DNA of 64,000 bases, taken from contig JAENZQ010000016.1 in assembly GCA_016841185.1 (NCBI GenBank), forward strand, positions 1-64,000. Direction: 5' to 3'. The notes under the pieces were generated by a model, which did not search any database, had not been told where the DNA came from, and saw only the letters and a program-made list of their open reading frames with translations. Below, in pieces: positions 1-64,000 of the stretch (within the stretch, counting starts at the first letter, position 1; each line of letters begins with the position of its first letter). A program made the translations under genes and the position numbers. Source of the stretch: Anaerovorax odorimutans. GTDB lineage: Bacteria; Bacillota; Clostridia; Peptostreptococcales; JAAYPU01.

Positions 1-51
1 TCTAACCTCTAACCTCTAACCTCTAACCTCTAACCTCTAACCTCTAACCTC
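1..51. repeat. Heptamer tandem array (TAACCTC)n
   Basis: Seven exact, uninterrupted copies of TAACCTC occupy 3-51. The array begins before the window and ends in a partial unit at 52-55. The complementary unit GAGGTTA recurs at 37442-37471 and a degenerate TAACCTC pair at 44414-44430, so this belongs to a dispersed intergenic repeat family. It is not a CRISPR: the units are 7 bp with no spacers. Confidence 0.95.
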
Positions 52-91
52 TAACACAATTATATCCTTACTGTGAAATTCCATCAATAGA

Positions 92-120
92 TTAACATAT
101 TTCACTTCATATGATATAAT
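92..120 (+). promoter_or_regulatory. Sigma-A-type promoter of ponA
   Basis: TTAACA at 92-97, a 17-bp spacer and a perfect TATAAT at 115-120. It lies about 40 bp upstream of the ponA start, which has a GAGGTG ribosome site at 147-152. Confidence 0.7.
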
Positions 121-160
121 ATATTGTCGTAATTTTTATTTTCTAATGAGGTGATTAATT

Positions 161-3112
161 TTGTCCGAAGAGGAAAAATACAGCCGCCGTGCTGCTAAAA
201 AGAAAAAAAAGAAAAAAAATAAGTTTAAAATTATAAAAACATTATTTTTGATTGCCATAGCCCTCGGTATCATCGGTTCAGTTGCCGTAGGCGCTGTGAC
301 CTATAATATTATTCAGAATACAGAACCTATTGACCCCAATAATATATACAGTTTATTGAATGAAAATTCTTTTATTTATGATCAGGATGGAAATGTCATA
401 GAAAAGGTACAGTATCACGGATTGAGGACCAATGTGAAATATGAAGACATCCCAACTGATTTAATTAATGCCTTTATAGCAATTGAAGATAAAACCTTTT
501 GGGAACATAAAGGTTTTAATATCGTTCGTATTTTGGGTGCTATCTGGGAAGGTGTCACATCAGGTGAAAATATTCGTGGAACCAGTACCATTACACAGCA
601 GTTAGCCAGAAACTTATATTTACCTGAAAAAAAATCCGAGAGGTCTATGGAACGAAAAATCCAGGAAGCCTATTATGCTCTATTATTGGAAAAATCTCTT
701 CGAAAAGAACAAATTATAGAAGCTTATTTGAATACCATATACTTGGGCTTTGGTACAAATGGTGTACAGGCCGCTTCCCAGGAATATTTTTCAAAAAATA
801 TTGATGAGTTGAATCTGGCCGAATGCGCATTAATCGCAGGCATAACAAAAAATCCATCTAAATATGCACCTATTAAAAGGCTTCGAAACGAAGATGCCGA
901 TCCCGGTGATCCCAATATCATCAATATCGGAGAAACTTACACCCTGCTATATGATGAGCGGTTTAAAGACCGTCAGCTTTTGGTTCTTAAATTCATGCTC
1001 CAGTATGGTTTTATTTCTCAGGAACAGTATGATGAAGCCGTCAATACCGATATGCGCACCCACGTAAATCCCTCCTTAAGTGAAGATAAGGATATCTCTT
1101 CTTATTTTACAGATAAGGTCAAAACCGATGTGTTGACTGCACTTATGAGCGAATACGATATTTCTGAGAAAGAAGCCTATGACATGCTTTATAACGCAGG
1201 ATTAAAAATCTATTCCACCATCGACATGGACTTGCAAAAAATTGTAGAGACCGAATTTGATGATTCGAGTAATTTTCCGGATGTCCGTGAAAGAAAAGAT
1301 AAATACGGAAATATACTGAATAAACAATATAGAATAATGCTCTATAAATATGAAAATCTATTTAATAATGAAGATGCTTTTGTATTGCAATCCGGCGATT
1401 ATAATAAAGATTCTTCAGGTAATCTGGTTCTACTAAAAAACAAAAAATTGATCTTTGACAGCTACAAAGAAGATGATGAAATCGTAGACATTAAAATATC
1501 TATTAAGGATTTTTATAAAGACAGCAATGGTTTTACTATAACAAGAGGCGGAAGGTTGCTGATTCCTAACACTTATAAAACATATGACCCCGATGGCAAT
1601 GTTATCCTGAGCAAACAATTCCTGCAGGATAATCCTGACTTCTTTGTGAAAGATGGAGAAGACTATCTGATCAAGGAAAGCAATTATACTTTAAACGAAG
1701 AAGTAATGCAGCCACAGTCTGCTATGGTCATTATGGACCCCTATACCGGGGAAATAAAAGCCCTGGTAGGAGGAAGAAACATATCCGGCAAAATGTTATA
1801 CAGCAGAGCAACGAATCCGTCTCAGCCAGGTTCTTCCATTAAACCAATCGCTGTATATACTCCGGCATTGGACAACGGTTGGACAGCGGCTTCCATTATC
1901 GATGATGCGCCTTTGATCAACGACAAGGGAGAAGTCTGGCCCAAAAACTGGTATACCGGGTATAAGGGGCTTGTTACTTTACGGCATGCTGTTCAGCAGT
2001 CCATTAATGTAGCGGCTGTGAAAGTATCAGAAGCCATTGGTGTCAATACATCAAAAGAATATTTAAAAAACCTTGGCGTCACTTCTATTATCGAAGAAGG
2101 GCCCACCAATGACAACAATTCCGCAGCTCTGGCTTTAGGCGGAATGACTAAAGGCATTTCCCCGTTGGAAATGACTGCAGCCTATGGTACATTGGCCAAC
2201 AAAGGAATTTATAACGAGCCCATATCATTCACAAGAGTTGAAGATAAAAACGGAAATGTAATTATCGAGAATATACCGGAACGTCATACTGTTGTTGAAG
2301 AAGACGTGGCATTTATCATGACGGATATTCTTGTTTCTGCGGTGAGAAGCGGAACGGGTTCCAGAGCACAACTATTCAGCGGAAATACAACTATCCCTGT
2401 TGCCGGTAAGACCGGAACCACCAGCAGCAATTATGATGCATGGTTCATGGGATATACGCCATACTATGTCGGCGGTTTATGGATCGGCAATGATCTGGAT
2501 ATAGAACTATCTCAGGGAAGTACTGCAAGCGCACAGCTCTGGAGTAAAATCATGAAGCAGGTCCATGAAAACCTTCCTTCAAAAGATTTTGAAAGACCTT
2601 CCAATATCATTCGGGTCACTGTTGACAATAAGTCGGGCAAACTGCCGACAGAAATAAGTCATATGGACCCAAGGGGCAACAATATCATTACCGAATATTT
2701 TATTTCCGGGACTCAGCCTACAGAATATGATGACATTCATGTCCTGGCAGATATTGATATTTTTACAAACAGGCTGGCGACCCCTTCCTGTCCTCCGCAA
2801 TTTATTGAACAAAGGGTATTTACTAAACGGCCGTATCCTTTGATAGAGGATCCTGCCTTGTATCCCGAGGACTACATTTACGAAATACCAAGGTACTATT
2901 GTCCGCTTCATAATCCGTCTTATCAGTTATATCCTACGGATATAGAGATGAACAGCGATATGTACCCACCGGAAGGTATAGATGAAAACAATTCCGATTC
3001 CCAATGGGAAGAAAATGAAACAAATGATGACACTAATGAATTGTTAGATGATGAAGCTTCAACGGAAACGGAATTTCCCATAGAGAGCAGAATGAACGAT
3101 CATAATGAATAA
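161..3112 (+). CDS. ponA: Bifunctional PBP1A-type peptidoglycan glycosyltransferase/transpeptidase
   Basis: Class A penicillin-binding protein of 983 residues that polymerises lipid II and cross-links the glycan strands outside the membrane. A lysine-rich cytoplasmic tail (residues 8-23) precedes one membrane helix (about 26-48). The GT51 domain carries the catalytic Glu of IEDKTFW near 109. The transpeptidase domain shows SSIK (Ser about 558), SIN in QQSINVAA and KTGTTS near 750. The C-terminal 60 residues are acidic and Asn/Glu-rich, a low-complexity tail common in Clostridia. The start is TTG behind GAGGTG; no ATG gives a complete tail and membrane helix. The gene is single, with its own promoter and a terminator-like hairpin right after the stop. 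Confidence 0.95.
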   Translation: MSEEEKYSRRAAKKKKKKKNKFKIIKTLFLIAIALGIIGSVAVGAVTYNIIQNTEPIDPNNIYSLLNENSFIYDQDGNVIEKVQYHGLRTNVKYEDIPTDLINAFIAIEDKTFWEHKGFNIVRILGAIWEGVTSGENIRGTSTITQQLARNLYLPEKKSERSMERKIQEAYYALLLEKSLRKEQIIEAYLNTIYLGFGTNGVQAASQEYFSKNIDELNLAECALIAGITKNPSKYAPIKRLRNEDADPGDPNIINIGETYTLLYDERFKDRQLLVLKFMLQYGFISQEQYDEAVNTDMRTHVNPSLSEDKDISSYFTDKVKTDVLTALMSEYDISEKEAYDMLYNAGLKIYSTIDMDLQKIVETEFDDSSNFPDVRERKDKYGNILNKQYRIMLYKYENLFNNEDAFVLQSGDYNKDSSGNLVLLKNKKLIFDSYKEDDEIVDIKISIKDFYKDSNGFTITRGGRLLIPNTYKTYDPDGNVILSKQFLQDNPDFFVKDGEDYLIKESNYTLNEEVMQPQSAMVIMDPYTGEIKALVGGRNISGKMLYSRATNPSQPGSSIKPIAVYTPALDNGWTAASIIDDAPLINDKGEVWPKNWYTGYKGLVTLRHAVQQSINVAAVKVSEAIGVNTSKEYLKNLGVTSIIEEGPTNDNNSAALALGGMTKGISPLEMTAAYGTLANKGIYNEPISFTRVEDKNGNVIIENIPERHTVVEEDVAFIMTDILVSAVRSGTGSRAQLFSGNTTIPVAGKTGTTSSNYDAWFMGYTPYYVGGLWIGNDLDIELSQGSTASAQLWSKIMKQVHENLPSKDFERPSNIIRVTVDNKSGKLPTEISHMDPRGNNIITEYFISGTQPTEYDDIHVLADIDIFTNRLATPSCPPQFIEQRVFTKRPYPLIEDPALYPEDYIYEIPRYYCPLHNPSYQLYPTDIEMNSDMYPPEGIDENNSDSQWEENETNDDTNELLDDEASTETEFPIESRMNDHNE

Positions 3113-3113
3113 A

Positions 3114-3139
3114 AAGGGGCTGGCGAGAGTCAGCCTCTT
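3114..3139 (+). terminator. Terminator-like hairpin after ponA
   Basis: AAGGGGCTGGC pairs with GTCAGCCTCTT through a GAGA loop, with two G-U pairs, two bases after the ponA stop. An AATTTAGCAAATTTTTT stretch follows. The right arm also forms the left end of the palindromic element that follows. Confidence 0.6.
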
Positions 3140-3346
3140 AATTTAGCAAATTTTTTCGTTAGTGCTAATCTTTCTGCATCAGCAACATTTCAATCTTGGG
3201 ATTTCTCGCACGATCAAACGACAGCGTCCATGCTGCGAATTGATCTAAAAATGACGTCCTGTCATTTTTGCTTCGAACCTCATCGCTTTCAATGGCTGAT
3301 GGATAGAAAGTTTATCAAATCACTCAAAAAAATGCTAAATTGAGGC
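3133..3346. mobile_element. MITE-like palindromic element, 214 bp
   Basis: The ends are inverted: GCCTCTTAATTTAGCA at 3133-3148 faces the complement of GCCTCAATTTAGCA at 3333-3346. The match continues imperfectly inward (CTTTCTGCATCAGC against CTTTCTATCCATCAGC). The middle holds a second hairpin, AAAAATGAC/GTCATTTTT, near 3247-3269. No reading frame fits inside. This suggests a non-autonomous palindromic element or a structured RNA; no second copy is in the window. The remaining 180 bp up to spoVAE are AT-rich with degenerate TTACAC-like hexamers and no gene. Confidence 0.55.
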
Positions 3347-3527
3347 TTTAGCTACTCATAACATGTAATATACTATTTCTAATCTGAATCTATCAAAATT
3401 TATTACTCCATATGCATTTTTTTAATTACTTTATTCTTGTTATCTACCCCTTCTGTATAACATTTGTATAAGTACAAGTAAAAGAACCTCTTCTAATTAC
3501 ACCTTTACTTATACTTCCACTCATTAT

Positions 3528-3884
3528 TTATTTCTTTGTTTTGGGTGAAAAAATAACTGCAATAGCATAGCCAAACACGACTGCTGCAGCAACACCGGGT
3601 GCAGTTGCTTCTATCCCGCCTGAAAATGCACCTAATAATCCATCTGACTTCACTCCTTCTATTGCTCCTTTAGCCAGTGAATAACCGAACCCCGGAAGGG
3701 GAACAGTCGCCCCGGACTTGCCGAAGTCAACAATGGGTTCATAAATTCCCAAACCCGTAAGAACGGCACCTAATGTTACGAACAGTACCAATACATGGGC
3801 AGGCGTCAGTTTTGTTCCGTCCATTAAAAGCTGTCCTATTACACAAATAATCCCCCCTGTAATAAATACATATACATAATCCAA
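3528..3884 (-). CDS. spoVAE: Stage V sporulation protein AE (SpoVAEb type)
   Basis: Small polytopic membrane protein (118 residues) of the SpoVA channel, which moves dipicolinic acid into the forespore and out during germination. It begins MDYVYVFITGG and has GQLLMDGTKLTPAHVLVLFV and a Gly-rich GFGYSLAKGAI stretch typical of SpoVAE. I chose the TTG at 3884: it sits six bases after GGAGGTG, and the preceding ATG would place the ribosome site inside the gene. It is the last gene of spoVAC-spoVAD-spoVAE. A hexamer array fills the gap to spoVAD, which is unusual for a tightly packed operon. Confidence 0.92.
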   Translation of the reverse strand: MDYVYVFITGGIICVIGQLLMDGTKLTPAHVLVLFVTLGAVLTGLGIYEPIVDFGKSGATVPLPGFGYSLAKGAIEGVKSDGLLGAFSGGIEATAPGVAAAVVFGYAIAVIFSPKTKK

Positions 3885-3910
3885 AAAAACACCTCCATAC
3901 ATTAAATATA

Positions 3911-3977
3911 CTTCCGCTTACACTTATACTTACACTCGAACTTACACTTCTATTTACACTTACACTTACACTTATAT
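3911..3977. repeat. Degenerate hexamer array (TTACAC)n between spoVAD and spoVAE
   Basis: About ten units of TTACAC and close variants (TTATAC, TTACTT, CTATTT) run in near-perfect 6-bp register between the spoVAE leader and the spoVAD stop codon. The unit recurs at 27286-27305 and, degenerately, near 3470-3520 and 62190-62230. Confidence 0.85.
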
Positions 3978-4988
3978 TTATATTGAAACCGCTACGGCAT
4001 GGGCAATACCCGGTATACTTTCTCCCTGCTGGGTGCTTATTGTGGAAAGGAGCGCTCCTGTAGAAACAAGCAGAACATTTTTCAACTCTTTTTTCATCAT
4101 CCTTTTATATATATTTCCGCAAAACACGGAAGCGGAGCATCCGCAGCCACTTCCCCCGCAATGAGTATCTTGGTTAATACTGTCAAATATCATTACACCG
4201 CAATCGTTATAGACACTTTCTACATTAAATCCTTTTTCTGTTAATAAGTCCTTTGCAATCTGTTTTCCCAACTGGCCCAAATCTCCTGTAAGGATTAGAT
4301 CATAAAAATCAGGAGAACGTCCCGTATCACTAAAATGTATGGCGATCGTGTCAACTGCAGCCGGTGCCATAGCCGCTCCCATGTTATTTGCATCGGTTAC
4401 GCCAAAGTCCACAACTTTGCCTGCCGTTATATGAGTTATGACCGGTCCTGCACCCTGAGATGCAAGAACCAAAGCGCCTGATCCGGTCACAGTCCATTGT
4501 GCAGTTGGAGGTTTCTGATTACCATGCTCCAGCGGAAAACGGTATTGTCTTTCTGCTGTACTGAAATGACTTGAAGTAGCAGCAATAACATGGTCTGCAA
4601 AGCCGCCGTCTATCAACATGGAAGCCAGGCTTAACGACTCGGTCATTGTCGAACAAGCACCGTACAAGCCATAAAATGGAATGCCTAAATCTCTTGCCGT
4701 ATAGGAAGCGGACATGAGCTGATTGAGTAAGTCTCCGCTCAAAAGAAAATCAATATCTTCAGGTGTTTTCTGACAGTTTTTAAGGGAAGCATTGATAGCA
4801 CTTCTTAGCATTTTGCTTTCTGCCTTTTCCCATGTTTTTTCCTTAATCATATCATCTTCCAATATTTCATCAAACCAGTCCTTTAGCGGACCTTCTCCCT
4901 CTTTAGGGCCTACAATGGAGTAGGCAGATATTATTTTAGGAGGAAGAGGAAATCGAATTGTTTGTTGTCCCATCTTTTTTACAGCCAT
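3978..4988 (-). CDS. spoVAD: Stage V sporulation protein AD
   Basis: Thiolase-fold protein (336 residues) that binds dipicolinic acid as part of the SpoVA transport complex at the inner forespore membrane. Visible family marks are the YGACSTMTESL region near 115-125, the VTGSGALVLAS region near 170 and the Cys/Gly-rich CGGSGCGCSASVFCG segment near 278-292. Length matches the family (about 335-340). The gene is 25 bp downstream of spoVAC and followed by spoVAE, the conserved order. Confidence 0.96.
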   Translation of the reverse strand: MAVKKMGQQTIRFPLPPKIISAYSIVGPKEGEGPLKDWFDEILEDDMIKEKTWEKAESKMLRSAINASLKNCQKTPEDIDFLLSGDLLNQLMSASYTARDLGIPFYGLYGACSTMTESLSLASMLIDGGFADHVIAATSSHFSTAERQYRFPLEHGNQKPPTAQWTVTGSGALVLASQGAGPVITHITAGKVVDFGVTDANNMGAAMAPAAVDTIAIHFSDTGRSPDFYDLILTGDLGQLGKQIAKDLLTEKGFNVESVYNDCGVMIFDSINQDTHCGGSGCGCSASVFCGNIYKRMMKKELKNVLLVSTGALLSTISTQQGESIPGIAHAVAVSI

Positions 4989-5013
4989 CTTTTTATCTAC
5001 TCCTTTGATAAAA

Positions 5014-5463
5014 CTAAGTTATAATAGCATATATAATGCCAATGATTACCGATGCAGAAAAACCCCATACCAAAACCGGTCCGGCTAAACTGAATAATTT
5101 TGCCCCTACACCTAACACAATCCCTTCTTTCTTATATTCCATGGCCGGTGAAACAATGGAATTGGCAAATCCGGTAATGGGTACAATCAAACCTGCACCT
5201 GCAAATTTTACAATATCATCAAAAACCCCCAGACCCGTTAAAAACTGGGCAGAGAAAATCAATATCATAATGACAATGGAACTTGCCGTTTTCTGATCTA
5301 ATCCTTTGCTTTGAATCCATTTTTGCAGAATAAATCCTATAATGCATACGGTGCCTCCTGTAAAAAATGCTTTAATACAGTTGGATATATACTTGGGTTT
5401 CGGAGCAACATTGTTAACATAATAATTGTACTTTTGATTCATCCGATTTTTTTTCTGACTCAT
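5014..5463 (-). CDS. spoVAC: Stage V sporulation protein AC
   Basis: Membrane protein of 149 residues, the proposed mechanosensitive channel of the SpoVA complex. The N-terminal 25 residues are polar and Asn/Lys-rich, followed by four hydrophobic segments and the PITGFANSIVSPAMEYKKEG motif of SpoVAC. The start ATG follows GAAGAGGT. A terminator and a sigma-G-like -10 box lie upstream, suggesting spoVAC-AD-AE is transcribed separately from spoIIA-sigF even though the two blocks are adjacent, as in Bacillus. Confidence 0.95.
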   Translation of the reverse strand: MSQKKNRMNQKYNYYVNNVAPKPKYISNCIKAFFTGGTVCIIGFILQKWIQSKGLDQKTASSIVIMILIFSAQFLTGLGVFDDIVKFAGAGLIVPITGFANSIVSPAMEYKKEGIVLGVGAKLFSLAGPVLVWGFSASVIIGIIYAIIT

Positions 5464-5497
5464 TTTTCATACCTCTTCATTATTTTCAATACAAACT

Positions 5498-5526
5498 TAG
5501 TATGTACATTTACAGTTAAAAAAAAC
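5498..5526 (-). promoter_or_regulatory. Candidate forespore (sigma F/G) promoter of spoVAC
   Basis: On the minus strand CATACTA at 5504-5498 matches the CATnnTA -10 of sigma G promoters, about 35 bp before the spoVAC start. The -35 at 17 bp spacing (GTTTT) is poor. Support comes mainly from the -10 and from the known forespore expression of spoVA. Confidence 0.35.
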
Positions 5527-5536
5527 AAAAAAATAT

Positions 5537-5572
5537 AAGAGTTTTGTTTTTAGCTAAAAAAACAAAACTCTT
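5537..5572 (-). terminator. Terminator between sigF and spoVAC
   Basis: A 17-bp stem (left arm 5537-5553, right arm 5554-5572, two bulged A) is followed on the minus strand by ATATTTTTTTG. It should end the spoIIAA-spoIIAB-sigF transcript before spoVAC. Confidence 0.75.
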
Positions 5573-5645
5573 GAGATTGTTGAAAAAGTTAATATATAAT
5601 CTTCTTTTGAATAAACCTGTATAAATTACCATTCGTATCGAATTT
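5571..5645 (+). repeat. Dispersed promoter-bearing repeat, copy A
   Basis: The first 33 bp (5571-5603) are identical, in inverted orientation, to 10077-10045. The next 40 bp match at roughly 80 percent, ending in a shared TATCGAATTT. The identical part contains TTGAGA (5571-5576), an 18-bp spacer and TATAAT (5595-5600), so this copy would transcribe antisense to the 3' end of sigF. Confidence 0.85.
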
Positions 5646-5663
5646 GGAGAAAAAAGGATCCCA

Positions 5664-6407
5664 CTATTCCTCCAGTATTTCATCCTTCATCTGACTTAAT
5701 ATTTTCTTTTCAAGACGTGAAACTTGCACCTGCGATATATTGAGAATATCGGCAACTTCCTGCTGAGTCATATCCTTAAAATAACGAAGTATCACAATCT
5801 GTCTGTCCCTGTCTTTCATCTGACTGATTAAATTTTTCAATGTAATAAGATTTATCTTATTTTCTTCCTCATTTGTCTGTGGTTCTTTAAAAAATATGTC
5901 CTTTCTTTCCGTATCATCCATGCTTTCAATTCTACTGACTGAAGAATTTGCTTCAATAAGAAACAAAATCTCCTCTTTATCCATTTTCATCTCATCTGCC
6001 AGTTCACTGATTTTTGGATATCTACCGTGTTTGATATAGAGAGATTCTTCCGTATCCTTAAGCTTTCTTATGCCATTTTTCACATCTCTGCTTATCTTTA
6101 TTCTACCATCATCCCGCAAAAATCTTTTTATTTCTCCTATAATCAAAGGAACTGCATATGTAGAAAACCTTACATTATATGCCGGGTCAAAACGGTCTAC
6201 CGCTTTTATTAAACCAATGCATCCAATCTGATATAAATCTTCCCATTCATAACCGGTACTCAGAAACTTTGTAATAATACTCTTTACCAATCCAATGTTT
6301 TCACTGATAACATATTCTTTAGCTTCTTCATTTCCTGACTGGGCTTCATATATCTTCTCATGCAATTCTTCTTCCCAAGAGCCTGAATATTTAATTGTAC
6401 TTTCCAT
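5664..6407 (-). CDS. sigF: RNA polymerase sigma-F factor (forespore)
   Basis: Sigma-70 family factor of 247 residues that starts the forespore gene programme. Region 2 is clear (DLYQIGCIGLIKAVDRFDP, then FSTYAVPLIIGEIKRFLRDD), as is the region 4.2 helix-turn-helix (MTQQEVADILNISQVQVSRL). It is the third gene of spoIIAA-spoIIAB-sigF, with an 18-bp gap after spoIIAB. Context settles sigma F rather than sigma G or B. A candidate antisense promoter lies beyond its 3' end. The start ATG follows AAAGGG. Confidence 0.97.
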   Translation of the reverse strand: MESTIKYSGSWEEELHEKIYEAQSGNEEAKEYVISENIGLVKSIITKFLSTGYEWEDLYQIGCIGLIKAVDRFDPAYNVRFSTYAVPLIIGEIKRFLRDDGRIKISRDVKNGIRKLKDTEESLYIKHGRYPKISELADEMKMDKEEILFLIEANSSVSRIESMDDTERKDIFFKEPQTNEEENKINLITLKNLISQMKDRDRQIVILRYFKDMTQQEVADILNISQVQVSRLEKKILSQMKDEILEE

Positions 6408-6425
6408 TCCAATACCCTTTAAAAC

Positions 6426-6863
6426 CTATTGAATTTCTCTGTTAAGAGTTTTCTTTAAAGTTACTTTGGTCCCTTCTCCCGGTAAAGATTGAACATCCAT
6501 CTCGTCAACGAAAGTTTCCATAACCGTGAAACCCATTCCTGACCGCTCTTGTTCAGGTTTAGAAGTAAACAGCGGTTCCCTTGCCTGATCGATATCCTCT
6601 ATACCAATACCATGATCCTCGATAATCATTTCTACAGTGTAATCATTAATGGTACAATAAATATCAATGATTCCCTCTTCATTTTTATCATAAGCATGAA
6701 TGATAGAATTGGTTACTGCCTCCGATAATGCCGTTTTAATCTCTATCAGCTCTTCTATTGTCGGGTCAATTTGGGACACAAATGAGGCAACTGCCACCCT
6801 GGCAAAAGATTCATTTTCTGATTTGTTTATAAATTCCAATTTCATTCGGTTATAAAATGTCAT
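6426..6863 (-). CDS. spoIIAB: Anti-sigma F factor, serine kinase SpoIIAB
   Basis: GHKL-fold protein of 145 residues that holds sigma F inactive and phosphorylates SpoIIAA. The ATP-site boxes are visible: N box EAVTNSIIHAYD near 47-58, G1 DHGIGIED near 83-90 and G2 RSGMGFTVM near 104-112. The ATG at 6863 follows AAGGAGTGAGAAG and is 11 bp after the spoIIAA stop, so translation is probably coupled. Confidence 0.97.
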   Translation of the reverse strand: MTFYNRMKLEFINKSENESFARVAVASFVSQIDPTIEELIEIKTALSEAVTNSIIHAYDKNEEGIIDIYCTINDYTVEMIIEDHGIGIEDIDQAREPLFTSKPEQERSGMGFTVMETFVDEMDVQSLPGEGTKVTLKKTLNREIQ

Positions 6864-6874
6864 CTTCTCACTCC

Positions 6875-7216
6875 TTACTCACTAAATGACTTTATGGCCT
6901 GATCCGTATCATTAAATTTCTCGATAATTGAATACAAGTCTGAAACAGCGAAAATCTTATCCACATATTTATTATAATTGGCGACTCCTACTCTGCCATT
7001 CATATCATGAATTTTATTATATCTGCCAATAATCACACCGATACCGGAGCTATCCATAAAAGTTACTTTCCTGAAATCAAAAATAAGGTGTTTTATAAAA
7101 AAAGCATCTATAGTCTTATCTAATTCATCTCGGACCTCTTTTGCAGTGTGGTGGTCCAGTTCCCCATCAAGTTCTGCGATTAAAATATTATCTATCGTTT
7201 CAAAACTTACTCTCAT
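6875..7216 (-). CDS. spoIIAA: Anti-anti-sigma F factor SpoIIAA
   Basis: STAS-domain protein (113 residues). Unphosphorylated, it releases sigma F from SpoIIAB. The phosphorylated serine lies in TFMDSSGIGVIIGRY near residue 57. It is the first gene of the spoIIA operon and begins with ATG after AAAAGGAGGATTGCA. Known spoIIA operons use sigma H, but I found no convincing sigma H promoter in the 55 bp between the upstream terminator and this gene. Confidence 0.97.
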   Translation of the reverse strand: MRVSFETIDNILIAELDGELDHHTAKEVRDELDKTIDAFFIKHLIFDFRKVTFMDSSGIGVIIGRYNKIHDMNGRVGVANYNKYVDKIFAVSDLYSIIEKFNDTDQAIKSFSE

Positions 7217-7271
7217 TGCAATCCTCCTTTTTTGTTCTATTCATTTTTTATATTTCTACTTATTTTAAAAA

Positions 7272-7301
7272 AACCCTTTAGCAAAAAAAATCTAAAGGGT
7301 T
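7272..7301 (-). terminator. Terminator of the iscS-thiI operon
   Basis: Perfect 10-bp stem AACCCTTTAG/CTAAAGGGTT with a 10-base loop, followed on the minus strand by TTTTTTTAAAATA. Confidence 0.85.
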
Positions 7302-7337
7302 CTACTTTTATCAGTTTCCGTCGATATGAAACATTAA

Positions 7338-7421
7338 GAAACGGAAGGGACGGTTCTTTTTGTTTACCTCTTTCGGGATTTCTTGTTGAAAGTAAACAAA
7401 AAGAACCGTCCCTTCCGTTTC
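7338..7421. repeat. Long perfect inverted repeat, REP-like (GGGACGGTTCTTTTTG family)
   Basis: Arms 7338-7367 and 7392-7421 are perfectly complementary over 30 bp around a 24-base loop, starting two bases after the thiI stop. The arm contains GGGACGGTTCTTTTTG, a motif I recall as widely dispersed in Clostridia and related to REP elements. There is no coding potential. Confidence 0.85.
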
Positions 7422-7423
7422 AT

Positions 7424-8602
7424 TTATCTATCTTCAACAGTGGTAACTTCCATCTCTTCAATGGCTTCTTCAATAAGAACCTCTCCATCCAGCAATAATT
7501 CAGATTTTAATATATTACCTAATTTTGGCTTTGTTGCAGGATGTTTAGGAAGAAAAACCGTACAGCAATCTTCATAAGGAAGTATAGATGTTTCATAAGT
7601 ACCGATTTCCTTTGCAGTATCCATTATATCTACTTTATCAAGGGCAATTAAAGGCCTCGTTACCAACATTCTGACAGAATTATCGGAAGCAATCAGACCC
7701 TGAATGGTCTGGCTGGCTACCTGCCCCATACTTTCACCGGTGATCAAAGCATCGCACCCATTGGATTCAGCAATCCTCTCAGAAATTTTCATCATAAACC
7801 TGCGAGACAGAATGGTCAATTCCGATTCCGGGCATTTTTCTGCAATCTTTTGTTGAATATTTAATAAATTTACATGATATATTTTTATTTCACCGCAATA
7901 ATTGGTAAGAATCTCAGCTAACGCCATAACCTTTTCCTGAGCTCTTTCACTGGTAAACGGATATGAATGGAAATGAACTGCTTCAATCTGCATACCTCTT
8001 TTAGCCATCATCCATCCTGCCACAGGACTGTCTATTCCTCCTGAAAGAAGAAGCAGACCTTTGCCATTTGTGCCAAGAGGCAGTCCGCCATATCCCCGAA
8101 TTTTTTCGCTGTAAATATATGACTTTTCTTTTCTGACATCTACATAAATAGTCGTATCTGGTTGATGCACATCCACGGAGATCCCTTGAGTATCTTTTAA
8201 TATAGCAGCACCGACGCGGCTGGATATTTCCGGTGATTTAAGCGGAAATTGTTTATATCCACGCCTTGTTTCAACTTTAAAAGTTTTGATTTTTTTTTCT
8301 TTAATAAGTGTATTGACATATTCAACAGCCGATTCGGAAATCATCTTCATATCCGTTCCGGTCTCATAGGAAAGACTGATATATGCAATTCCAAATACTT
8401 TCTTGATCTCTTTTATAATCTGGCCATCTGATTCTTTTTCATCTACCTTGACATATATAATCCCGTCGGATTTATAAATATCAGTTACATTGAAGGACTT
8501 GAGCCTGACTTTAATTCGATTTAATAACATCCTTTCAAAATAAGGCTTATTAAGGCCCTTCAAGGCAATTTCCCCATACTTGACAAGAAACACTTTATCC
8601 AT
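7424..8602 (-). CDS. thiI: tRNA 4-thiouridine sulfurtransferase ThiI
   Basis: Adenylates U8 of tRNA and transfers sulfur received from a cysteine desulfurase; it can also feed thiamine thiazole synthesis. An N-terminal ferredoxin-like/THUMP region (about 1-165) precedes the PP-loop domain with SGGIDSPVAGW near 182-192. A PYEDCCTVF motif near 345 holds candidate sulfur-relay cysteines. The C-terminal rhodanese domain of the Escherichia coli enzyme is absent, as usual in Firmicutes (392 residues here). A GTG overlapping the iscS stop is an alternative start, but the ATG at 8602 is better spaced from GAGGAAG. It pairs with iscS, its likely sulfur donor. Confidence 0.95.
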   Translation of the reverse strand: MDKVFLVKYGEIALKGLNKPYFERMLLNRIKVRLKSFNVTDIYKSDGIIYVKVDEKESDGQIIKEIKKVFGIAYISLSYETGTDMKMISESAVEYVNTLIKEKKIKTFKVETRRGYKQFPLKSPEISSRVGAAILKDTQGISVDVHQPDTTIYVDVRKEKSYIYSEKIRGYGGLPLGTNGKGLLLLSGGIDSPVAGWMMAKRGMQIEAVHFHSYPFTSERAQEKVMALAEILTNYCGEIKIYHVNLLNIQQKIAEKCPESELTILSRRFMMKISERIAESNGCDALITGESMGQVASQTIQGLIASDNSVRMLVTRPLIALDKVDIMDTAKEIGTYETSILPYEDCCTVFLPKHPATKPKLGNILKSELLLDGEVLIEEAIEEMEVTTVEDR

Positions 8603-8607
8603 TTCTT

Positions 8608-9762
8608 TCACTTCCTCATAATTTTTCTTATACGGTATACACTTGCCTTAAGATGCTCTAAGACATATTCCATCTCTTCAATGGTATTAAACTCTGATAA
8701 ACTGAATCTAACAGCACCATCAATTTCGGCATCCGAAAGGCCTGCAGCTTTTAATACATGGCTCTTAGATCTTTTTTTTGATGAACAGGCCGAACCTGTA
8801 GATATATATATATCCGCCTGTTCTAACATATGAAGCAAAACCTCTCCCCGAATTCCTAAAAAACTGATATTGACAATATGCGGTGCGCATCTTTGATCCT
8901 CATAACTGTTAATCCTGACATCTTTGATTGTATCCTTAATGCCTTCTGTTAAGTATTCTTTTACTTTTCTGATTCTTTCAATCCTGTTTTGAAAATCCGA
9001 AAAAGTTATTTCAACTGCTTTTCCAAACCCCGCTATCCCGGGAACATTTTCTGTTCCGGAACGAAACATATTCTCCTGTTGCCCTCCAAACAAGAGGGGC
9101 GGAATATTTACATTTCTGTTGATATACAATCCGCCAACCCCTTTTGGCCCATGAAGCTTATGTGCACTTACAGACAACAGATCAATCCCTGTATTACCGG
9201 GAAATATTTCAATTTTGCCATAGGATTGAACAGCATCTACATGGAAAAAAACCTTCTCGTTCTTTTTTTTGTACCTCGCAATTTCCTCAATTGGCTGAAT
9301 TGTACCCATCTCATTATTAACATGCATAACGCTTATTAAAATTGTATTGTCGTTATAATATTCATTGAACTCATTTATATCAATCCGACCTTTGTCATCA
9401 ACGTTTAAATATCTGACGTCAAAGCCCTTTTCCTCAAGAGCTTTACAGACATTTATGATTGCAGGGTGTTCAACTGACGAAGTAATAATACGATGGCCAT
9501 ACCTTTTTAAAGCATCTGCAGCCCCCAAAACTGCCATATTATTGGATTCTGTACCTCCGGAAGTAAAAATAATCTCATTTTCCTCTGCTCTTAAGGATGC
9601 ACTTATGATCTTTCTGGCTGCCTTAACTGCCTTTTCAGCCTTTATACCCATTCTGTGTAATGAAGACGGGTTTCCATAATTCTCCTCAAAACACTCCGCT
9701 ACAGTATGGGTGACCTCCTTATATGGCTGAGTAGTCGCGCTATTATCCAGATATACCAACAT
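8608..9762 (-). CDS. iscS: Cysteine desulfurase (NifS/IscS family)
   Basis: PLP enzyme of 384 residues that removes sulfur from cysteine as an enzyme-bound persulfide. The PLP lysine lies in SVSAHKLHGPKG near 200 and the persulfide Cys in STGSACSSKKRS near 325. The coupling with thiI indicates a NifZ/IscS-type desulfurase dedicated to tRNA thiolation, rather than a general iron-sulfur cluster enzyme with iscU. Its promoter is probably the one inside the repeat at 10048-10077, giving a leader of nearly 280 bases. Confidence 0.93.
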   Translation of the reverse strand: MLVYLDNSATTQPYKEVTHTVAECFEENYGNPSSLHRMGIKAEKAVKAARKIISASLRAEENEIIFTSGGTESNNMAVLGAADALKRYGHRIITSSVEHPAIINVCKALEEKGFDVRYLNVDDKGRIDINEFNEYYNDNTILISVMHVNNEMGTIQPIEEIARYKKKNEKVFFHVDAVQSYGKIEIFPGNTGIDLLSVSAHKLHGPKGVGGLYINRNVNIPPLLFGGQQENMFRSGTENVPGIAGFGKAVEITFSDFQNRIERIRKVKEYLTEGIKDTIKDVRINSYEDQRCAPHIVNISFLGIRGEVLLHMLEQADIYISTGSACSSKKRSKSHVLKAAGLSDAEIDGAVRFSLSEFNTIEEMEYVLEHLKASVYRIRKIMRK

Positions 9763-9784
9763 TTAAAACACCTCATCACTAAAA

Positions 9785-9805
9785 AGATAACAGATAACAG
9801 ATAAT
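9785..9805. repeat. Heptamer array (GATAACA)3 upstream of iscS
   Basis: Three heptamers, GATAACA GATAACA GATAATA, followed by AT-rich sequence and an inverted-like TAACTAATAACTC near 9840. The rest of the 392-bp gap (9763-10154) holds the promoter repeat at 10006-10077, the RNase Y terminator and an unstructured stretch; there is no gene. Confidence 0.75.
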
Positions 9806-10005
9806 AAATAATTTTAAAAAAAGTAAAATTTTTCGTTTTATAACTAATAACTCAATAGGAAAGAAAGCCCTGCATTCATCTCTATTATTTTATTATTCCA
9901 TCATTTATTACTGTTTATCGTAATTTTTAAAAGTTTCTTCCTCCTAAGTTACGTAAGCCTAAATATCATTTTAGAATAACCTCTAAGGTTTGTAAAGGCA
10001 AAGAT

Positions 10006-10077
10006 AAATTCGATACGGATGATTATTTATACAGGTTTTATTCTAAGATTATATATTAACTTTTTCAACAATCTCAA
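10006..10077 (-). repeat. Dispersed promoter-bearing repeat, copy B
   Basis: Inverted partner of 5571-5645. The two copies share 33 identical bases around the promoter plus a diverged 40-bp downstream half ending in GTATCGAATTT. The pair brackets a 4.4-kb block containing sigF, spoIIAB, spoIIAA, thiI and iscS. Confidence 0.85.
10048..10077 (-). promoter_or_regulatory. Sigma-A-type promoter of iscS-thiI
   Basis: On the minus strand TTGAGA (10077-10072), an 18-bp spacer and a perfect TATAAT (10053-10048) point toward iscS. The block just downstream (CCTGTATAAAT...CCGTATCGAATTT) is conserved in copy A and could hold an operator. Confidence 0.6.
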
Positions 10078-10121
10078 TCTTAGATAATAAATTCTTATCC
10101 TTTTACCACTTATCTTATTTA

Positions 10122-10149
10122 AAAAAGAACTCCTCACGGAGTTCTTTTT
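10122..10149 (-). terminator. Terminator of rny
   Basis: Perfect stem AAAAAGAACTCC/GGAGTTCTTTTT with a TCAC loop, six bases after the rny stop on the minus strand, followed by TTTAAATAAG. Confidence 0.85.
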
Positions 10150-10154
10150 AATAT

Positions 10155-11693
10155 CTATTTCGCGTATTCAATTGCCCGGGTTTCTCTAATGACATTCACT
10201 TTTATCTGCCCAGGATATTCCAGTTCATCTTCTATTTTCTTACTTATATTTCTCGCCAGGAATACAATTTCTTCATCCGACATTTCTTCCGGTTTAACAA
10301 TAATCCTGACTTCTCTTCCTGCCTGAATCGCAAAGGATTTTTCTACACCTGCTGCAGAATTAGCAATTTCCCCAAGTTTCTGAAGTCTTTTAATATATGT
10401 TTCCAGTGTTTCTCTTCCTGCTCCGTGACGTGCTGCAGACAATGCATCGGCAGCAGCAATCAATACGGCTTCCATATTCTTTGGTTCATAGTCTCCATGA
10501 TGTGAAGCCATTGAATTGATCACTTGTTCAGATTCCTTATATTTTCGAAGAAGCTCTATACCTATATCCACATGAGTTCCTTCTACTTCATGATCCACGG
10601 CTTTTCCAATATCATGCAGCAGTCCTGCACGTTTGGCCAGCTTAACATCTAATCCTAATTCAGCTGCCATAAGGCCTGAAAGATGTGCCACTTCAAGAGA
10701 ATGTTTCAAGATATTTTGTCCGTAACTTGTTCTATATTTTAATCTTCCCAACAGTTTTACCAGTTCAGGATGAAGGTTATGGATACCAACATCAAAAGTA
10801 GCCTGTTCTCCTTCTTCTTTTATGATATTGTTTACTTCCTTGTCGGCCTTTTCCACCATTTCTTCGATTCTTGTGGGATGAATCCTTCCGTCAACGATTA
10901 ATTTTTCCAATGCGATTCTTGCAATCTCACGCCGGATAGGATCAAATCCGGACAAAATAACCGCCTCAGGCGTATCATCAATGATCAAATCAATTCCAGT
11001 TAAAGTTTCTATCGCTCTTATATTTCTTCCTTCTCTTCCAATAATTCTTCCCTTCATTTCATCATTAGGAAGAGGAACTACCGATACCGTACTTTCGGCT
11101 ACATGATCCGCCGCACATTTCTGAATTGCATTGGTTATAATCTCTCTCGCCTTTTTCTCTGATTCCTCTTTGGTTTTCTGTTCGATCTCTTTGATCATTA
11201 CAGCAGATTCATGGCGTACTTCCTTTTCAATGATTGACAGCAGTAACTCCTTTGCTTCTTCGGTAGAGTATCCGGATATTCTTTCTAACTCTTCAATGTG
11301 TTTATTATGCAATTCTTTTAACTCTTGCTGTTTTTTATATATCTGCGACTCTTGATGCGCAATGTTTTCTTCCTTTTTTTCTATGTTTTCCAGTTTTTTA
11401 TCTATGTTTTCTTCTTTTTGAATGAGCCTTCGCTCCTGTCGCTGCATTTCTGATCGACGGTCTCTTATCTCTTTTTCAATCTCACTTCTGAGACGATGTG
11501 CCTCTTCTTTTGCTTCTATGGTAATTTCTTTCTTTATGGTTTCGGCTTTATTTTCGGCGTCCAGCAAAATATTTTTCGCCTTTTGCTCAGCGCTGCTTAT
11601 TTTTCTTTCTCCTATTGTTTTTCTGAATATATATCCAATAAGAAAACCGATAATAATTGTAATAATTCCTGTGACAATAGCTGCAAAGTTAAT
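10155..11693 (-). CDS. rny: Ribonuclease Y, probably starting at ATT
   Basis: Membrane-anchored endoribonuclease that starts bulk mRNA decay. From the ATT at 11693 the product is 512 residues, the normal family length. It has an N-terminal membrane helix (about 5-25, [18 protein letters not shown]), RKT, a long Glu/Lys coiled coil (about 35-190), a KH domain ([18 protein letters not shown]) and an HD domain with LLHDIGK. No ATG, GTG or TTG occurs in frame between the upstream stop at 11744 and a TTG at 11567. Starting at that TTG would delete the membrane anchor. AAAGGAGG at 11710-11703 is spaced nine bases from the ATT. ATC at 11699 is a less well-spaced alternative. Confidence 0.9.
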
Positions 11694-11732
11694 ATTGATA
11701 CACCTCCTTTGTATTTTATTCTTTACATGAAT

Positions 11733-11754
11733 ATGACCGAGTCAGCTCGGTCAT
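11733..11754 (-). promoter_or_regulatory. Hairpin in the rny leader
   Basis: ATGACCGAG/CTCGGTCAT forms a 9-bp stem with a four-base loop about 25 bases before the ribosome site of rny. No T-run follows it on either strand, so it looks like a leader structure rather than a terminator. Confidence 0.5.
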
Positions 11755-11822
11755 GAATAATGCTTCCTCATCAAAATAATTACATCACATCATTGGACCA
11801 GTTTGTAACAGATATATATATA

Positions 11823-11851
11823 ATATTATATTTTTTTTCTCTGACTGTCAA
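11823..11851 (-). promoter_or_regulatory. Promoter of rny
   Basis: On the minus strand a consensus TTGACA (11851-11846) is followed after 17 bp by TAATAT, or after 15 bp by TATAAT (11830-11825). The resulting leader is about 120 bases. Confidence 0.6.
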
Positions 11852-11878
11852 GCAAAGTAAACAACCATGAAATAACAT

Positions 11879-11906
11879 TTGAGACTTCCTCCACATGTGT
11901 TATAAT
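11879..11906 (+). promoter_or_regulatory. Promoter of rodA
   Basis: TTGAGA (11879-11884), a 16-bp spacer and a perfect TATAAT (11901-11906), 32 bp before the rodA start. Confidence 0.7.
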
Positions 11907-11938
11907 ATATTAACAAATATTGAATATGAGGTTGCCAT

Positions 11939-13045
11939 ATGTTTGAAAAAAACATACTAAAAAACTTGGATATTTTTTTGCTGTCCTTGGTTTTAATCTT
12001 GTTTATAATTAGTATTATTCTTATTGGAAGTACATCATATGATACTTCTTTTCATATTACTCGGGAAATTAAAGTACAAACTTTGGCCTTTATTCTTGGA
12101 ATTGTTGCAATTGCAGTTATTCTTATTTTTGATTACAGTATTTTTGAACGGCTTGATAAGATATTGTATATCACTTGTATATTACTTTTGTTAGCTGTAT
12201 ATATTCCCGGGCTCGGAAAAGTTCAGTATGGCGCCAGAGGCTGGATCGATTTGGGGCCTATAGACATGCAGCCCTCAGAGCTGGTAAAGGTGATTTTTAT
12301 TCTGGCTTTTGCGAAATACCTTTCGAATAACAGCAATACGCTTTCTTCTATAAAGGGCATTGCTTTAGCCGGGCTTTATTGTGCTCCTATCATTCTGCTT
12401 ATTCTTATTGAACCGGATCTCGGAAATGCAGCTGTTCTATCTGTAATATCCGTAGGAATGATATTTGCGGCAGGAATAGATTCAAAGCTTTTTTTAAAGT
12501 TGTCAGCCGTAGTTGTTGCACTAATCCCTATTTTATATCGATTTATGGAAGAACATCAGAAAATCAGGATTGATGCTTTTCTAAACCCCGAAGATCTATC
12601 TTTGCCTGGGAATTACCAGGTATGGAATTCTAAAGTCGCCATAGGATCGGGAAATTTACTGGGGAAAGGCCTTTTCAACGGAACTCAGAAAAAACTTAAA
12701 TTTCTTCCGGTTCAGGAATCTGATTTTATTTTTGCTGTATTATCTGAAGAATTAGGTTTTATCGGTGGTTTCACCGTTATAATACTTTATCTTCTTTTCC
12801 TTTATCGTCTGATCAAAACGGCAAAAAAAGCAAAAGATACTTACGGAAGGCTTATAGTAATCGGCATATTATCTATGTTTGCTTTTCAAATATTTGAGAA
12901 TATCGGAATGACCATGGGACTGATGCCCGTTACTGGCATCACATTGCCATTTATAAGTTATGGGGGCAGTTCGCTCCTTACCAATATGATCGCTCTGGGA
13001 ATCGCTTTGAATGTGGGTATGCGTCATCACACCATAAACTTCTAA
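11939..13045 (+). CDS. rodA: SEDS glycosyltransferase RodA
   Basis: Polytopic membrane protein (368 residues, about ten hydrophobic segments) that polymerises peptidoglycan for elongation with a cognate class B PBP. Diagnostic SEDS stretches are GARGWIDLGPIDMQPSEL near 99-116, LLIEPDLGNA near 155-164, FLPVQESDFIFAVLSEELG near 255 and PVTGITLPFISYGGSS near 330. RodA rather than FtsW is favoured by its length and by the convergent mreBCD-PBP2 cluster. In other Clostridia this gene often continues that cluster on the same strand; here it is convergent with minD. Confidence 0.93.
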   Translation: MFEKNILKNLDIFLLSLVLILFIISIILIGSTSYDTSFHITREIKVQTLAFILGIVAIAVILIFDYSIFERLDKILYITCILLLLAVYIPGLGKVQYGARGWIDLGPIDMQPSELVKVIFILAFAKYLSNNSNTLSSIKGIALAGLYCAPIILLILIEPDLGNAAVLSVISVGMIFAAGIDSKLFLKLSAVVVALIPILYRFMEEHQKIRIDAFLNPEDLSLPGNYQVWNSKVAIGSGNLLGKGLFNGTQKKLKFLPVQESDFIFAVLSEELGFIGGFTVIILYLLFLYRLIKTAKKAKDTYGRLIVIGILSMFAFQIFENIGMTMGLMPVTGITLPFISYGGSSLLTNMIALGIALNVGMRHHTINF

Positions 13046-13063
13046 AGAAGTTTATGGTGTGAT
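13026..13063. terminator. Hairpin overlapping the rodA stop
   Basis: A 17-bp perfect stem (arms 13026-13042 and 13047-13063, loop TAAA) whose loop contains the rodA stop codon. It probably ends rodA transcription and may serve minD from the other side. Confidence 0.7.
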
Positions 13064-13150
13064 TTAAGATTTATGAATTATGATTTAAAATTCAAGGAGG
13101 AAATTTTGCTCGGCAAAATTTCCTCCTTCCTTCAATATTCAATCTTAAAC
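13064..13150. repeat. Palindrome flanked by GATTTAA-like heptamers
   Basis: A 16-bp stem AAGGAGGAAATTTTGC/GCAAAATTTCCTCCTT (13094-13109, 13113-13128) has AAGATTTATGAATTATGATTTAA-like sequence on its left and CAATATTCAATCTTAAAC on its right. It is one member of the palindrome-plus-heptamer family that fills many gaps in this window, and it also sits as a terminator between convergent rodA and minD. Confidence 0.75.
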
Positions 13151-13158
13151 CTAACGTT

Positions 13159-13902
13159 CTATTTATTAAACAGCGGTATTTCTTCTCCTGTTATTCTGGA
13201 AGCCATTTCATAAAATACATCCGCATATTCAGTACCTATCTGGGAAGCAATTGGTGTTCCACAATTCATTGAAATATAAATATTTTCATCTTCTTTTATT
13301 ATTCCGATGGGATTATGCTTTAATGTATGTATAATATAATCGATTTCAGGAAGCACACCATTTCTAATTAATTTGGATCTGATTTTATTCAGGACGATCA
13401 TGATTTGAACATCTTCTCTGCTTTCCAGGTCTCGAATAATTCTTTCTGCATCTCTTACTGCAGCTATTTCCGAAGTGGTCACTACAATAATCGAGTCTGC
13501 ACCTTCTATTGAATTTCTATAACCATTTTCTATTCCGGGAGGGGAATCTATAATAATATAGTCAAATTTTTCTTTCAGCTTCTTGCAAAGAACTTTCATT
13601 TGTATAGGCGTAATTGTGTTTTTATCCCGTGTTTGCGATGAAGACATTAGGTAAAGATTCTCAAATCTCTTATCTTTTATCAGAGCTTGTCTGACTCTGC
13701 AAATACCCTCTATAACATCTACCCAATCATAAACAATTCTGTTTTCCATCCCAAGGGCAATATCCAGATTTCTCAATCCTATATCGGCATCAAGAATCAC
13801 CACTTTCTTTCCCATAAGTGCCAGAGAGGCACCTATGTTTGTTGTTACAGTGGTTTTCCCAACGCCTCCTTTTCCAGATACAACAGCAATTACTTTACCC
13901 AC
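13159..13902 (-). CDS. minD: MinD-like septum-site ATPase, no C-terminal targeting helix
   Basis: Deviant Walker ATPase (247 residues). SGKGGVGKTTVTTNIG (residues 9-24), DADIGLRNLDIALGMENR near 39-56 and DSPPGIE near 119 are MinD signatures. MinD normally binds the membrane through a C-terminal amphipathic helix and recruits MinC. Here the protein ends ITGEEIPLFNK, about 20 residues shorter than usual and without a basic amphipathic tail. It is the last gene of mreB-mreC-mreD-PBP2-minD, 24 bp after the PBP gene. Neither minC nor minE is next to it, though minC usually lies between PBP2 and minD in Clostridia. Confidence 0.88.
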   Translation of the reverse strand: MGKVIAVVSGKGGVGKTTVTTNIGASLALMGKKVVILDADIGLRNLDIALGMENRIVYDWVDVIEGICRVRQALIKDKRFENLYLMSSSQTRDKNTITPIQMKVLCKKLKEKFDYIIIDSPPGIENGYRNSIEGADSIIVVTTSEIAAVRDAERIIRDLESREDVQIMIVLNKIRSKLIRNGVLPEIDYIIHTLKHNPIGIIKEDENIYISMNCGTPIASQIGTEYADVFYEMASRITGEEIPLFNK

Positions 13903-13926
13903 AATAATCCCTCCATTATTGAAAAA

Positions 13927-16686
13927 TCATTTTGTTAAATGATTTTTCAGATCTAGTTCAGTATATTCGTTGTTCAGCCCCAGATATTCAGCAATTATTT
14001 CACGTGCTACAGGTGCCGCGTAGCTGCCGTGACCACCCTGAAACAAAAGGACAGCCACCGCAATCTGAGGATCTTCATAGGGTGCAAAACTTACAAACCA
14101 CGCAAAATCTTCATAGTCCTCTTTGTATGCATCTATAGAATTCTCGTTCACTCTGCCATTACTAAGCCTTATTACCGCTTCTCTTACAGCAATATTTTTT
14201 GATGAATATTGTTTCGGTAATTTAGTCATCAGCCAATTCATCTCTTCCTCTACTTCTTCAAAACTCAAATTCGGATTAATCCATTTCAAGTATTTCCTAA
14301 TGTATTCAACCTCATCTATTGGTTGAATTTTTCCTGACCGCTCTGCGGTCCCGGTTTTACCGCCACATTCCACAGGAAAATTCCCAAATGTTCCGCGGGC
14401 TGTTCCTCGTGACCCCGAAGTAACCAGGTTCATACCCTTTTTGATATACTCAAGATTCTGCTGATTATTAAGTTCTATTTGATAATCATAATTTTTATCT
14501 TCACTGACTTCGATATCTGAATCTTCAACTCCCTTTAAAAGCGTTATTCTGTGCTTATATCCCCCATTGGCGATAGTTGCAACATAATTGGCCATTTGTA
14601 AAGGTGTATAAGCATGATCTCCCTGTCCAATGGCAAGATTCAATGTGTCTCCTGTGCCCCATGTTGCCATATTAAAATATGAATACTTAACTAAATCTGC
14701 AAGTTCATATGTTTTATCGGATTCAACCTGAAGTTCTTTAAGCCTTTCGGCCAATTTATTTCTGGGCGGATTCTCTTCCGTCCAACCCAAAATGGTATTA
14801 ATTTTTTCGTTTAGCAATGTTTCATCTGAAGCAACATCTGTACCGAAATAATACTCCCCGCTATTTCTCAATCTGCTTCTTAAATTACTTTTAGTCACTG
14901 CAATCTTTTTTTCTTCACTGGGAACTCCGACATAAGTCTCCGGGATTTCTATACCGGTTTTATTACCCAATCCAAACTGAGAAGACATATTCATTACATC
15001 TTCAACGGACATATCAATATTAAGGGGAACCCCTTTGCTATAATCAAAGCGTGACATAAGATCATAAAAATAGTAGTTGCATGAAACCTCAAGGGCACTG
15101 AAAAAATCCACATATCCGTGGCTTGCTCTGCTTGAATTCCAAAGACCGCATGCAAACGTTCTGTCACCTAATCTTATGACACCTCCATCATAAAGCTTTG
15201 TGTACGGGCTTAATCCGTTTTCCAATGCAGTAAGGCCAACCATCATTTTATAGGTAGATCCAGGTTGAACAGCAGTCCTTGTGGCTGTATTAAATAAAGG
15301 TATTGGTGATAACGGATCTCTTGGGTTTTTATCCTGTATACTATTCCAATCTTCTTCAGAAATACCCAGAGAAAACATATTCGGATCATAAGCAGGATAA
15401 CTGGCCATGGCCAGAACATCTCCGGTGTTTACATCTAAAGCAACAACTGCTCCTGAATTGGCATTGGGAATGGTTTCCGTATAATTATAATTTCCCCATT
15501 TACTTTCAAACTTGCCTCCGACTCTTATCTGTTCTAATGCTTTAACAAGGGCGTCCTCGGCTGTTTTCTGCAAATTAGCATCAATAGTCAGATAGATATT
15601 CTTACCTTTCTGAGGGCTTGATTCTTCAATGGTTTTAATTAATCTTCCAAATGCATCTACCTCAACCTGTTGAATACCATCTACTCCTTTAAGGTAGGAT
15701 TCATATGTTTTTTCAATGCCTTCTTTTCCGATAAGATCTGAAGGTAAATATCCCAATTCATTTACAAAAGTTTCTTTTTCGCTTTCGGATATTTTACCTA
15801 AATAGCCTAAGATATGTGCTGCCATTTCGCCATATGGATAGTATCTTACAGGTTCCACTACAACCTCAATTCCCGGCAGGTCTATTTTTTTTTCTTCAAT
15901 GGTAATGGTAGTCTGATCGGATATGTCTACCGCTAATTTAACCGGGTTGAATTTTCTGTACCCTTGAGAAACCAATTCATTACGTATCACCATTATTTTC
16001 CTTGCTTCAACATCATTATACTTATCATCGATTTCAAACTTTTCCCTGAATGCTTTGAACGCCTCTTCTGCTGTAAGGTCTTCATCTAAATTATAATTTC
16101 CCAGAAAAAGGTCTTTTTCCAATTCCTGAAGATAACGCATCTGCTTAACCGAAATAGGCGGGTAGAAACTATATTCATTCTGAAGCGCCAACTGAGCATC
16201 ATATTTATCCAAGTCCTCATTAATATTGTATCTTAATCTCAACTCATTAAAGGCTTCCTGTGCAGAAAAATCCGCAGGCATTCCTTGAGATACCAGCCAT
16301 TTTTCAATGCTTTTTCGATAAGTATAATAAAAGGTATCATTTTCAATGAGTATTGGAAAGTTATCGATATATTCATCCCCATTTTTCTCAAGAATACTTA
16401 AAAGTTCTATTGCTACCTGATTGATCTGCTCATCTATCAGATTATTTCTTACGATCTGAACTACAAAACTTGGTTCGTTGCCTGCCAATACTCTGCCGTA
16501 ACGGTCCAATATCTCTCCTCTGGGTGCGGATGTATATATTTGCTTTACACGAATGTTATCAGAAGCATTCTTCCATTCTTCACCGTGTACAATGGTAAGA
16601 GAAAAAAGCCTTATAATCAGACTGCACATTAAAAATACAACAATAAGCAATATTTGATTGTTTCTGTCACTCATCCACTTTCTCAT
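13927..16686 (-). CDS. mrdA: Class B penicillin-binding protein 2 (elongation), enlarged
   Basis: Transpeptidase that cross-links the wall for the Rod complex. A cytoplasmic/membrane N terminus (helix about 12-31) and a pedestal region with APRGEILDRYGRVLAGNEPS near 54-73 precede the transpeptidase domain. That domain has PGSTYK, SCN (ALEVSCNYYF) and GGKTGTAE. At 919 residues it is well above the 600-700 of typical PBP2. Extra segments lie in the pedestal (about 110-225), between SCN and KTG, and about 70 residues just after KTG. It belongs to mreBCD-mrdA-minD and overlaps nothing; mreD ends 11 bp upstream. Confidence 0.93.
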   Translation of the reverse strand: MRKWMSDRNNQILLIVVFLMCSLIIRLFSLTIVHGEEWKNASDNIRVKQIYTSAPRGEILDRYGRVLAGNEPSFVVQIVRNNLIDEQINQVAIELLSILEKNGDEYIDNFPILIENDTFYYTYRKSIEKWLVSQGMPADFSAQEAFNELRLRYNINEDLDKYDAQLALQNEYSFYPPISVKQMRYLQELEKDLFLGNYNLDEDLTAEEAFKAFREKFEIDDKYNDVEARKIMVIRNELVSQGYRKFNPVKLAVDISDQTTITIEEKKIDLPGIEVVVEPVRYYPYGEMAAHILGYLGKISESEKETFVNELGYLPSDLIGKEGIEKTYESYLKGVDGIQQVEVDAFGRLIKTIEESSPQKGKNIYLTIDANLQKTAEDALVKALEQIRVGGKFESKWGNYNYTETIPNANSGAVVALDVNTGDVLAMASYPAYDPNMFSLGISEEDWNSIQDKNPRDPLSPIPLFNTATRTAVQPGSTYKMMVGLTALENGLSPYTKLYDGGVIRLGDRTFACGLWNSSRASHGYVDFFSALEVSCNYYFYDLMSRFDYSKGVPLNIDMSVEDVMNMSSQFGLGNKTGIEIPETYVGVPSEEKKIAVTKSNLRSRLRNSGEYYFGTDVASDETLLNEKINTILGWTEENPPRNKLAERLKELQVESDKTYELADLVKYSYFNMATWGTGDTLNLAIGQGDHAYTPLQMANYVATIANGGYKHRITLLKGVEDSDIEVSEDKNYDYQIELNNQQNLEYIKKGMNLVTSGSRGTARGTFGNFPVECGGKTGTAERSGKIQPIDEVEYIRKYLKWINPNLSFEEVEEEMNWLMTKLPKQYSSKNIAVREAVIRLSNGRVNENSIDAYKEDYEDFAWFVSFAPYEDPQIAVAVLLFQGGHGSYAAPVAREIIAEYLGLNNEYTELDLKNHLTK

Positions 16687-16697
16687 TTCATCACCAA

Positions 16698-17189
16698 CTA
16701 CCTGTAATATCCGTAGGAATGGAATCTGTTGATCAAAAATTTATATAGAATTACAGCTATGATCATATCATAAAACAACTCACCGAAATAAATGGTTTTA
16801 AAAACGTATAGGAAATTATAATTTGTATTAAATAAACGCATAAAAAGCCAATATATCAGATGATAATACGTAACTCCGAAAAATGTAATAATCACGGGAG
16901 AAAAAAGTGTATCTTTATATATATATCTTTTTATTTCGTAAATGATGATTCCTGTCGTAAAATAGATAAAAGCCGCAACTCCAATTATCTGTCCGAAAAA
17001 AATATCCTGAATCAAACCGAATATAACGCCATAAACAATACCAAAGTATTCTTTATACAGAAAAGAAAAAATAATAATTAATATTAAAGTTGTATTCGGA
17101 ACAATCCCGAAGAAATCAAAAAAATGAAAAACTGTGGTCTGAAGTATGAAGCTAAGAAAAAACAATAAAAAAGTTGTGATATAATTCAT
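16698..17189 (-). CDS. mreD: Rod-shape-determining protein MreD
   Basis: Small polytopic membrane protein (163 residues, about five helices) of the elongation complex. Sequence conservation in MreD is weak. The call rests on the hydrophobic profile, the FGIVYGVIFGLIQDIFFGQIIG segment and its place between mreC and the PBP2 gene. Confidence 0.9.
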   Translation of the reverse strand: MNYITTFLLFFLSFILQTTVFHFFDFFGIVPNTTLILIIIFSFLYKEYFGIVYGVIFGLIQDIFFGQIIGVAAFIYFTTGIIIYEIKRYIYKDTLFSPVIITFFGVTYYHLIYWLFMRLFNTNYNFLYVFKTIYFGELFYDMIIAVILYKFLINRFHSYGYYR

Positions 17190-17213
17190 GAAATTTCACC
17201 AATCCCAAGTAAA

Positions 17214-18035
17214 CTAATGATTGAAGATCAAAACCTTATCGACATTTCTGAAATATACATAAGGTTTTACGTCTACTGTTTTCAAAAGTTTGTTTTCGTC
17301 TTTAATAACTTCCTCAACCGTACCAATAGAAATACCCTCCGGAAACATACCTAATCCGGAAGTAATGATTTCGTCTCCCACCAAAACATCCGCATCAGGA
17401 TCGAGGAGATAACCGCTCAGTCCGCCATTTCCGTCTCCGGATATAATACCGATGTATTTTGTATTTCTTAATATTTTAAAACTGACAGAATTTGAATCAT
17501 CGACTATGGCAAGCACTTTTGACCAATTATCTCCAATTTCAAAAACTCTTCCTACGAGTCCATCACCATTTACCACAACGGCATTTTCTTTTATACCATC
17601 TTTCGACCCGGCATTTACGGTAAATGTATTAAACCAATTACTTCCGTCCTTTGATACAACATCAGCTGTTATATGCATACCAATATAATCCGAAGAAATA
17701 TAGTTCAAGGCATCAGCTAAATGAGACAACATTTCCAGATCATCTCTTTTTAACTTTAAATCTACGATTTCCTTTTTTAAAGTTGATACTTCTTCTTTAA
17801 GAGTCTCGTTCTCATTGACGATTGTCCTAAATCTTAATATGCCTGAAATCCCTTTGCTTAAACCATTACCGGCCTTGACAAAGGGCTCCTGAAACATTGT
17901 TATGATATTACCGATTTTCTTTTCAGGGTCCGTAGTGCGATAATCATGCAAATAAGACATGGACATAACGATTACGAGAATTACTGTAATAAATGTTACA
18001 ATCACCAGCACCCTATGTTTAATAATCCACCTCAT
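17214..18035 (-). CDS. mreC: Rod-shape-determining protein MreC
   Basis: Bitopic periplasm-facing scaffold (273 residues) that links MreB filaments to the wall synthases. One N-terminal helix (about 8-26), a coiled coil (about 70-105) and two beta-barrel lobes with VVNGDGLVGRVFEIG and ITSGLGMFPEGISIGTV are recognisable. Length and order in mreBCD are normal. Confidence 0.95.
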   Translation of the reverse strand: MRWIIKHRVLVIVTFITVILVIVMSMSYLHDYRTTDPEKKIGNIITMFQEPFVKAGNGLSKGISGILRFRTIVNENETLKEEVSTLKKEIVDLKLKRDDLEMLSHLADALNYISSDYIGMHITADVVSKDGSNWFNTFTVNAGSKDGIKENAVVVNGDGLVGRVFEIGDNWSKVLAIVDDSNSVSFKILRNTKYIGIISGDGNGGLSGYLLDPDADVLVGDEIITSGLGMFPEGISIGTVEEVIKDENKLLKTVDVKPYVYFRNVDKVLIFNH

Positions 18036-18050
18036 AGCTTTACACCGCTT

Positions 18051-19088
18051 TTAATATTTTCTTGTACCGGTACCTTTCTTTTTCATTTTCTCTATGTGCT
18101 CTACACTGATGCCGGTACCTAAAGCAACACACTCCAAAGGGTTTTCAGATAAAATAACCTTTATTCCGGTTTCTTCTGCCAGAAGTTTATCCAGTCCTTT
18201 TAACAAAGCACCTCCTCCGGTCAAAACAATCCCGCTTTCTATAATATCGGCAGAAAGCTCAGGTGGTGCATTTTCCAACGTACTTCTGACACCATTCACA
18301 ATAGAATGAATCGGCTCTTCAAGGGCTTTCATAATTTCCTCTGCCGTAAAAGTAACAGTCCGAGGGAGTCCTGTCACCAAGTCTCTGCCTCGTATTTCAA
18401 TGCTATTAGCTCCTTCTCTCCTATCATCCAAATAGGCACATCCTATTTTTATTTTGACTTCTTCTGCGGTTCGGTCACCAATCAAAAGGTTGAAGTTTCT
18501 TTTTGCATGCTGGATAATGCTTTCATCCATTTTATCTCCCCCGATTCTGAGGGAAATACTGGTTACAATACCGCCCAGGGATATTACTGCTATATCCGTA
18601 GTTCCTCCACCTATATCTACCACCATACTTCCTCTTGGTTCTTCCACCGGAAGGCCGGCACCAATGGCAGCCGCCATAGGTTCTTCCAATATATAAACTT
18701 CTTTTGCTCCTGCTTGATAAGCAGCTTCTTCTACCGCACGTCTCTCTACATCCGTAACACCCGACGGAACCCCTACGATCACTCTTGGCCGAAATAAAAA
18801 GGAAGAAGAAATAGATGAACTGATAAGATGTTTTAACATAGTCTGTGTAATATCAAAATCTGCAATAACACCATCCTTAAGAGGGCGTATGGCCTTAATA
18901 TTTCCCGGTGTCCGCCCTATCATCATTTTCGCTTTATTCCCTACTGCAAGAACCTGCCCTGTGTTCTCATCTATCGCTACCACCGAAGGTTCTCTTACGG
19001 TAACACCCTGGCCTTTTACAAACACCAATGTATTAGCAGTACCTAAATCTACTCCTATATCTCTATTTAAAAAATTAAAAAATCCCAT
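18051..19088 (-). CDS. mreB: Actin-like rod-shape protein MreB
   Basis: Bacterial actin (345 residues) whose filaments direct lateral wall growth. The phosphate-1 motif [14 protein letters not shown], the phosphate-2 motif [18 protein letters not shown] and the adenosine motif [13 protein letters not shown] are intact. It is the first shape gene of the cluster, with radC 28 bp upstream, the classic radC-mreBCD arrangement. Confidence 0.98.
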
Positions 19089-19116
19089 AATTGTCCTTAT
19101 GCTCCTTTCAAGATCG

Positions 19117-19812
19117 TTATAAGATAGATTTTTCTTTAAAACTTATAAAGACACCATCCCCAATAATAAGATGATCGAGAACCTCGATTCCAATTATCTC
19201 TCCTGCAGAAACCAGCCTTTTTGTAAGGGCAACATCCTCTCTACTGGGTTCAGGGTTGCCGCTTGGATGATTATGTACAAGAATAACTGATGAAGCACTT
19301 TTTCTGACAGCCATTGAAAATACTTCTCTTGGATGTACGATAGCGCTGTTCAGATTTCCTACGGAAACGTCCTCAATTACAATAATCTCATTTTTTGTGT
19401 TTAGCAACAACACTTTGAAGAATTCTTTTTTGTAGTAGCGCATTTCTTCAAGAAAGAGACCGGCGACTTCAGCAGGAGAAGCAATGTTTATTTTTTTGGA
19501 TTTAGGTTTTGTAGCAATCCTTTTTCCAAGTTCAATTGCTGCTATAATCTGGCATGCCTTCGCATCTCCTATTCCTCTGATACATCTTAAATCCTCAAGA
19601 GAACTGCCGGCTAAAAATGATATCCCCTCATGATCTAAAGCAAGCAATCTGTGGGAAAGATCTAAAGCTGACACTTCCTTTGTCCCCGTTCTTATCAGAA
19701 TCGCTAGCAATTCTGAGTTTGATAAAGAATCAACTCCGTATTTCAGAAGTTTTTCCCTTGGCCTTTCATCCTCCGGAAGCTCCTTTATTAAAGTATTTCT
19801 TGTGTTCAACAT
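19117..19812 (-). CDS. radC: RadC family JAB1/MPN protein
   Basis: Protein of 231 residues with an N-terminal UPF0758 region, a helix-hairpin-helix ([13 protein letters not shown] near 71) and a JAMM metal motif ([19 protein letters not shown] near 173-191). The family was named for DNA repair but its real role is unresolved. Co-location with maf and mreB is strongly conserved. Confidence 0.93.
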
Positions 19813-19835
19813 GATTTATCCCCTTACCCCTATTA

Positions 19836-20408
19836 TTATAATTTTACATTAAACCGATTTGCTAATACAAGTTTAAGTTTTTCAAAAGGGAGCCCCATTA
19901 CATTATAATAATCTCCATCAATCTTTTTAATTAATTCTACCCCTTTTCCCTGTATCGCATACCCTCCGGCCTTATCCCATACCTCACCGGAAGCAATATA
20001 GTCCTTTATCCTTTCTTCATTTAATTCTTTAAAATAAACTTTTGTCGAATCATAAAAAATAACACGGTCAAAGCTTTTAGCTCGTATAACGCAAACGCCC
20101 GTGATTACCTCATGAATTTTACCATTTAACTTTTTTAACATATAAACTGCTTCCTCAAAGTCAGCAGGTTTTCCCAATACTTCGTCAATATAAACAATGG
20201 TATCCGCTGCAATTATAATGCCTTCATCGCATTGTGTCTCTACATCCATGGCTTTTTTTAATGCAAGCAACATTGCAATCTGCTCTTTAGAGAAATCCAA
20301 AGGATAATTTTCTTCAGCCGTTGAAGTAATTATATCAAATTTTACATTGTTTTTTTTTAATATTTCTTTTCTCCTGGGAGAACCGGATGCTAATACTATT
20401 CTTTCCAA
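19836..20408 (-). CDS. maf: Maf-like nucleoside triphosphate pyrophosphatase
   Basis: House-cleaning pyrophosphatase (190 residues) of the Maf/YhdE family, which hydrolyses dTTP/UTP and modified nucleotides and affects septum formation. The N-terminal LASGSPRRKEIL motif and the IIAADTIVYIDEVLGKP region are diagnostic. It is 23 bp upstream of radC and 8 bp downstream of the DUF4321 gene. Confidence 0.94.
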   Translation of the reverse strand: MERIVLASGSPRRKEILKKNNVKFDIITSTAEENYPLDFSKEQIAMLLALKKAMDVETQCDEGIIIAADTIVYIDEVLGKPADFEEAVYMLKKLNGKIHEVITGVCVIRAKSFDRVIFYDSTKVYFKELNEERIKDYIASGEVWDKAGGYAIQGKGVELIKKIDGDYYNVMGLPFEKLKLVLANRFNVKL

Positions 20409-20416
20409 GTCATCAC

Positions 20417-20665
20417 CTATAATCTCTTATAAATCACCAGTGCCAAAATCAATCCTATAACAGAAGCGATATTCATGGTAAATTTTAATCCAAAAGTCAA
20501 TTTTAAAAATGCAAGGTCAAGCGTGAATGGATCAAAGCCAATGGTTTTACCAAATGATAATAAGCCTATGGTTTCTCCCAATAAATCCCCGATAAAGCTG
20601 CCAATAATTAAGCCAATCAATAAAAAAATAACCAATGCTAAGGCATTTGTACTTCTTCTTATCAT
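20417..20665 (-). CDS. DUF4321 small membrane protein
   Basis: 82-residue protein with two membrane helices (about 6-28 and 62-80) separated by a conserved FDPFTLDLAFLKLTFGLKFTMN-like stretch typical of DUF4321. Its function is unknown. The family is commonly found in Clostridia just before maf-radC-mreB, and the same order is seen here. The ATG at 20665 sits five bases after GGAGGGGG; the upstream TTG leaves no room for a ribosome site. Confidence 0.8.
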   Translation of the reverse strand: MIRRSTNALALVIFLLIGLIIGSFIGDLLGETIGLLSFGKTIGFDPFTLDLAFLKLTFGLKFTMNIASVIGLILALVIYKRL

Positions 20666-20842
20666 TTCCCCCTCCAATTCATATTCTTGTCCAAATGGTT
20701 TAAAACCTGATCATGTCGAATTATGACTTCTTAACTTTTAGTTTATCATTTCAATATCTGATTTACAAGCAGTATAAAATGATAATGTGCTATCAATTTC
20801 TGTTATTATTGCCTTATGATTTCTTTTTTATTATTCTAAATA

Positions 20843-20870
20843 TAAAAGCCCTGCAATTGCAGGGCTTTTA
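20843..20870 (-). terminator. Terminator of the rnf operon
   Basis: Perfect 28-base palindrome, TAAAAGCCCTGCAA and its complement, six bases after the rnfB stop. Confidence 0.75.
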
Positions 20871-20876
20871 TGAATT

Positions 20877-21860
20877 TTATTTCATTCGTATAGCACCTTT
20901 CGGGCATTTTTCTTCACAGATACCGCACCCGATACACTTATCTTCCAAAATCTTATGGGGCTGTTTTACTTCACCTTCTATGGCCTCCACCGGGCAATTC
21001 TTTTTACAGATGGTGCATTGAATGCATTTTTCTTCTATAATTTCAGCTTTTTTTCTCTTTTCAAAATTTGCGTAAATTGCCTTAGTAGGACACTTTTGGG
21101 CACATACCATGCAGTTTTTACACTTGTCATAATCTATTCTGGCAAGATTGTCTTCAAAGATTATGGCATCAAAAGGACATGCTTTAACACAAATCTGACA
21201 CCCGATACATCCAACTTCGCATTTCTGTTTGACTTCCTTGCCTTTTTCCTTGTTATTGCAATCAATGTGAACATCCTGACCATACGGCACCATAGCAATA
21301 ACATTTTTCGGGCATTCTTCTATACATTTTCCACAACCGGTACACTTGTCAGGATCAATGACCGCTAATCTGTCTTCAGATATTTTAATAGCATCAAATG
21401 GACAGACTTTAACACACGTCCCTAAACCCAAACAGCCATATTTACAGTTTTTACTGCCGCCCTTAAACATGTTGGCAGCCTTGCAGTCTTCTATGCCGTA
21501 ATATTCAAAACTTTCTTTACTATTATTAATACCGCCTGCACAAATCACCCGTGCAACCATTTTTTCTCCAGAGGACACTTCCTGTCCCATAATAGAAGCA
21601 ATTGCTTTAACAGCTTCCTCACTTGCTACAGGACATCCGTCTGCAGGTGCTTTTCCTTCTGCAACAGCAGAAGCAAAACCATCACACCCCGGAACGCCAC
21701 AGCCGCCGCAATTAGCCCCAGGCAAAGCATCTCTAATGGCTGCAATCCTCGGGTCAATTTTAACAGCAAACTTCTGTGAAGCATAAGCAAGGCCTCCTCC
21801 AAATATGAGACCCATTCCTCCAAGGATGAAAACAGGCGTTAAAATACTTGTTATATCCAT
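20877..21860 (-). CDS. rnfB: Rnf complex subunit RnfB (multi-cluster ferredoxin-like)
   Basis: Electron-input subunit (327 residues) that oxidises reduced ferredoxin. An N-terminal membrane helix (about 5-26) is followed by the 4Fe-4S motif CGGCGVPGC...C near 52-77. Six ferredoxin-type CxxCxxCxxxCP motifs then run to the C terminus; the first is atypical (GCLGLGTCVKVCP). The extended six-motif form matches RnfB of acetogens and other Clostridia rather than the shorter proteobacterial subunit. It is the last gene of rnfCDGEAB. Confidence 0.97.
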   Translation of the reverse strand: MDITSILTPVFILGGMGLIFGGGLAYASQKFAVKIDPRIAAIRDALPGANCGGCGVPGCDGFASAVAEGKAPADGCPVASEEAVKAIASIMGQEVSSGEKMVARVICAGGINNSKESFEYYGIEDCKAANMFKGGSKNCKYGCLGLGTCVKVCPFDAIKISEDRLAVIDPDKCTGCGKCIEECPKNVIAMVPYGQDVHIDCNNKEKGKEVKQKCEVGCIGCQICVKACPFDAIIFEDNLARIDYDKCKNCMVCAQKCPTKAIYANFEKRKKAEIIEEKCIQCTICKKNCPVEAIEGEVKQPHKILEDKCIGCGICEEKCPKGAIRMK

Positions 21861-21875
21861 CGTAATGTCCCCTTT

Positions 21876-22457
21876 CTATACAAGCCCGGCAAAGCCTAAG
21901 AATGCCATAGACATCAGACTTGCAGTTATAAGAGCAATGGGAAAACCTTTGAAAACTGCAGGAACATCTGCAATTTCAAGTCTTTCCCGTATTCCGGCAA
22001 ATAAAATGATAACCAATCCAAATCCAATGGAAGCGCCAATGGCGTTTACAATGGTTTCTATTAGATTGTATTCTGATTGAATATTTAATATAGCCACACC
22101 TAAAACCGCACAATTTGTTGTTATTAGCGGAAGATAAACGCCTAATGCTTTATATAAGGTGGGGCTTACTTTCTGAACCACCATTTCAACAAATTGTACT
22201 AAAGCAGCAATGACTAAAATAAATGCAATTGTCTGAAGATATTCCAAACCTAACGGCGCCAGCAACAGATACTGAACCAGATAAGTGATAATAGAAGCCA
22301 ATGTCATTACAAAAGTTACGGCCATACTCATTCCAACAGCAGTTTCTACTTGTTTGGATACTCCAAGGAAAGGGCATATGCCGAGAAATCTTGACATTAC
22401 AAAGTTGTTGACCAATATCCCGCTTACTAAAATAACGAATAATCCTGCAGCACTCAT
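21876..22457 (-). CDS. rnfA: Rnf complex subunit RnfA
   Basis: Integral membrane subunit (193 residues, six helices), homologous to RnfE and NqrE. The two opposed half-repeats carry conserved cysteines in [10 protein letters not shown] near 24-33 and in [12 protein letters not shown] near 107-118, which coordinate a membrane-embedded iron-sulfur cluster between RnfA and RnfE. Its ATG overlaps the rnfE stop (ATGA), implying coupled translation. Confidence 0.97.
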
Positions 22458-23059
22458 CTATTTTCCCCCCCAGCTTTTTTAATCGAAATCCAATTAAATA
22501 ATGCCAATAGCAAACCTAATAATAGAAAAGCACCGGGCGGAAGAATCATAATCAAAGCCGGCTGATAACCAGAGTAAATCACTGTGCCAAATATGGTTCC
22601 TGCACCGATAATTTCTCTTAAAGCACCCAGTATAAATAATGCAGCAGTAAAACCAATTCCCATACCAACTCCATCAGCAATAGATTTAACCACTGAATTC
22701 TTGGATGCAAACGCTTCTGCCCTTCCTAAAATAATACAATTTACTACAATAAGAGGTATAAACAAACCTAAAGCCTTATCTAAAGCAGGGACAAAAGCTT
22801 TCATCAAAAGGCCAACAATCGTAACAAAAGTAGCAATAACAACAATAAATGCAGGAATCCTAATTTTACCTGGTATAAAATTCTTTACAGCGGAAATTAC
22901 AATATTGGATCCTAAAAGTACTGCTGTTGTAGCAAGGCCCATGCCTATTCCATTTATAGCCGAAGTCGTTACTGCCAGCGTAGGACACATGCCAAGCATC
23001 TGTATAAAAACAGGGTTCTCTGCGGCAATGCCATTGAACAGGGTTTTCCCAAAATTCAT
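22454..23059 (-). CDS. rnfE: Rnf complex subunit RnfE
   Basis: Six-helix membrane subunit (201 residues), paralogue of RnfA. Conserved cysteines lie in [12 protein letters not shown] near 23-30 and [14 protein letters not shown] near 105-115. The start at 23059 was chosen for GGAGGGAACGAT just before it; the earlier in-frame start is a read-in from the rnfG gap. Confidence 0.97.
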
Positions 23060-23087
23060 ATCGTTCCCTCCAATCATCCTATAATTT

Positions 23088-23651
23088 CTATTTCAGATTT
23101 TCATTAAAATATCTAATCGCCTCGTTTACACCACTTGTAACCGCTCTCGAGGTAATGGTAGCACCTGAAATAGCGGCTATTTCGCTATCGGATGGTGTTC
23201 CGGATTTAATAACTTCCAATTCATAATCCGTGGTTTTTCCTGTGTACTGTCCTTTAAAAGCTTCATCAGACGCCTTAGCACCAAGTCCCGGTGTCTCTGA
23301 ATGGTTTCCGATATTGACACCTGTAACCACACCTTCCGAATTGATGCCGATCATAACTTCAACAGACCCGCTGTACCCCCCGGGAACAGTCTTTAAAGTA
23401 TAACCCGTCTCATTGCCTCCGGCTGTACCTTTAAACACTTCTGTAATGATGGCATACTTTTCAGGAGATTGAATATCCAGTTGCTCAAAATCTTCTGCTT
23501 CCGGAAGCACCTGCCTTCTTGCTTCTATATCGGCAAGGCGCTGTTGTTCATCGATAGGGCCTTCTGTTATGCCGTTTACGAACCCCAAACCTGCAGCAGC
23601 AATTGAAGTAATAATTAAAAGAATAATTCCAAGTCTTGTTATCTCCTTCAT
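23088..23651 (-). CDS. rnfG: Rnf complex subunit RnfG (covalent FMN)
   Basis: Bitopic subunit (187 residues) with an N-terminal helix (about 6-25) and an extracytoplasmic FMN-binding domain. The [13 protein letters not shown] segment near 162-174 holds the threonine that takes covalent FMN from Apb[17 protein letters not shown] stretch precedes it. The gene is immediately downstream of rnfD, with no gap. Confidence 0.96.
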
Positions 23652-24593
23652 TTATTTCACCTCCCCGAATACTCTGGGACTGGTATATTTATCTATAACC
23701 GGTGCAGCTACATTCATGAATAATATGGAATATGAAACCCCTTCGGGATAACCTCCATATATTCTGATAACAGTTGTAATGATACCGCACCCTAAAGCAA
23801 ATATGATTTGTCCTTTAGGTGTAACAGGTGATGATGCATAATCAGTCGCCATGTAAACAGCACCCAGAATAAGTCCTCCTGAAAACACCTGATAAACCAT
23901 ATAAGTGAAGTCAAAACTTCCGAGAATTAATGTTAAAACGGCAACTGTTCCTATATAAACAAGAGGGATCCTCGGGGTAATCACTTTTTTATAGACAAGA
24001 TAAATACCTCCGATAATCAAAAATAGTGCTGAAGTTTCACCAATGCATCCCCCGGTATTTCCAATCAAAACATCTGTTAAGGAAGGCAAAACTGCTGACG
24101 GGTCCGCTTCACCGCCTAAAATTGCAAGAGGCGTTGCAGTACTCACTGCATCCGGCCCTGTCGTAACCCATCCGGTCATTTGAACCGGCCATGAAGCCAG
24201 CAACATCGCACGTGCTGCCAGAGCAGGATTCATGAAATTATGCCCCAGTCCACCAAAAATTTGCTTAACAATTGCAATGGCAAAAGCTGATCCGATAAGA
24301 GGAATCCACCAGGGCGCTGAAGCCGGAATGTTAAATGCCAATAATATCCCTGTGACCACTGCACTCCAGTCCTTGATTGTCACCGGTCTTTTCATCATTT
24401 TCTGGATAACTGCTTCCGTAAGAACAGCACCGAGAATTGAAAATACCAATACTTTAATCGCTCCAAATCTAAAATAATAGATACTTGCAATCAAAGCGGG
24501 AACCAGAGCAATCACCACATCCCGCATGATTTTATCAATAGACTCATAAGACCTTATATGCGGCGAAGAAGATATAATCAATTTATTTTCCAT
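23652..24593 (-). CDS. rnfD: Rnf complex subunit RnfD (covalent FMN)
   Basis: Membrane subunit (313 residues, about nine or ten helices), homologous to NqrB. GLGHNFMNPALAARA near 115-130 and DAVSTATPLAILGG near 149-162 are present. The latter holds the threonine for covalent FMN. The C terminus GPRVFGEVK-like end abuts rnfG. Confidence 0.96.
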   Translation of the reverse strand: MENKLIISSSPHIRSYESIDKIMRDVVIALVPALIASIYYFRFGAIKVLVFSILGAVLTEAVIQKMMKRPVTIKDWSAVVTGILLAFNIPASAPWWIPLIGSAFAIAIVKQIFGGLGHNFMNPALAARAMLLASWPVQMTGWVTTGPDAVSTATPLAILGGEADPSAVLPSLTDVLIGNTGGCIGETSALFLIIGGIYLVYKKVITPRIPLVYIGTVAVLTLILGSFDFTYMVYQVFSGGLILGAVYMATDYASSPVTPKGQIIFALGCGIITTVIRIYGGYPEGVSYSILFMNVAAPVIDKYTSPRVFGEVK

Positions 24594-24607
24594 TAAAAAA
24601 ACCCCCT

Positions 24608-25936
24608 TTACTTTTGTTGCTGTTTTCTTTTTCTTGCATTGATTTCGCTTTTTGCTACCCGTATCGTTTCCAGAAGAGGTCTCTTAGAAGGACAAGTAAA
24701 GGAGCATGATCCGCATTCAATACAATCCAATGCATTTATCTCTTCAGCTTTATCCAGCATATTATTCAATGAATACGCACTGATATATAAAGGCATCAGT
24801 CCTATGGGACATACCTCCACACATTTACCACAGCGAATACAATTCTGAGGTTCCGGAAGCCTTGCTTCTTCCTCGGTAAAGACCAGTATTCCTGAAGTCC
24901 CTTTTATACAGGGAATTTCGTCAGTAAATTGAGCCAGCCCCATCATGGGTCCACCCATAATAAGCTTACCGGTTTTACCTTCATATCCTCCGCATTGGTC
25001 AATAATATCCTTAAATGAGGTTCCCACTTTGATTCTTAAATTTTTTGGTTCCTTTATTCCCGAACCTGTAACAGATGTGATACGTTCTATCAGAGGCATT
25101 CCTGTTTTAAACGCATTACCGATAGCCGCAGCCGTTCCGAGATTGTTGACAACAACTTTGACTTCCATTGGAAGCTTACCAGACGGTACCTCTCTTTTTG
25201 TACAAGCGTAAATTAATTGTTTTTCTGCCCCCTGAGGGTATTTAACTCTTAGAGGAACAACTTCTATGCCTGCCTCATCTTTTACGGCTTCTTCCATAGC
25301 TTTGATAGCGTCAGGTTTATTGGATTCTATACCAATATACCCGGTTTTAACATTAACTGCTTTCATTATGACTTTCATACCATATACAATCATGTCAGAA
25401 TCTTCAAGCATCAATCTATGGTCTGCCGTAAGATAAGGTTCACATTCTGCTCCATTCAGTATGACTGTATCAATTTCTTTATCAGGAGGAGGTGAAAGCT
25501 TAACATGTGTCGGAAAAGCCGCTCCGCCCATACCTGTAATTCCAGCTTCACGAATAGCCTTAAGAATTTCTTCTTTAGATAGTTCCTGAATATCCGCTTT
25601 TGGCTGCACACTTTCATCGACGTCATCTTTTCCATCCGATTCGATTACGATACATGTTGCTTGTCCTGTAGGCGTATGCTTTTGGGCAATTTCTTTCACC
25701 TCACCGGAAACACTGCTGTGAATCGGTGCCGATACAAAAGCTTCTGCATCCCCTATTTTTTGTCCGACTTTAACCTTATCTCCAACCTCTACAAGAGGCT
25801 GACAAGGCGCTCCAATATGCTGCTGAAGAGGAATCGTAACAATTTTAGGTTCATTTGCTTTTTCTATGGGTTTTTTTTCAGTAAAGCTTTTCCCATGAGG
25901 CGGATGGATACCACCTTTAAAAGTCCGTAGTTCCAT
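24608..25936 (-). CDS. rnfC: Rnf complex subunit RnfC (NADH-binding)
   Basis: Peripheral subunit (442 residues) that reduces NAD+ with FMN. An N-terminal barrel/biotinyl-like region (GGIHPPHGK, about 8-16) precedes an NADH/FMN domain with GGAAFPTHVKL and ILNGAECEPYLTADHRLML. Two 4Fe-4S motifs follow: CIRCGKCVEVCP near 362 and CIECGSCSFTCP near 401. It is the first gene of the operon. The ATG at 25936 follows AAGGAGTGAGATAT; an upstream GTG is too close to that site. Confidence 0.96.
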   Translation of the reverse strand: MELRTFKGGIHPPHGKSFTEKKPIEKANEPKIVTIPLQQHIGAPCQPLVEVGDKVKVGQKIGDAEAFVSAPIHSSVSGEVKEIAQKHTPTGQATCIVIESDGKDDVDESVQPKADIQELSKEEILKAIREAGITGMGGAAFPTHVKLSPPPDKEIDTVILNGAECEPYLTADHRLMLEDSDMIVYGMKVIMKAVNVKTGYIGIESNKPDAIKAMEEAVKDEAGIEVVPLRVKYPQGAEKQLIYACTKREVPSGKLPMEVKVVVNNLGTAAAIGNAFKTGMPLIERITSVTGSGIKEPKNLRIKVGTSFKDIIDQCGGYEGKTGKLIMGGPMMGLAQFTDEIPCIKGTSGILVFTEEEARLPEPQNCIRCGKCVEVCPIGLMPLYISAYSLNNMLDKAEEINALDCIECGSCSFTCPSKRPLLETIRVAKSEINARKRKQQQK

Positions 25937-26048
25937 ATATCTCACTCCTTATGCTAAGTTAGATTGTTTGATAATACTCGGGGTCCATAAAAATAATACT
26001 CATTATTTAAGAATTATGTTATTAAATAATATAATATCCACGGCAATT

Positions 26049-26076
26049 ATTATACCATACGCAACTCTTATGCCAA
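26049..26076 (-). promoter_or_regulatory. Promoter of the rnf operon
   Basis: On the minus strand TTGGCA (26076-26071), a 16-bp spacer and a perfect TATAAT (26054-26049), giving a leader of about 105 bases before rnfC. Confidence 0.65.
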
Positions 26077-26109
26077 AGCAATAAATAATTCTTTATACCA
26101 GGTAAAAAT

Positions 26110-26254
26110 ATGTTAAACAAAATCACAAACCCTTCATACTATTAATCGAAAAAAATCTCTTATCCCTGTCCCCCGGATTGAGAAATCCTCCAGCCAATCA
26201 ATAATCGGTATCTTTTTCTCTTTTATTCTTAGGATTAAGAATTTCATTATAACA
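26110..26254 (-). promoter_or_regulatory. Second upstream promoter and structured leader of rnf
   Basis: On the minus strand TGTTATAAT (26254-26246) is a perfect extended -10 box. Directly downstream lie a 7-bp hairpin ATTCTTA/TAAGAAT (about 26241-26224), then CCGAT/ATTGG and GGATT/AATCC stems near 26211-26165 and a G-rich CCGGGGGACAGGGAT. It could be a leader RNA of rnf; no known riboswitch was recognised. Confidence 0.35.
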
Positions 26255-26307
26255 CTTAAGACGGTTTAGTTGCTACCCGAAATATAAGAATACCATGACA
26301 AAGCAAA

Positions 26308-26450
26308 AAAATCAATCCTTTGTATACTGTATACAAAGGATGGAGGATGGATTTATTCGTGGTTGTAGCCCCGAGGTGTAAAGTGCAAGTAAGAGAGGAA
26401 AGCTTTTTAGCTTTTTTAAAGCCTGACATGCACTTTTTACAAAGCTGCAA
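26308..26450 (-). ncRNA. Candidate small structured RNA between sigK and rnfC
   Basis: Read on the minus strand, a segment begins with GTAAAAAGTGCA, which pairs with TGCACTTTAC about 45 bases later. That stem encloses GCTTTAAAAAAGC and AGG/CCT helices. The segment ends in a 13-bp perfect terminator hairpin followed by TTGATTTTTTTG. No convincing reading frame exists. The promoter (TTTCAA, 16 bp, TATATG) is weak. The strand choice rests on the terminator. With the rnf promoter and leader, this accounts for most of the 558-bp gap 25937-26494. Confidence 0.35.
26315..26341 (-). terminator. Perfect 13-bp palindrome with T-tail on the minus strand
   Basis: ATCCTTTGTATAC and GTATACAAAGGAT flank a single central base. 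The minus-strand tail is TGATTTTTTTG. It could equally be a symmetric protein-binding site. Confidence 0.6.
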
Positions 26451-26458
26451 CATATAAT
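26430..26458 (+). promoter_or_regulatory. Candidate sigma-E promoter of sigK
   Basis: GCACTTT (26430-26436), a 14-bp spacer and CATATAAT (26451-26458) resemble the sigma E consensus (-10 CATACAAT) and sit about 37 bp before sigK, which is sigma-E dependent in studied species. The -35 matches 5 of 7 positions. Confidence 0.4.
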
Positions 26459-26494
26459 TTAAGACTATACTATTGAAAAAGGTGTGGAAGATGT

Positions 26495-27199
26495 ATGTTA
26501 GTATCTCTGTTTACCACTTCTTTAATGTTCTCTAAACCGCTTATGCTTTTAATGTCCTATGTTTCCATTGGTAATTCTTTTCCCAAGCCTCTTTCTGAGG
26601 AGGAAGAGGAGCATTATCTGACATTATATGAACAAGGCAACGAAGAGGCCAAAAATATTTTGATCGAAAGAAATTTAAGACTTGTGGCACATATCGTCAA
26701 AAAGTACGGCAATACAGGAAAAGACCCGGATGATCTTATATCTATCGGAACCATCGGATTGATAAAATCTATCAATACCTACGATAAAAATAAAGGCACC
26801 AGGTTAGCAACTTATTCTGCCAGATGTATTGAAAATGAAATATTAATGAACATAAGAGCAGGAAGAAAGAATAAAACAGAAGTTTCTCTGCATGAGCCAA
26901 TTGGAATCGATAAAGAGGGAAATGAGATTTCTTTTAATGATATTCTGGGGACAGATGCCGACAGCATAGTAGATGATGTGGATATAAGAATACAAGTTCG
27001 AAAGCTATATAATAAAATTGCCAAAGTACTGAAAGGCAGGGAAAAAACAGTAATAATGCTCAGATACGGATTGGCAGGTGAAGGGTGCAGAACCCAAAGG
27101 GAGATTGCGAAAATGCTGGGTATTTCCCGGTCATACGTATCAAGGATAGAAAAAAAGGCCGTTTCAAAACTCAGAGAGGCATTCGAAGGGGAAATATAG
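26495..27199 (+). CDS. sigK: RNA polymerase sigma-K factor, uninterrupted
   Basis: Late mother-cell sigma factor (234 residues). A hydrophobic pro-like N terminus (about 1-20) precedes region 2 (RNLRLVAHIVKKYGNTGKDPDDLISIGTIGLIK in part, then YSARCIENEILMNIR). VSLHEPIGIDKEGNEISF is a sigma E/K mark, and region 4 (TQREIAKMLGISRSYVSRIE) completes it. Unlike Bacillus subtilis and Clostridioides difficile, the gene is not split by a skin element. It has its own terminator. Confidence 0.95.
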   Translation: MLVSLFTTSLMFSKPLMLLMSYVSIGNSFPKPLSEEEEEHYLTLYEQGNEEAKNILIERNLRLVAHIVKKYGNTGKDPDDLISIGTIGLIKSINTYDKNKGTRLATYSARCIENEILMNIRAGRKNKTEVSLHEPIGIDKEGNEISFNDILGTDADSIVDDVDIRIQVRKLYNKIAKVLKGREKTVIMLRYGLAGEGCRTQREIAKMLGISRSYVSRIEKKAVSKLREAFEGEI

Positions 27200-27222
27200 T
27201 GTTTTTCAATCTTTATTCTTAA

Positions 27223-27257
27223 ACTCAATACTGAACACCTTACATTCAGTATTGAGT
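27223..27257 (+). terminator. Terminator of sigK
   Basis: 13-bp perfect stem ACTCAATACTGAA/TTCAGTATTGAGT followed by ATTTTTAAATA. Confidence 0.85.
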
Positions 27258-27282
27258 ATTTTTAAATATATAAAGATAGAAT

Positions 27283-27308
27283 CTACTTACACTTACACTT
27301 ATACTCAC
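27283..27308. repeat. Hexamer array (CTTACA)n
   Basis: Four units, CTTACA CTTACA CTTATA CTCACA, immediately after the stop of the downstream minus-strand PBP gene. Same family as 3911-3977. Confidence 0.75.
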
Positions 27309-27311
27309 ATC

Positions 27312-29003
27312 TTACTCATATTCACACTCCTCCGAAAAAGTTTTCAAGTCTTGCTTATACAGGTATTCGGCAATATCTTTAAATACGGGAGTGGCGGATT
27401 GTCTTCCGGATTTTCCGTCTTCAGCAAAAACTGTTATAACATAACGGGGGCTTTCAGCAGGCAGAAACCCGGTAAACCACCCATGAACCACTTCTTTGTT
27501 GTTGTATATTGACTGAGCAGATCCGGTTTTACCGGCTGCATCCCATAAAAAGATTCTTCCCAGGTTATTGGCAGTTCCGCTTCTTACCGTCTCTTCCATC
27601 ATTTCTGTTATAATTGCTGCAGTGGTACGGGATATAACTCTTTCATATTGAGTCCCAAAAAGTCGTTCAATTTCTCCATTTGGTTTTCCTATTTTTTCTA
27701 CCAGTCGGATACCTTTATCAATTCCATCATTGGCAATTATTGCTGTAGCTCTTGCAGCCTGAAGTGGTGTAATAAGCAGCTCTCCCTGGCCTACAGACAA
27801 ATTTCCGATTCCTGCGCCTTTCACTTCACCCCTTTCGGGGAGATTCCCCTCATACTCCTCTTCAATAGGAATACCGGTTTTTTCCCCAAGACCAAACTCC
27901 TTGCTCATTTCCAGGATTTTATCGCTACCTGTCTTTATGCCTAATTGAATAAATGCAGAATTACATGATTTACTGAAAGATTCCATTAACGATAACCTGC
28001 CATGTCCACCTTTCTCATAGGATGAGCATCTAATCCTTATGCCATTGATCTCTTCATAACCAATACAATCAAAATACTCTTCTTCATCTGTAGCTCCTGA
28101 TTCCAAAGCGGCTGCAGCAACGATAATTTTATAGATAGAACCAGGCGGATACCCTACTTGAACAGCTCTATTAAAAAACTCTTCGTTTTCACTTTTCAGA
28201 TATTCCGATATATTATTGGGATTATAAGATGGGTAATTGGCACATGCAAGAACATCTCCATTTTTTGTATCCAATACGACCACGCTTCCTCTCATATCAT
28301 AAGACTCCAATATCTTCTCCACTTCATTTTGCAAATCAATATCAAGAGTCGTAACGATCCATCCGTTTTTATTTGATCCTTCTACACGAATTCCTAAGCC
28401 GGGAATAATATTATTTGCTCCATCCACCATGGCATATATTTTCGGCTGTGATACATTCAAAAGATCTTCAAAACTTTTTTCCAAGCCTGTTGCCCCTGAA
28501 TTATCCCATTGGTTTACATATCCTATTATATGAGCTGCCGGTTGTTTTTCATAATATCTGTTATAGACCTGAAAAGGATATGCCGGGCAATTATTGAATA
28601 TGTTCGACATTGCTTCCCTGTCTGTATTACTTACCTTCAGAATTTTATATCTTGTCCCCCCAATAGTGCCTAGTATATCTGAGCCTTCTTCTGCAAAACT
28701 CAATATATCATTCATATTTTCGTCATAACTAATCTGATTATCAACAAATAAAAGAACCGTATCATCCACATTTGTCAAAGGAACCATATTTCTGTCATAT
28801 ATTGTTCCTCTACTGCTCATATGATTGATTTTATATTGATGTTGTTCTTCAGCCATTTTTTTATAATTTCTGCCATCTAATATTTGTATGACGAATATCC
28901 TGTAAATACATAGACTAAGTAATACCATCACAACTCCAAAAATCACCTGCAGTCGTATCTTTCTTTTTTCTTTTTCACTTTTTTTCTTCTTTATTCGCCT
29001 CAT
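27312..29003 (-). CDS. Class B penicillin-binding protein (FtsI/SpoVD-like, no PASTA)
   Basis: Transpeptidase of 563 residues. A basic N terminus (RRIKKKKSEKEKRK) and one membrane helix (about 20-39) lead to a dimerisation region (SSRGTIYDRNMVPL) and a transpeptidase domain. SxxK is PPGSIYK, SxN is SCN (FSKSCNSAF) and KTG is AGKTGSAQ. The ATG at 29003 follows TAGGAGAG; an earlier in-frame start lacks a site. There is no C-terminal PASTA domain, unlike SpoVD. The position back to back with sigK hints at, but does not prove, a sporulation or cortex role. Confidence 0.88.
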   Translation of the reverse strand: MRRIKKKKSEKEKRKIRLQVIFGVVMVLLSLCIYRIFVIQILDGRNYKKMAEEQHQYKINHMSSRGTIYDRNMVPLTNVDDTVLLFVDNQISYDENMNDILSFAEEGSDILGTIGGTRYKILKVSNTDREAMSNIFNNCPAYPFQVYNRYYEKQPAAHIIGYVNQWDNSGATGLEKSFEDLLNVSQPKIYAMVDGANNIIPGLGIRVEGSNKNGWIVTTLDIDLQNEVEKILESYDMRGSVVVLDTKNGDVLACANYPSYNPNNISEYLKSENEEFFNRAVQVGYPPGSIYKIIVAAAALESGATDEEEYFDCIGYEEINGIRIRCSSYEKGGHGRLSLMESFSKSCNSAFIQLGIKTGSDKILEMSKEFGLGEKTGIPIEEEYEGNLPERGEVKGAGIGNLSVGQGELLITPLQAARATAIIANDGIDKGIRLVEKIGKPNGEIERLFGTQYERVISRTTAAIITEMMEETVRSGTANNLGRIFLWDAAGKTGSAQSIYNNKEVVHGWFTGFLPAESPRYVITVFAEDGKSGRQSATPVFKDIAEYLYKQDLKTFSEECEYE

Positions 29004-29065
29004 GAAATCAACTCTCCTAAATATAAGTATTTTCAACCAGCTTTTTTGTTTTTATTCAGATATTA

Positions 29066-29094
29066 TTGAAATCCTTAACGAAACTTTCTATAAT
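29066..29094 (+). promoter_or_regulatory. Promoter of the DUF1015 gene
   Basis: TTGAAA (29066-29071), a 17-bp spacer and a perfect TATAAT (29089-29094); GAAAGGAA lies before the start. Confidence 0.75.
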
Positions 29095-29127
29095 TAAATA
29101 AGTAATTTAATAGAAAGGAAATATAAA

Positions 29128-30381
29128 ATGGCTATTATTAAAACTTTTAAAGCAATAAGACCCTTACCTGAATACGTCCAAGATGTACTCTCACTCCCCT
29201 ATGATGTTATGAATCGAAATGAAGCTGAAGAAATGTCTGCAAATAATCCCTTCAGCTTTCTGCACATATGCAGGTCTGAAATAGATCTTCCCAATAACAT
29301 TGATCCATATTCCGATGAAGTCTATCAGCAGGCAAAAAAAAATATGAATCGCCTCATTCAAAACGGCACTCTGATAAAAGAAGGCAAGCCCTGCCTGTAT
29401 ATTTACAGACAAATCATGAATGGACGTGCTCAAACAGGTATCGTTACCTGTGCTTCTATTGATGACTATCAGAATAATGTTATAAAAAAACATGAATTTA
29501 CCAGACATGAAAAAGAAATTGATAGAATTCGCCATTTTGATACCTGCAATGCCAATACCGAACCCGTTTTTCTTACATATCGGCATAACAAAGAAATTAA
29601 TCGGATAATATCAAAATGGGTATCTGAATCAGAGCCTGTTTATGATATCCTGTCCGAAGACAACATCCGGCATATGGTCTGGGTTATGGATGATGAAAAT
29701 ATTTCAGATAAAATTATTGATATCTTCAAAACCATTGATTCGCTTTATATTGCAGACGGCCATCACAGAACTGCTTCCGCAGTGAATGTGGGTCTAAGGA
29801 GAAGGGAACAGAATCCGGGTTATAAAGGAGATGAAGAGTTCAATTTCTTTCTGGCAGTATTATTTCCTGATCAGGACTTAAAAATATTTGATTATAACCG
29901 TGTTGTCCGTGATCTTAACGGATTATCATCTCAAGAATTCCTTAAAAAGATAGAAGTATGTTTTTATGTAACAGAATTGGATGAAAAAGAATCACCTTAC
30001 AGGCCAGATGGCCTTCACACTTTTGGAATGTATCTGGATTCTCATTGGTATAAATTAGTGCCTAAAAGTGAAATACTGAACGAAGATGATCCTATCAGAA
30101 AATTGGATGTTTCCATATTGCAGGAAAACCTTTTGGCACCAATATTAGGCATTAAAGATCCCAGAAAGGATAAAAGAATAGATTTTGTAGGCGGTATCAG
30201 AGGATTGGAGGAATTAGAAAGAAGGGTACAAACCGATATGGCCGTGGCTTTTGCTTTATGTCCCGTTTCAATTGAAGACTTGCTTTCCGTATCGGATCAT
30301 AATCTTGTTATGCCTCCCAAGTCCACTTGGTTCGAACCAAAACTGGGCAGTGGACTTTTTATTCATGAATTGGACGACTAA
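29128..30381 (+). CDS. DUF1015 protein, possible ParB/Srx-fold serine kinase
   Basis: Protein of 417 residues matching the DUF1015 family: the opening AIIKTFKAIRPLPEYVQDVLSLPYD-like block, RHEKEIDRIRHF near 130-141 and the central ADGHHRTASA near 209-218. Members often lie next to serine/phosphoglycerate dehydrogenase genes in Clostridia. The DGHHR motif recalls the ParB/sulfiredoxin-fold free serine kinases SerK and SbnI, so an ATP/ADP-dependent serine kinase activity is a reasonable inference. There are no serine genes nearby. It is a single gene with a strong promoter and a terminator shared with lacI. Confidence 0.75.
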   Translation: MAIIKTFKAIRPLPEYVQDVLSLPYDVMNRNEAEEMSANNPFSFLHICRSEIDLPNNIDPYSDEVYQQAKKNMNRLIQNGTLIKEGKPCLYIYRQIMNGRAQTGIVTCASIDDYQNNVIKKHEFTRHEKEIDRIRHFDTCNANTEPVFLTYRHNKEINRIISKWVSESEPVYDILSEDNIRHMVWVMDDENISDKIIDIFKTIDSLYIADGHHRTASAVNVGLRRREQNPGYKGDEEFNFFLAVLFPDQDLKIFDYNRVVRDLNGLSSQEFLKKIEVCFYVTELDEKESPYRPDGLHTFGMYLDSHWYKLVPKSEILNEDDPIRKLDVSILQENLLAPILGIKDPRKDKRIDFVGGIRGLEELERRVQTDMAVAFALCPVSIEDLLSVSDHNLVMPPKSTWFEPKLGSGLFIHELDD

Positions 30382-30413
30382 AAGCAATTAAGAATTAAAA
30401 ACAGAAAATTAAC

Positions 30414-30454
30414 AACAATAAAGGGAACATAAATAATATGCTCCCTTTATTGTT
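30414..30454. terminator. Bidirectional terminator between DUF1015 gene and lacI-type gene
   Basis: 13-bp stem AACAATAAAGGGA/TCCCTTTATTGTT extended inward by CATA/TATG across one mismatch. A/T tracts on both sides suit two convergent genes. Confidence 0.8.
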
Positions 30455-30469
30455 ATCTTCTACCTTTTT

Positions 30470-31516
30470 TTACTCTTCTTCGCTATAAACAACAGAAACC
30501 TTTTCTTCTTTTTTGCATTCGGTGCAGCTTTCTCTTTCTATCAAACTATGAGGAAGAATCACAATATTATCTCCTGATTTTTCACCTTTGATTCTGTCGA
30601 TAATCATTTTAACTGCAACCGTTCCGATGTTGAATAGCGGTTGATGTATTACCGTAAGCTTAGGCCTGTAGAGAGAAGCAAGCCGAATATCATTAAATCC
30701 GACAACGGAGACATCTTCAGGCACTTGATAGCCGCTGTCCTTTAACGCATTTATTGCCCCAATGGCCATAACATCACTGGTGGCAAATATGGCTGTGGGA
30801 ATATCATTTTCCTTAATAAAACTCTTTACAATCTGATAGCTGTTTTCTATACTGAAATCACCATATCTTACATAATTTTTATTTACTTCTATCCCGTATT
30901 CCATCAGTGCCTGCTTGTAGCCTTTATATTGCTCCAGTCCAAATGCATCTACATCAATACTGTTTCGAATCAAGGCAATCTGTGTATGGCCTTTCTGTAA
31001 TAAATAGTGTGTTAGTTCATATGCCGCTTTGTAATTATCAATTGATACCGAGGGAATCGTCAATTTGCTTGTATTTCTATTCACCATTACAACAGGAATA
31101 TCTATTTTAGTAATATGCTCAACGACAGAATTCTCAAGCTTCCATGACATAAAGATTATTCCCTCTACCTGCTTTGCATAAAACAGATCCAAGTAACGTT
31201 TTTCCAATTCGTGATTACCTCTTGTATTACAAACAATAATGTCATATTGATAGGTTCTGGTAATTTCTTCAATACCATTCATGATTTCACCCAAAAAATA
31301 GTTTGACATATCCGGAACCACAACACCAATCAGATGGCTCTTTTTCATTACAAGACTTCTGGCAACAGGATTAGGACGAAAGTCCAATTCTTCGATGACC
31401 TCCAATACCCTTTCTCTAACCAAAGCACTTACCTGGTCTGAATTGTTAATAACACGTGATACAGTAGCAATGGATACTCCTGCTTTTTCTGCAACATCTT
31501 TGATTGTCACTTTCAT
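30470..31516 (-). CDS. LacI family transcriptional regulator
   Basis: Regulator of 348 residues. The N-terminal helix-turn-helix and hinge (VTIKDVAEKAGVSIATVSRV, then FRPNPVARSL) are followed by a periplasmic-binding-like effector domain (GVVVPDMSNYFLGEIMNGIE; FATSDVMAIGAINALKDSG; SVVGFNDIRLASLYRPKLT). The extreme C terminus is an unusual charged tail with two cysteines (ESCTECKKEEKVSV). No sugar gene is adjacent, so it could be a global CcpA-like regulator or control a distant regulon. A cre-like site upstream suggests autoregulation. Confidence 0.9.
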   Translation of the reverse strand: MKVTIKDVAEKAGVSIATVSRVINNSDQVSALVRERVLEVIEELDFRPNPVARSLVMKKSHLIGVVVPDMSNYFLGEIMNGIEEITRTYQYDIIVCNTRGNHELEKRYLDLFYAKQVEGIIFMSWKLENSVVEHITKIDIPVVMVNRNTSKLTIPSVSIDNYKAAYELTHYLLQKGHTQIALIRNSIDVDAFGLEQYKGYKQALMEYGIEVNKNYVRYGDFSIENSYQIVKSFIKENDIPTAIFATSDVMAIGAINALKDSGYQVPEDVSVVGFNDIRLASLYRPKLTVIHQPLFNIGTVAVKMIIDRIKGEKSGDNIVILPHSLIERESCTECKKEEKVSVVYSEEE

Positions 31517-31587
31517 TTTATAACACCTCGAATAAAAATAATGGATTCCATATGTCTTTTTGACAGAATTGAATGATGAAAAAAGAA

Positions 31588-31601
31588 TGGTAACGTTTTC
31601 A
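31588..31601 (-). promoter_or_regulatory. Cre-like operator upstream of the LacI-type gene
   Basis: TGAAAACGTTACCA on the minus strand matches the LacI/CcpA-type cre consensus TGWAANCGNTNWCA at all but one position, about 70 bp upstream of the regulator start. Probably an autoregulatory site. Confidence 0.55.
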
Positions 31602-31643
31602 TAAGGTATTATATCATGTTACTAAAAATATTACATCATTTAT

Positions 31644-32294
31644 TTATTCTTTTAAGTAAAATAACATTTCTTCGACAACTTTATCCATATTTTTCCCTGT
31701 AGTATCAATCTCAATTGCCTCTTCAGATTTGCATAATGGATTTAATTCTCTTTCCATATCCGCTTTATCCCGTTTTTCAATTTCCCTTTGAATATCTTGA
31801 AGAGAATCATCAAAGCCTTTCTCCTTTATTTCCAGCCACCTTCTGAAAGTTCTTTCCTCTAAAGAAGCCGTCAGGAAAAATTTATAGTCCGCATCAGGAA
31901 ATACATTGGTGCCAATATCCCTTCCATCCATAATAATACTTTTGTTCTTACCAATTGCTCTTTGAAAAGTAACCAGTTTATTCCTGACAATAGGGATGGC
32001 CGATACTTCCGATACATAACGGTTTACTTCCGATGTCCGTATCATTGAACTTACATTTTCTCCATCCAGATAAATGTGATCACTAAAAAAATCAATATCT
32101 GTCATATCCAAGATTTCTTTTATGCGATCAGTATCGTTCAAACTGCATTTCAATCTGATTAATTTAAGAGTCACTGCCCTGTACATGGCGCCGGTATCAA
32201 TATATTCAATTCCCATTTCTGAAGCAATTCTTTTTGCTATGGAACTTTTTCCTGCACCTGCAGGTCCATCAATGGCAATAATCATTTTTTTCAT
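31644..32294 (-). CDS. cmk: Cytidylate kinase
   Basis: Phosphorylates CMP and dCMP (216 residues). P-loop AIDGPAGAGKSSIAKR near 6-21, the CMP-binding YIDTGAMYRAVTLK near 31-44 and the MDGRDIGTNVFPDAD stretch near 124-138 are clear. Its ATG overlaps the stop of the upstream methyltransferase gene by four bases, so the two are translationally coupled. Confidence 0.97.
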   Translation of the reverse strand: MKKMIIAIDGPAGAGKSSIAKRIASEMGIEYIDTGAMYRAVTLKLIRLKCSLNDTDRIKEILDMTDIDFFSDHIYLDGENVSSMIRTSEVNRYVSEVSAIPIVRNKLVTFQRAIGKNKSIIMDGRDIGTNVFPDADYKFFLTASLEERTFRRWLEIKEKGFDDSLQDIQREIEKRDKADMERELNPLCKSEEAIEIDTTGKNMDKVVEEMLFYLKE

Positions 32295-32893
32295 TCATGT
32301 CCCCCATCTCTTTTATGTTTCCTGGTAATAAAAAGAAGACTTGGCGGCTGATTATTCTGATTGATCATATCGATATAAAGTGTATGGTATTTCTGTTTAT
32401 CCAGATTGCTTGCAAATTTGAGCAATGACTTTTTCTCTTCAGATCCTTTTTCATGCCCTTCATAAATCATAACTGAAATAAGTCCGTTTATTTTCAAAAG
32501 ATTCAAGCAATCTTTTAAAGCTTTTATTGTGCTCCCGCTTTCCGTCGTTACGGAATGATCTCCTCCGGGTAAATAGCCTAAATTGAAAACTGCAGCGCTG
32601 ATATGTTCATGGATATGGCAGCAGATATTTTCATGTGAATCATTTATCAATACAAAGCAGCCGTTATTTATTTTTTCTTTTTCCAATAGATTTTTCGTTC
32701 TGTTTACTGCTTCCTTCTGAATATCAAAAGCATATACTTTTCCTTCATCCCCTACTAATTTAATAAGCTTTAATGTGTCAACCCCATTTCCCATTGTTCC
32801 ATCAATTACCGTATCTCCCTGTGATATATATTGAGCCCAAAAATGCGAATTGATCTCTGTTAGCTGTGTTAGAAAATTCTTACGAATACCCAT
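32291..32893 (-). CDS. mnmM: tRNA mnm5s2U methyltransferase MnmM (YtqB family)
   Basis: Class I SAM-dependent methyltransferase (200 residues). DGTMGNGVDTLKLIKLVG near 31-48 is the SAM loop. FNLGYLPGGDHSVTT near 102-116 is the family's NLGYLPGG catalytic motif. Proteins of this type were long annotated as rRNA methylases; Bacillus YtqB was identified as MnmM, which completes 5-methylaminomethyl-2-thiouridine at the tRNA wobble base. Clustering with cmk and a pseudouridine synthase gene is usual. The thiolation genes elsewhere in the window act on U8, not the wobble base. Confidence 0.8.
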   Translation of the reverse strand: MGIRKNFLTQLTEINSHFWAQYISQGDTVIDGTMGNGVDTLKLIKLVGDEGKVYAFDIQKEAVNRTKNLLEKEKINNGCFVLINDSHENICCHIHEHISAAVFNLGYLPGGDHSVTTESGSTIKALKDCLNLLKINGLISVMIYEGHEKGSEEKKSLLKFASNLDKQKYHTLYIDMINQNNQPPSLLFITRKHKRDGGHE

Positions 32894-32920
32894 TATTTCA
32901 CCCGTTTCATCATAAATAAT

Positions 32921-33328
32921 TTATTTTTTGCAACTGCAGGGCATTGCAAAAAAATCTTTGATATTCAGAAGGACATCATGTCCTATTGATTTATAATTCA
33001 TCCTTTTCTTAATATTACTGCTTATGTTCTTTTCATTGATTCTTATATAATCCAAACCCTTTAATTCAGCAGAATTCATCAAGGCTCTCAAGAGAAGATC
33101 CCGATAGATCTCCTGATTTTCTTCATCATCGATAAAAATATTTAACTTCTTTACCCATGCAGTGCTGTCAAGTACTGCATAGTATCCGAATCCCAAAATC
33201 ACATCATCTTCTTTTAGGATTAAGCAATTATCGGTGATCTCTTCCTTATTCAACTTTATCTCATATTCTGATGCTGTTTTTTCCAGTAACATCCGTTCTT
33301 TTTCTTTCATTTTACTTATCTCAATCAT
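32921..33328 (-). CDS. Hypothetical protein, GNAT-like
   Basis: 135-residue soluble protein. The sequence LILKEDDVILGFGYYAV, then VKKLNIFIDDEENQEIYRDLLLRALMNSAE, resembles the beta4-beta5-alpha layout of GNAT acetyltransferases, but the acetyl-CoA loop is not conserved, so the call is weak. It ends in CSCKK. The ATG at 33328 follows AGGAAGGG; a longer frame would overlap the preceding gene. It sits between rluB and mnmM on the same strand. Confidence 0.6.
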   Translation of the reverse strand: MIEISKMKEKERMLLEKTASEYEIKLNKEEITDNCLILKEDDVILGFGYYAVLDSTAWVKKLNIFIDDEENQEIYRDLLLRALMNSAELKGLDYIRINEKNISSNIKKRMNYKSIGHDVLLNIKDFFAMPCSCKK

Positions 33329-33359
33329 GTTATTTCCCTTCCTGTACAACTTTGACGGA

Positions 33360-34064
33360 TCATAAGTTCCGAAGATATTCAATCTCCTTATTTGTCAATT
33401 TCCTATAATGCCCGCTTTTTATTCTTCCCAGCTTTATATCTCCCATAGCAGTCCTTTCCAGTTCAATAACCTTATACCCAACTGCTTTAAACATCCGTCG
33501 AACTTGTCTGTTCTTACCCTCATGTATTTTAATTTCTACCTCTGAACGATTATGCCTGTTTTCAATTATCCTGACAAATGCTTTTGCAGTAATATGATGT
33601 CCGATATCTACTCCGTTTTTCAGTTTATTGATATCTGGCAGGGAAACCATACCTTGTACCGTTACCTGGTAGGTTTTATACACTTTATGCTTTGGATGTG
33701 TCAGTTTATATGCCATTTGGCCGTCATTTGTAAGAAGCAATAATCCGGAAGTATTGTAGTCCAGCCTTCCTACAGGAAATACTCTTGTATCCAAATCCTT
33801 TAACAGATCCATAACCGTTGGCCGGTTCTGTTCATCAGAAACTGTCGTAATATATCCAACAGGTTTATTCAATAATATGTAAACCATCTTTTCGTCCGGT
33901 TTTATCAGATGATTGTCCAGCTCAACTCTATCATTTTCTCTGACCACATATCCCATTTCATCTATAATAACCCCATTAACCCTTATTCTTTTATTTCGGA
34001 TCAATTCCTCTGCTTTTCTTCTTGAGGTTACGCCACAGGAAGCTATATATTTCTGAAGCCTCAT
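33360..34064 (-). CDS. rluB: RluB/RsuA family 16S/23S pseudouridine synthase
   Basis: Large-subunit rRNA pseudouridine synthase (234 residues). N-terminal S4 RNA-binding domain (RLQKYIASCGVTSRRKAEELI, residues 2-22) and catalytic Asp in VGRLDYNTSGLLLLTNDG near 98-115, followed by HEGKNRQVRRMF. RluB (U2605) is likely by length and clostridial context, but RsuA or RluE specificity cannot be excluded. The start at 34064 follows AAAGGAATTGTT. Confidence 0.9.
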   Translation of the reverse strand: MRLQKYIASCGVTSRRKAEELIRNKRIRVNGVIIDEMGYVVRENDRVELDNHLIKPDEKMVYILLNKPVGYITTVSDEQNRPTVMDLLKDLDTRVFPVGRLDYNTSGLLLLTNDGQMAYKLTHPKHKVYKTYQVTVQGMVSLPDINKLKNGVDIGHHITAKAFVRIIENRHNRSEVEIKIHEGKNRQVRRMFKAVGYKVIELERTAMGDIKLGRIKSGHYRKLTNKEIEYLRNL

Positions 34065-34137
34065 AACAATTCCTTTCTGAAATGATAGAATAATGGAAGT
34101 TTCAACATTATGTAAAAACTTCCATAGTGTCATTATA

Positions 34138-35418
34138 TTAGATTATCTTCTCATTGTATATATTTTTCAAATCAAATCTATTTATTCTTTTTTCTATTTT
34201 CTTTACATCTGTAGTATAAAGATCTTTTGCCTTCATTCTTTCAAAATATTCCGATCCTGCAAAAGTATACCGGGTCATAAGCCCTTCTTTCTGATGAATA
34301 TGATCATTGGCATAGGCAATCAAATCTCCGACTGCAATTTGGTCAGGAATGTTTAACATACGAATTCCTTTAAGATACCTAACGCTATTATGTCCTGCCA
34401 ATGATCCTGTAACAATGGCTTCTGTATGGCCAACAAAAAGCCCGGATTTCTCACCGGCGCAAAACAGGTTGTTAATTCCTTTTATTTTCATAAAATCAGT
34501 TCTGGGTGCAATAGATAGGTATCGAATGGAATTACCCTTGCTTCCGGCATAGGGATCAATATATCTGGCATATTCCAGTCCTGGTATTTCACGAAGCTTC
34601 TCAAGAGGATAAAAAGGCGACATCAGCTTTGCATGACCTGTATCCAGCAGAATAACATTATGCGCATATTCTTTTAATGCGTACTGCTGACAGACTTTTA
34701 AATCCAATTTTTCTTCGTGAATATCTTCTTTTTTTAGAGGCAGGACTACCACACCTTTATCATTTAATTCCAGAACGATATTATCGCTGAGAGAACCTTT
34801 GTCAAGCTTGCATGAACCGCTGAAAGCACCATAAGAACCATCTTTTCTTTGTCCCATGATATCATCAATGCCTGCTTTTCGGCTTATACTTACTCTTGGC
34901 CCAAAGGAGGGGCATCTGAGAATGCACATGCAACAGCCATTTCCATACTCAAGGCAATTGCCCATAGGTCCTGTTGAACCGGTGCATTCAATAAACACAT
35001 CTCCCTGAATTTTTGTATCATCCGACAATATCACCGCCGATATTTGCGAGCCTGTTTTTTCTATATCCACTGCTCTTGCTTCCGTCATAACTTGTATTCC
35101 TGACTCCCTAAGATATTTTTTAACTTCAGCTTCTATTTTAGACACATCGTAAAGACTTGCATGTTTATGTCCCGGAAAATCAATGTTCACATGACGAGAT
35201 AATTTATCGGTTATATGGAAGAGATCTCCGGCACCCAAAAGAATATTTTCTTCAGCAGCCGTGTATCTGCCATTATTTCTCATAATGCCTCCTACATTAC
35301 CTAAACCTAAAATCATATCTGTTCTTTCAAGAATTGTAACCCGGGCTCCGGCTTTTTTTGCAGAAACTGCTGCAGCACAACCTGCCCATCCTCCGCCGAT
35401 TATTACAACTTTATACAT
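34138..35418 (-). CDS. FAD-dependent oxidoreductase, GidA/TrmFO-like, with Cys cluster
   Basis: Flavoprotein of 426 residues. The N-terminal Rossmann motif is KVVIIGGGWAGCAAAVSAKKAG. A cysteine-rich motif, GNGCCMCILRCPSFGPR near 165, and a C-terminal FAD motif (INNLFCAGEKSGLFVGHTEAIVTG) follow. The overall layout is that of GidA/TrmFO-type folate- or NADH-dependent flavoproteins, but it is not a standard TrmFO. Its gene overlaps the upstream iron-sulfur reductase gene by eight bases, so the two products probably form a complex. The substrate is unknown. Confidence 0.8.
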   Translation of the reverse strand: MYKVVIIGGGWAGCAAAVSAKKAGARVTILERTDMILGLGNVGGIMRNNGRYTAAEENILLGAGDLFHITDKLSRHVNIDFPGHKHASLYDVSKIEAEVKKYLRESGIQVMTEARAVDIEKTGSQISAVILSDDTKIQGDVFIECTGSTGPMGNCLEYGNGCCMCILRCPSFGPRVSISRKAGIDDIMGQRKDGSYGAFSGSCKLDKGSLSDNIVLELNDKGVVVLPLKKEDIHEEKLDLKVCQQYALKEYAHNVILLDTGHAKLMSPFYPLEKLREIPGLEYARYIDPYAGSKGNSIRYLSIAPRTDFMKIKGINNLFCAGEKSGLFVGHTEAIVTGSLAGHNSVRYLKGIRMLNIPDQIAVGDLIAYANDHIHQKEGLMTRYTFAGSEYFERMKAKDLYTTDVKKIEKRINRFDLKNIYNEKII

Positions 35419-36376
35419 TTTTCTGCCCCCTCTTTGCAACTTCTTCACCTTTCATCTGACATTTACACATTTTAATAACTTTCCCATCTTCGGTTTTAAC
35501 TGAACACGCCCCGCAAACACCTTCTCCGCAGCACATGTTAAAATTATTAACTACGGCATAATCCTTATAATAACCAATGGATTTCAATAACGCATCAAAA
35601 ATGGAAATATATTTATCTGAAGTAAAAATGACGATTTTCTCATAATCCTTTTTCTTTATCAAATCTTTAATAATATCTAAATCCTTTCGGTCTTTAAAAT
35701 TCATATCTTGGACATTAACATGGCAACCGGATAAATATTCTTCAGCAAAATCATTTCGCAGCCTGTTCATATCAGCCATCAAATCTATCTCGCAATGCCC
35801 GTCAAAGTATTTCACTAATTTGACCGCAGGTGCCATGCCCATACTTTTAGCGAGCACCAGCATTTTTCCGCCCAATGCATCCTTTATATTTTTAAGTCCC
35901 AGTAAACCGTTTCGATAGGGGCCCCTTATAATTAATGATTCCTCCGCTTTGATTATTTTTTTTGTTTTCGCAGATATGGTTTTTACCGCAATATGAATCT
36001 CTCCTTTTCCCGGGTCGGTATCCATTATGGAAATGGGGACATCATAAATAGACCGATCTTCCGGATTTCTGACAAAAATATATGTTCCAGGGTATTTAAA
36101 TCGTTGAACCAAATACTTATCCGTTTTTAAAACAAGAACTTCTACCTCATGATATGACTTTCTATTGACTATCCTTGCATTAATATCTTCACGGAGATTT
36201 TTTACCTGCTTCCCGTTCCAGATAAATTCATTATATATACAGACACCCGCCCATCTGCAATCACAATAATCAAGTCCTTTCAGCCTGGTACAGGTCATAC
36301 AATCATTTGTAAGAGCTAAGTAACAAGGACAATTCTCACTTCCTGCATCTACACATTCAAAAAAAGACCCATCCAT
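35411..36376 (-). CDS. FNR-like electron transfer protein with 2Fe-2S and N-terminal Cys cluster
   Basis: 321 residues. A ferredoxin-reductase-like fold of the PyrK/sulfide dehydrogenase type is followed by a C-terminal 2Fe-2S motif (CCGEGVCGACS, then CKC). The N terminus has eight cysteines within 40 residues (8, 16, 18, 26, 29, 38, 40, 46), enough for one or two extra clusters and not part of PyrK. The flavin motif is a variant (YDVPISI instead of RPISI). It likely passes electrons from NAD(P)H to the adjacent flavoprotein. A pyrimidine role is unlikely because no pyrD is near. Confidence 0.75.
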   Translation of the reverse strand: MDGSFFECVDAGSENCPCYLALTNDCMTCTRLKGLDYCDCRWAGVCIYNEFIWNGKQVKNLREDINARIVNRKSYHEVEVLVLKTDKYLVQRFKYPGTYIFVRNPEDRSIYDVPISIMDTDPGKGEIHIAVKTISAKTKKIIKAEESLIIRGPYRNGLLGLKNIKDALGGKMLVLAKSMGMAPAVKLVKYFDGHCEIDLMADMNRLRNDFAEEYLSGCHVNVQDMNFKDRKDLDIIKDLIKKKDYEKIVIFTSDKYISIFDALLKSIGYYKDYAVVNNFNMCCGEGVCGACSVKTEDGKVIKMCKCQMKGEEVAKRGQKNV

Positions 36377-36487
36377 TATAATCCTCCTGATTTTTTTGAA
36401 ATTTATAATAATAAGGTATTTTTTTTATTACAATTGTGTTACAATGTTTATGGTATGATTTACTAAACAACTGGAGGATAAGTATCT

Positions 36488-37423
36488 ATGAAGAGTTCAC
36501 TTATAGCTAAAATTAAAAAGCTATATCATGATTATTATTCATTAATATTTATTCCTGATAACGGCAGGCCTTTCTTTGAAGTCAAATTAAGGAAACTTTA
36601 TTTAATTATATTTTTGATAGCTGTAGTTTCCTCCGCAACTTATTCAATCATTCTCACAAATATCACGACTTTGTCATATACAACTCTCACATCTAAAGAA
36701 ATCCATGCTGATAAGCTGGAAACTTCCACAAACAATCAAATACAGCATATTCAAAAACTCGAGCAAGAGATTGATCATATCAATGCTAAAATAAATACTT
36801 TGGACAGCCTGGAAGTCAGCATACGAAATATTGTCGGACTTTCTGAACAGCCTGTTTCAATGGAAGTGAGCCGTTCTTCCGGACGCCGCAGCGAATTCAA
36901 TAAGGAACAGATGGATTTAACAAATCAAGCAAATAATATAAATGAAGTAAAAAATATCAACATAAAACTGGACTCAAAGATTGAAGAAATGAATACTCTT
37001 ATCAAGGAAGTCGAAGAATGTTTAAAATATCTGGAAGCTTATCCTGACCGTTGGCCAACATGGGGAAGAATCACTTCCGGTTACGGATGGCGAATCCATC
37101 CCATTTATAGAAAGAGTGATTTCCATACAGGTATTGATATCGCAAATTCATATAAAACGCCTATTTACGCTTCAGGTGCCGGTAAAGTAATATTTTCAGG
37201 TTATAAAAACGGATACGGAAGAACTGTAATTATTGATCACGGATATGGCTATAAAACTGTTTACGGACATAATTCTGTTCTTCTTGTGGACAAGGGAGAC
37301 TGGGTAGAAAAAGGTGAACAAATTGCCAAAATGGGCAGCACCGGTACAAGCACCGGAAATCACTGCCACTTTGAGGTGATACAAAACGGCAGTACCATCA
37401 ATCCATATGAGACATTGAAATAA
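36488..37423 (+). CDS. Membrane-anchored M23 (LytM) peptidase
   Basis: Cell-wall endopeptidase or regulator (311 residues). One membrane helix (about 37-58), a coiled coil (about 75-110 and 155-180) and a C-terminal LytM domain with zinc ligands: HTGID near 217-221 and HCHFEV near 292. All ligands are present, so it should be active. SpoIIQ-like proteins share this layout, but no direct sporulation link is seen. The start ATG follows GGAGG. Confidence 0.9.
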   Translation: MKSSLIAKIKKLYHDYYSLIFIPDNGRPFFEVKLRKLYLIIFLIAVVSSATYSIILTNITTLSYTTLTSKEIHADKLETSTNNQIQHIQKLEQEIDHINAKINTLDSLEVSIRNIVGLSEQPVSMEVSRSSGRRSEFNKEQMDLTNQANNINEVKNINIKLDSKIEEMNTLIKEVEECLKYLEAYPDRWPTWGRITSGYGWRIHPIYRKSDFHTGIDIANSYKTPIYASGAGKVIFSGYKNGYGRTVIIDHGYGYKTVYGHNSVLLVDKGDWVEKGEQIAKMGSTGTSTGNHCHFEVIQNGSTINPYETLK

Positions 37424-37441
37424 TGGATTATGATTAAATCA

Positions 37442-37471
37442 GAGGTTAGAGGTTAGCGGTTAGAGGTTAGG
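37442..37471. repeat. Heptamer array (GAGGTTA)4
   Basis: Four units, GAGGTTA GAGGTTA GCGGTTA GAGGTTA: the reverse complement of the array at position 1. It abuts a palindrome. Confidence 0.9.
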
Positions 37472-37475
37472 GATA

Positions 37476-37535
37476 GGTAGAAATTTAGCTGCAGCTAAAT
37501 TTCTACCATAAATCTTAAATCATAAATCTTAGGCC
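37476..37535. repeat. Perfect 32-base palindrome with right-hand TTAAATC heptamers
   Basis: GGTAGAAATTTAGCTG and its exact complement lie back to back at 37476-37507. They are followed by ATAAATCTTAAATCATAAATCTTA, three or so heptamers. Confidence 0.85.
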
Positions 37536-37547
37536 TTATTTTTTTTG

Positions 37548-37578
37548 TGTCATTGCGAGCACAGCGAAGCAACCTCTG
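37548..37578. repeat. REP-like fragment (CATTGCGAG...GCGAAGCAA)
   Basis: GTCATTGCGAGC, then ACAGCGAAGCAACCT, closely resembles the dispersed CATTGCGAGCGAAGCGAAGCAATC repeat known from many bacterial genomes. A (CTGTCAC)2 heptamer follows at 37576-37592. Confidence 0.6.
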
Positions 37579-37613
37579 TCACCTGTCACCTGTTTACGTT
37601 CAGTTTATGGATT

Positions 37614-37645
37614 AAGATTTTGCAATATTGCAAAATCTTTTTTAC
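37614..37645. terminator. Palindromic terminator between the M23 gene and dac
   Basis: AAGATTTTGCAAT and its exact complement, followed by TTTTTT on the plus strand. Member of the ATTTTGC/GCAAAAT palindrome family. The remaining 120 bp of this 344-bp gap hold nothing I recognise. Confidence 0.75.
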
Positions 37646-37767
37646 CCGCCACTACATTTTTCATTTTGAAAGACTGATTATCCTTTTCAATGATTTATTG
37701 AAACAACGAAGATCTTGCTAATGAAAAAACATCCTTAAATTTTAAAAACTGGTACCTGTTCTCAATA

Positions 37768-38904
37768 TCATTTGCCAATTGCCTTTTGAATCTTATCAAT
37801 AGTTATACTTTTAATAAATCCTATAAAATTATTCTCATAGTCCACATCTTCTCTGGTGATGATATCTACAGTACTCAGCAGATCCTTTCCTAAATATATT
37901 TTAGCTGTACCAATAACCTGTTTTCTCTTAAAAGGAGCAGTCAACTGGTCTTCAAGCGAATATAATACGGCTACATCATCTAATTCCTGGTCTTGCAAAG
38001 GCAAAACAACCTCTTTTTTTGCTATAATTTTTGTTTCTTCTTTTGTTCCGTTCTTTATGGGTACAGTCTTGAAAATTTGATTTTTATCTATAATTTTAAC
38101 AGGTTTGTAAGTATTAAAAGTGTGATTCATTAAATGATAAGCATCATTAAACCAGTTTGGATCATTTAGTACAACACATATAACTTCCATATTGTCTTTT
38201 TTTGCAGATGCTACCAAACATCTTCCTGCATTCCTTGTATATCCTATTTTAACTCCGGTTCCGCCGTTATACTGTGATAGAACCTTATTCTTATTATAAA
38301 AATACTTATATCGGTTTCCTTCTCTTTCAGCAATCCATAATTTCGTTCCTACAATCTTTCTGAATACTTTATTTTTCATGGCTTCTCTTGAAATCAGCGC
38401 CAAATCATAAGCGGTAGTATAATGTTCAGATGCAGTCAATCCATGAGGGTTTGCAAAAGAGCTGTTTAAGGCACCCAGTTCAACAGCCTTTTCATTCATC
38501 ATTTCTACGAAATTATCAACGCTTCCGCCGATATGTTTTGCAATGGTGCAAGCAGCATCATTTCCGGAACATAACATAAGACCATACAATAAATCTCTGA
38601 GGCTTAAGTCTTCTCCTCCTTGAAGATAAATAGAAGATCCCTCTATATTTGTGGTTTCATCTGTCACTTTAACTAAATCATCCAGGTTTCCGTTCTCTAT
38701 AGCAACAAGAGCCGTCAAAATTTTAGTAGTGCTTGCCATAGGAAGCTGTTTTCCAATATTCTTTTGGTATAGCATCCTTCCTGTTTCCATGTCTAAAACA
38801 ATGGCACTCTGAGCTGAAACAGACGGCTCAGAAGCATAAGAAATATTCATATTTAAGATGCTAAATATCAATAATAATATAAAAAATTTATAACGATTTT
38901 TCAT
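37768..38904 (-). CDS. dacF: D-alanyl-D-alanine carboxypeptidase (DacF/PBP5 type), KIG variant
   Basis: Trims the terminal D-Ala from peptidoglycan pentapeptides (378 residues). Signal peptide about 1-24 (ends SYASEP). SxxK motif MASTTK near 57-61 and SxN motif LCSGNDAAC near 112-119. The third motif is GVKIGYTRNAG near 219-229, with Ile in place of Thr. Family members normally have KTG, so activity may be altered. C-terminal beta domain is present. A second, conventional paralogue lies at 40528-41679. Confidence 0.9.
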   Translation of the reverse strand: MKNRYKFFILLLIFSILNMNISYASEPSVSAQSAIVLDMETGRMLYQKNIGKQLPMASTTKILTALVAIENGNLDDLVKVTDETTNIEGSSIYLQGGEDLSLRDLLYGLMLCSGNDAACTIAKHIGGSVDNFVEMMNEKAVELGALNSSFANPHGLTASEHYTTAYDLALISREAMKNKVFRKIVGTKLWIAEREGNRYKYFYNKNKVLSQYNGGTGVKIGYTRNAGRCLVASAKKDNMEVICVVLNDPNWFNDAYHLMNHTFNTYKPVKIIDKNQIFKTVPIKNGTKEETKIIAKKEVVLPLQDQELDDVAVLYSLEDQLTAPFKRKQVIGTAKIYLGKDLLSTVDIITREDVDYENNFIGFIKSITIDKIQKAIGK

Positions 38905-39029
38905 TTTTATACATCAACTCCTTCATTATGCTATATTTATTTTTGCCTGCATTAACAGAGTTATTACTAGTAACTTTTTCATGAATTAGAACAAAGCATT
39001 CAAAAATGAGCATCATAGGAATTAAAAAA

Positions 39030-39048
39030 GAAGCTTTTGTTAAGCTTC
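39030..39048 (-). terminator. Terminator of scpAB
   Basis: GAAGCTT/AAGCTTC stem overlapping the last codons of scpB, followed on the minus strand by TTTTTTAATTCC. Confidence 0.75.
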
Positions 39049-39615
39049 CTGAAAGTCAAGCATCATTTGCTGGGCTTCTTCATCTTCCCTTGATATAATA
39101 TTTTCTATTTCTTCAATATCCGGTAAATCTGAAAGGTTTTTGAAACCGAATTTTTGTAAAAATAATTCTGTTGTGCCGTACAGAATCGGCCTTCCGATTT
39201 TATCCTCTCTGCCTTTTTCTTCTATAAGACCTTTCAGCAGAAGACCTTCCAATACTCTTAAGCTTTTTATCCCTCTTATCTCCTCGATCTCAGCTTTTGT
39301 AATCGGCTGTTTATAAGCAATTATAGCTAAAGTTTCTAACGCAGATTGAGATAATTTTCTTTCTTTTAAAGGAGAACAGAGCTTTTCTATATAATCATAA
39401 TTTTCTTTTTTGGTACCGAATTGAAATTTCTTATCAATTTGTATAATTTGGATACCTCTGTTTTGCATCATATATTCATTCTGTAATTCCACAAAGCAAT
39501 CATATACTTGCTTCTTATCACACTCGAGGACATCTGCAGCTGTTTTATAATCTAATGGCTCTCCCCAAATAAACATCATGGATTCCAAAGCAGATTTAAT
39601 GGCTGAACGCTTCAT
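39040..39615 (-). CDS. scpB: Segregation and condensation protein B
   Basis: Kleisin-associated winged-helix protein (191 residues) of the SMC-ScpAB condensin complex. The tandem winged helices contain SAIKSALESMMFIWGEPL near 3-20 and ALETLAIIAYKQPITKAEIEEIRG near 92-115. Its start overlaps the scpA stop by four bases. Confidence 0.96.
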   Translation of the reverse strand: MKRSAIKSALESMMFIWGEPLDYKTAADVLECDKKQVYDCFVELQNEYMMQNRGIQIIQIDKKFQFGTKKENYDYIEKLCSPLKERKLSQSALETLAIIAYKQPITKAEIEEIRGIKSLRVLEGLLLKGLIEEKGREDKIGRPILYGTTELFLQKFGFKNLSDLPDIEEIENIISREDEEAQQMMLDFQEA

Positions 39616-40358
39616 GATACTTTCTCTCCTTCAATATTTTTTATTATTACGATTTTTCCAAAAATAACATGTTGTTGAACTTTGATAAAGCTCTGCTTTA
39701 ACAGTTCAAGTACAGCCAGAAATGTCAAAATTACTTCATGTCTGTCACAATCGTCATGAATTAGATTGTAAAAATCTATTTTCTTTTTCTGTTTAAAAAG
39801 ATTTTTAATCTGAGCAATTTTATCTTCAATACTGATCACTTCTTTTTCTGCTTCCGTATATTGTTTTTGAATATCGAATATCTTTTTTTTCTTTTCCAGA
39901 AATATATTAAATGCTTGCACAAATTGATCCAGATCTAAATCTATAAAGACATGATCTTCATAACTTGATACAATATCTTCTTTAACTTTATACAGTATTT
40001 TACTGTTTTCTTCATGGTTCTCTTTAAAAACTTCCGCTGCATTTTTATATTTTTTGTATTCCAATATTTTTTGAACGAGTAGAGAGCGTGGATCGATCTC
40101 TTCGTTGTCCGTAATCAAATTTGATTCTTTTACAGGCAGCAGCATTTTTGACTTGATTTCGAGTAATGTTGCCGCCAACACTAAAAATTCACTGACAACT
40201 TCAAGGTTTAAATCCTGCATCATATCGATATAATCAATATACTGAGAAGTTATTTCAGATATGCGAATATCATAAATATCCATTTGTGCCTTTTCTATCA
40301 AGTACACTAATAAATCAAACGGACCTTCAAAGACTTCTAATTTGACATTATAAGCCAT
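39612..40358 (-). CDS. scpA: Segregation and condensation protein A
   Basis: Kleisin subunit (248 residues) that bridges the SMC dimer. N-terminal YNVKLEVFEGPFDLLVYLIEK is diagnostic, as is LEVVSEFLVLAATLLEIKSKMLLP near 55-78. The start at 40358 was chosen because GAGGTG precedes it; an upstream in-frame codon lies inside that site. Confidence 0.96.
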   Translation of the reverse strand: MAYNVKLEVFEGPFDLLVYLIEKAQMDIYDIRISEITSQYIDYIDMMQDLNLEVVSEFLVLAATLLEIKSKMLLPVKESNLITDNEEIDPRSLLVQKILEYKKYKNAAEVFKENHEENSKILYKVKEDIVSSYEDHVFIDLDLDQFVQAFNIFLEKKKKIFDIQKQYTEAEKEVISIEDKIAQIKNLFKQKKKIDFYNLIHDDCDRHEVILTFLAVLELLKQSFIKVQQHVIFGKIVIIKNIEGEKVS

Positions 40359-40468
40359 TTTTTGCACCTCAGTAAGTAATTATCTTTCATATTATAACAC
40401 AACATCACTGCCTTGTCAGCGAAAACAGCAGAGGCAGTCCTTTGTATTCCTCTTTTTTATAAATAATT

Positions 40469-40500
40469 AAAAGATTTTGCCAACGTTGCAAAATCTTTTT
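40469..40500 (-). terminator. Palindromic terminator after the second dac gene
   Basis: AAAAGATTTTGC-CAAC pairs with GTTGCAAAATCTTTT with one bulged C. Same ATTTTGC/GCAAAAT family as 37614 and 53820. Confidence 0.65.
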
Positions 40501-40527
40501 AAAATTCTATCAATTTATGAATCTTAT

Positions 40528-41679
40528 TTACATAATATTTCTAAAGAGTTTGAAATAAAGCGTGAATATACCTGCTCTTCCAACATCTTTTTCACATATT
40601 ATGGGGTAAGTTTTATAGATCTCATCATTCTTAAAAATAACAATTTCGCCTACAACATCTCCCTTTTTTAATGGCGCTGAAATATTTTCTTCAATATGAA
40701 TCTCTTTATTAATAGACTGTTTTTCTTCTTTTCTAACCAATATACTTATTTTATTTTCTGATATTCCATTGATATAATCCGAATCACCCTTATCTACCTT
40801 TATTTTGCCTAAAACCTGATTTTCTCCTGCAATATTAATACTCTCAAAGGCTGCAAAACCGTAATCCAATAATTTGGAGGATTCATTAAATCTGATTTTA
40901 GATGTAGGAGAGCCCAATACTACTGATATCAATGTCATATTTTCCTTTGTTGCTGATGCGGATAAACAGTATCCGGCTTCTCCCGTATACCCGGTTTTAA
41001 TGCCATTGGCTCCGGGGTAAGTTTTAATTAATCTGTTTGTATTGGTGATCTCAAGGTTTGTCTGTTCTTTCGTAGGTAATCCTACTTTTATAGAGGTCAT
41101 CCACGTCGTTAACCATTCATGTATTCTCGGGTATTTCAGCAATTCTTTTGACATTAGTGAAATATCATATGCACTGCTGTAATGTCCTTCTGCAGGCAGT
41201 CCATTGGTATTGACAAAGTTAGTATTCATCATGCCCAGTAATTCTGCTTTTTCGTTCATTTTTTTTACAAAAACTTCTTCTGTTCCTGCAATATATTCCC
41301 CTACTGCAACACAGGCATCATTTGCAGAGCAGATGGAAATCCCTTTCAACAGTGTTTCTAAAGATTGCTGTTCGCCCTCTTCCATATAAAGTTGACTTCC
41401 CCCCATACTTGCCGCTCTGGGACTTATTGTCACCATATCTGTCAATGCTACATGTCCGGATTCAATTGCTTCCATTGCAAGTAGCATGGTCATTATTTTT
41501 GTTACACTTGCCATAGGCAGTTTTTCATGAGGGTTTTTTTCATATATTACTTCTCCGCTATTTGCATCTATTAAAATTGCTGATTTTGCATTAACATCAA
41601 ACTCCATTGCAAATAATGGAAATGGTATAGCAAGTGAGAATATCATAGTGAAAATAATAACCCGTACAAATTTTTTCAT
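40528..41679 (-). CDS. dacF: D-alanyl-D-alanine carboxypeptidase (DacF/PBP5 type)
   Basis: 383 residues. Signal peptide about 1-24 (ends PLFAMEF). Motifs SxxK MASVTK near 57-62, SxN ICSANDAC near 113-120 and KTG GIKTGYTGEAGYC near 220-232 are all canonical. Position next to pdp-deoB-xerD-spoIIM matches the dacF gene that commonly lies near spoIIA in Clostridia and Bacillus, so a spore-cortex role is plausible. Confidence 0.93.
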   Translation of the reverse strand: MKKFVRVIIFTMIFSLAIPFPLFAMEFDVNAKSAILIDANSGEVIYEKNPHEKLPMASVTKIMTMLLAMEAIESGHVALTDMVTISPRAASMGGSQLYMEEGEQQSLETLLKGISICSANDACVAVGEYIAGTEEVFVKKMNEKAELLGMMNTNFVNTNGLPAEGHYSSAYDISLMSKELLKYPRIHEWLTTWMTSIKVGLPTKEQTNLEITNTNRLIKTYPGANGIKTGYTGEAGYCLSASATKENMTLISVVLGSPTSKIRFNESSKLLDYGFAAFESINIAGENQVLGKIKVDKGDSDYINGISENKISILVRKEEKQSINKEIHIEENISAPLKKGDVVGEIVIFKNDEIYKTYPIICEKDVGRAGIFTLYFKLFRNIM

Positions 41680-41761
41680 TTTTTACAGCCTCCTTTTTCT
41701 TTTTATTTTTTCCTCTCATATATGGGTTATTCCGAAAAAGGGACTGTACTATTAGGCAGTT

Positions 41762-43087
41762 TTAGTATATTTTCTCATTTTCTGAAGTAATGAGCGCTTT
41801 AATTAATTTTGTCTTTTTTGGTTTATCTTTGCATATTTTGTATGCATCCCGAACCATTTCCAAGACCTCTTTAATCCCATTATCTTCATTTCCATGAACT
41901 TCTGCAATAATCTCTCCTTTTGTAACATTATCACCAATTTTTTTGTGCAATAAAATACCTGCAGATAAGTCAATATCGTCTTCCTTTTTCTGTCTTCCGG
42001 CACCTAAAATCATAGCTGCTCTTCCGATACTATCCGCACGGATCTTTTTTATATATCCCTCATTCTTTGCCGAAATTTCTACTTTATGATCGGCCTGAGG
42101 CAGAATATTTACATCCTCAATAATTCTTTTATTTCCACCCTGGGCTTCAACAAATTCAACAAATTTTTCCAATGCTTTATAATTCTTAAGATTCTTTTGA
42201 ACCATACAAATTCCTTCATTATATGTATTGGATTTCCCGCCCAAAAAAACCATATATGCAGCCAGCTTAAGAGAAAGATCCGTTATGTCATCCGGGCCTT
42301 CACCTTTTAATACATCTATGGCTTCTTTTACTTCTATTGCATTTCCTACTGCCCTCCCAAGGGGCTGATCCATGTCTGTAATAAAAGCCGCTGTCTTCTT
42401 CCCTGCCGAATGACCAATCTCCACCATATAATCCGCCAACCGGCGAGCACTGTCAAAGTCCTTCATAAACGCACCACTTCCGCATTTAACATCTAAAACA
42501 ATGGCATCACTTCCGGAAGCCAGTTTTTTACTCATTATGCTTCCGGATATGAGTCCCATGTTGTCTATGGTGGCCGTAACATCTCTTAATGCGTATAATT
42601 TTTTATCTGCAGGTGCTATATGTGCCGTCTGGCCTATCACAGCAATACCTATAGTATTGACAGTATCTATGAACTCCTGTTGTTTCATGACAGTTTTAAA
42701 ACCCGGAATCGCTTCAAGCTTATCTATCGTACCACCGGTAAAACCTAATCCTCTTCCCGACATTTTTGCAATAGGTACACCACATGAAGCCGCAAGGGGA
42801 CCCACAATCAAAGTCGTTTTATCCCCTACTCCGCCTGTACTGTGCTTGTCCACTTTTATACCTGCAATAGAAGTCAAGTCTACATTGTCTCCGGAATTTC
42901 TCATGGCATCTGTTAATATGAAAGTTTCTTTTTTTGTCAGCCCTTTGAAGTATATAGCCATTAAAAGAGCTGCTGCTTGATAATCCGGAATTTCATTCCT
43001 GGTATATCCATCAATAAAAAATTCGATTTCTTTCTTTGTCAGTTCTTTACCTTCTCTTTTTTTTAAAATAATATCATACATTGTCAT
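41762..43087 (-). CDS. pdp: Pyrimidine-nucleoside phosphorylase
   Basis: Phosphorolyses thymidine, uridine and deoxyuridine to base plus (deoxy)ribose 1-phosphate (441 residues). KHSTGGVGDKTTLIVGPLAA near 80-99 and SGRGLGFTGGTIDKLEAIPG near 109-128 are the family signature. The three-domain layout ends in a barrel-like domain. It is coupled to deoB, whose product interconverts the sugar phosphate. Start choice is between 43087 and 43081. Confidence 0.95.
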   Translation of the reverse strand: MTMYDIILKKREGKELTKKEIEFFIDGYTRNEIPDYQAAALLMAIYFKGLTKKETFILTDAMRNSGDNVDLTSIAGIKVDKHSTGGVGDKTTLIVGPLAASCGVPIAKMSGRGLGFTGGTIDKLEAIPGFKTVMKQQEFIDTVNTIGIAVIGQTAHIAPADKKLYALRDVTATIDNMGLISGSIMSKKLASGSDAIVLDVKCGSGAFMKDFDSARRLADYMVEIGHSAGKKTAAFITDMDQPLGRAVGNAIEVKEAIDVLKGEGPDDITDLSLKLAAYMVFLGGKSNTYNEGICMVQKNLKNYKALEKFVEFVEAQGGNKRIIEDVNILPQADHKVEISAKNEGYIKKIRADSIGRAAMILGAGRQKKEDDIDLSAGILLHKKIGDNVTKGEIIAEVHGNEDNGIKEVLEMVRDAYKICKDKPKKTKLIKALITSENEKIY

Positions 43088-43092
43088 TTTTC

Positions 43093-44262
43093 TCACCGCT
43101 TTCTAATTCTATTCAGGAAGCTTGTTCCGTATTCAGGCATATCTGCCTGTAAAATATCAGCGGTAGTTGCCCCGATATCTGCAAAAGAACTTAGAGTGCC
43201 CAGATTGACACCTTCGCTGACTTTTTCTCCATAAATAAGAACAGGAACATATTCTCTGGTATGATCCGTCCCTTCATGAGTTGGATCATTTCCATGATCC
43301 GCAGTGATAATCAATACATCATCTTCTTTTAAGTTATCGATGATCTCCGGCAATCTCTTATCGAATTCTTCAATAGCTTTTCCATACCCGGGAGCATTTC
43401 TCCTGTGCCCGTATTTTGCATCAAAATCAACAAGATTCGTAAATATCAGCCCCTCAAAGTTTTCTTTTAAAGCTGTAATGGTTTTATCCACTCCATCCAT
43501 ATTATTTTCCGTATGTACCGCTTTTGTGATTCCTTGGCCGTTAAAAATATCTTCAATTTTTCCGATAGCATATACCTCTTTATTTGTTTTTTTGATTGAA
43601 TCCAAAACAGTTTCGGTGTATGGGGCTATTGAAAAATCCCTTCGGTTCGCAGTTCTGGTGTAATACCCATTTTCTCCGACAAAAGGACGTGCAATTACTC
43701 TGGCTACTTGCAGATCACCTGTAAGCATTTCTCTTGCCGTCATGCAAATACGATATAGTTCTTCCAATGGGACAATCTGCTCATGACATGCTATTTGAAA
43801 AACGCTGTCTGCAGATGTATATACAATAATATCTCCCGTCTTTTCATGCAAAGGCCCTAACTTTTTTATAATTTCCGTTCCCGAAGCAGGATAATTCCCC
43901 ATTGTCTTTCTTCCAATTTTCTTTTCAAAGGATGTAATAAATTCCTTTGGGAACCCCTTTGGGAAAGTTTTAAACGGCTTATCAATATACAGCCCCATTA
44001 TTTCCCAATGTCCGGTGGTTGTATCCTTTCCTGCAGACATTTCCATTAATCGTCCAAAAGATGCTTTTGGATAGTTATTTTTTTGTATATGTACACCTTC
44101 AATATTTCCGATCCCTAATCCTGAAAGGTTTGGAATATCCACACCATCACAGGCTTCAACGATATGTCCTAAAGTATCGGCTCCCGAATCTCCGTATTTC
44201 TCTGCATCCGGCAAAGCACCAATACCCATACTGTCCATAACAATAATAATCACTCTTTTCAC
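43093..44262 (-). CDS. deoB: Phosphopentomutase
   Basis: Alkaline-phosphatase-fold enzyme (389 residues) converting (deoxy)ribose 1-phosphate to 5-phosphate. Metal ligands show in VIIIVMDSMGIGALPDAEKYGDSGADTLGH (by parts), the TTGHWEIMG motif near 88-96 and ITADHGNDPTHEGTDHTREY near 322-341. Upstream of pdp with six bases between stop and start; together they salvage pyrimidine nucleosides. Confidence 0.97.
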   Translation of the reverse strand: MKRVIIIVMDSMGIGALPDAEKYGDSGADTLGHIVEACDGVDIPNLSGLGIGNIEGVHIQKNNYPKASFGRLMEMSAGKDTTTGHWEIMGLYIDKPFKTFPKGFPKEFITSFEKKIGRKTMGNYPASGTEIIKKLGPLHEKTGDIIVYTSADSVFQIACHEQIVPLEELYRICMTAREMLTGDLQVARVIARPFVGENGYYTRTANRRDFSIAPYTETVLDSIKKTNKEVYAIGKIEDIFNGQGITKAVHTENNMDGVDKTITALKENFEGLIFTNLVDFDAKYGHRRNAPGYGKAIEEFDKRLPEIIDNLKEDDVLIITADHGNDPTHEGTDHTREYVPVLIYGEKVSEGVNLGTLSSFADIGATTADILQADMPEYGTSFLNRIRKR

Positions 44263-44297
44263 ATATTCACATCCTTTCCCTTTTTCAAAATTATTTA

Positions 44298-44352
44298 TGA
44301 TTTAAAATTTAAGATTTAAGGTTTAAGGAAGAGATTTTTCAAAAAAAATCTC
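44298..44352. repeat. GATTTAA heptamers followed by a palindrome
   Basis: ATGATTTAAAATTTAAGATTTAAGGTTTAAGG contains about four 7-bp units, then GAGATTTTT/AAAAATCTC with a four-base loop at 44331-44352. It belongs to the palindrome-plus-heptamer family. Confidence 0.75.
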
Positions 44353-44409
44353 ATAGTCTCTTAGTCAAAATCAAAGATTGCTATAAAATTCCACATCCTC
44401 AGCTTCGAA

Positions 44410-44490
44410 TCTTTAACCTCTAACCCCAAACCCTTAAGGCTGTTTTTACAGATTAAAAGTGCGGATGGGCACAGAGACCCATCCCTACAA
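44410..44490. repeat. TAACCTC remnant and REP-like GGATGGG...CCCATCCCTACA element
   Basis: TTTAACCTCTAACCCCAAACCC near 44412-44433 is a degenerate heptamer run. At 44463-44488 GGATGGG faces CCCATCC around ACAGAGA and is followed by CTACA, like the dispersed 'GGGCG...CGCCCCTACA' elements found in many bacteria. The rest of the 389-bp gap is AT-rich with no gene. Confidence 0.55.
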
Positions 44491-44577
44491 ATCGCATTTA
44501 TCTTGCCCACACCAAACTTATAATTTTTATTTACCCTTATTTTACATTTATACTACACTTCTTTTTGTTTTAAATAA

Positions 44578-44650
44578 AAATTTGCTCTGGCAAATTTGTC
44601 CTTAAATCTTAAATCTTAAATCTTAAATCATAATTCTTAATTCTTAAATT
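44578..44650. repeat. AAATTTGC palindrome with (TTAAATC) heptamer array
   Basis: AAATTTGC/GCAAATTT (44578-44597) is followed by TTAAATC repeated three times exactly at 44602-44622 and by diverged units to about 44650, ending at the xerD stop. Confidence 0.85.
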
Positions 44651-44651
44651 A

Positions 44652-45536
44652 TTAGGCTCTTGGGTGTGCTTTGTCATAAACTTCTTTTATCCTGTTTTTT
44701 ATGATCTGTGAGTATATTTGAGTCGTAGAAATATCCGAATGCCCCAACAATTCCTGTACAGATTTTAGATCAGCACCGTTTTGGACCAAATGAACCGCAA
44801 AAGAATGACGTAAAACCTGTGGAGTTATTGTTTTGTTTATTTTTGCTTTTTTTGTATACGCATTTATTATCTTCCACAACCCCTGGCGACTTAGTTTCTC
44901 ACCATTATAATTTACAAAAAGAGCCTTTTCATTAATGTTGCTTATCAACTTATCACGAGTTTCACTAATATATTCCGATAGAGCTTGTCTCGAAATACGC
45001 CCCAATGGAATAATCCTTGCCTGTCCATGTTCTCCGTTACAAGTCAAAAAACCCATCTTCAGGTTAACATCATCAACAGTTAAATCCACTAACTCAGACA
45101 CACGTATACCGGTTGCATAAAGTACTTCTAATATAGCTTTATCTCTTATTCCTTTGATTGATTGATCCGGTTGTTTTAAGAGCAACTCAACTTCTTCCAA
45201 TGACAAGTATTCCGGTATTTTTTTTTGAATTTTTGGGGGTTCAACGCTTGAAGTCGGATCACTTTTTAAAACTCCCCTGAGTATAAGATACCTGCAAAAA
45301 GAACGAATAGATGCCAGATTTCTCGATATGGTAGAAGTCGATCTTCCCTGTCCCTTCAATTGCAAAATATATGAAATGATATAAGTTTTATTGATTTCGC
45401 CCAGATCACAATGATATTTGTTGTTCAAATAAGTTAATAAATTTTTTACATCTCTTCTGTAAGCATTCAATGAATTCTGAGAAAGCTCCTTTTCCGATAT
45501 CAAATAATCCAAATATTGATTTATTATCTCTTCCAT
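44652..45536 (-). CDS. xerD: XerD-like tyrosine recombinase with two substituted catalytic positions
   Basis: 294 residues with the XerC/D layout: N-terminal SAM-like core-binding domain (residues 1-90) and C-terminal catalytic domain. Two arginines (ATGIRVSEL, VLRHSF), the second histidine (LLGHSDISTTQIY) and the tyrosine are present. The residue aligned with the catalytic Lys of GKGNKER is Glu (GEHGQAR), and the first His of the HxxR motif is Gln (TPQVLRHSF). Normal XerD resolves chromosome dimers at dif. Neighbours spoIIM, deoB and pdp match the usual clostridial xerD locus, so this is not a phage integrase. Start ATG follows CAGGAGAG. Confidence 0.9.
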   Translation of the reverse strand: MEEIINQYLDYLISEKELSQNSLNAYRRDVKNLLTYLNNKYHCDLGEINKTYIISYILQLKGQGRSTSTISRNLASIRSFCRYLILRGVLKSDPTSSVEPPKIQKKIPEYLSLEEVELLLKQPDQSIKGIRDKAILEVLYATGIRVSELVDLTVDDVNLKMGFLTCNGEHGQARIIPLGRISRQALSEYISETRDKLISNINEKALFVNYNGEKLSRQGLWKIINAYTKKAKINKTITPQVLRHSFAVHLVQNGADLKSVQELLGHSDISTTQIYSQIIKNRIKEVYDKAHPRA

Positions 45537-45593
45537 CTTTCTCTCCTGTTTTTCCAATCTTTAGTTATATTATACAATAACATAATAAAAAAA

Positions 45594-45706
45594 GATAATA
45601 GATAAGAAATAAGCGGTAAAAATTATGATAGATTCTTAGTACTCTAAGAATCTATATCTCGAAACAAGGATTTTTCACAAAATCTTTATCTGTTATCTCT
45701 AAATTA
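45594..45706. repeat. Palindrome between inverted GATAAYA-type heptamers
   Basis: Left: AAGATAATAGATAAGAAATAAG. Centre: ATAGATTCTTAG/CTAAGAATCTAT (45628-45639, 45644-45655). Right: TTTATCTGTTATCTC, the complement of the left units. The whole stretch is therefore an imperfect inverted repeat, in the gap between xerD and spoIIM. Confidence 0.75.
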
Positions 45707-46330
45707 TATGGCAACGATCATTTTTATCAAAATCGGGCAAATATAAGATTCAATGATACATCCTATGATGAAAACACCTGAAATTACAGTGAAAATAGAA
45801 ACATAGGGCAAAAAGAACTGCATATAGCCTTTATTCTGTCCGTGTCCCTTTTTAAAAAGAATACTCCATGAAAACCCGATTGAAACAGCAGTTGCAATGA
45901 CATAAGCAGGTAAAAAAATTATGTTTTGGGGTAATAAAGAGAAAATTGCCAAAAGTAAACCCTTTACCTTCATTTCTTCCATAAAGAAAGCTGCTGCAAA
46001 TCCAATGGTAATTCCTCTGAAAGTCAATGCCCCAATTGCAACAGGAAAGCCAATAACAGCTGATCCAGACAAGAATATGATAAGGAGGAGTTTAAAATTG
46101 TTAATCAGAGATTTTAAGAATATTTCACTTTTGGGGAGACTATCCAAATGCATAACATTAAAGTATGTATTAACAAAAGTGAGCAATTCGCTTTTCTGAG
46201 ATATTTCCATCATTTTTTCGGTAAAAGCACCGATAGATATTCCCAAAACTAAAAAAAACAAAGCAAACCACAAGTTCAGACCATTTCTTCCTAAATATCC
46301 TGAGAATATATCTTTTCCTTTTTTCCTCAC
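45704..46330 (-). CDS. spoIIM: Stage II sporulation protein M
   Basis: Membrane protein of the SpoIIDMP septal-dissolution and engulfment complex (208 residues, about five helices). FFLVLGISIGAFTEKMM near 20-36, FPVAIGALTFRGITIGFAAAFFMEEM and the C-terminal hydrophobic stretches fit SpoIIM. I chose GTG at 46330, which has GAAGGGTGATAACC before it; longer frames would lack a ribosome site. In studied species the gene is sigma-E dependent; no clear sigma E promoter was seen here. Confidence 0.92.
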   Translation of the reverse strand: MRKKGKDIFSGYLGRNGLNLWFALFFLVLGISIGAFTEKMMEISQKSELLTFVNTYFNVMHLDSLPKSEIFLKSLINNFKLLLIIFLSGSAVIGFPVAIGALTFRGITIGFAAAFFMEEMKVKGLLLAIFSLLPQNIIFLPAYVIATAVSIGFSWSILFKKGHGQNKGYMQFFLPYVSIFTVISGVFIIGCIIESYICPILIKMIVAI

Positions 46331-46488
46331 GGTTATCACCCTTCCCAACCTTGTACTACAACCATAACGGGCGCCTATCAAGCGCCCTGCAACTGAATAC
46401 TACGCATTAAAAACCTCTTTAGTAAAAAATATGCTTGTCATGACCTATTTATTACTATTTGTCCAAGAAAAATTATGAATGGTTATAA

Positions 46489-46578
46489 GGTTAGAGGGTC
46501 AGTGGGTTAGAGGGTCAGTGGGTTAGAGGGGCAGGGGGTCAGTTGGACAGAATCTGAAAATTTGCCCGGTGGCAAATT
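46489..46578. repeat. Octamer array (GGGTTAGA/GGGTCAGT) and AATTTGCC palindrome
   Basis: Seven 8-bp units alternate GGGTTAGA and GGGTCAGT at 46489-46544, the last ones degenerate. At 46559-46578 AATTTGCC/GGCAAATT forms a hairpin. The unit resembles GAGGTTA with one extra base. A small GC-rich hairpin GGGCGC/GCGCCC near 46369-46386 ends the spoIIM side of the gap. Confidence 0.85.
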
Positions 46579-46599
46579 CTTTACATTAATTATTAATTG

Positions 46600-47142
46600 T
46601 TATAATTCATTATTCATTTTAAGGTTATAAACAACCTGTATCGCAACAATGGTTTTCCCGTCAATAATCTCTCCTTTTTCAATCATTTTTATGAGTGTGT
46701 CTATATCGTATTGGACCATTTCTACATGTTCATTTTCATCAGGTTCCGCCTCTCCTGAAACAAGGCCCTCAGCCATATACAAATAAATTTTTTCTGAAGA
46801 AAAGCCGGGGGAAGAATAAAAAGTAAAAAGATGTTTCATCCGGGATGCTGTAAAGCCTGTTTCTTCTTTCAACTCCCGAACTGCAGTTATTTCAGGGCGT
46901 TCTCCTTTCTCTATTTTGCCTGCCGGGATTTCTAAAAGCACTTGTTCAGCAGCCTTTCTGAACTGCTTTACCAATACCATTTTACCATCTGCCAATGCTG
47001 CAATGGCAACGCCACCCGGATGCTCTACAATCTCCCTGAAAGACTCTCCTCCATCTTTTGTTCTGATTTTATCAACACGAACCTTTATTATTTTTCCTTC
47101 AAATATATCTTTACTGCTCATTGTAGTTTCATGAAAGACCAT
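46600..47142 (-). CDS. nudF: NUDIX hydrolase, ADP-ribose pyrophosphatase family
   Basis: Hydrolyses ADP-ribose or related nucleoside diphosphates (180 residues). The Nudix box GKIEKGERPEITAVRELKEETGF near 75-97 is complete, and EIPAGKIEKGE is the ADP-ribose pyrophosphatase form. Start ATG follows AAGGAG, 10 bp after the proC stop. Position beside spoIIM-xerD is common in Clostridia. Confidence 0.92.
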   Translation of the reverse strand: MVFHETTMSSKDIFEGKIIKVRVDKIRTKDGGESFREIVEHPGGVAIAALADGKMVLVKQFRKAAEQVLLEIPAGKIEKGERPEITAVRELKEETGFTASRMKHLFTFYSSPGFSSEKIYLYMAEGLVSGEAEPDENEHVEMVQYDIDTLIKMIEKGEIIDGKTIVAIQVVYNLKMNNEL

Positions 47143-47152
47143 TATGAACTCC

Positions 47153-47953
47153 TTATTTACTCATTTTTATACTTTTCTCAGTGCATACTTTCACAGCTTC
47201 CAAAACAGCATTTCTCATGCCGTTTTTCTCCAGTGAAGCCACTGCTTCAATAGTTGTTCCCCCGGGAGAACAAACCATATCTTTTAACTCGCCAGGATGC
47301 TTCCCGGTTTCTAAAACCATTTTTGCCGCTCCTAAAACCGATTGAGCTGCAAACTGATATGCCTGATTCCTCGGCATTCCCTGCATGACAGCACCATCTG
47401 CAAGAGCTTCAATAAACATATATACATAAGCAGGGCTGCTTCCACTTATACCGGGAATAACATCCATAAGTTTCTCTTCAATAATTTCAGTCTTTCCTAC
47501 TGCTGAAAAAATATTTCTGACAGCAGCAAATTCTTTTTCCGATAAATTTGCATTTCCTGATAAGGCTGTGATGCCTTGATTCACTAAAGCAGGCGTGTTG
47601 GGCATGGTCCGGATAACCTTAACCGGAATGGAGAAAAAACTTTCAACATATCGTATTGTAATACCGGCTGCAATAGATACCAGAATATGTTTGTTTTTAA
47701 TATATGGACTGATCTCTCCGAGTACATAAGGATATACATCCGGCTTTACAGCAAAAATAATAATATCGCATTCTTTCGCTACAGACTCTATTGAGCCGCA
47801 GGTTTGTATACCGTATTCACGAACCAGTTCATCCATTTTATCCGGCAATTTATCATAAGCATAGATGTTATCTTTATTACTATTATTCTGTTTAATATAG
47901 CCTTTTATTAATGCGGTACCCATATTTCCTGTTCCAATAAAACCTGTTTTCAT
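47153..47953 (-). CDS. proC: Pyrroline-5-carboxylate reductase
   Basis: Last step of proline synthesis, NAD(P)H reduction of pyrroline-5-carboxylate (266 residues). N-terminal Rossmann motif MKTGFIGTGNMGTALIKG and the C-terminal ALADGAVMQGMPRNQAYQFAAQSVLGAAKMVLETGKHPGELKDMVCSPGGTTIEA family block (seen in parts). It lies four bases after proB, so proA-proB-proC is one operon. Confidence 0.97.
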   Translation of the reverse strand: MKTGFIGTGNMGTALIKGYIKQNNSNKDNIYAYDKLPDKMDELVREYGIQTCGSIESVAKECDIIIFAVKPDVYPYVLGEISPYIKNKHILVSIAAGITIRYVESFFSIPVKVIRTMPNTPALVNQGITALSGNANLSEKEFAAVRNIFSAVGKTEIIEEKLMDVIPGISGSSPAYVYMFIEALADGAVMQGMPRNQAYQFAAQSVLGAAKMVLETGKHPGELKDMVCSPGGTTIEAVASLEKNGMRNAVLEAVKVCTEKSIKMSK

Positions 47954-47957
47954 TTCA

Positions 47958-48749
47958 TTACCTCCTCAAAAAAAGAGTCGCCAACTCTTTATTATTCAGC
48001 AGATCCATTAGTATATCCATCTTTCTGCCGTTTGATAAAATCATTGGAATGCCATAATCATTGACTTTCCTGGCTGCTTCAATTTTGGTCTGTATGCCGC
48101 CGGTACCAAATTCGCTTTTACCTTCCATTTCAATTTGCTCCTTGATCAGATGGATATCATTGATTTCTTTTATTAAACGAGCTTCCTCGTTATTTTTAGG
48201 ATCTTTGGTATAAACACCATCGATATCACTCATCATAATCAATAAATCCGCATTCCACAGGTTAGCAGTATACGCTGCCAGTGAATCATTATCACCTATT
48301 GTAATCTCCTCTACACTGACTGTATCGTTTTCATTCACGATGGGAATAACTCCTTCATCTACCAAAGTAAACAAAGTATTTCGGATATTTAAAGTTCTGT
48401 GTGCATCAAGGAAATCATCCCGTGTCAACAACATTTGTCCGATGTGAAGATCGTAATGATTAAAAACTTTTTTATAGGCATTCATCAGCTCTACCTGCCC
48501 TATGGCGCAAAGAGCCTGTTTATAATGCATATCCTCTTTTCTCAGCCATTTATTTATAGCTGCAGTCCCTGCAATTCTTGCACCTGAAGACACAATAACA
48601 ATTTGTTTTTGCATTTGAATCAAGTGATAAATCTGTTTCCCGATATTCTGCAACAATGTCTCATTAATCTGTCCTTCATCGTTGGATAGTGTATTGCTTC
48701 CTATTTTGATAACGATTTTACGGCTATTTTTTATTATCTCACTTATCAT
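47958..48749 (-). CDS. proB: Glutamate 5-kinase, short form without PUA domain
   Basis: First step of proline synthesis (263 residues). Amino-acid-kinase fold with KIVIKIGSNTLSND near 9-22, VSSGARIAGTAA near 54-65, the NENDTVSVEEITIGDNDSLAA block near 137-157 and GTGGIQTKIEAA near 220. The C-terminal PUA domain (about 100 residues) of many bacterial enzymes is missing, as in several Clostridia. Product glutamyl phosphate is passed to ProA. Confidence 0.96.
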   Translation of the reverse strand: MISEIIKNSRKIVIKIGSNTLSNDEGQINETLLQNIGKQIYHLIQMQKQIVIVSSGARIAGTAAINKWLRKEDMHYKQALCAIGQVELMNAYKKVFNHYDLHIGQMLLTRDDFLDAHRTLNIRNTLFTLVDEGVIPIVNENDTVSVEEITIGDNDSLAAYTANLWNADLLIMMSDIDGVYTKDPKNNEEARLIKEINDIHLIKEQIEMEGKSEFGTGGIQTKIEAARKVNDYGIPMILSNGRKMDILMDLLNNKELATLFLRR

Positions 48750-48760
48750 GGTATTCCCTC

Positions 48761-50002
48761 TTACTCTCTGATTTGTCCATTTCCTCTTACAACATATTTG
48801 ACTGTAACAAGTTCATTGAGTCCCATAGGTCCTCTGGCATGCATTTTCTGAGTGCTGATCCCCATTTCACAACCAAAACCAAATACGCCGCCGTCTGTAA
48901 ATCTGGTAGAGGCATTGACATAAACAGATGCCGCATCGATTTCACGTAAGAATTTTTCTGAATTGGAGTAATCTTCAGTAATAATGCTTTCCGAATGTTT
49001 CGTGCCATATTTCCCAATATGTGCAATTGCTTCATCCACATTACTTATAACTTTAACGGCTAAAATATAATCCAGGTATTCTTCTGACCAGTCTCCTTCA
49101 GTTGCTTCAGCTACATCGATGATCTGTTTAGTAAGGAGACATCCTCGAATTTCAACGGTCTGATTTAAGGCCTCTTTTAAAAGCGGCAGGAACTCTTCAG
49201 CAATACTTTCATGCACCAGTACTGTCTCACAGGCATTACATACTCCCGGTCTCTGGGTTTTAGCATTAACAACTATTTTTACGGCTTCTTCTACTTTTGC
49301 AGTTTCATCTACAAATATATGGCAATTCCCTACTCCTGTTTCAATTGTAGGCACTGTTGCATTTTTAACTACAGATTGAATTAATCCGCTTCCTCCCCTT
49401 GGAATAATTAAATCAATATAATCATTCAACTTAAGCATCTCAACAACAGATTCTCTTGAGGTGTCTTCTATCAATTGGATCACATCTTCGGAGATATTGC
49501 TTTTTTTCAGCCCTTCCTTAATGGCATAAACCAAAGCCTTATTGGAAAAAATTGCAGATGAACTCCCTCTTAAAAGAATGCAGTTTCCGCTTTTCAGGGC
49601 CAATGCAAAGGCATCCACCGTAACATTAGGCCTTGATTCATATATGATCCCTATGACACCCAAAGGAACCGACATTTTACTGATATTAAGCCCATTTTCA
49701 AGGGTCCACACCTCTTTGCTTTGCCAAACAGGATCTTTTAGGTCCATAACCGCTTTGATACCTTCCATCATATCCCGGATACGCTGTTCTGTTAATCTCA
49801 GCCGGTCTACAAGGCTTTCTTTCATATGCATCCTGACGGCTTGTTCAACGTCCTTCTCATTTTCCATGAGTATTAATTCTTTATATTCTTCAAGACTTTC
49901 TGAGACTTTCTTCAAAGCCTCATTTTTATCTTTTGTATTCGCTTTGATTAAAAGATTTGAAGCATTTTTCAGCAACATACCCTTACGTACGATCTCTGAC
50001 AT
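48761..50002 (-). CDS. proA: Glutamate-5-semialdehyde dehydrogenase (gamma-glutamyl phosphate reductase)
   Basis: Second step of proline synthesis (413 residues). Aldehyde-dehydrogenase fold; the catalytic Cys is in the QRPGVCNACETVLVHES block near 258. VPLGVIGIIYESRPNVTVDAFALALKSGN near 112-140 is also diagnostic. First gene of proABC, 24 bp after purB. Confidence 0.97.
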   Translation of the reverse strand: MSEIVRKGMLLKNASNLLIKANTKDKNEALKKVSESLEEYKELILMENEKDVEQAVRMHMKESLVDRLRLTEQRIRDMMEGIKAVMDLKDPVWQSKEVWTLENGLNISKMSVPLGVIGIIYESRPNVTVDAFALALKSGNCILLRGSSSAIFSNKALVYAIKEGLKKSNISEDVIQLIEDTSRESVVEMLKLNDYIDLIIPRGGSGLIQSVVKNATVPTIETGVGNCHIFVDETAKVEEAVKIVVNAKTQRPGVCNACETVLVHESIAEEFLPLLKEALNQTVEIRGCLLTKQIIDVAEATEGDWSEEYLDYILAVKVISNVDEAIAHIGKYGTKHSESIITEDYSNSEKFLREIDAASVYVNASTRFTDGGVFGFGCEMGISTQKMHARGPMGLNELVTVKYVVRGNGQIRE

Positions 50003-50026
50003 TTCAATCTCCTTTCATTTCTTTAC

Positions 50027-51457
50027 CTATACTTTTAATTCAACTTCCAGCCCTGTTTCATCTTTATGCCTTTTTAAAACCGGCTCAATATATTCACAAA
50101 TAAATTCTTCTACCTGCTCAGATGCTCTTCCCGTAAAACGTTCCGGTGCCGTGAGACTTTTTATATCTTTTTCTGTAAGGTTAAACAAATCATCCTTTAC
50201 TATTCTGGTAAGAAGATCATTATCCTTACCTTCATCCTTAATTCTTTCAGACGCTTCCATAGAATACTGTCTGATTTTTTCGTGAAGTTCCTGACGATCC
50301 CCACCTTTTTTTACTGATTCCATGATAATATTCTCAGTTGCCATAAAGGGAAGCTCATTCATGATATGCTGCCGGATGACCTTTTCATGAACAACTAAAC
50401 CGCTGCAGATATTAATACAGATATCCAATATGGCATCAGCCGCCAAAAAGCTTTCCGGGATTACGATCCTTCTATTGGCAGAATCATCTAAAGTTCTTTC
50501 AAACCATTGGGTTGAAGAAGTCATCGCTGTATTTACAGTCCCGCTTATGATATATCTGGCAAGAGAAGCTGCACGCTCACTCCTCATAGGATTTCTTTTA
50601 TATGCCATGGCAGATGAGCCTATCTGATTTTTTTCAAAAGGCTCTTCAATTTCTTTTAAATGCTGAAGAAGTCTGATATCGTTGGTCATTTTATGAACAC
50701 TCTGCCCTATACCGCTTAAAGCAGAAAGCACCTTATAATCTATTTTTCTTGTGTAGGTTTGACCAGATACCGGTATCGATTTTTTGAATCCTAATTTCTT
50801 CACCACCAATTGATCCAACTTTTTGACTTTTTCATGATCGCCTTCAAACAACTTCAGAAAGCTTGCCTGTGTACCGGTTGTTCCTTTTACGCCTCTAAGC
50901 ATTAGATTCTCTATAAGATCCTGAATCTCTTCATAATCCAAAAGAAAATCCATCATCCATAAGGAAGCTCTTTTCCCTACCGTAGTAAGCTGTGCCGGTT
51001 GGAAATGAGTAAATCCCAATGTAGGAAGATCCTTATATTGATCAGCAAATTTGCTTAACGCATACATCAGACTAACTAATTTTTTTCGAATAATAAGCAA
51101 CGCTTTTTTCATAATGATTATATCGGTATTATCTCCTACATAAGCACTGGTTGCACCAAGATGTATAATAGCCTTTGCCTTTGGACATTGTAATCCATAA
51201 GCATATACATGAGCCATAACATCATGCCGGACCTCTTTTTCCCTTTTTTTAGCATCTTCATAATTAATCTGTGCCTTATACTTTTTTAATTCTTTTATCT
51301 GCTCCTCTGAAATATTGATTCCCAGTTCTTTCTCAGATTCAGCCAGAGCAATCCAAAGCGTTCTCCACATTTTAAACTTTTCGTCAGAAGAGAAGACAGA
51401 AGACATTTCCGCACTTGAATATCGTGTAATCAATGGATTTTCAAATCTATCCGTCAT
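50027..51457 (-). CDS. purB: Adenylosuccinate lyase
   Basis: Cleaves SAICAR and adenylosuccinate in purine synthesis (476 residues). The fumarase/aspartase signature QIGSSAMAYKRNPMRSER near 286-303 and the GATSAYVGDNTDIIIM block near 102 are clear. It is upstream of proA; no other pur gene is in the window. Length is the larger, eukaryote-like/clostridial form rather than the 430-residue form. Confidence 0.96.
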   Translation of the reverse strand: MTDRFENPLITRYSSAEMSSVFSSDEKFKMWRTLWIALAESEKELGINISEEQIKELKKYKAQINYEDAKKREKEVRHDVMAHVYAYGLQCPKAKAIIHLGATSAYVGDNTDIIIMKKALLIIRKKLVSLMYALSKFADQYKDLPTLGFTHFQPAQLTTVGKRASLWMMDFLLDYEEIQDLIENLMLRGVKGTTGTQASFLKLFEGDHEKVKKLDQLVVKKLGFKKSIPVSGQTYTRKIDYKVLSALSGIGQSVHKMTNDIRLLQHLKEIEEPFEKNQIGSSAMAYKRNPMRSERAASLARYIISGTVNTAMTSSTQWFERTLDDSANRRIVIPESFLAADAILDICINICSGLVVHEKVIRQHIMNELPFMATENIIMESVKKGGDRQELHEKIRQYSMEASERIKDEGKDNDLLTRIVKDDLFNLTEKDIKSLTAPERFTGRASEQVEEFICEYIEPVLKRHKDETGLEVELKV

Positions 51458-51631
51458 AATTCATTCTCCTTTCACAAAGGACCCATTAAGCACTTTATTA
51501 TAGAATACAATATTTCAACATCCGATTCAATCATTAACAATAACTAAAAAGCAGATCACCGCTTCTTCTGACCTTTGATATCTCTTTTTTTATGATGTAT
51601 AATAAATACTTATATTCCTGCATAATAAAAA

Positions 51632-51654
51632 ACCTGTTCGCAATGCAAACAGGT
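51632..51654 (-). terminator. Terminator of spoVS
   Basis: ACCTGTT/AACAGGT stem, followed on the minus strand by TTTTTTATTATG. Confidence 0.8.
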
Positions 51655-51673
51655 CAAATATATAAATACTATT

Positions 51674-51934
51674 TTATCTCGGTTCTATAATCAACTTAAT
51701 TGCAGTCCTTTCTTCTCCGTCAATCAAAATATCTGTGAATGCAGGGATACAAATCAAATCAATTCCACTGGGTGCTACAAAACCTCTTGCAATCGCAACT
51801 GCCTTTATCGCCTGATTAAGGGCACCAGCTCCAATAGCTTGGATTTCAGCTCCTCCCTTTTCCCTCAACACTCCTGCTAGTGCACCTGCTACTGAATTGG
51901 GGCTGGACTTAGCTGAAACTTTTAATACTTCCAT
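51674..51934 (-). CDS. spoVS: Stage V sporulation protein S
   Basis: 86-residue Alba-like dimeric protein needed for progression past early sporulation. The whole sequence matches the very conserved family: MEVLKVSAKSSPNSVAGALA at the start, GAGALNQAIKAVAIARGFVAP near 36-56 and a C-terminal ERTAIKLIIEPR. Start ATG follows GAAGGAGG. A good sigma H promoter lies upstream and a terminator follows; in many Clostridia the gene sits next to rny, but here it is separate. Confidence 0.98.
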   Translation of the reverse strand: MEVLKVSAKSSPNSVAGALAGVLREKGGAEIQAIGAGALNQAIKAVAIARGFVAPSGIDLICIPAFTDILIDGEERTAIKLIIEPR

Positions 51935-51994
51935 TGTTATGACCTCCTTCAGTTTTTGGATTTATTAGTAAAAATATCCGCTTTAGTTGAATAT

Positions 51995-52024
51995 ATATTC
52001 TACGTTAATTTAAAAAAGTCCTTC
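51995..52024 (-). promoter_or_regulatory. Sigma-H promoter of spoVS
   Basis: On the minus strand GAAGGACTT (52024-52016), a 12-bp spacer and GTAGAATAT (52003-51995) match RnAGGAwww-N11/12-RnnGAATww except one base. spoVS is sigma-H dependent in Bacillus subtilis. Confidence 0.65.
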
Positions 52025-52224
52025 TTTTTAAGAATAAATTTTGGTAAATGATTTTCAACAAATATTTATTTTTTTTGTCGAATGCTTGTATTTTCTATTT
52101 GTATTTGCTATAATCGGGATGTGGTTATCCCCCTGATAACCTCATTAATCTCTAATCCCAATACCCCTTTTGAACAAGGCAAGCCGTCACAAAGTGACAG
52201 CTTGCTTTGTTTCTGCTATTTTCG

Positions 52225-52590
52225 CTATAACCTGTTACCGCAGAAAGGACAATATCTTGTGCCTCTTTGAATAATCTCACCACAGTTTTCACAATAAACA
52301 GCATCTCTCATAGTATTACTCAATATCCTTTTTTTATTCAATATACCTTTTTTTAGCATCTGAATTTTTTTGTACTTTTCAGTTATATCCCCGCTTAAAC
52401 TGAGCTTTTCACCCGAATCAAAATACTTGCATACCATTTCTCCTATGTCCATGTAAAGATTTTCTATTTCATTTTCTATTCTGTCTATCTCCATTTTTGA
52501 ATCCATGTTTCGAATGAACTCTTCTGTTTTATTTTTGAAAGCCCCCGCACTATCGACAATCTTGGATGCTAAAGAATTAATCTTACCCAT
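52225..52590 (-). CDS. Zinc-ribbon protein of unknown function
   Basis: 121 residues. N-terminal helical region rich in Lys/Glu (a likely coiled coil, about 10-85) and a C-terminal zinc ribbon YCENCGEIIQRGTRYCPFCGNRL (CxxC...CxxC, residues about 98-118). It is a general layout seen in many Firmicutes; function unknown. ATG at 52590 preferred; an upstream GTG overlaps the ribosome site. Divergent from the YprB-like gene. Confidence 0.8.
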   Translation of the reverse strand: MGKINSLASKIVDSAGAFKNKTEEFIRNMDSKMEIDRIENEIENLYMDIGEMVCKYFDSGEKLSLSGDITEKYKKIQMLKKGILNKKRILSNTMRDAVYCENCGEIIQRGTRYCPFCGNRL

Positions 52591-52691
52591 GGCCCTTATC
52601 ACCTTTCTTAAGAGACTATATTACTATTTTAATATCTTTCTTCCTCAATTGTTCTAAAAATATCTCTTTTGAAGAAAAACTTTAAATATTT

Positions 52692-52719
52692 TTGAAAATT
52701 TAGTAGAATATTATATAAT
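52692..52719 (+). promoter_or_regulatory. Promoter of the YprB-like gene
   Basis: TTGAAA (52692-52697), a 16-bp spacer and a perfect TATAAT (52714-52719). Confidence 0.7.
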
Positions 52720-52742
52720 CCATTTTTATTCAGAGGTATAGT

Positions 52743-53729
52743 ATGGAAATATGTGAGAAGATTATTCCGGAAAAAATATTCATATCAAGAGCGTTTGATG
52801 AATACATGGGACACCTTAACTTTGTATTCCTGGACATAGAAACAACTGGTATTAATCCGGCATTTAATAAAGTCGTTCTTGCAGGAATATTAGTCGTCAA
52901 AAACGATACGCTTATATCCAAACAGTTGTTTGCCGAAAAAAAAGAAGATGAAGAACCTCTTCTGTCTAAGCTTGCTGAAATATTATCAAAATCAGATTTG
53001 ATTATTAATTACAACGGCACATCTTTTGACATTCCTTTTCTTAACAAACGCTTTGAGAAGAACGGTATCAATTTTTCAATATCCAAGCACGCATCTTTTG
53101 ACCTATATCGAATTATCAAGAACTATGGTTACATCAAATTGCAGGATTTTAAACTTAAAACCATAGAAGAATTCTTAGGAATCCATAGAACCGATACCAT
53201 CAGTGGTAAGGAAAGCGTTGCTCTTTATAATGAATACATAAAAACCAAAAACCCTGCTTATAAAGAAAAAATATGTCTTCATAATTTTGAAGACATTTAT
53301 TATCTGACTAAAATACTTCCCATTATCAATAAATACGACCTTCATAAAATCGCATTTGAAAATCCAAGATATTTAAAAACAGATAAAGGACACCTGAAAA
53401 CCATCATCAGAAAAAACAGCATAAAAAAAGAGCGGCTTATGGTCAACGGCCTTTGTTACAGTAAAGATAAGGATTCTGCTTTTTTTACTTACAGCTATGA
53501 TTATAAATTTTCCTCCAAAACAGCAGAATTCAACATAGAAATCCCTCTTTTCAAGAAAAGCGGATTACTGTATCTGTCCCTGAAAGATTTTGATTTCAAT
53601 TATGAAAAAAAACTGCCCTTACACCATATACCGCCTCATATTCTGACCGTCAAAGAAAATGGTACAATCAACTACATTGAGATCAACTGGTTTATAAACG
53701 ACCTGATCTCACATCTGCATTCCTATTGA
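52743..53729 (+). CDS. Ribonuclease-H-like exonuclease (YprB domain)
   Basis: 328 residues with a DEDD-type exonuclease domain of the YprB/RNase_H_2 family. Motif I FVFLDIETTGINP near 29-41, motif II LIINYNGTSFDIPFLNKRF near 81-99 and motif III HNFEDIYYLTKILP near 180-193. The extra C-terminal part (about 200-328) may bind nucleic acid. All four acidic ligands are present, so it should be active; substrate unknown. Confidence 0.82.
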   Translation: MEICEKIIPEKIFISRAFDEYMGHLNFVFLDIETTGINPAFNKVVLAGILVVKNDTLISKQLFAEKKEDEEPLLSKLAEILSKSDLIINYNGTSFDIPFLNKRFEKNGINFSISKHASFDLYRIIKNYGYIKLQDFKLKTIEEFLGIHRTDTISGKESVALYNEYIKTKNPAYKEKICLHNFEDIYYLTKILPIINKYDLHKIAFENPRYLKTDKGHLKTIIRKNSIKKERLMVNGLCYSKDKDSAFFTYSYDYKFSSKTAEFNIEIPLFKKSGLLYLSLKDFDFNYEKKLPLHHIPPHILTVKENGTINYIEINWFINDLISHLHSY

Positions 53730-53819
53730 CAATAGAAGTTTGAATTTATTCCTGTCCCCTGTCTTTTAACCTGCATTTTTAATATTGCAATTGTCTGCCT
53801 TTTTCTTATTCTAAAAGAA

Positions 53820-53878
53820 GATTTTGCATGGCAAAATCCTCCTTCAATCATAAATCTTAACTCCTCAATCTTAAATCT
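53820..53878. repeat. GATTTTGC palindrome with TTAAATC heptamers
   Basis: GATTTTGC/GCAAAATC (53820-53838) followed by CATAAATCTTAACTCCTCAATCTTAAATC. Probably also the terminator of the opp operon and of the YprB-like gene, which converge here. Confidence 0.75.
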
Positions 53879-53888
53879 TTCCGCTATT

Positions 53889-55493
53889 TTACTCAATTCT
53901 TGCAAATCCAAAAAACCAGAGGCCCAGTTTTGTTTTCTGCCAGTCTTTAACGTAATCCTTCACCATAACCGTATCGGTATAATATAAAATCGGGGCTACG
54001 ATCATTGCGTCCATCATCAATGCTTCTGCTTTATATAAATGCTCGAATCTTTCCTGTCCGGTCAGTGTCTTGGATGCTTCAATCAAAGCATCATATTCCG
54101 TATTCTTCCATTTGGCTTCATTGTTCCCCGAATAGGAAAGCCATATATCCAGCATGGTAGTAGGATCGGCATAATCTGCCGTCCAACCGCCTCTCGCAAT
54201 ATCAAAATTACTGTTATATATATTATCCTGAAGCACACCCCATTCCTGGTTGGAAATGGTCATATCAATTCCGAGATTGTTTTTCCACATTGCCTGAATT
54301 GCTTCTGCAACTGCCTGATGAGCCCCATAAGAATTATAAATGAAATTTAAAGTTGGGAAGCCTTCCCCTTCCGGATAGCCTGCTTCAGCAAGAAGTTCTC
54401 TTGCTTTTTTATAATTTCCTTTACCCGTATCCATCCCATAATTGCCTGCTGTTTCTCTGAAATCATTCCCTTCAGCATCTGATAATCCTACAGGAACAAA
54501 TCCGGTGGCTTCCTGCTCTCCTCCCTGAGTAATGTTTTCAACAATAGCAGTCCTATCGATTGCATAGCTTAATGCCTTTCTGACCAGAACATTATCCAGC
54601 GGAGGCTTTTGAGTATTGAATATATAATAATAAGTACCTATTAAAGGAAGAATATAAAAATCCTTATTATTCTCTTTCAGTCTAGAAATTTCCTGAATGG
54701 GAACATCCTCAATTACATCCACATCCCCGGCTTCATATGCCGAAAGCATTGTACTCTCATCCTCAATAATAAAGCCATCAATCCTCTCGAGGCTTACTTT
54801 ATCTGCCTGCCAGTAGTATTCATTCTTAGAAAGTGTCAAACTTTCACCGATCTTATACCCGGTCAGAACGAAAGGTCCGTTGGATACTACAACTTCAGGA
54901 TTTCGTGCCCATCCGTCAGGATCTTGCTCCACTACATCTTTCCTGACCGGCATATATGTATAAAACGTCGTAAGATCAAGAAAATAAGGCGTAGGTGCCA
55001 GTAATTCTACTTTTAAAGTCTTTTCATCAATGGCTGTGACGGCGATATCATCCGGCGAACCATTGCCTTCTACCGCATCCTGTGCCCCCTTGATATAAAA
55101 CAACTGGTATGAATATCTGGAAGGTTCAGGCTCAAGATTCGGATCGCATGCACGTTTCCAAGCATATTCGAAATCACTTGCCGTAACAGGCTTGCCATCC
55201 GACCAGAAGGCATCTCTTAAATAAAATGTATATGCTGTCTTATCATCAGATATTTCGTAGGATTCTGCCATAGCCGGAACCAATTCACCGTTTAATTCCC
55301 GCATAAGTCCTTCAAATGTATTGTTGATAATATTCCCGCCATCATTAGCAAAATTAAGTTGCGGATCCAAGGAATAAGGTTCTGGACCAATATGCCATTT
55401 CAGCGCATTTGTATCTTGGCCTTTTTCACCACAAGCTGTAAATGATGTCATAACCAGCGTGAGAATTAACAAACAGGCTATCGTTTTCTTCAT
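53889..55493 (-). CDS. oppA: Oligopeptide ABC transporter substrate-binding lipoprotein OppA
   Basis: Extracellular lipoprotein (534 residues) of SBP family 5. Signal sequence about 1-20 with lipobox-like TSFTACGEKG; Cys is at about 20. LKWHIGPEPYSLDPQLNF near 31-48 and the SDGKPVTASDFEYAWKRACDP block near 110-130 are typical OppA features. Start ATG follows GGAGGAAAATT; an upstream in-frame ATG is not preceded by a site. It is the last gene of oppBCDFA. Confidence 0.93.
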   Translation of the reverse strand: MKKTIACLLILTLVMTSFTACGEKGQDTNALKWHIGPEPYSLDPQLNFANDGGNIINNTFEGLMRELNGELVPAMAESYEISDDKTAYTFYLRDAFWSDGKPVTASDFEYAWKRACDPNLEPEPSRYSYQLFYIKGAQDAVEGNGSPDDIAVTAIDEKTLKVELLAPTPYFLDLTTFYTYMPVRKDVVEQDPDGWARNPEVVVSNGPFVLTGYKIGESLTLSKNEYYWQADKVSLERIDGFIIEDESTMLSAYEAGDVDVIEDVPIQEISRLKENNKDFYILPLIGTYYYIFNTQKPPLDNVLVRKALSYAIDRTAIVENITQGGEQEATGFVPVGLSDAEGNDFRETAGNYGMDTGKGNYKKARELLAEAGYPEGEGFPTLNFIYNSYGAHQAVAEAIQAMWKNNLGIDMTISNQEWGVLQDNIYNSNFDIARGGWTADYADPTTMLDIWLSYSGNNEAKWKNTEYDALIEASKTLTGQERFEHLYKAEALMMDAMIVAPILYYTDTVMVKDYVKDWQKTKLGLWFFGFARIE

Positions 55494-55586
55494 AATTTTC
55501 CTCCAGATACTATTATCCAAAATTTCATATGCTGATTTCACTATTATTGCATATTCGACAAAAAGAATTAAATTCCTTCTTTTTCG

Positions 55587-56564
55587 CTACAGAATGTGAC
55601 ACGCCGCATAATGATCCGACCCGATCTGTTTCATTTCCGGCTCTTCTTCTTTACAATAAGAACAAGCGCATCTGCATCTTGAATAAAACCTGCAGCCTGA
55701 AGACGGGTTAACAGAACTGGGAATCTCTCCATTCAGAATGACCCTGTTTTTTATCCCGGTTATATGAGAAAACGGGTCGGGCACTGCAGAAAGAAGCGCC
55801 TGAGTATATGGGTGAGCCGGTGTCTCGTATAGTTTTTTAGTATTTGCTATTTCCACAAGTTTTCCCATATACATAACGCCTACTCTGTCGGAAATATATC
55901 TTACGATAGATAGATTATGAGCTATAAATAAATAAGTCAGATCCAGCTTTTCTCTCAGGTCCACAAGCACATTGACAACTTGAGCCTGTATAGAAACGTC
56001 TAATGCAGAGACAGGCTCATCGCATACGATAAATTCCGGACAAACCGCCAAAGCCCGTGCTATACCGATCCGTTGTCTTTGGCCTCCACTGAATTCATGC
56101 GGGTATCTGTCTGCATGTCGGGGAGATAAACCTACTTGTTTTAACTGACGATGAATCATTTCCGTTCTTTCTTTTTTTGAAGAAGACAGATTATGTATAT
56201 CCAAAGCTTCTCCCACTATTTCTTTAACTGTCATCTTTCCATTTAACGAAGCATAAGGGTCCTGAAAGATCATCTGCATTCTTTTTCTTAATGGCTTAAG
56301 ATTCTTTTCTTTTAAATGTGTTAAATCATATCCGTCAAACCATATTTCTCCGTCTGTAGGTTCATATAGCCTAATAATGGTCCTCCCTGTGGTAGATTTC
56401 CCGCACCCGGATTCTCCTACTAACCCCATGGTCTGGCCTTTATGGATTGTGAAACTGATATTATCCACTGCTTGAACCAAATGTCCGGATAAAAAGCTGC
56501 TTCCGGCAGAAAAATATTTTTTTAAATTCTTAATTTTTAATAAAGGTTCTTTATCTGTTGCCAT
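55587..56564 (-). CDS. oppF: Oligopeptide ABC transporter ATPase OppF
   Basis: Second ATPase (325 residues). Walker A GLVGESGCGKSTTGR near 47-61, signature FSGGQRQRIGIARALAV near 157-173, Walker B EFIVCDEPVSALDV and H-loop AHNLSIV near 225. The C-terminal Opp region carries conserved cysteines (SGCRFYSRCRCACSYC near 288-303), a 4Fe-4S-like motif known in the OppD/F family. Overlaps oppD by 14 bases. Confidence 0.94.
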   Translation of the reverse strand: MATDKEPLLKIKNLKKYFSAGSSFLSGHLVQAVDNISFTIHKGQTMGLVGESGCGKSTTGRTIIRLYEPTDGEIWFDGYDLTHLKEKNLKPLRKRMQMIFQDPYASLNGKMTVKEIVGEALDIHNLSSSKKERTEMIHRQLKQVGLSPRHADRYPHEFSGGQRQRIGIARALAVCPEFIVCDEPVSALDVSIQAQVVNVLVDLREKLDLTYLFIAHNLSIVRYISDRVGVMYMGKLVEIANTKKLYETPAHPYTQALLSAVPDPFSHITGIKNRVILNGEIPSSVNPSSGCRFYSRCRCACSYCKEEEPEMKQIGSDHYAACHIL

Positions 56565-57579
56565 CAGCGCACCTCCTTTTTACCCATGGTGCTTTTTTCG
56601 GGGCTTCACCATGAAGTAACCAGCACTTTGAACGATGGCCTTCTCCTGCATCAAAATATGGCGGCTGTTTTTCCTTGCATATTTTCATGGCAAAATCACA
56701 CCTTGGCATAAAAGGACATCCAACATGAGAAGAGAATAAATCGGGAGAAATCCCATTGATTGAAACAAGCCTTTTCTTACGTCCTTTTTGGATAACTCCC
56801 GGGATTGACTCTATAAGCCCTCGAGTATATGGGTGCTTGCTGTCAAAAAAAATGCTTTTAACAGGACCTTCCTCCATGATCAACCCGTCATACATCACAA
56901 TAATTCTACTGCAGAAATCTGCAGCGACTCCTAAATCATGTGTAATAAAAATAATAGAAGTACCCCATCTATTCTTCAAATCTCTCATAAGCTTAAGTAT
57001 TTGTGCCTGGATCGTTGTATCAAGAGCAGTCGTAGGCTCGTCTGCAATCAGGATATCCGGCTCACAGGATAGAGCCATTCCTATAATAACCCTCTGCCTC
57101 ATACCGCCGCTGAATTCATGAGGATAATCATTCAATCGTTTCTCTGCAGAAGGAATACCTGCTAATCTTAAAATTTCAATTGCTTTAGCCCTTGCTTCTT
57201 TTTTACTGATTTTCTGATGATTTAGTATAGCTTCCATAATCTGATTTCCAACAGTAAAGACAGGATTTAAAGACATGGTTGGGTCCTGAAAAATAATTGA
57301 CATTTCATTTCCGCGGATATGCCGCATTTCTTTATTTGGTATTTCTACAAGATTCTTATTCTTAAATAAAATCTGACCACCGGTGATTTTTCCGGGTGGT
57401 TGTAGAAGTTTCATTATTGATAAAGCAGTAACACTTTTTCCGCTTCCTGATTCACCTACGATTCCAATGGCCTCTCCTTTATCGACATGAAAGGATATCC
57501 CCCTTACTGCTTCAACCTCTCCTGCCTTTGTAAAAAAAGAAGTCTTTAAATTTTTTAGTTCCAGAATTCTGTATACCAT
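56551..57579 (-). CDS. oppD: Oligopeptide ABC transporter ATPase OppD
   Basis: First ATPase (342 residues). Walker A GIVGESGSGKSVTAL near 38-52, signature FSGGMRQRVIIGMALSC near 158-174, Walker B DILIADEPTTALD. C-terminal CPFMPRCDFAMKICKEKQPP is the family motif. The start at 57579 has AGAGGTGAGACAG before it. An earlier GTG overlaps this site. Confidence 0.94.
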   Translation of the reverse strand: MVYRILELKNLKTSFFTKAGEVEAVRGISFHVDKGEAIGIVGESGSGKSVTALSIMKLLQPPGKITGGQILFKNKNLVEIPNKEMRHIRGNEMSIIFQDPTMSLNPVFTVGNQIMEAILNHQKISKKEARAKAIEILRLAGIPSAEKRLNDYPHEFSGGMRQRVIIGMALSCEPDILIADEPTTALDTTIQAQILKLMRDLKNRWGTSIIFITHDLGVAADFCSRIIVMYDGLIMEEGPVKSIFFDSKHPYTRGLIESIPGVIQKGRKKRLVSINGISPDLFSSHVGCPFMPRCDFAMKICKEKQPPYFDAGEGHRSKCWLLHGEAPKKAPWVKRRCADGNR

Positions 57580-57590
57580 CTGTCTCACCT

Positions 57591-58517
57591 CTATTGCTTT
57601 CTTATTTCCGGATCAAGAGCATCCCTTAATCCGTCTCCGAAAAGATTAAAGGCAAGTATGGTTATACATATGGCAATTGAAGGGAAAAATAATTGATATG
57701 GGTAGGATCTTATTCCCCCAATTGCATTGGCGGCCAAAGATCCCCATGAGGCCATTGGTGCAGATACACCCAAACCGATAAAACTTAGAAAAGACTCTAT
57801 AAATATGGCTTCGGGAATCATCATCGTCAAGGTAACAATAATGATTCCAATGGAATTAGGCATCAGATGGCGGAGCAATATTCTTGTGAAACCTGCTCCC
57901 AAGGTTTTTGCAGCCAGAATGAATTCCTGCTCCCGCAGGTTTAAAATCCGCCCTCTGACGATTCTGGCCATTCTGACCCAATATACCATACTCAAAGCAA
58001 TAATAATACTGGTTAATCCAGGTTCGAACAATATTATGAATAAAATAGCATAAAGAACTAACGGAATTGTATCGATAATATCAACTATTCTCATCATAAT
58101 ATGGTCGGTGATTCCGCCAATATAACCCGAAATCCCTCCATACAAAACACCAATAAAGAAATTTACCAAAGCTGCGGCCATCCCTACCAGAAGTGATATT
58201 CTTGCGCCATACGCAACTCTTACAAAAAGATCCCTACCGTGACCATCTGTTCCAAACCAGTGTTTTAGACTCGGCCCCTGATTAGCATTTGTGAGATCCT
58301 GCGCTGAATAAGAATACTGCGAAAGCCATGGTCCTAATAAAGCAAACAGTATAATGCCTATAACAACAATAAGACCTGTCATTGCAAGTCTGTTTTCTTT
58401 AAATCTCAGCCATACATTTTGACGAAAAACGATGTCGGATTGTGTCTTTTCTTCCCAAACTCTCTCTTCCTTTTTTAAAGGCTGCCAGAGATCCGGAGAA
58501 ATATCAGTCATAGACAT
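57591..58517 (-). CDS. oppC: Oligopeptide ABC transporter permease OppC
   Basis: Permease (308 residues). A first helix (about 40-65), then five more; EAA loop FILAAKTLGAGFTRILLRHLMPN near 205-227. Start ATG follows AAGGAG. Three bases separate it from oppD. Confidence 0.93.
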   Translation of the reverse strand: MSMTDISPDLWQPLKKEERVWEEKTQSDIVFRQNVWLRFKENRLAMTGLIVVIGIILFALLGPWLSQYSYSAQDLTNANQGPSLKHWFGTDGHGRDLFVRVAYGARISLLVGMAAALVNFFIGVLYGGISGYIGGITDHIMMRIVDIIDTIPLVLYAILFIILFEPGLTSIIIALSMVYWVRMARIVRGRILNLREQEFILAAKTLGAGFTRILLRHLMPNSIGIIIVTLTMMIPEAIFIESFLSFIGLGVSAPMASWGSLAANAIGGIRSYPYQLFFPSIAICITILAFNLFGDGLRDALDPEIRKQ

Positions 58518-58532
58518 ATATGTACTCCTTCC

Positions 58533-59462
58533 TTATTTATACAATCTTATTCTGGGATCTAATATGCTGTAAACGATATCTACCATCAAATTCATAATAT
58601 TAAGAATAACCGCATATAAAATAGTCGCACCCATAACCACCGTATAATCTCGATTCCCTACACTTTCAACAAACATTTCTCCCATCCCCGGAATGGAAAA
58701 TATCTTTTCAGTAACAAAGGCTCCTGTCAACACAGCGGCGCTCATTGGTCCTACATATGCAATAACCGGAATAAGAGCATTTTTGAGCACATGTTTGCTC
58801 ATCACTTTAAACTCGGAAAGTCCTTTTGCTCTGGCTGTCCTTATATAGTCCTGACGGAGCACTTCAAGCATACTGGAACGCATGAGACGTGAAATGAAAG
58901 CCATGGAAAAAAATGCCAGAGTAATAACAGGCCCGATATAAGATGTCCAGCCATTTAAACCAAAAGTGGGAATCCAATTAAGTTTTACGCCAAAAAAATA
59001 AATGATCAATGTGCCTGAAACAAAACTTGGTATGGTTACGCCAAGCGTTGCAACCAACATAGTCAATTGGTCCTGCCATCTTTTATATTTAAGTGCTGAT
59101 ATAATTCCCAATAATATCCCCATAAGCAGTGAGACCATTATCGCCATACTTCCAACTTTGGCTGAGGCAGAAAACCCCGCTCCAATCAATTCATTGACCG
59201 TGTATCCTTTTTTCTGAAAAGAAGGACCCAGCTTAAGCTTGACAACATCTTTCAAATAGTCCGTATACTGCTTCCAAAACGAATCATTTAAATGGTATTT
59301 TTCCTCAAGGGCTTCCGTAACCGCTTCCGGAAGCGCTTTTTCTCCGGAAAACGGTCCCCCGGGAATCAAATGTAGCAATATAAATGTTATGGTGATGATA
59401 AGAAATAAGCTGATCATCATAGATAGTACCCGGCCGGCAAGAAATCGTGTCAATTTCTTCAC
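58533..59462 (-). CDS. oppB: Oligopeptide ABC transporter permease OppB
   Basis: Permease (309 residues). Helix about 9-31, then a conserved HLIPGGPFSGE-type loop, and EAA loop YIRTARAKGLSEFKVMSKHVLKNALIP near 211-237. First transporter gene of the operon; its start overlaps the stop of the unknown membrane protein gene by four bases, so the two are co-translated. Confidence 0.94.
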   Translation of the reverse strand: MKKLTRFLAGRVLSMMISLFLIITITFILLHLIPGGPFSGEKALPEAVTEALEEKYHLNDSFWKQYTDYLKDVVKLKLGPSFQKKGYTVNELIGAGFSASAKVGSMAIMVSLLMGILLGIISALKYKRWQDQLTMLVATLGVTIPSFVSGTLIIYFFGVKLNWIPTFGLNGWTSYIGPVITLAFFSMAFISRLMRSSMLEVLRQDYIRTARAKGLSEFKVMSKHVLKNALIPVIAYVGPMSAAVLTGAFVTEKIFSIPGMGEMFVESVGNRDYTVVMGATILYAVILNIMNLMVDIVYSILDPRIRLYK

Positions 59463-60019
59463 TCCTTTGTATATACAAAAGAAATATCTGCAGACAGCAA
59501 TCTTTTTAATTCATTTTTCTTTTTCTTTTTACCGATTCTTTCAAATCCGATGCCATAAAATGCTTCCCACATAAAAACCCATCCGCCGATTTCAAAACCA
59601 TTAATAACTGTATAAGACAACAGTCCCTCTTTCATATCTCCTTCGGCAAAATACACAAAAATAAGCATTAACAATGAAACAGCAATACTTATAGCCGCCA
59701 CTTTGTAAATATTTCTTAGATTTTTCTTTACCTCATCAATCTCCATTGAATAATAGTGATAAAAGCTTTCTCTTACTTTTGTTTCATTTTTTGAATCCGT
59801 TGGACCCTTTTCAATATGAAGCCGTACTTCCAAAGATTCTTTCGATGGAATTTGCCTGACGCAGGCGTCAAGAAAATTCACCAGATCCGGATTGACATCT
59901 CTGATATTATATTTAGCCTTATCCCATTCGTGGTAAAAATCAAAATAATCATCTAAAGCAACATCTATTATGACTCTATCGGTGTCAGGATTTCGATTAT
60001 ATATATCCTTGTAATTCAT
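59459..60019 (-). CDS. Unknown two-helix membrane protein heading the opp operon
   Basis: 186 residues. A soluble N-terminal region (about 1-100; contains NPDTDRVIIDVALDDYFDFYHEWDKAK in parts, acidic and Tyr-rich) is followed by two hydrophobic helices (about 105-123 and 137-157) and a very basic tail GKKKKKNELKR. I do not recognise a named family. The four-base overlap with oppB indicates a shared transcript and possibly a role in peptide uptake or signalling. Confidence 0.8.
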   Translation of the reverse strand: MNYKDIYNRNPDTDRVIIDVALDDYFDFYHEWDKAKYNIRDVNPDLVNFLDACVRQIPSKESLEVRLHIEKGPTDSKNETKVRESFYHYYSMEIDEVKKNLRNIYKVAAISIAVSLLMLIFVYFAEGDMKEGLLSYTVINGFEIGGWVFMWEAFYGIGFERIGKKKKKNELKRLLSADISFVYTKE

Positions 60020-60139
60020 TTTTTCTCCTCATATATTACATATATTGGCTTCATATTCAATATACCATAAATCGATACCCTTCAACAGCCCGTAACGGAA
60101 AATGACAGAAAAGAACAAGTGTAAAAAAAATAAAAGTAT

Positions 60140-60240
60140 ATATTAGAGTATAGAGTATGGATTAAATTAGAGGCACGAAAAAACTTCTTCCTTCAATCAT
60201 AAACCTTACCTTAAATCTTAAATAACTGCTTATATTTATG
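60140..60240. repeat. AT-rich gap with heptamer remnants
   Basis: TATTAGAGTATAGAGTATGG and CAATCATAAACCTTACCTTAAATCTTAAAT are degenerate 7-bp repeats of the family at 44602. No gene lies in 60020-60308 besides the pepF promoter. Confidence 0.55.
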
Positions 60241-60244
60241 ATCC

Positions 60245-60273
60245 TTTACACATAATATCTTTATCATTATAAT
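60245..60273 (+). promoter_or_regulatory. Promoter of pepF
   Basis: TTTACA (60245-60250), a 17-bp spacer and a perfect TATAAT (60268-60273), 35 bp before the pepF start, which is preceded by GAAGGAGG. Confidence 0.7.
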
Positions 60274-60308
60274 AGAATAATACCATCATTGGATGAAGGA
60301 GGTTAAAA

Positions 60309-62084
60309 ATGGACCTGAAATGGAACTTGAATGCATTGTATAACGATTTTAACGGCCAGTATCAAGATGATCTGTATAAATTAGAAGAATTAATCAAAGA
60401 ATATGACAATTTTTCTGTAAATGGATTATCCTGCAACCCTGAATCCATACTTTTAAAATATATTGAATTGAATGAAAAGATTAATATCCTGTCCGGGAAA
60501 CTATACGCCTTTCCTGCACTTATTCATAGTGCTGATACGAAAAATGAAACTGCGGAAAAATATCTGGATGCCATTGAACAACTGCTGACACGCCTTACTC
60601 CCCCAAATGTACGATTTAAGAAATGGCTAAAAAACATCGATCAATTGGATGCACTTGCAAAGAAAAATGAAAAAATTAAAGAAAATTTTTTTCATCTGAT
60701 TGAACAGCAAAAAGAAGCAAACTACATACTCAGCGATGGAGAAGAAATCGTAGTGGCAAATATGCGTTTAACAGGAGGAGAGGCCTGGTCCAGACTTCAT
60801 GGAAAATTAACATCCAACCTTATGGTTTCTGTCTGCCTGAATGAAAAAGTAAAGAAAATCCCCCTAAGCGAAGCAAGAAACTTAGCTTATGATAAAAGCC
60901 CAAGTGTACGAAAACATGCCTATGAACAGGAACTTGCCGCTTATAATAAAATAGAAAACGCCATGGCTCTGTCTATTTGCAGTATAAAACGCGAAGCTGA
61001 TTTTACCAATCGTTACAGAGGATATAATTCCTCACTGGAAAAAACTCTTTTTGATTCACGAATAAGCTCCGATACACTTCAGGCTATGTTAGATGCAATC
61101 AAAAAATATTTACCTGAATTTCAAAGGTACCTAAAAAAGAAGGCCGAATATTTGGGCTATAATAATGGCCTTCCTTTTTTCGATATATTTGCACCCGTTG
61201 GTGAATTCAATAAAACTTTTTCATATGAAGAAGCACAAAAAATTATCATAGAAAATTACAGAAGTTTCAGTATTTCATTGTCCGAATTTGCTGAAAAAGC
61301 ATTTAAGGAAAACTGGATCGACGTTGAACCCAGGGAAGGGAAAAAAGGCGGTGCTTTTTGTTACAATCTGCCTTTTATCAATGAAAGTCGAATTCTTACC
61401 AATTTTACAGGCTCTTTTTCAAATGTTTCTACATTGGCACATGAATTAGGTCACGGATACCACGGTCAGGTCATTGCCGAAGAATCTCCGTTAAATCGCG
61501 GCTATCCTATGCCTTTAGCCGAAACGGCTTCTATTCTATGTGAAACGATTGTTATGAATAATCTGCTCCAATCCTTGGAGGACTCAGAGACTCTTTATGT
61601 ATTGGAAAACAGTTTGTCTACAAGTACCCAAGTTATTGTGGATATTTTCAGCAGGTTTGAGTTTGAATCTGAATTATTTGATAGAGCCAAAAGTGCTTCA
61701 CTGTCCAGCAAAGAGCTTAAGGAAATGATGCTTAAAGCACAAAAACAAGCTTATGGAGGCGGTTTAGATCACAGCTATCTGCATCCTTATATGTGGATCA
61801 ACAAGCCCCATTATTACAGCCCTGACCTGCATTTTTACAATTTCCCGTATGCATTTGGTCTGCTATATGCAAAAGGTTTGTATGCTCTCTTTTTAAAAGA
61901 TAAAGATATCTTTGTAAAAAAATACGACGAAATGCTAAGGCAAACAGGTAAAAATACCATTGAAAATATTGCCCTAATGATGGGTATCGATACCACCCGG
62001 GGAGATTTCTGGGTGGATTCCCTTGAAATTATAAAAAAAGAGATCGACAGATTCTGTGAATTGATCGACAAGAAAAATACTTAG
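60309..62084 (+). CDS. pepF: Oligoendopeptidase F (M3 metallopeptidase)
   Basis: Cytoplasmic zinc endopeptidase (591 residues) that cuts oligopeptides of roughly 7-17 residues. The HExxH motif is STLAHELGHGYHG near 374-386, with the downstream Glu in PLAETASILCETI near 405-417. DLKWNLNALYNDF-type start and the length match the clade. Located divergently from opp, so it probably processes imported peptides. Confidence 0.95.
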   Translation: MDLKWNLNALYNDFNGQYQDDLYKLEELIKEYDNFSVNGLSCNPESILLKYIELNEKINILSGKLYAFPALIHSADTKNETAEKYLDAIEQLLTRLTPPNVRFKKWLKNIDQLDALAKKNEKIKENFFHLIEQQKEANYILSDGEEIVVANMRLTGGEAWSRLHGKLTSNLMVSVCLNEKVKKIPLSEARNLAYDKSPSVRKHAYEQELAAYNKIENAMALSICSIKREADFTNRYRGYNSSLEKTLFDSRISSDTLQAMLDAIKKYLPEFQRYLKKKAEYLGYNNGLPFFDIFAPVGEFNKTFSYEEAQKIIIENYRSFSISLSEFAEKAFKENWIDVEPREGKKGGAFCYNLPFINESRILTNFTGSFSNVSTLAHELGHGYHGQVIAEESPLNRGYPMPLAETASILCETIVMNNLLQSLEDSETLYVLENSLSTSTQVIVDIFSRFEFESELFDRAKSASLSSKELKEMMLKAQKQAYGGGLDHSYLHPYMWINKPHYYSPDLHFYNFPYAFGLLYAKGLYALFLKDKDIFVKKYDEMLRQTGKNTIENIALMMGIDTTRGDFWVDSLEIIKKEIDRFCELIDKKNT

Positions 62085-62238
62085 ATTTATGATCTATGAT
62101 ATAAGATTTAAAGTCTATGGCATATGACTACGAACCACTTAGTACCATAACTATGAGGAACTCCATAATCTATCATCCATATACTTTTTTTACTTACACT
62201 ACTCCAAAAGAGTTATTTACACTTATAACTGATAGGTA
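62085..62238. other. Gap with heptamer and hexamer remnants
   Basis: ATTTATGATCTATGATATAAGATTTAAAGTCTATGG is a degenerate heptamer run and CTTACACTACTCCAAAAGAGTTATTTACACTTATAACT contains two hexamer-type units around CTCCAAAAGAG. No coding signal or clear terminator. Confidence 0.45.
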
Positions 62239-62838
62239 TTATACCGACAATCTCCACAGATACAAGGATGCCACAGAACCATAAGGGGAATACCGCTTTC
62301 TATACCTTTCAAACCTTTCAGAGGAAAGGGTCTTATGGCCGTATAAATTCATCATGCCGCGCCTTATTGCTAAGTCTCTATAGCTCAATACATCGGGCCG
62401 CCCAAGAGAAAAAATAAGAAGCATCTCAGCAGTCCATACCCCTACACCATGAAGTGAAGAAAGCTTCTTTATGATTTCTTCATCCGATAGTATATGCAGG
62501 CTGTTAAAATCCACCTGCCCGCTTATAGCTGACTCGGCAATGCCTTTTATATATCCCGCTTTCCTGAGAGACATTCCGCAGCTCTGTATTTCTTCAATAC
62601 TAAATCTGGCAATACTTTCCGGTGTCACATGTAAAATCAATTCCATCAGCCGGTTCCATACCGTATCGGCCGCTTTACTTGAAATCTGCTGCCCTACAAT
62701 GCTTGAAATCAAACCTTCAAAAGGATCCGGTGTAATGGTGCGTTTAATCAAACCGATACGGTCAATTGCCTCTCCCAATTTTTTATCTTTTCTTTTTAAA
62801 TAATCCATTTCAACTTGTCCATATTCAAAAAACAGCAT
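62239..62838 (-). CDS. alkA: DNA-3-methyladenine glycosylase II (AlkA-like, HhH-GPD)
   Basis: Base-excision repair glycosylase of 199 residues. HhH hairpin KLSSLHGVGVWTAEMLLIF near 130-147 and catalytic Asp in SYRDLAIRRGM near 157-167. FEGLISSIVGQQISSKAADTVW near 40-61 is a family mark. The N-terminal domain of Escherichia coli AlkA is missing, so this is the short form. No ada or ogt gene is nearby. Confidence 0.9.
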   Translation of the reverse strand: MLFFEYGQVEMDYLKRKDKKLGEAIDRIGLIKRTITPDPFEGLISSIVGQQISSKAADTVWNRLMELILHVTPESIARFSIEEIQSCGMSLRKAGYIKGIAESAISGQVDFNSLHILSDEEIIKKLSSLHGVGVWTAEMLLIFSLGRPDVLSYRDLAIRRGMMNLYGHKTLSSERFERYRKRYSPYGSVASLYLWRLSV

Positions 62839-62920
62839 TCGCTTATACCACCACTATTTCTTTTTTTTATTATTATACCACAGGTTTATTGTTGAGGATC
62901 TTCCATATTTTATTCCAATA

Positions 62921-62961
62921 CAGCAAAGAATTTTGTGCTTAAAGCACAAAATTCTTTGCTG
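62921..62961 (-). terminator. Perfect 19-bp inverted repeat after the amidase gene
   Basis: CAGCAAAGAATTTTGTGCT and its exact complement around TAA. Same ATTTTG/CAAAAT family as the other intergenic palindromes. It lies 41 bp past the stop of the minus-strand amidase gene. Confidence 0.65.
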
Positions 62962-63002
62962 GAATTATGAATTTTCAATTGTTCACTCTCAAAATTGTTA
63001 TT

Positions 63003-63884
63003 CTACTCTACTTCATCTACATAATACATTTCAGGTCTTCTGTCCCGGTAGAACTGCCAGTTGTTTCTGATTTCCTTGATCATATCCAGATCCAAATCTC
63101 CTATCACCAATTCATCTTTATCTCTGCTGCCTTCTGCTATCAGTTCTCCTTTGGGATTACAGAAATAACTTTGGCCATAAAACTCACCCATATTCCATGG
63201 CGATTCATATCCTATGCGATTATTGGCTCCTACGAACAAAACATTGGCAACGGCCTGTGCCGGCTGCTCCAATTTCCATAAGTATTCGGAAGTCCCTGCA
63301 ACCGTAGCAGACGGATTAAACAAAATCTCCGCACCTTTCAGTCCAAGCATTCTGGCACACTCAGGAAAATGCCTGTCATAACAAATGTACACACCGATTT
63401 TAGCATAAGCCGTTTCAAATACAGGCCAGTCTGAATTGCCTGGTTTGAAATAAAATTTCTCCCAGAATCCATATCCGTCTTTTGTTCCTACATGAGGAAT
63501 GTGAGTTTTTCTATATTTTCCTAAATATTTACCATCCGCATCAATAACAGCTGCGGTATTAAAATACACACCGGTAATTGCTTCTTCATAAAGAGGTACT
63601 ACCAGGACCATTTTATGCTTCTTGGCCTGTTCCTGCATCAGTTTTACAGTGGGGCCGTCAGGAACCGGTTCAGCCAAATCATACCATTTTTTCTCCTGTT
63701 CGGCACAGAAATATGGTCCATTAAAAACTTCCTGAAAGCAAAGAATTTTAACATCTTTATTTGCTGCCTCTTCAATAAGCTTCAAATGCTTTTCAATTGC
63801 AGCATCTCTGTGTTTCCGGACAGGCTCATTACCATCCAAATCATGATGGGTTTGAGTCAATCCACATCGAATAATTCTGCTCAT
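63003..63884 (-). CDS. Nitrilase-superfamily amidohydrolase (beta-ureidopropionase-like)
   Basis: Carbon-nitrogen hydrolase of 293 residues. Catalytic triad Glu (LCFQEVFNGPYF, about 52), Lys (GKYRKTHIPH, about 125) and Cys (GVYICYDRHFPE, about 160). The overall sequence is close to N-carbamoyl-beta-alanine and N-carbamoylputrescine amidohydrolases; I cannot decide between them because no pyrimidine-breakdown or agmatine gene is adjacent. Start ATG at 63884 follows AAAGGAGG; the ATG/TTG upstream is out of register with it. Confidence 0.85.
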   Translation of the reverse strand: MSRIIRCGLTQTHHDLDGNEPVRKHRDAAIEKHLKLIEEAANKDVKILCFQEVFNGPYFCAEQEKKWYDLAEPVPDGPTVKLMQEQAKKHKMVLVVPLYEEAITGVYFNTAAVIDADGKYLGKYRKTHIPHVGTKDGYGFWEKFYFKPGNSDWPVFETAYAKIGVYICYDRHFPECARMLGLKGAEILFNPSATVAGTSEYLWKLEQPAQAVANVLFVGANNRIGYESPWNMGEFYGQSYFCNPKGELIAEGSRDKDELVIGDLDLDMIKEIRNNWQFYRDRRPEMYYVDEVE

Positions 63885-64000
63885 TATCAAGTCCTCCTTT
63901 TAAATTAATCATAGTGTAAGATATAATAAAACAAATACATAGACATATTATGTAATTGTTTATTATCTAAGAAATCAAAAAATATTTAATAGAACGACAT

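Follow-up and report, generated by a model that had tools for sequence, protein, structure and literature searches.

The window (the whole stretch of DNA analysed, 64,000 nucleotides) carries an xerD orthologue (ripX) with an eroded active site at positions 44652–45536 on the minus strand. Its reading frame (294 aa), which a first-pass annotation had called intact, is indeed open from the ATG at 45536 to the stop codon ending at 44652 and is preceded by AGGAGAG, which resembles a ribosome-binding site; the plus strand contains many stops across the same interval. Upstream of xerD lies a spoIIM-like ORF (45704–46381), the product of which was named from the translation by eye. A phosphopentomutase (deoB/drm)-like ORF (43093–44262) downstream of xerD and a pyrimidine-nucleoside phosphorylase (pdp)-like ORF (41762–43096) were likewise read by eye, and all three are encoded on the minus strand.

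The encoded protein scored 348 bits against the TIGR02225 equivalog model (cut-off 329.6), carries HPRA at its C-terminal end as XerD and RipX do, and groups with XerD in a tree of 30 proteins. An AlphaFold (AF2) model (pLDDT 87.2) was compared with known structures by Foldseek, and Xer structures ranked first (1a0p: E 5.9e-16, rmsd 12.7). The predicted fold is XerD-like; given the low whole-chain TM (0.49), the match bears on family membership only and not on active-site geometry. The family score, the spoIIM–xerD–deoB–pdp locus, the C-terminal motif, and the conserved R247 and Tyr are shared with XerD/RipX of E. coli and B. subtilis, whereas the replacement of Lys172 and His244 and the lack of a XerC partner set the protein apart, and its relatives even lose R148, H270, and Tyr279. 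The gene is taken to be the vertically inherited XerD (RipX) of its order, probably the Peptostreptococcales; this agrees with the initial description, a chromosomal gene in the locus usual for xerD. The name of the order is drawn from named records that carry the recombinase or the site described below (Acetoanaerobium noterae and plasmids of Paraclostridium, Clostridioides, and Terrisporobacter).

Active site of the window protein and of its relatives

Active-site columns were set by phmmer alignment of the window XerD to E. coli XerD (1a0p), the residue numbering of which we take to be the 1a0p chain index plus 2. The alignment pairs GEHGQAR with GKGNKER and TPQVLRHSF with SPHVLRHAF, so that the catalytic set reads R-E-Q-R-H-Y instead of R-K-H-R-[H/W]-Y. 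Glu169 (codon GAA, 45030–45032, minus strand) stands in the XerD K172 column and Gln240 (codon CAG, 44817–44819, minus strand) at the HxxR histidine (XerD H244), as first annotated. The residues that had been described as present were all found, namely Arg145 (XerD R148; 45102–45104), Arg243 (XerD R247; 44808–44810), His266 (XerD H270; 44739–44741), and Tyr275 (the XerD Y279 nucleophile; 44712–44714), again on the minus strand. The second hairpin Lys (KxR; KER in E. coli XerD) is also replaced, by Gln172 (45021–45023, minus strand), which leaves the hairpin without any Lys.

The window genome is a draft of 88 contigs, which could point to an error in sequencing or assembly; misassignment of a mobile integrase as XerD was considered alongside. 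Glu in the K172 column and Gln in the H244 column occur in all three genomes of the family, which refutes error for both; only the Gln at the second hairpin Lys is confined to the window genome, the other two family members retaining Lys. The score above the TIGR02225 cut-off and the grouping with XerD in the tree speak against a mobile integrase, and this explanation is very improbable as a whole. The substitutions are real and common to relatives, and the altered activity originally proposed is judged probable. The K172A/Q variants of E. coli XerC are catalytically inactive according to the part of PMC4865107 consulted. Loss of catalysis in the window XerD is fairly likely: the protein, with Glu/Gln/Gln for Lys/Lys/His and R, R, H, and Y kept, is probably a catalytically crippled intermediate, and the four retained residues mean that it may have residual activity.

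XerD orthologues, defined as matches at E ≤ 1e-40, were found in 114 of the 148 genomes of the order, and all 114 were aligned (weaker second Xer-like matches in G128 and G068 were left out). The R148 column contains R in 84, K in 29, and L in one, so that Arg is lost in 30. Lys occupies the K172 column in only seven orthologues and is replaced in 107, with 13 residue types in the column, a reading that depends on gap placement within a loop of variable length; the second hairpin Lys column has K in 66. The H244 column (H 66, Q 26, T 12, S 6, N 2, F 1, R 1) has lost His in 48 cases and the H270 column (H 85, N 22, F 4, Y 3) in 29. R247 is invariant (114/114), and the Y279 column contains Y in 109 and F in five, one of which carries an internal stop. 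The strict pattern R-K-H-R-[H/W]-Y is thereby present in three of the 114 proteins; if Lys is accepted anywhere in the hairpin, together with R, H, R, H/W, and Y, the number rises to 49. None of the 19 members of family f4 retains R148, H244, or H270. The changes in the window XerD are one point in a process that has eroded the active site across the order and in places reaches the nucleophilic Tyr. With 13 residue types at K172 and seven at H244, the suggestion that the clade uses a single alternative residue is not supported.

The comparison was extended to 22 outgroup genomes, which were reached through named loci and in which the hexad was read by eye from the alignment; the distant integrases L002 and L005 were dropped from this and later alignments. 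At least two Xer-like matches were found in all nine outgroup genomes with a full XerD hexad and in five of the 13 with an eroded XerD (two-sided Fisher p = 0.006, relatedness uncorrected), so partner loss and loss of catalytic residues appear to go together more widely. The remaining eight of the 13 have one Xer-like match only, and most of them, not all, belong to Lachnospiraceae or Eubacterium. XerD rows from Lachnospiraceae and Eubacterium mostly lack the K172 Lys and have a shortened hairpin, with R, H, R, H, and Y kept, and several of these genomes have a single Xer-like gene. Lys loss alone therefore need not mean inactivity, as it is common in Lachnospiraceae rows in which R, H, R, H, and Y are intact.

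Selection was estimated as dN/dS (Nei–Gojobori) for 14 hand-picked pairs, of which three were saturated and were dropped; the 11 estimable pairs gave values of 0.035–0.183, the lowest belonging to a pair in which Tyr is replaced by Phe (G065/G041). XerD is under purifying selection. Among the 294 XerD columns ranked by conservation, R148 is 96th, K172 282nd, H244 144th, H270 95th, and Tyr279 36th, and invariant columns include R72, R131, D132, E148, R174, R217, Q218, K222, S245, and H249. R217, Q218, and K222 lie on or at the start of a helix predicted in the AlphaFold model (217–231), which presumably contacts DNA in this family. Low dN/dS, together with non-catalytic residues outranking catalytic ones, indicates that the protein has been retained even though much of its chemistry has gone. 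Because genomes and pairs are related, p-values in this study overstate independence.

These values also bear on the idea that XerD is in late decay under relaxed selection and has no retained function. The absence of a match at E ≤ 1e-40 from 34 of the 148 genomes, internal stops in two orthologues (G133 and G111), and long branches in the tree are in keeping with decay; 112 of the 114 orthologues are nevertheless free of internal stops, the estimable dN/dS values are low throughout, and non-catalytic residues are fully conserved over many families, which makes this reading improbable. The 34 genomes without XerD do imply that whatever role it retains is not essential.

XerD of these clostridia could alternatively still be active by means of other residues (the second hairpin Lys or Arg, Gln for His), either alone or with the miaA-linked recombinase described below on its new site. 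Retention of Tyr in 109 orthologues, above expectation were catalysis wholly dispensable, counts against a full pseudo-recombinase and in favour of activity, as do the invariant R247, the 49 proteins that combine a hairpin Lys with a complete R-H-R-[H/W]-Y, and the Lachnospiraceae rows, most of which lose the first Lys only. This must be set against the lack of any fixed substitute residue, the hairpin of the window protein, which contains no Lys, and the five Tyr-to-Phe replacements, including the pair with the lowest dN/dS. On balance, continued activity is unlikely, and the distribution of the recombinase and its site (see below) tells further against it.

A second, miaA-linked recombinase as a probable replacement

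The suggested dependence on a partner recombinase, taken as XerC, is not supported: none of the 148 order genomes has a match above the XerC family cut-off, which is strict, as the control genomes showed a match in five of 14 and exceeded the cut-off in two of 14. The window genome contains a single full XerD-like gene. A canonical Firmicutes dif was not found in this genome with a consensus sequence; the best match had two mismatches, and the 25 matches obtained were of the same order as the 14 for the backward pattern. The proposed search for a second XerC/XerD and a dif site thus produced neither XerC nor canonical dif; the genome does have an intact, order-specific recombinase with a dif-like site at the terminus.

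Five genes of the phage-integrase family are present in the window genome. One of them (P0002; 377 aa, XerS-like; G000:C18:1789-2922) has miaA and a short ORF resembling hfq (read by eye) on its upstream side. Relatives occur in 135 of the 148 order genomes, mostly at 50–88% identity, and the six catalytic residues were intact in all 66 that were read out of these 135. In a sample of 341 genomes of the class, the recombinase was found at E ≤ 1e-60 in 16 of 17 order genomes and in none of the 324 others.

The best NCBIfam match of this protein is XerS, at 142.6 bits versus a cut-off of 267, which places it outside the equivalog, and in the tree of 30 proteins, some of which have long branches, it forms a clade of its own (100/100) apart from XerS and XerD. 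It resembles the XerS/difSL system of streptococci and lactococci, as far as that is described in the part of PMC5357621 consulted, in being a single enzyme of about 360–380 aa with a gene-linked site in a terminus position and in its best NCBIfam match; it differs in missing the XerS cut-off, in its separate clade, and in its identity of only about 27–30% to plasmid-borne XerS. XerH/difH of Helicobacter and Campylobacter, judged from partial sources, is likewise a single recombinase with a site near its gene, but it belongs to a different phylum; XerH is not among the 30 proteins of the tree.

The 34-bp dif-like site

K-mers common to the regions upstream of the second recombinase gene led to a 34-bp palindrome with 15-bp arms, AACTATTCCTAAAAT-GTAT-ATTTTGGGAATAGTT, which in the window genome is intergenic (G000:C18:12151-12184) and about 9 kb from the recombinase gene. 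A palindrome of 32–34 bp was identical in seven of 30 loci, always upstream and in gene orientation. At three mismatches or fewer, the site was found in 93 of the 148 order genomes (single in 91 of these), with none for the reversed-pattern control. In family f10 the arms are unchanged but flank a different centre, and this variant lies near the recombinase gene in 13 of 16 stretches, a pattern that fits a dif-type site. A generic form of the site was found in 126 of 148 genomes (reversed control 0). Either form was present in 128 genomes, comprising 126 of the 135 recombinase carriers and two of the 13 non-carriers (Fisher p = 9e-10, overstated because the genomes are related); the other nine carriers have no recognisable site. 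The sequence is unlike the difSL half-sites as quoted in the available part of PMC5357621.

The position of the site was measured from dnaA in 23 complete or near-complete genomes picked by hand, some with rounded chromosome lengths, and was 0.405–0.50 of the chromosome in 22 of them; the exception, G041 (two contigs), was left out of the median. In the 2.63-Mb record of Acetoanaerobium noterae, the site is about 0.1 kb from the recombinase, the identity of which is 61.7%. The second recombinase has a dif-like site linked to its gene at the terminus. Counting against the proposed module are the nine carriers that lack a recognisable site, the position in G041, and the 9-kb distance between site and gene in the window genome.

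The idea that XerD cannot do without the second recombinase, and the recombinase not without XerD, was rejected, 26 of the 148 genomes having the recombinase without XerD. The site, a near-perfect palindrome, is present in 22 of these 26, so no partner seems to be needed, and the same persistence argues against an XerD that is still active on the new site.

Small plasmids of Paraclostridium, Clostridioides, and Terrisporobacter also carry the site, as does the C. difficile phage phiCDIF1296T (82–88% identity); partial matches in Staphylococcus plasmid and Pseudomonas phage records are likely due to chance. The 34-bp string was not found in the literature searched. Of the publications found on XerD, XerS, or dimer resolution in clostridia or C. 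difficile, judged by title and the start of the abstract, none describes such a system, nor do the parts consulted of a tyrosine-recombinase classification (PMC8138268) and a Xer review (PMC5357621) mention one. The findings point to an apparently undescribed module for chromosome dimer resolution, copies of the site of which are carried by plasmids or phages from Clostridioides, Paraclostridium, and Terrisporobacter.

Probable replacement of XerCD/dif and a proposed role for the retained XerD

Computation directly shows the erosion of XerD and its purifying selection, the absence of XerC above the cut-off, and the conservation of a second recombinase with a site linked to it at the terminus. 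The preferred reading, with a probability of roughly two in three, is that a single-recombinase/dif module replaced XerCD/dif and that XerD has been retained for binding DNA, its catalysis slight or absent. That the second recombinase took over from XerCD is the firmest part and very probable; it would resolve dimers at the 34-bp site and most likely acts alone on this palindrome at the terminus. On this view, XerC would have disappeared from the order, with another tyrosine recombinase taking charge of chromosome dimer resolution, and XerD, freed from strand exchange, could then have shed its catalytic residues. The hairpin Lys would have been lost most widely, followed by His244 and, in some families, by Arg148, His270, and Tyr279. 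The fold and the likely DNA-contact residues would have been kept by selection on a role that requires DNA binding and not cleavage.

The unloading of SMC is the most likely of such roles by analogy. SMC unloading by B. subtilis XerD was reportedly described by Karaboja in 2021. The orthologous locus is kept in the order, and a terminus role of the B. subtilis protein has been described apart from dimer resolution; such unloading may need no catalysis. According to the portions consulted of PMC12322038, PMC9733580, PMC8357415, and PMC13342612, B. subtilis XerD unloads SMC near the terminus. It is possible, at slightly less than even odds, that the retained XerD of the order has this function. 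A bolder version is more tentative still: the whole order would have separated the two functions of XerD, with dimers resolved by a new single-recombinase/dif system that is neither XerS nor XerH, XerD reduced to a pseudo-recombinase whose only use is to bind DNA at the terminus and unload SMC, and the new dif borne by phages and plasmids of the order so as to exploit the replacement enzyme. XerD proteins that lose catalytic residues one by one under selection would separate recombination from a structural role, and the eroded series would offer ready-made tools for asking how XerD unloads SMC.

Three nearly complete genomes of family f9, genus g25 (G032, G040, and G049), have neither XerD nor the second recombinase at the thresholds used; each carries a XerC-like gene (337–344 aa, 219–224 bits), which is perhaps another replacement. 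The window genome has a second dif-like site, two mismatches away from the generic form (G000:C86:14061-14090, corresponding to L325:9962-9991). Its neighbours are phage-like genes, read as terminase and portal, which suggests a prophage that carries the resolution site of its host. An extra copy of the palindrome was present on a small plasmid-like contig of 6984 bp (G074:C12).
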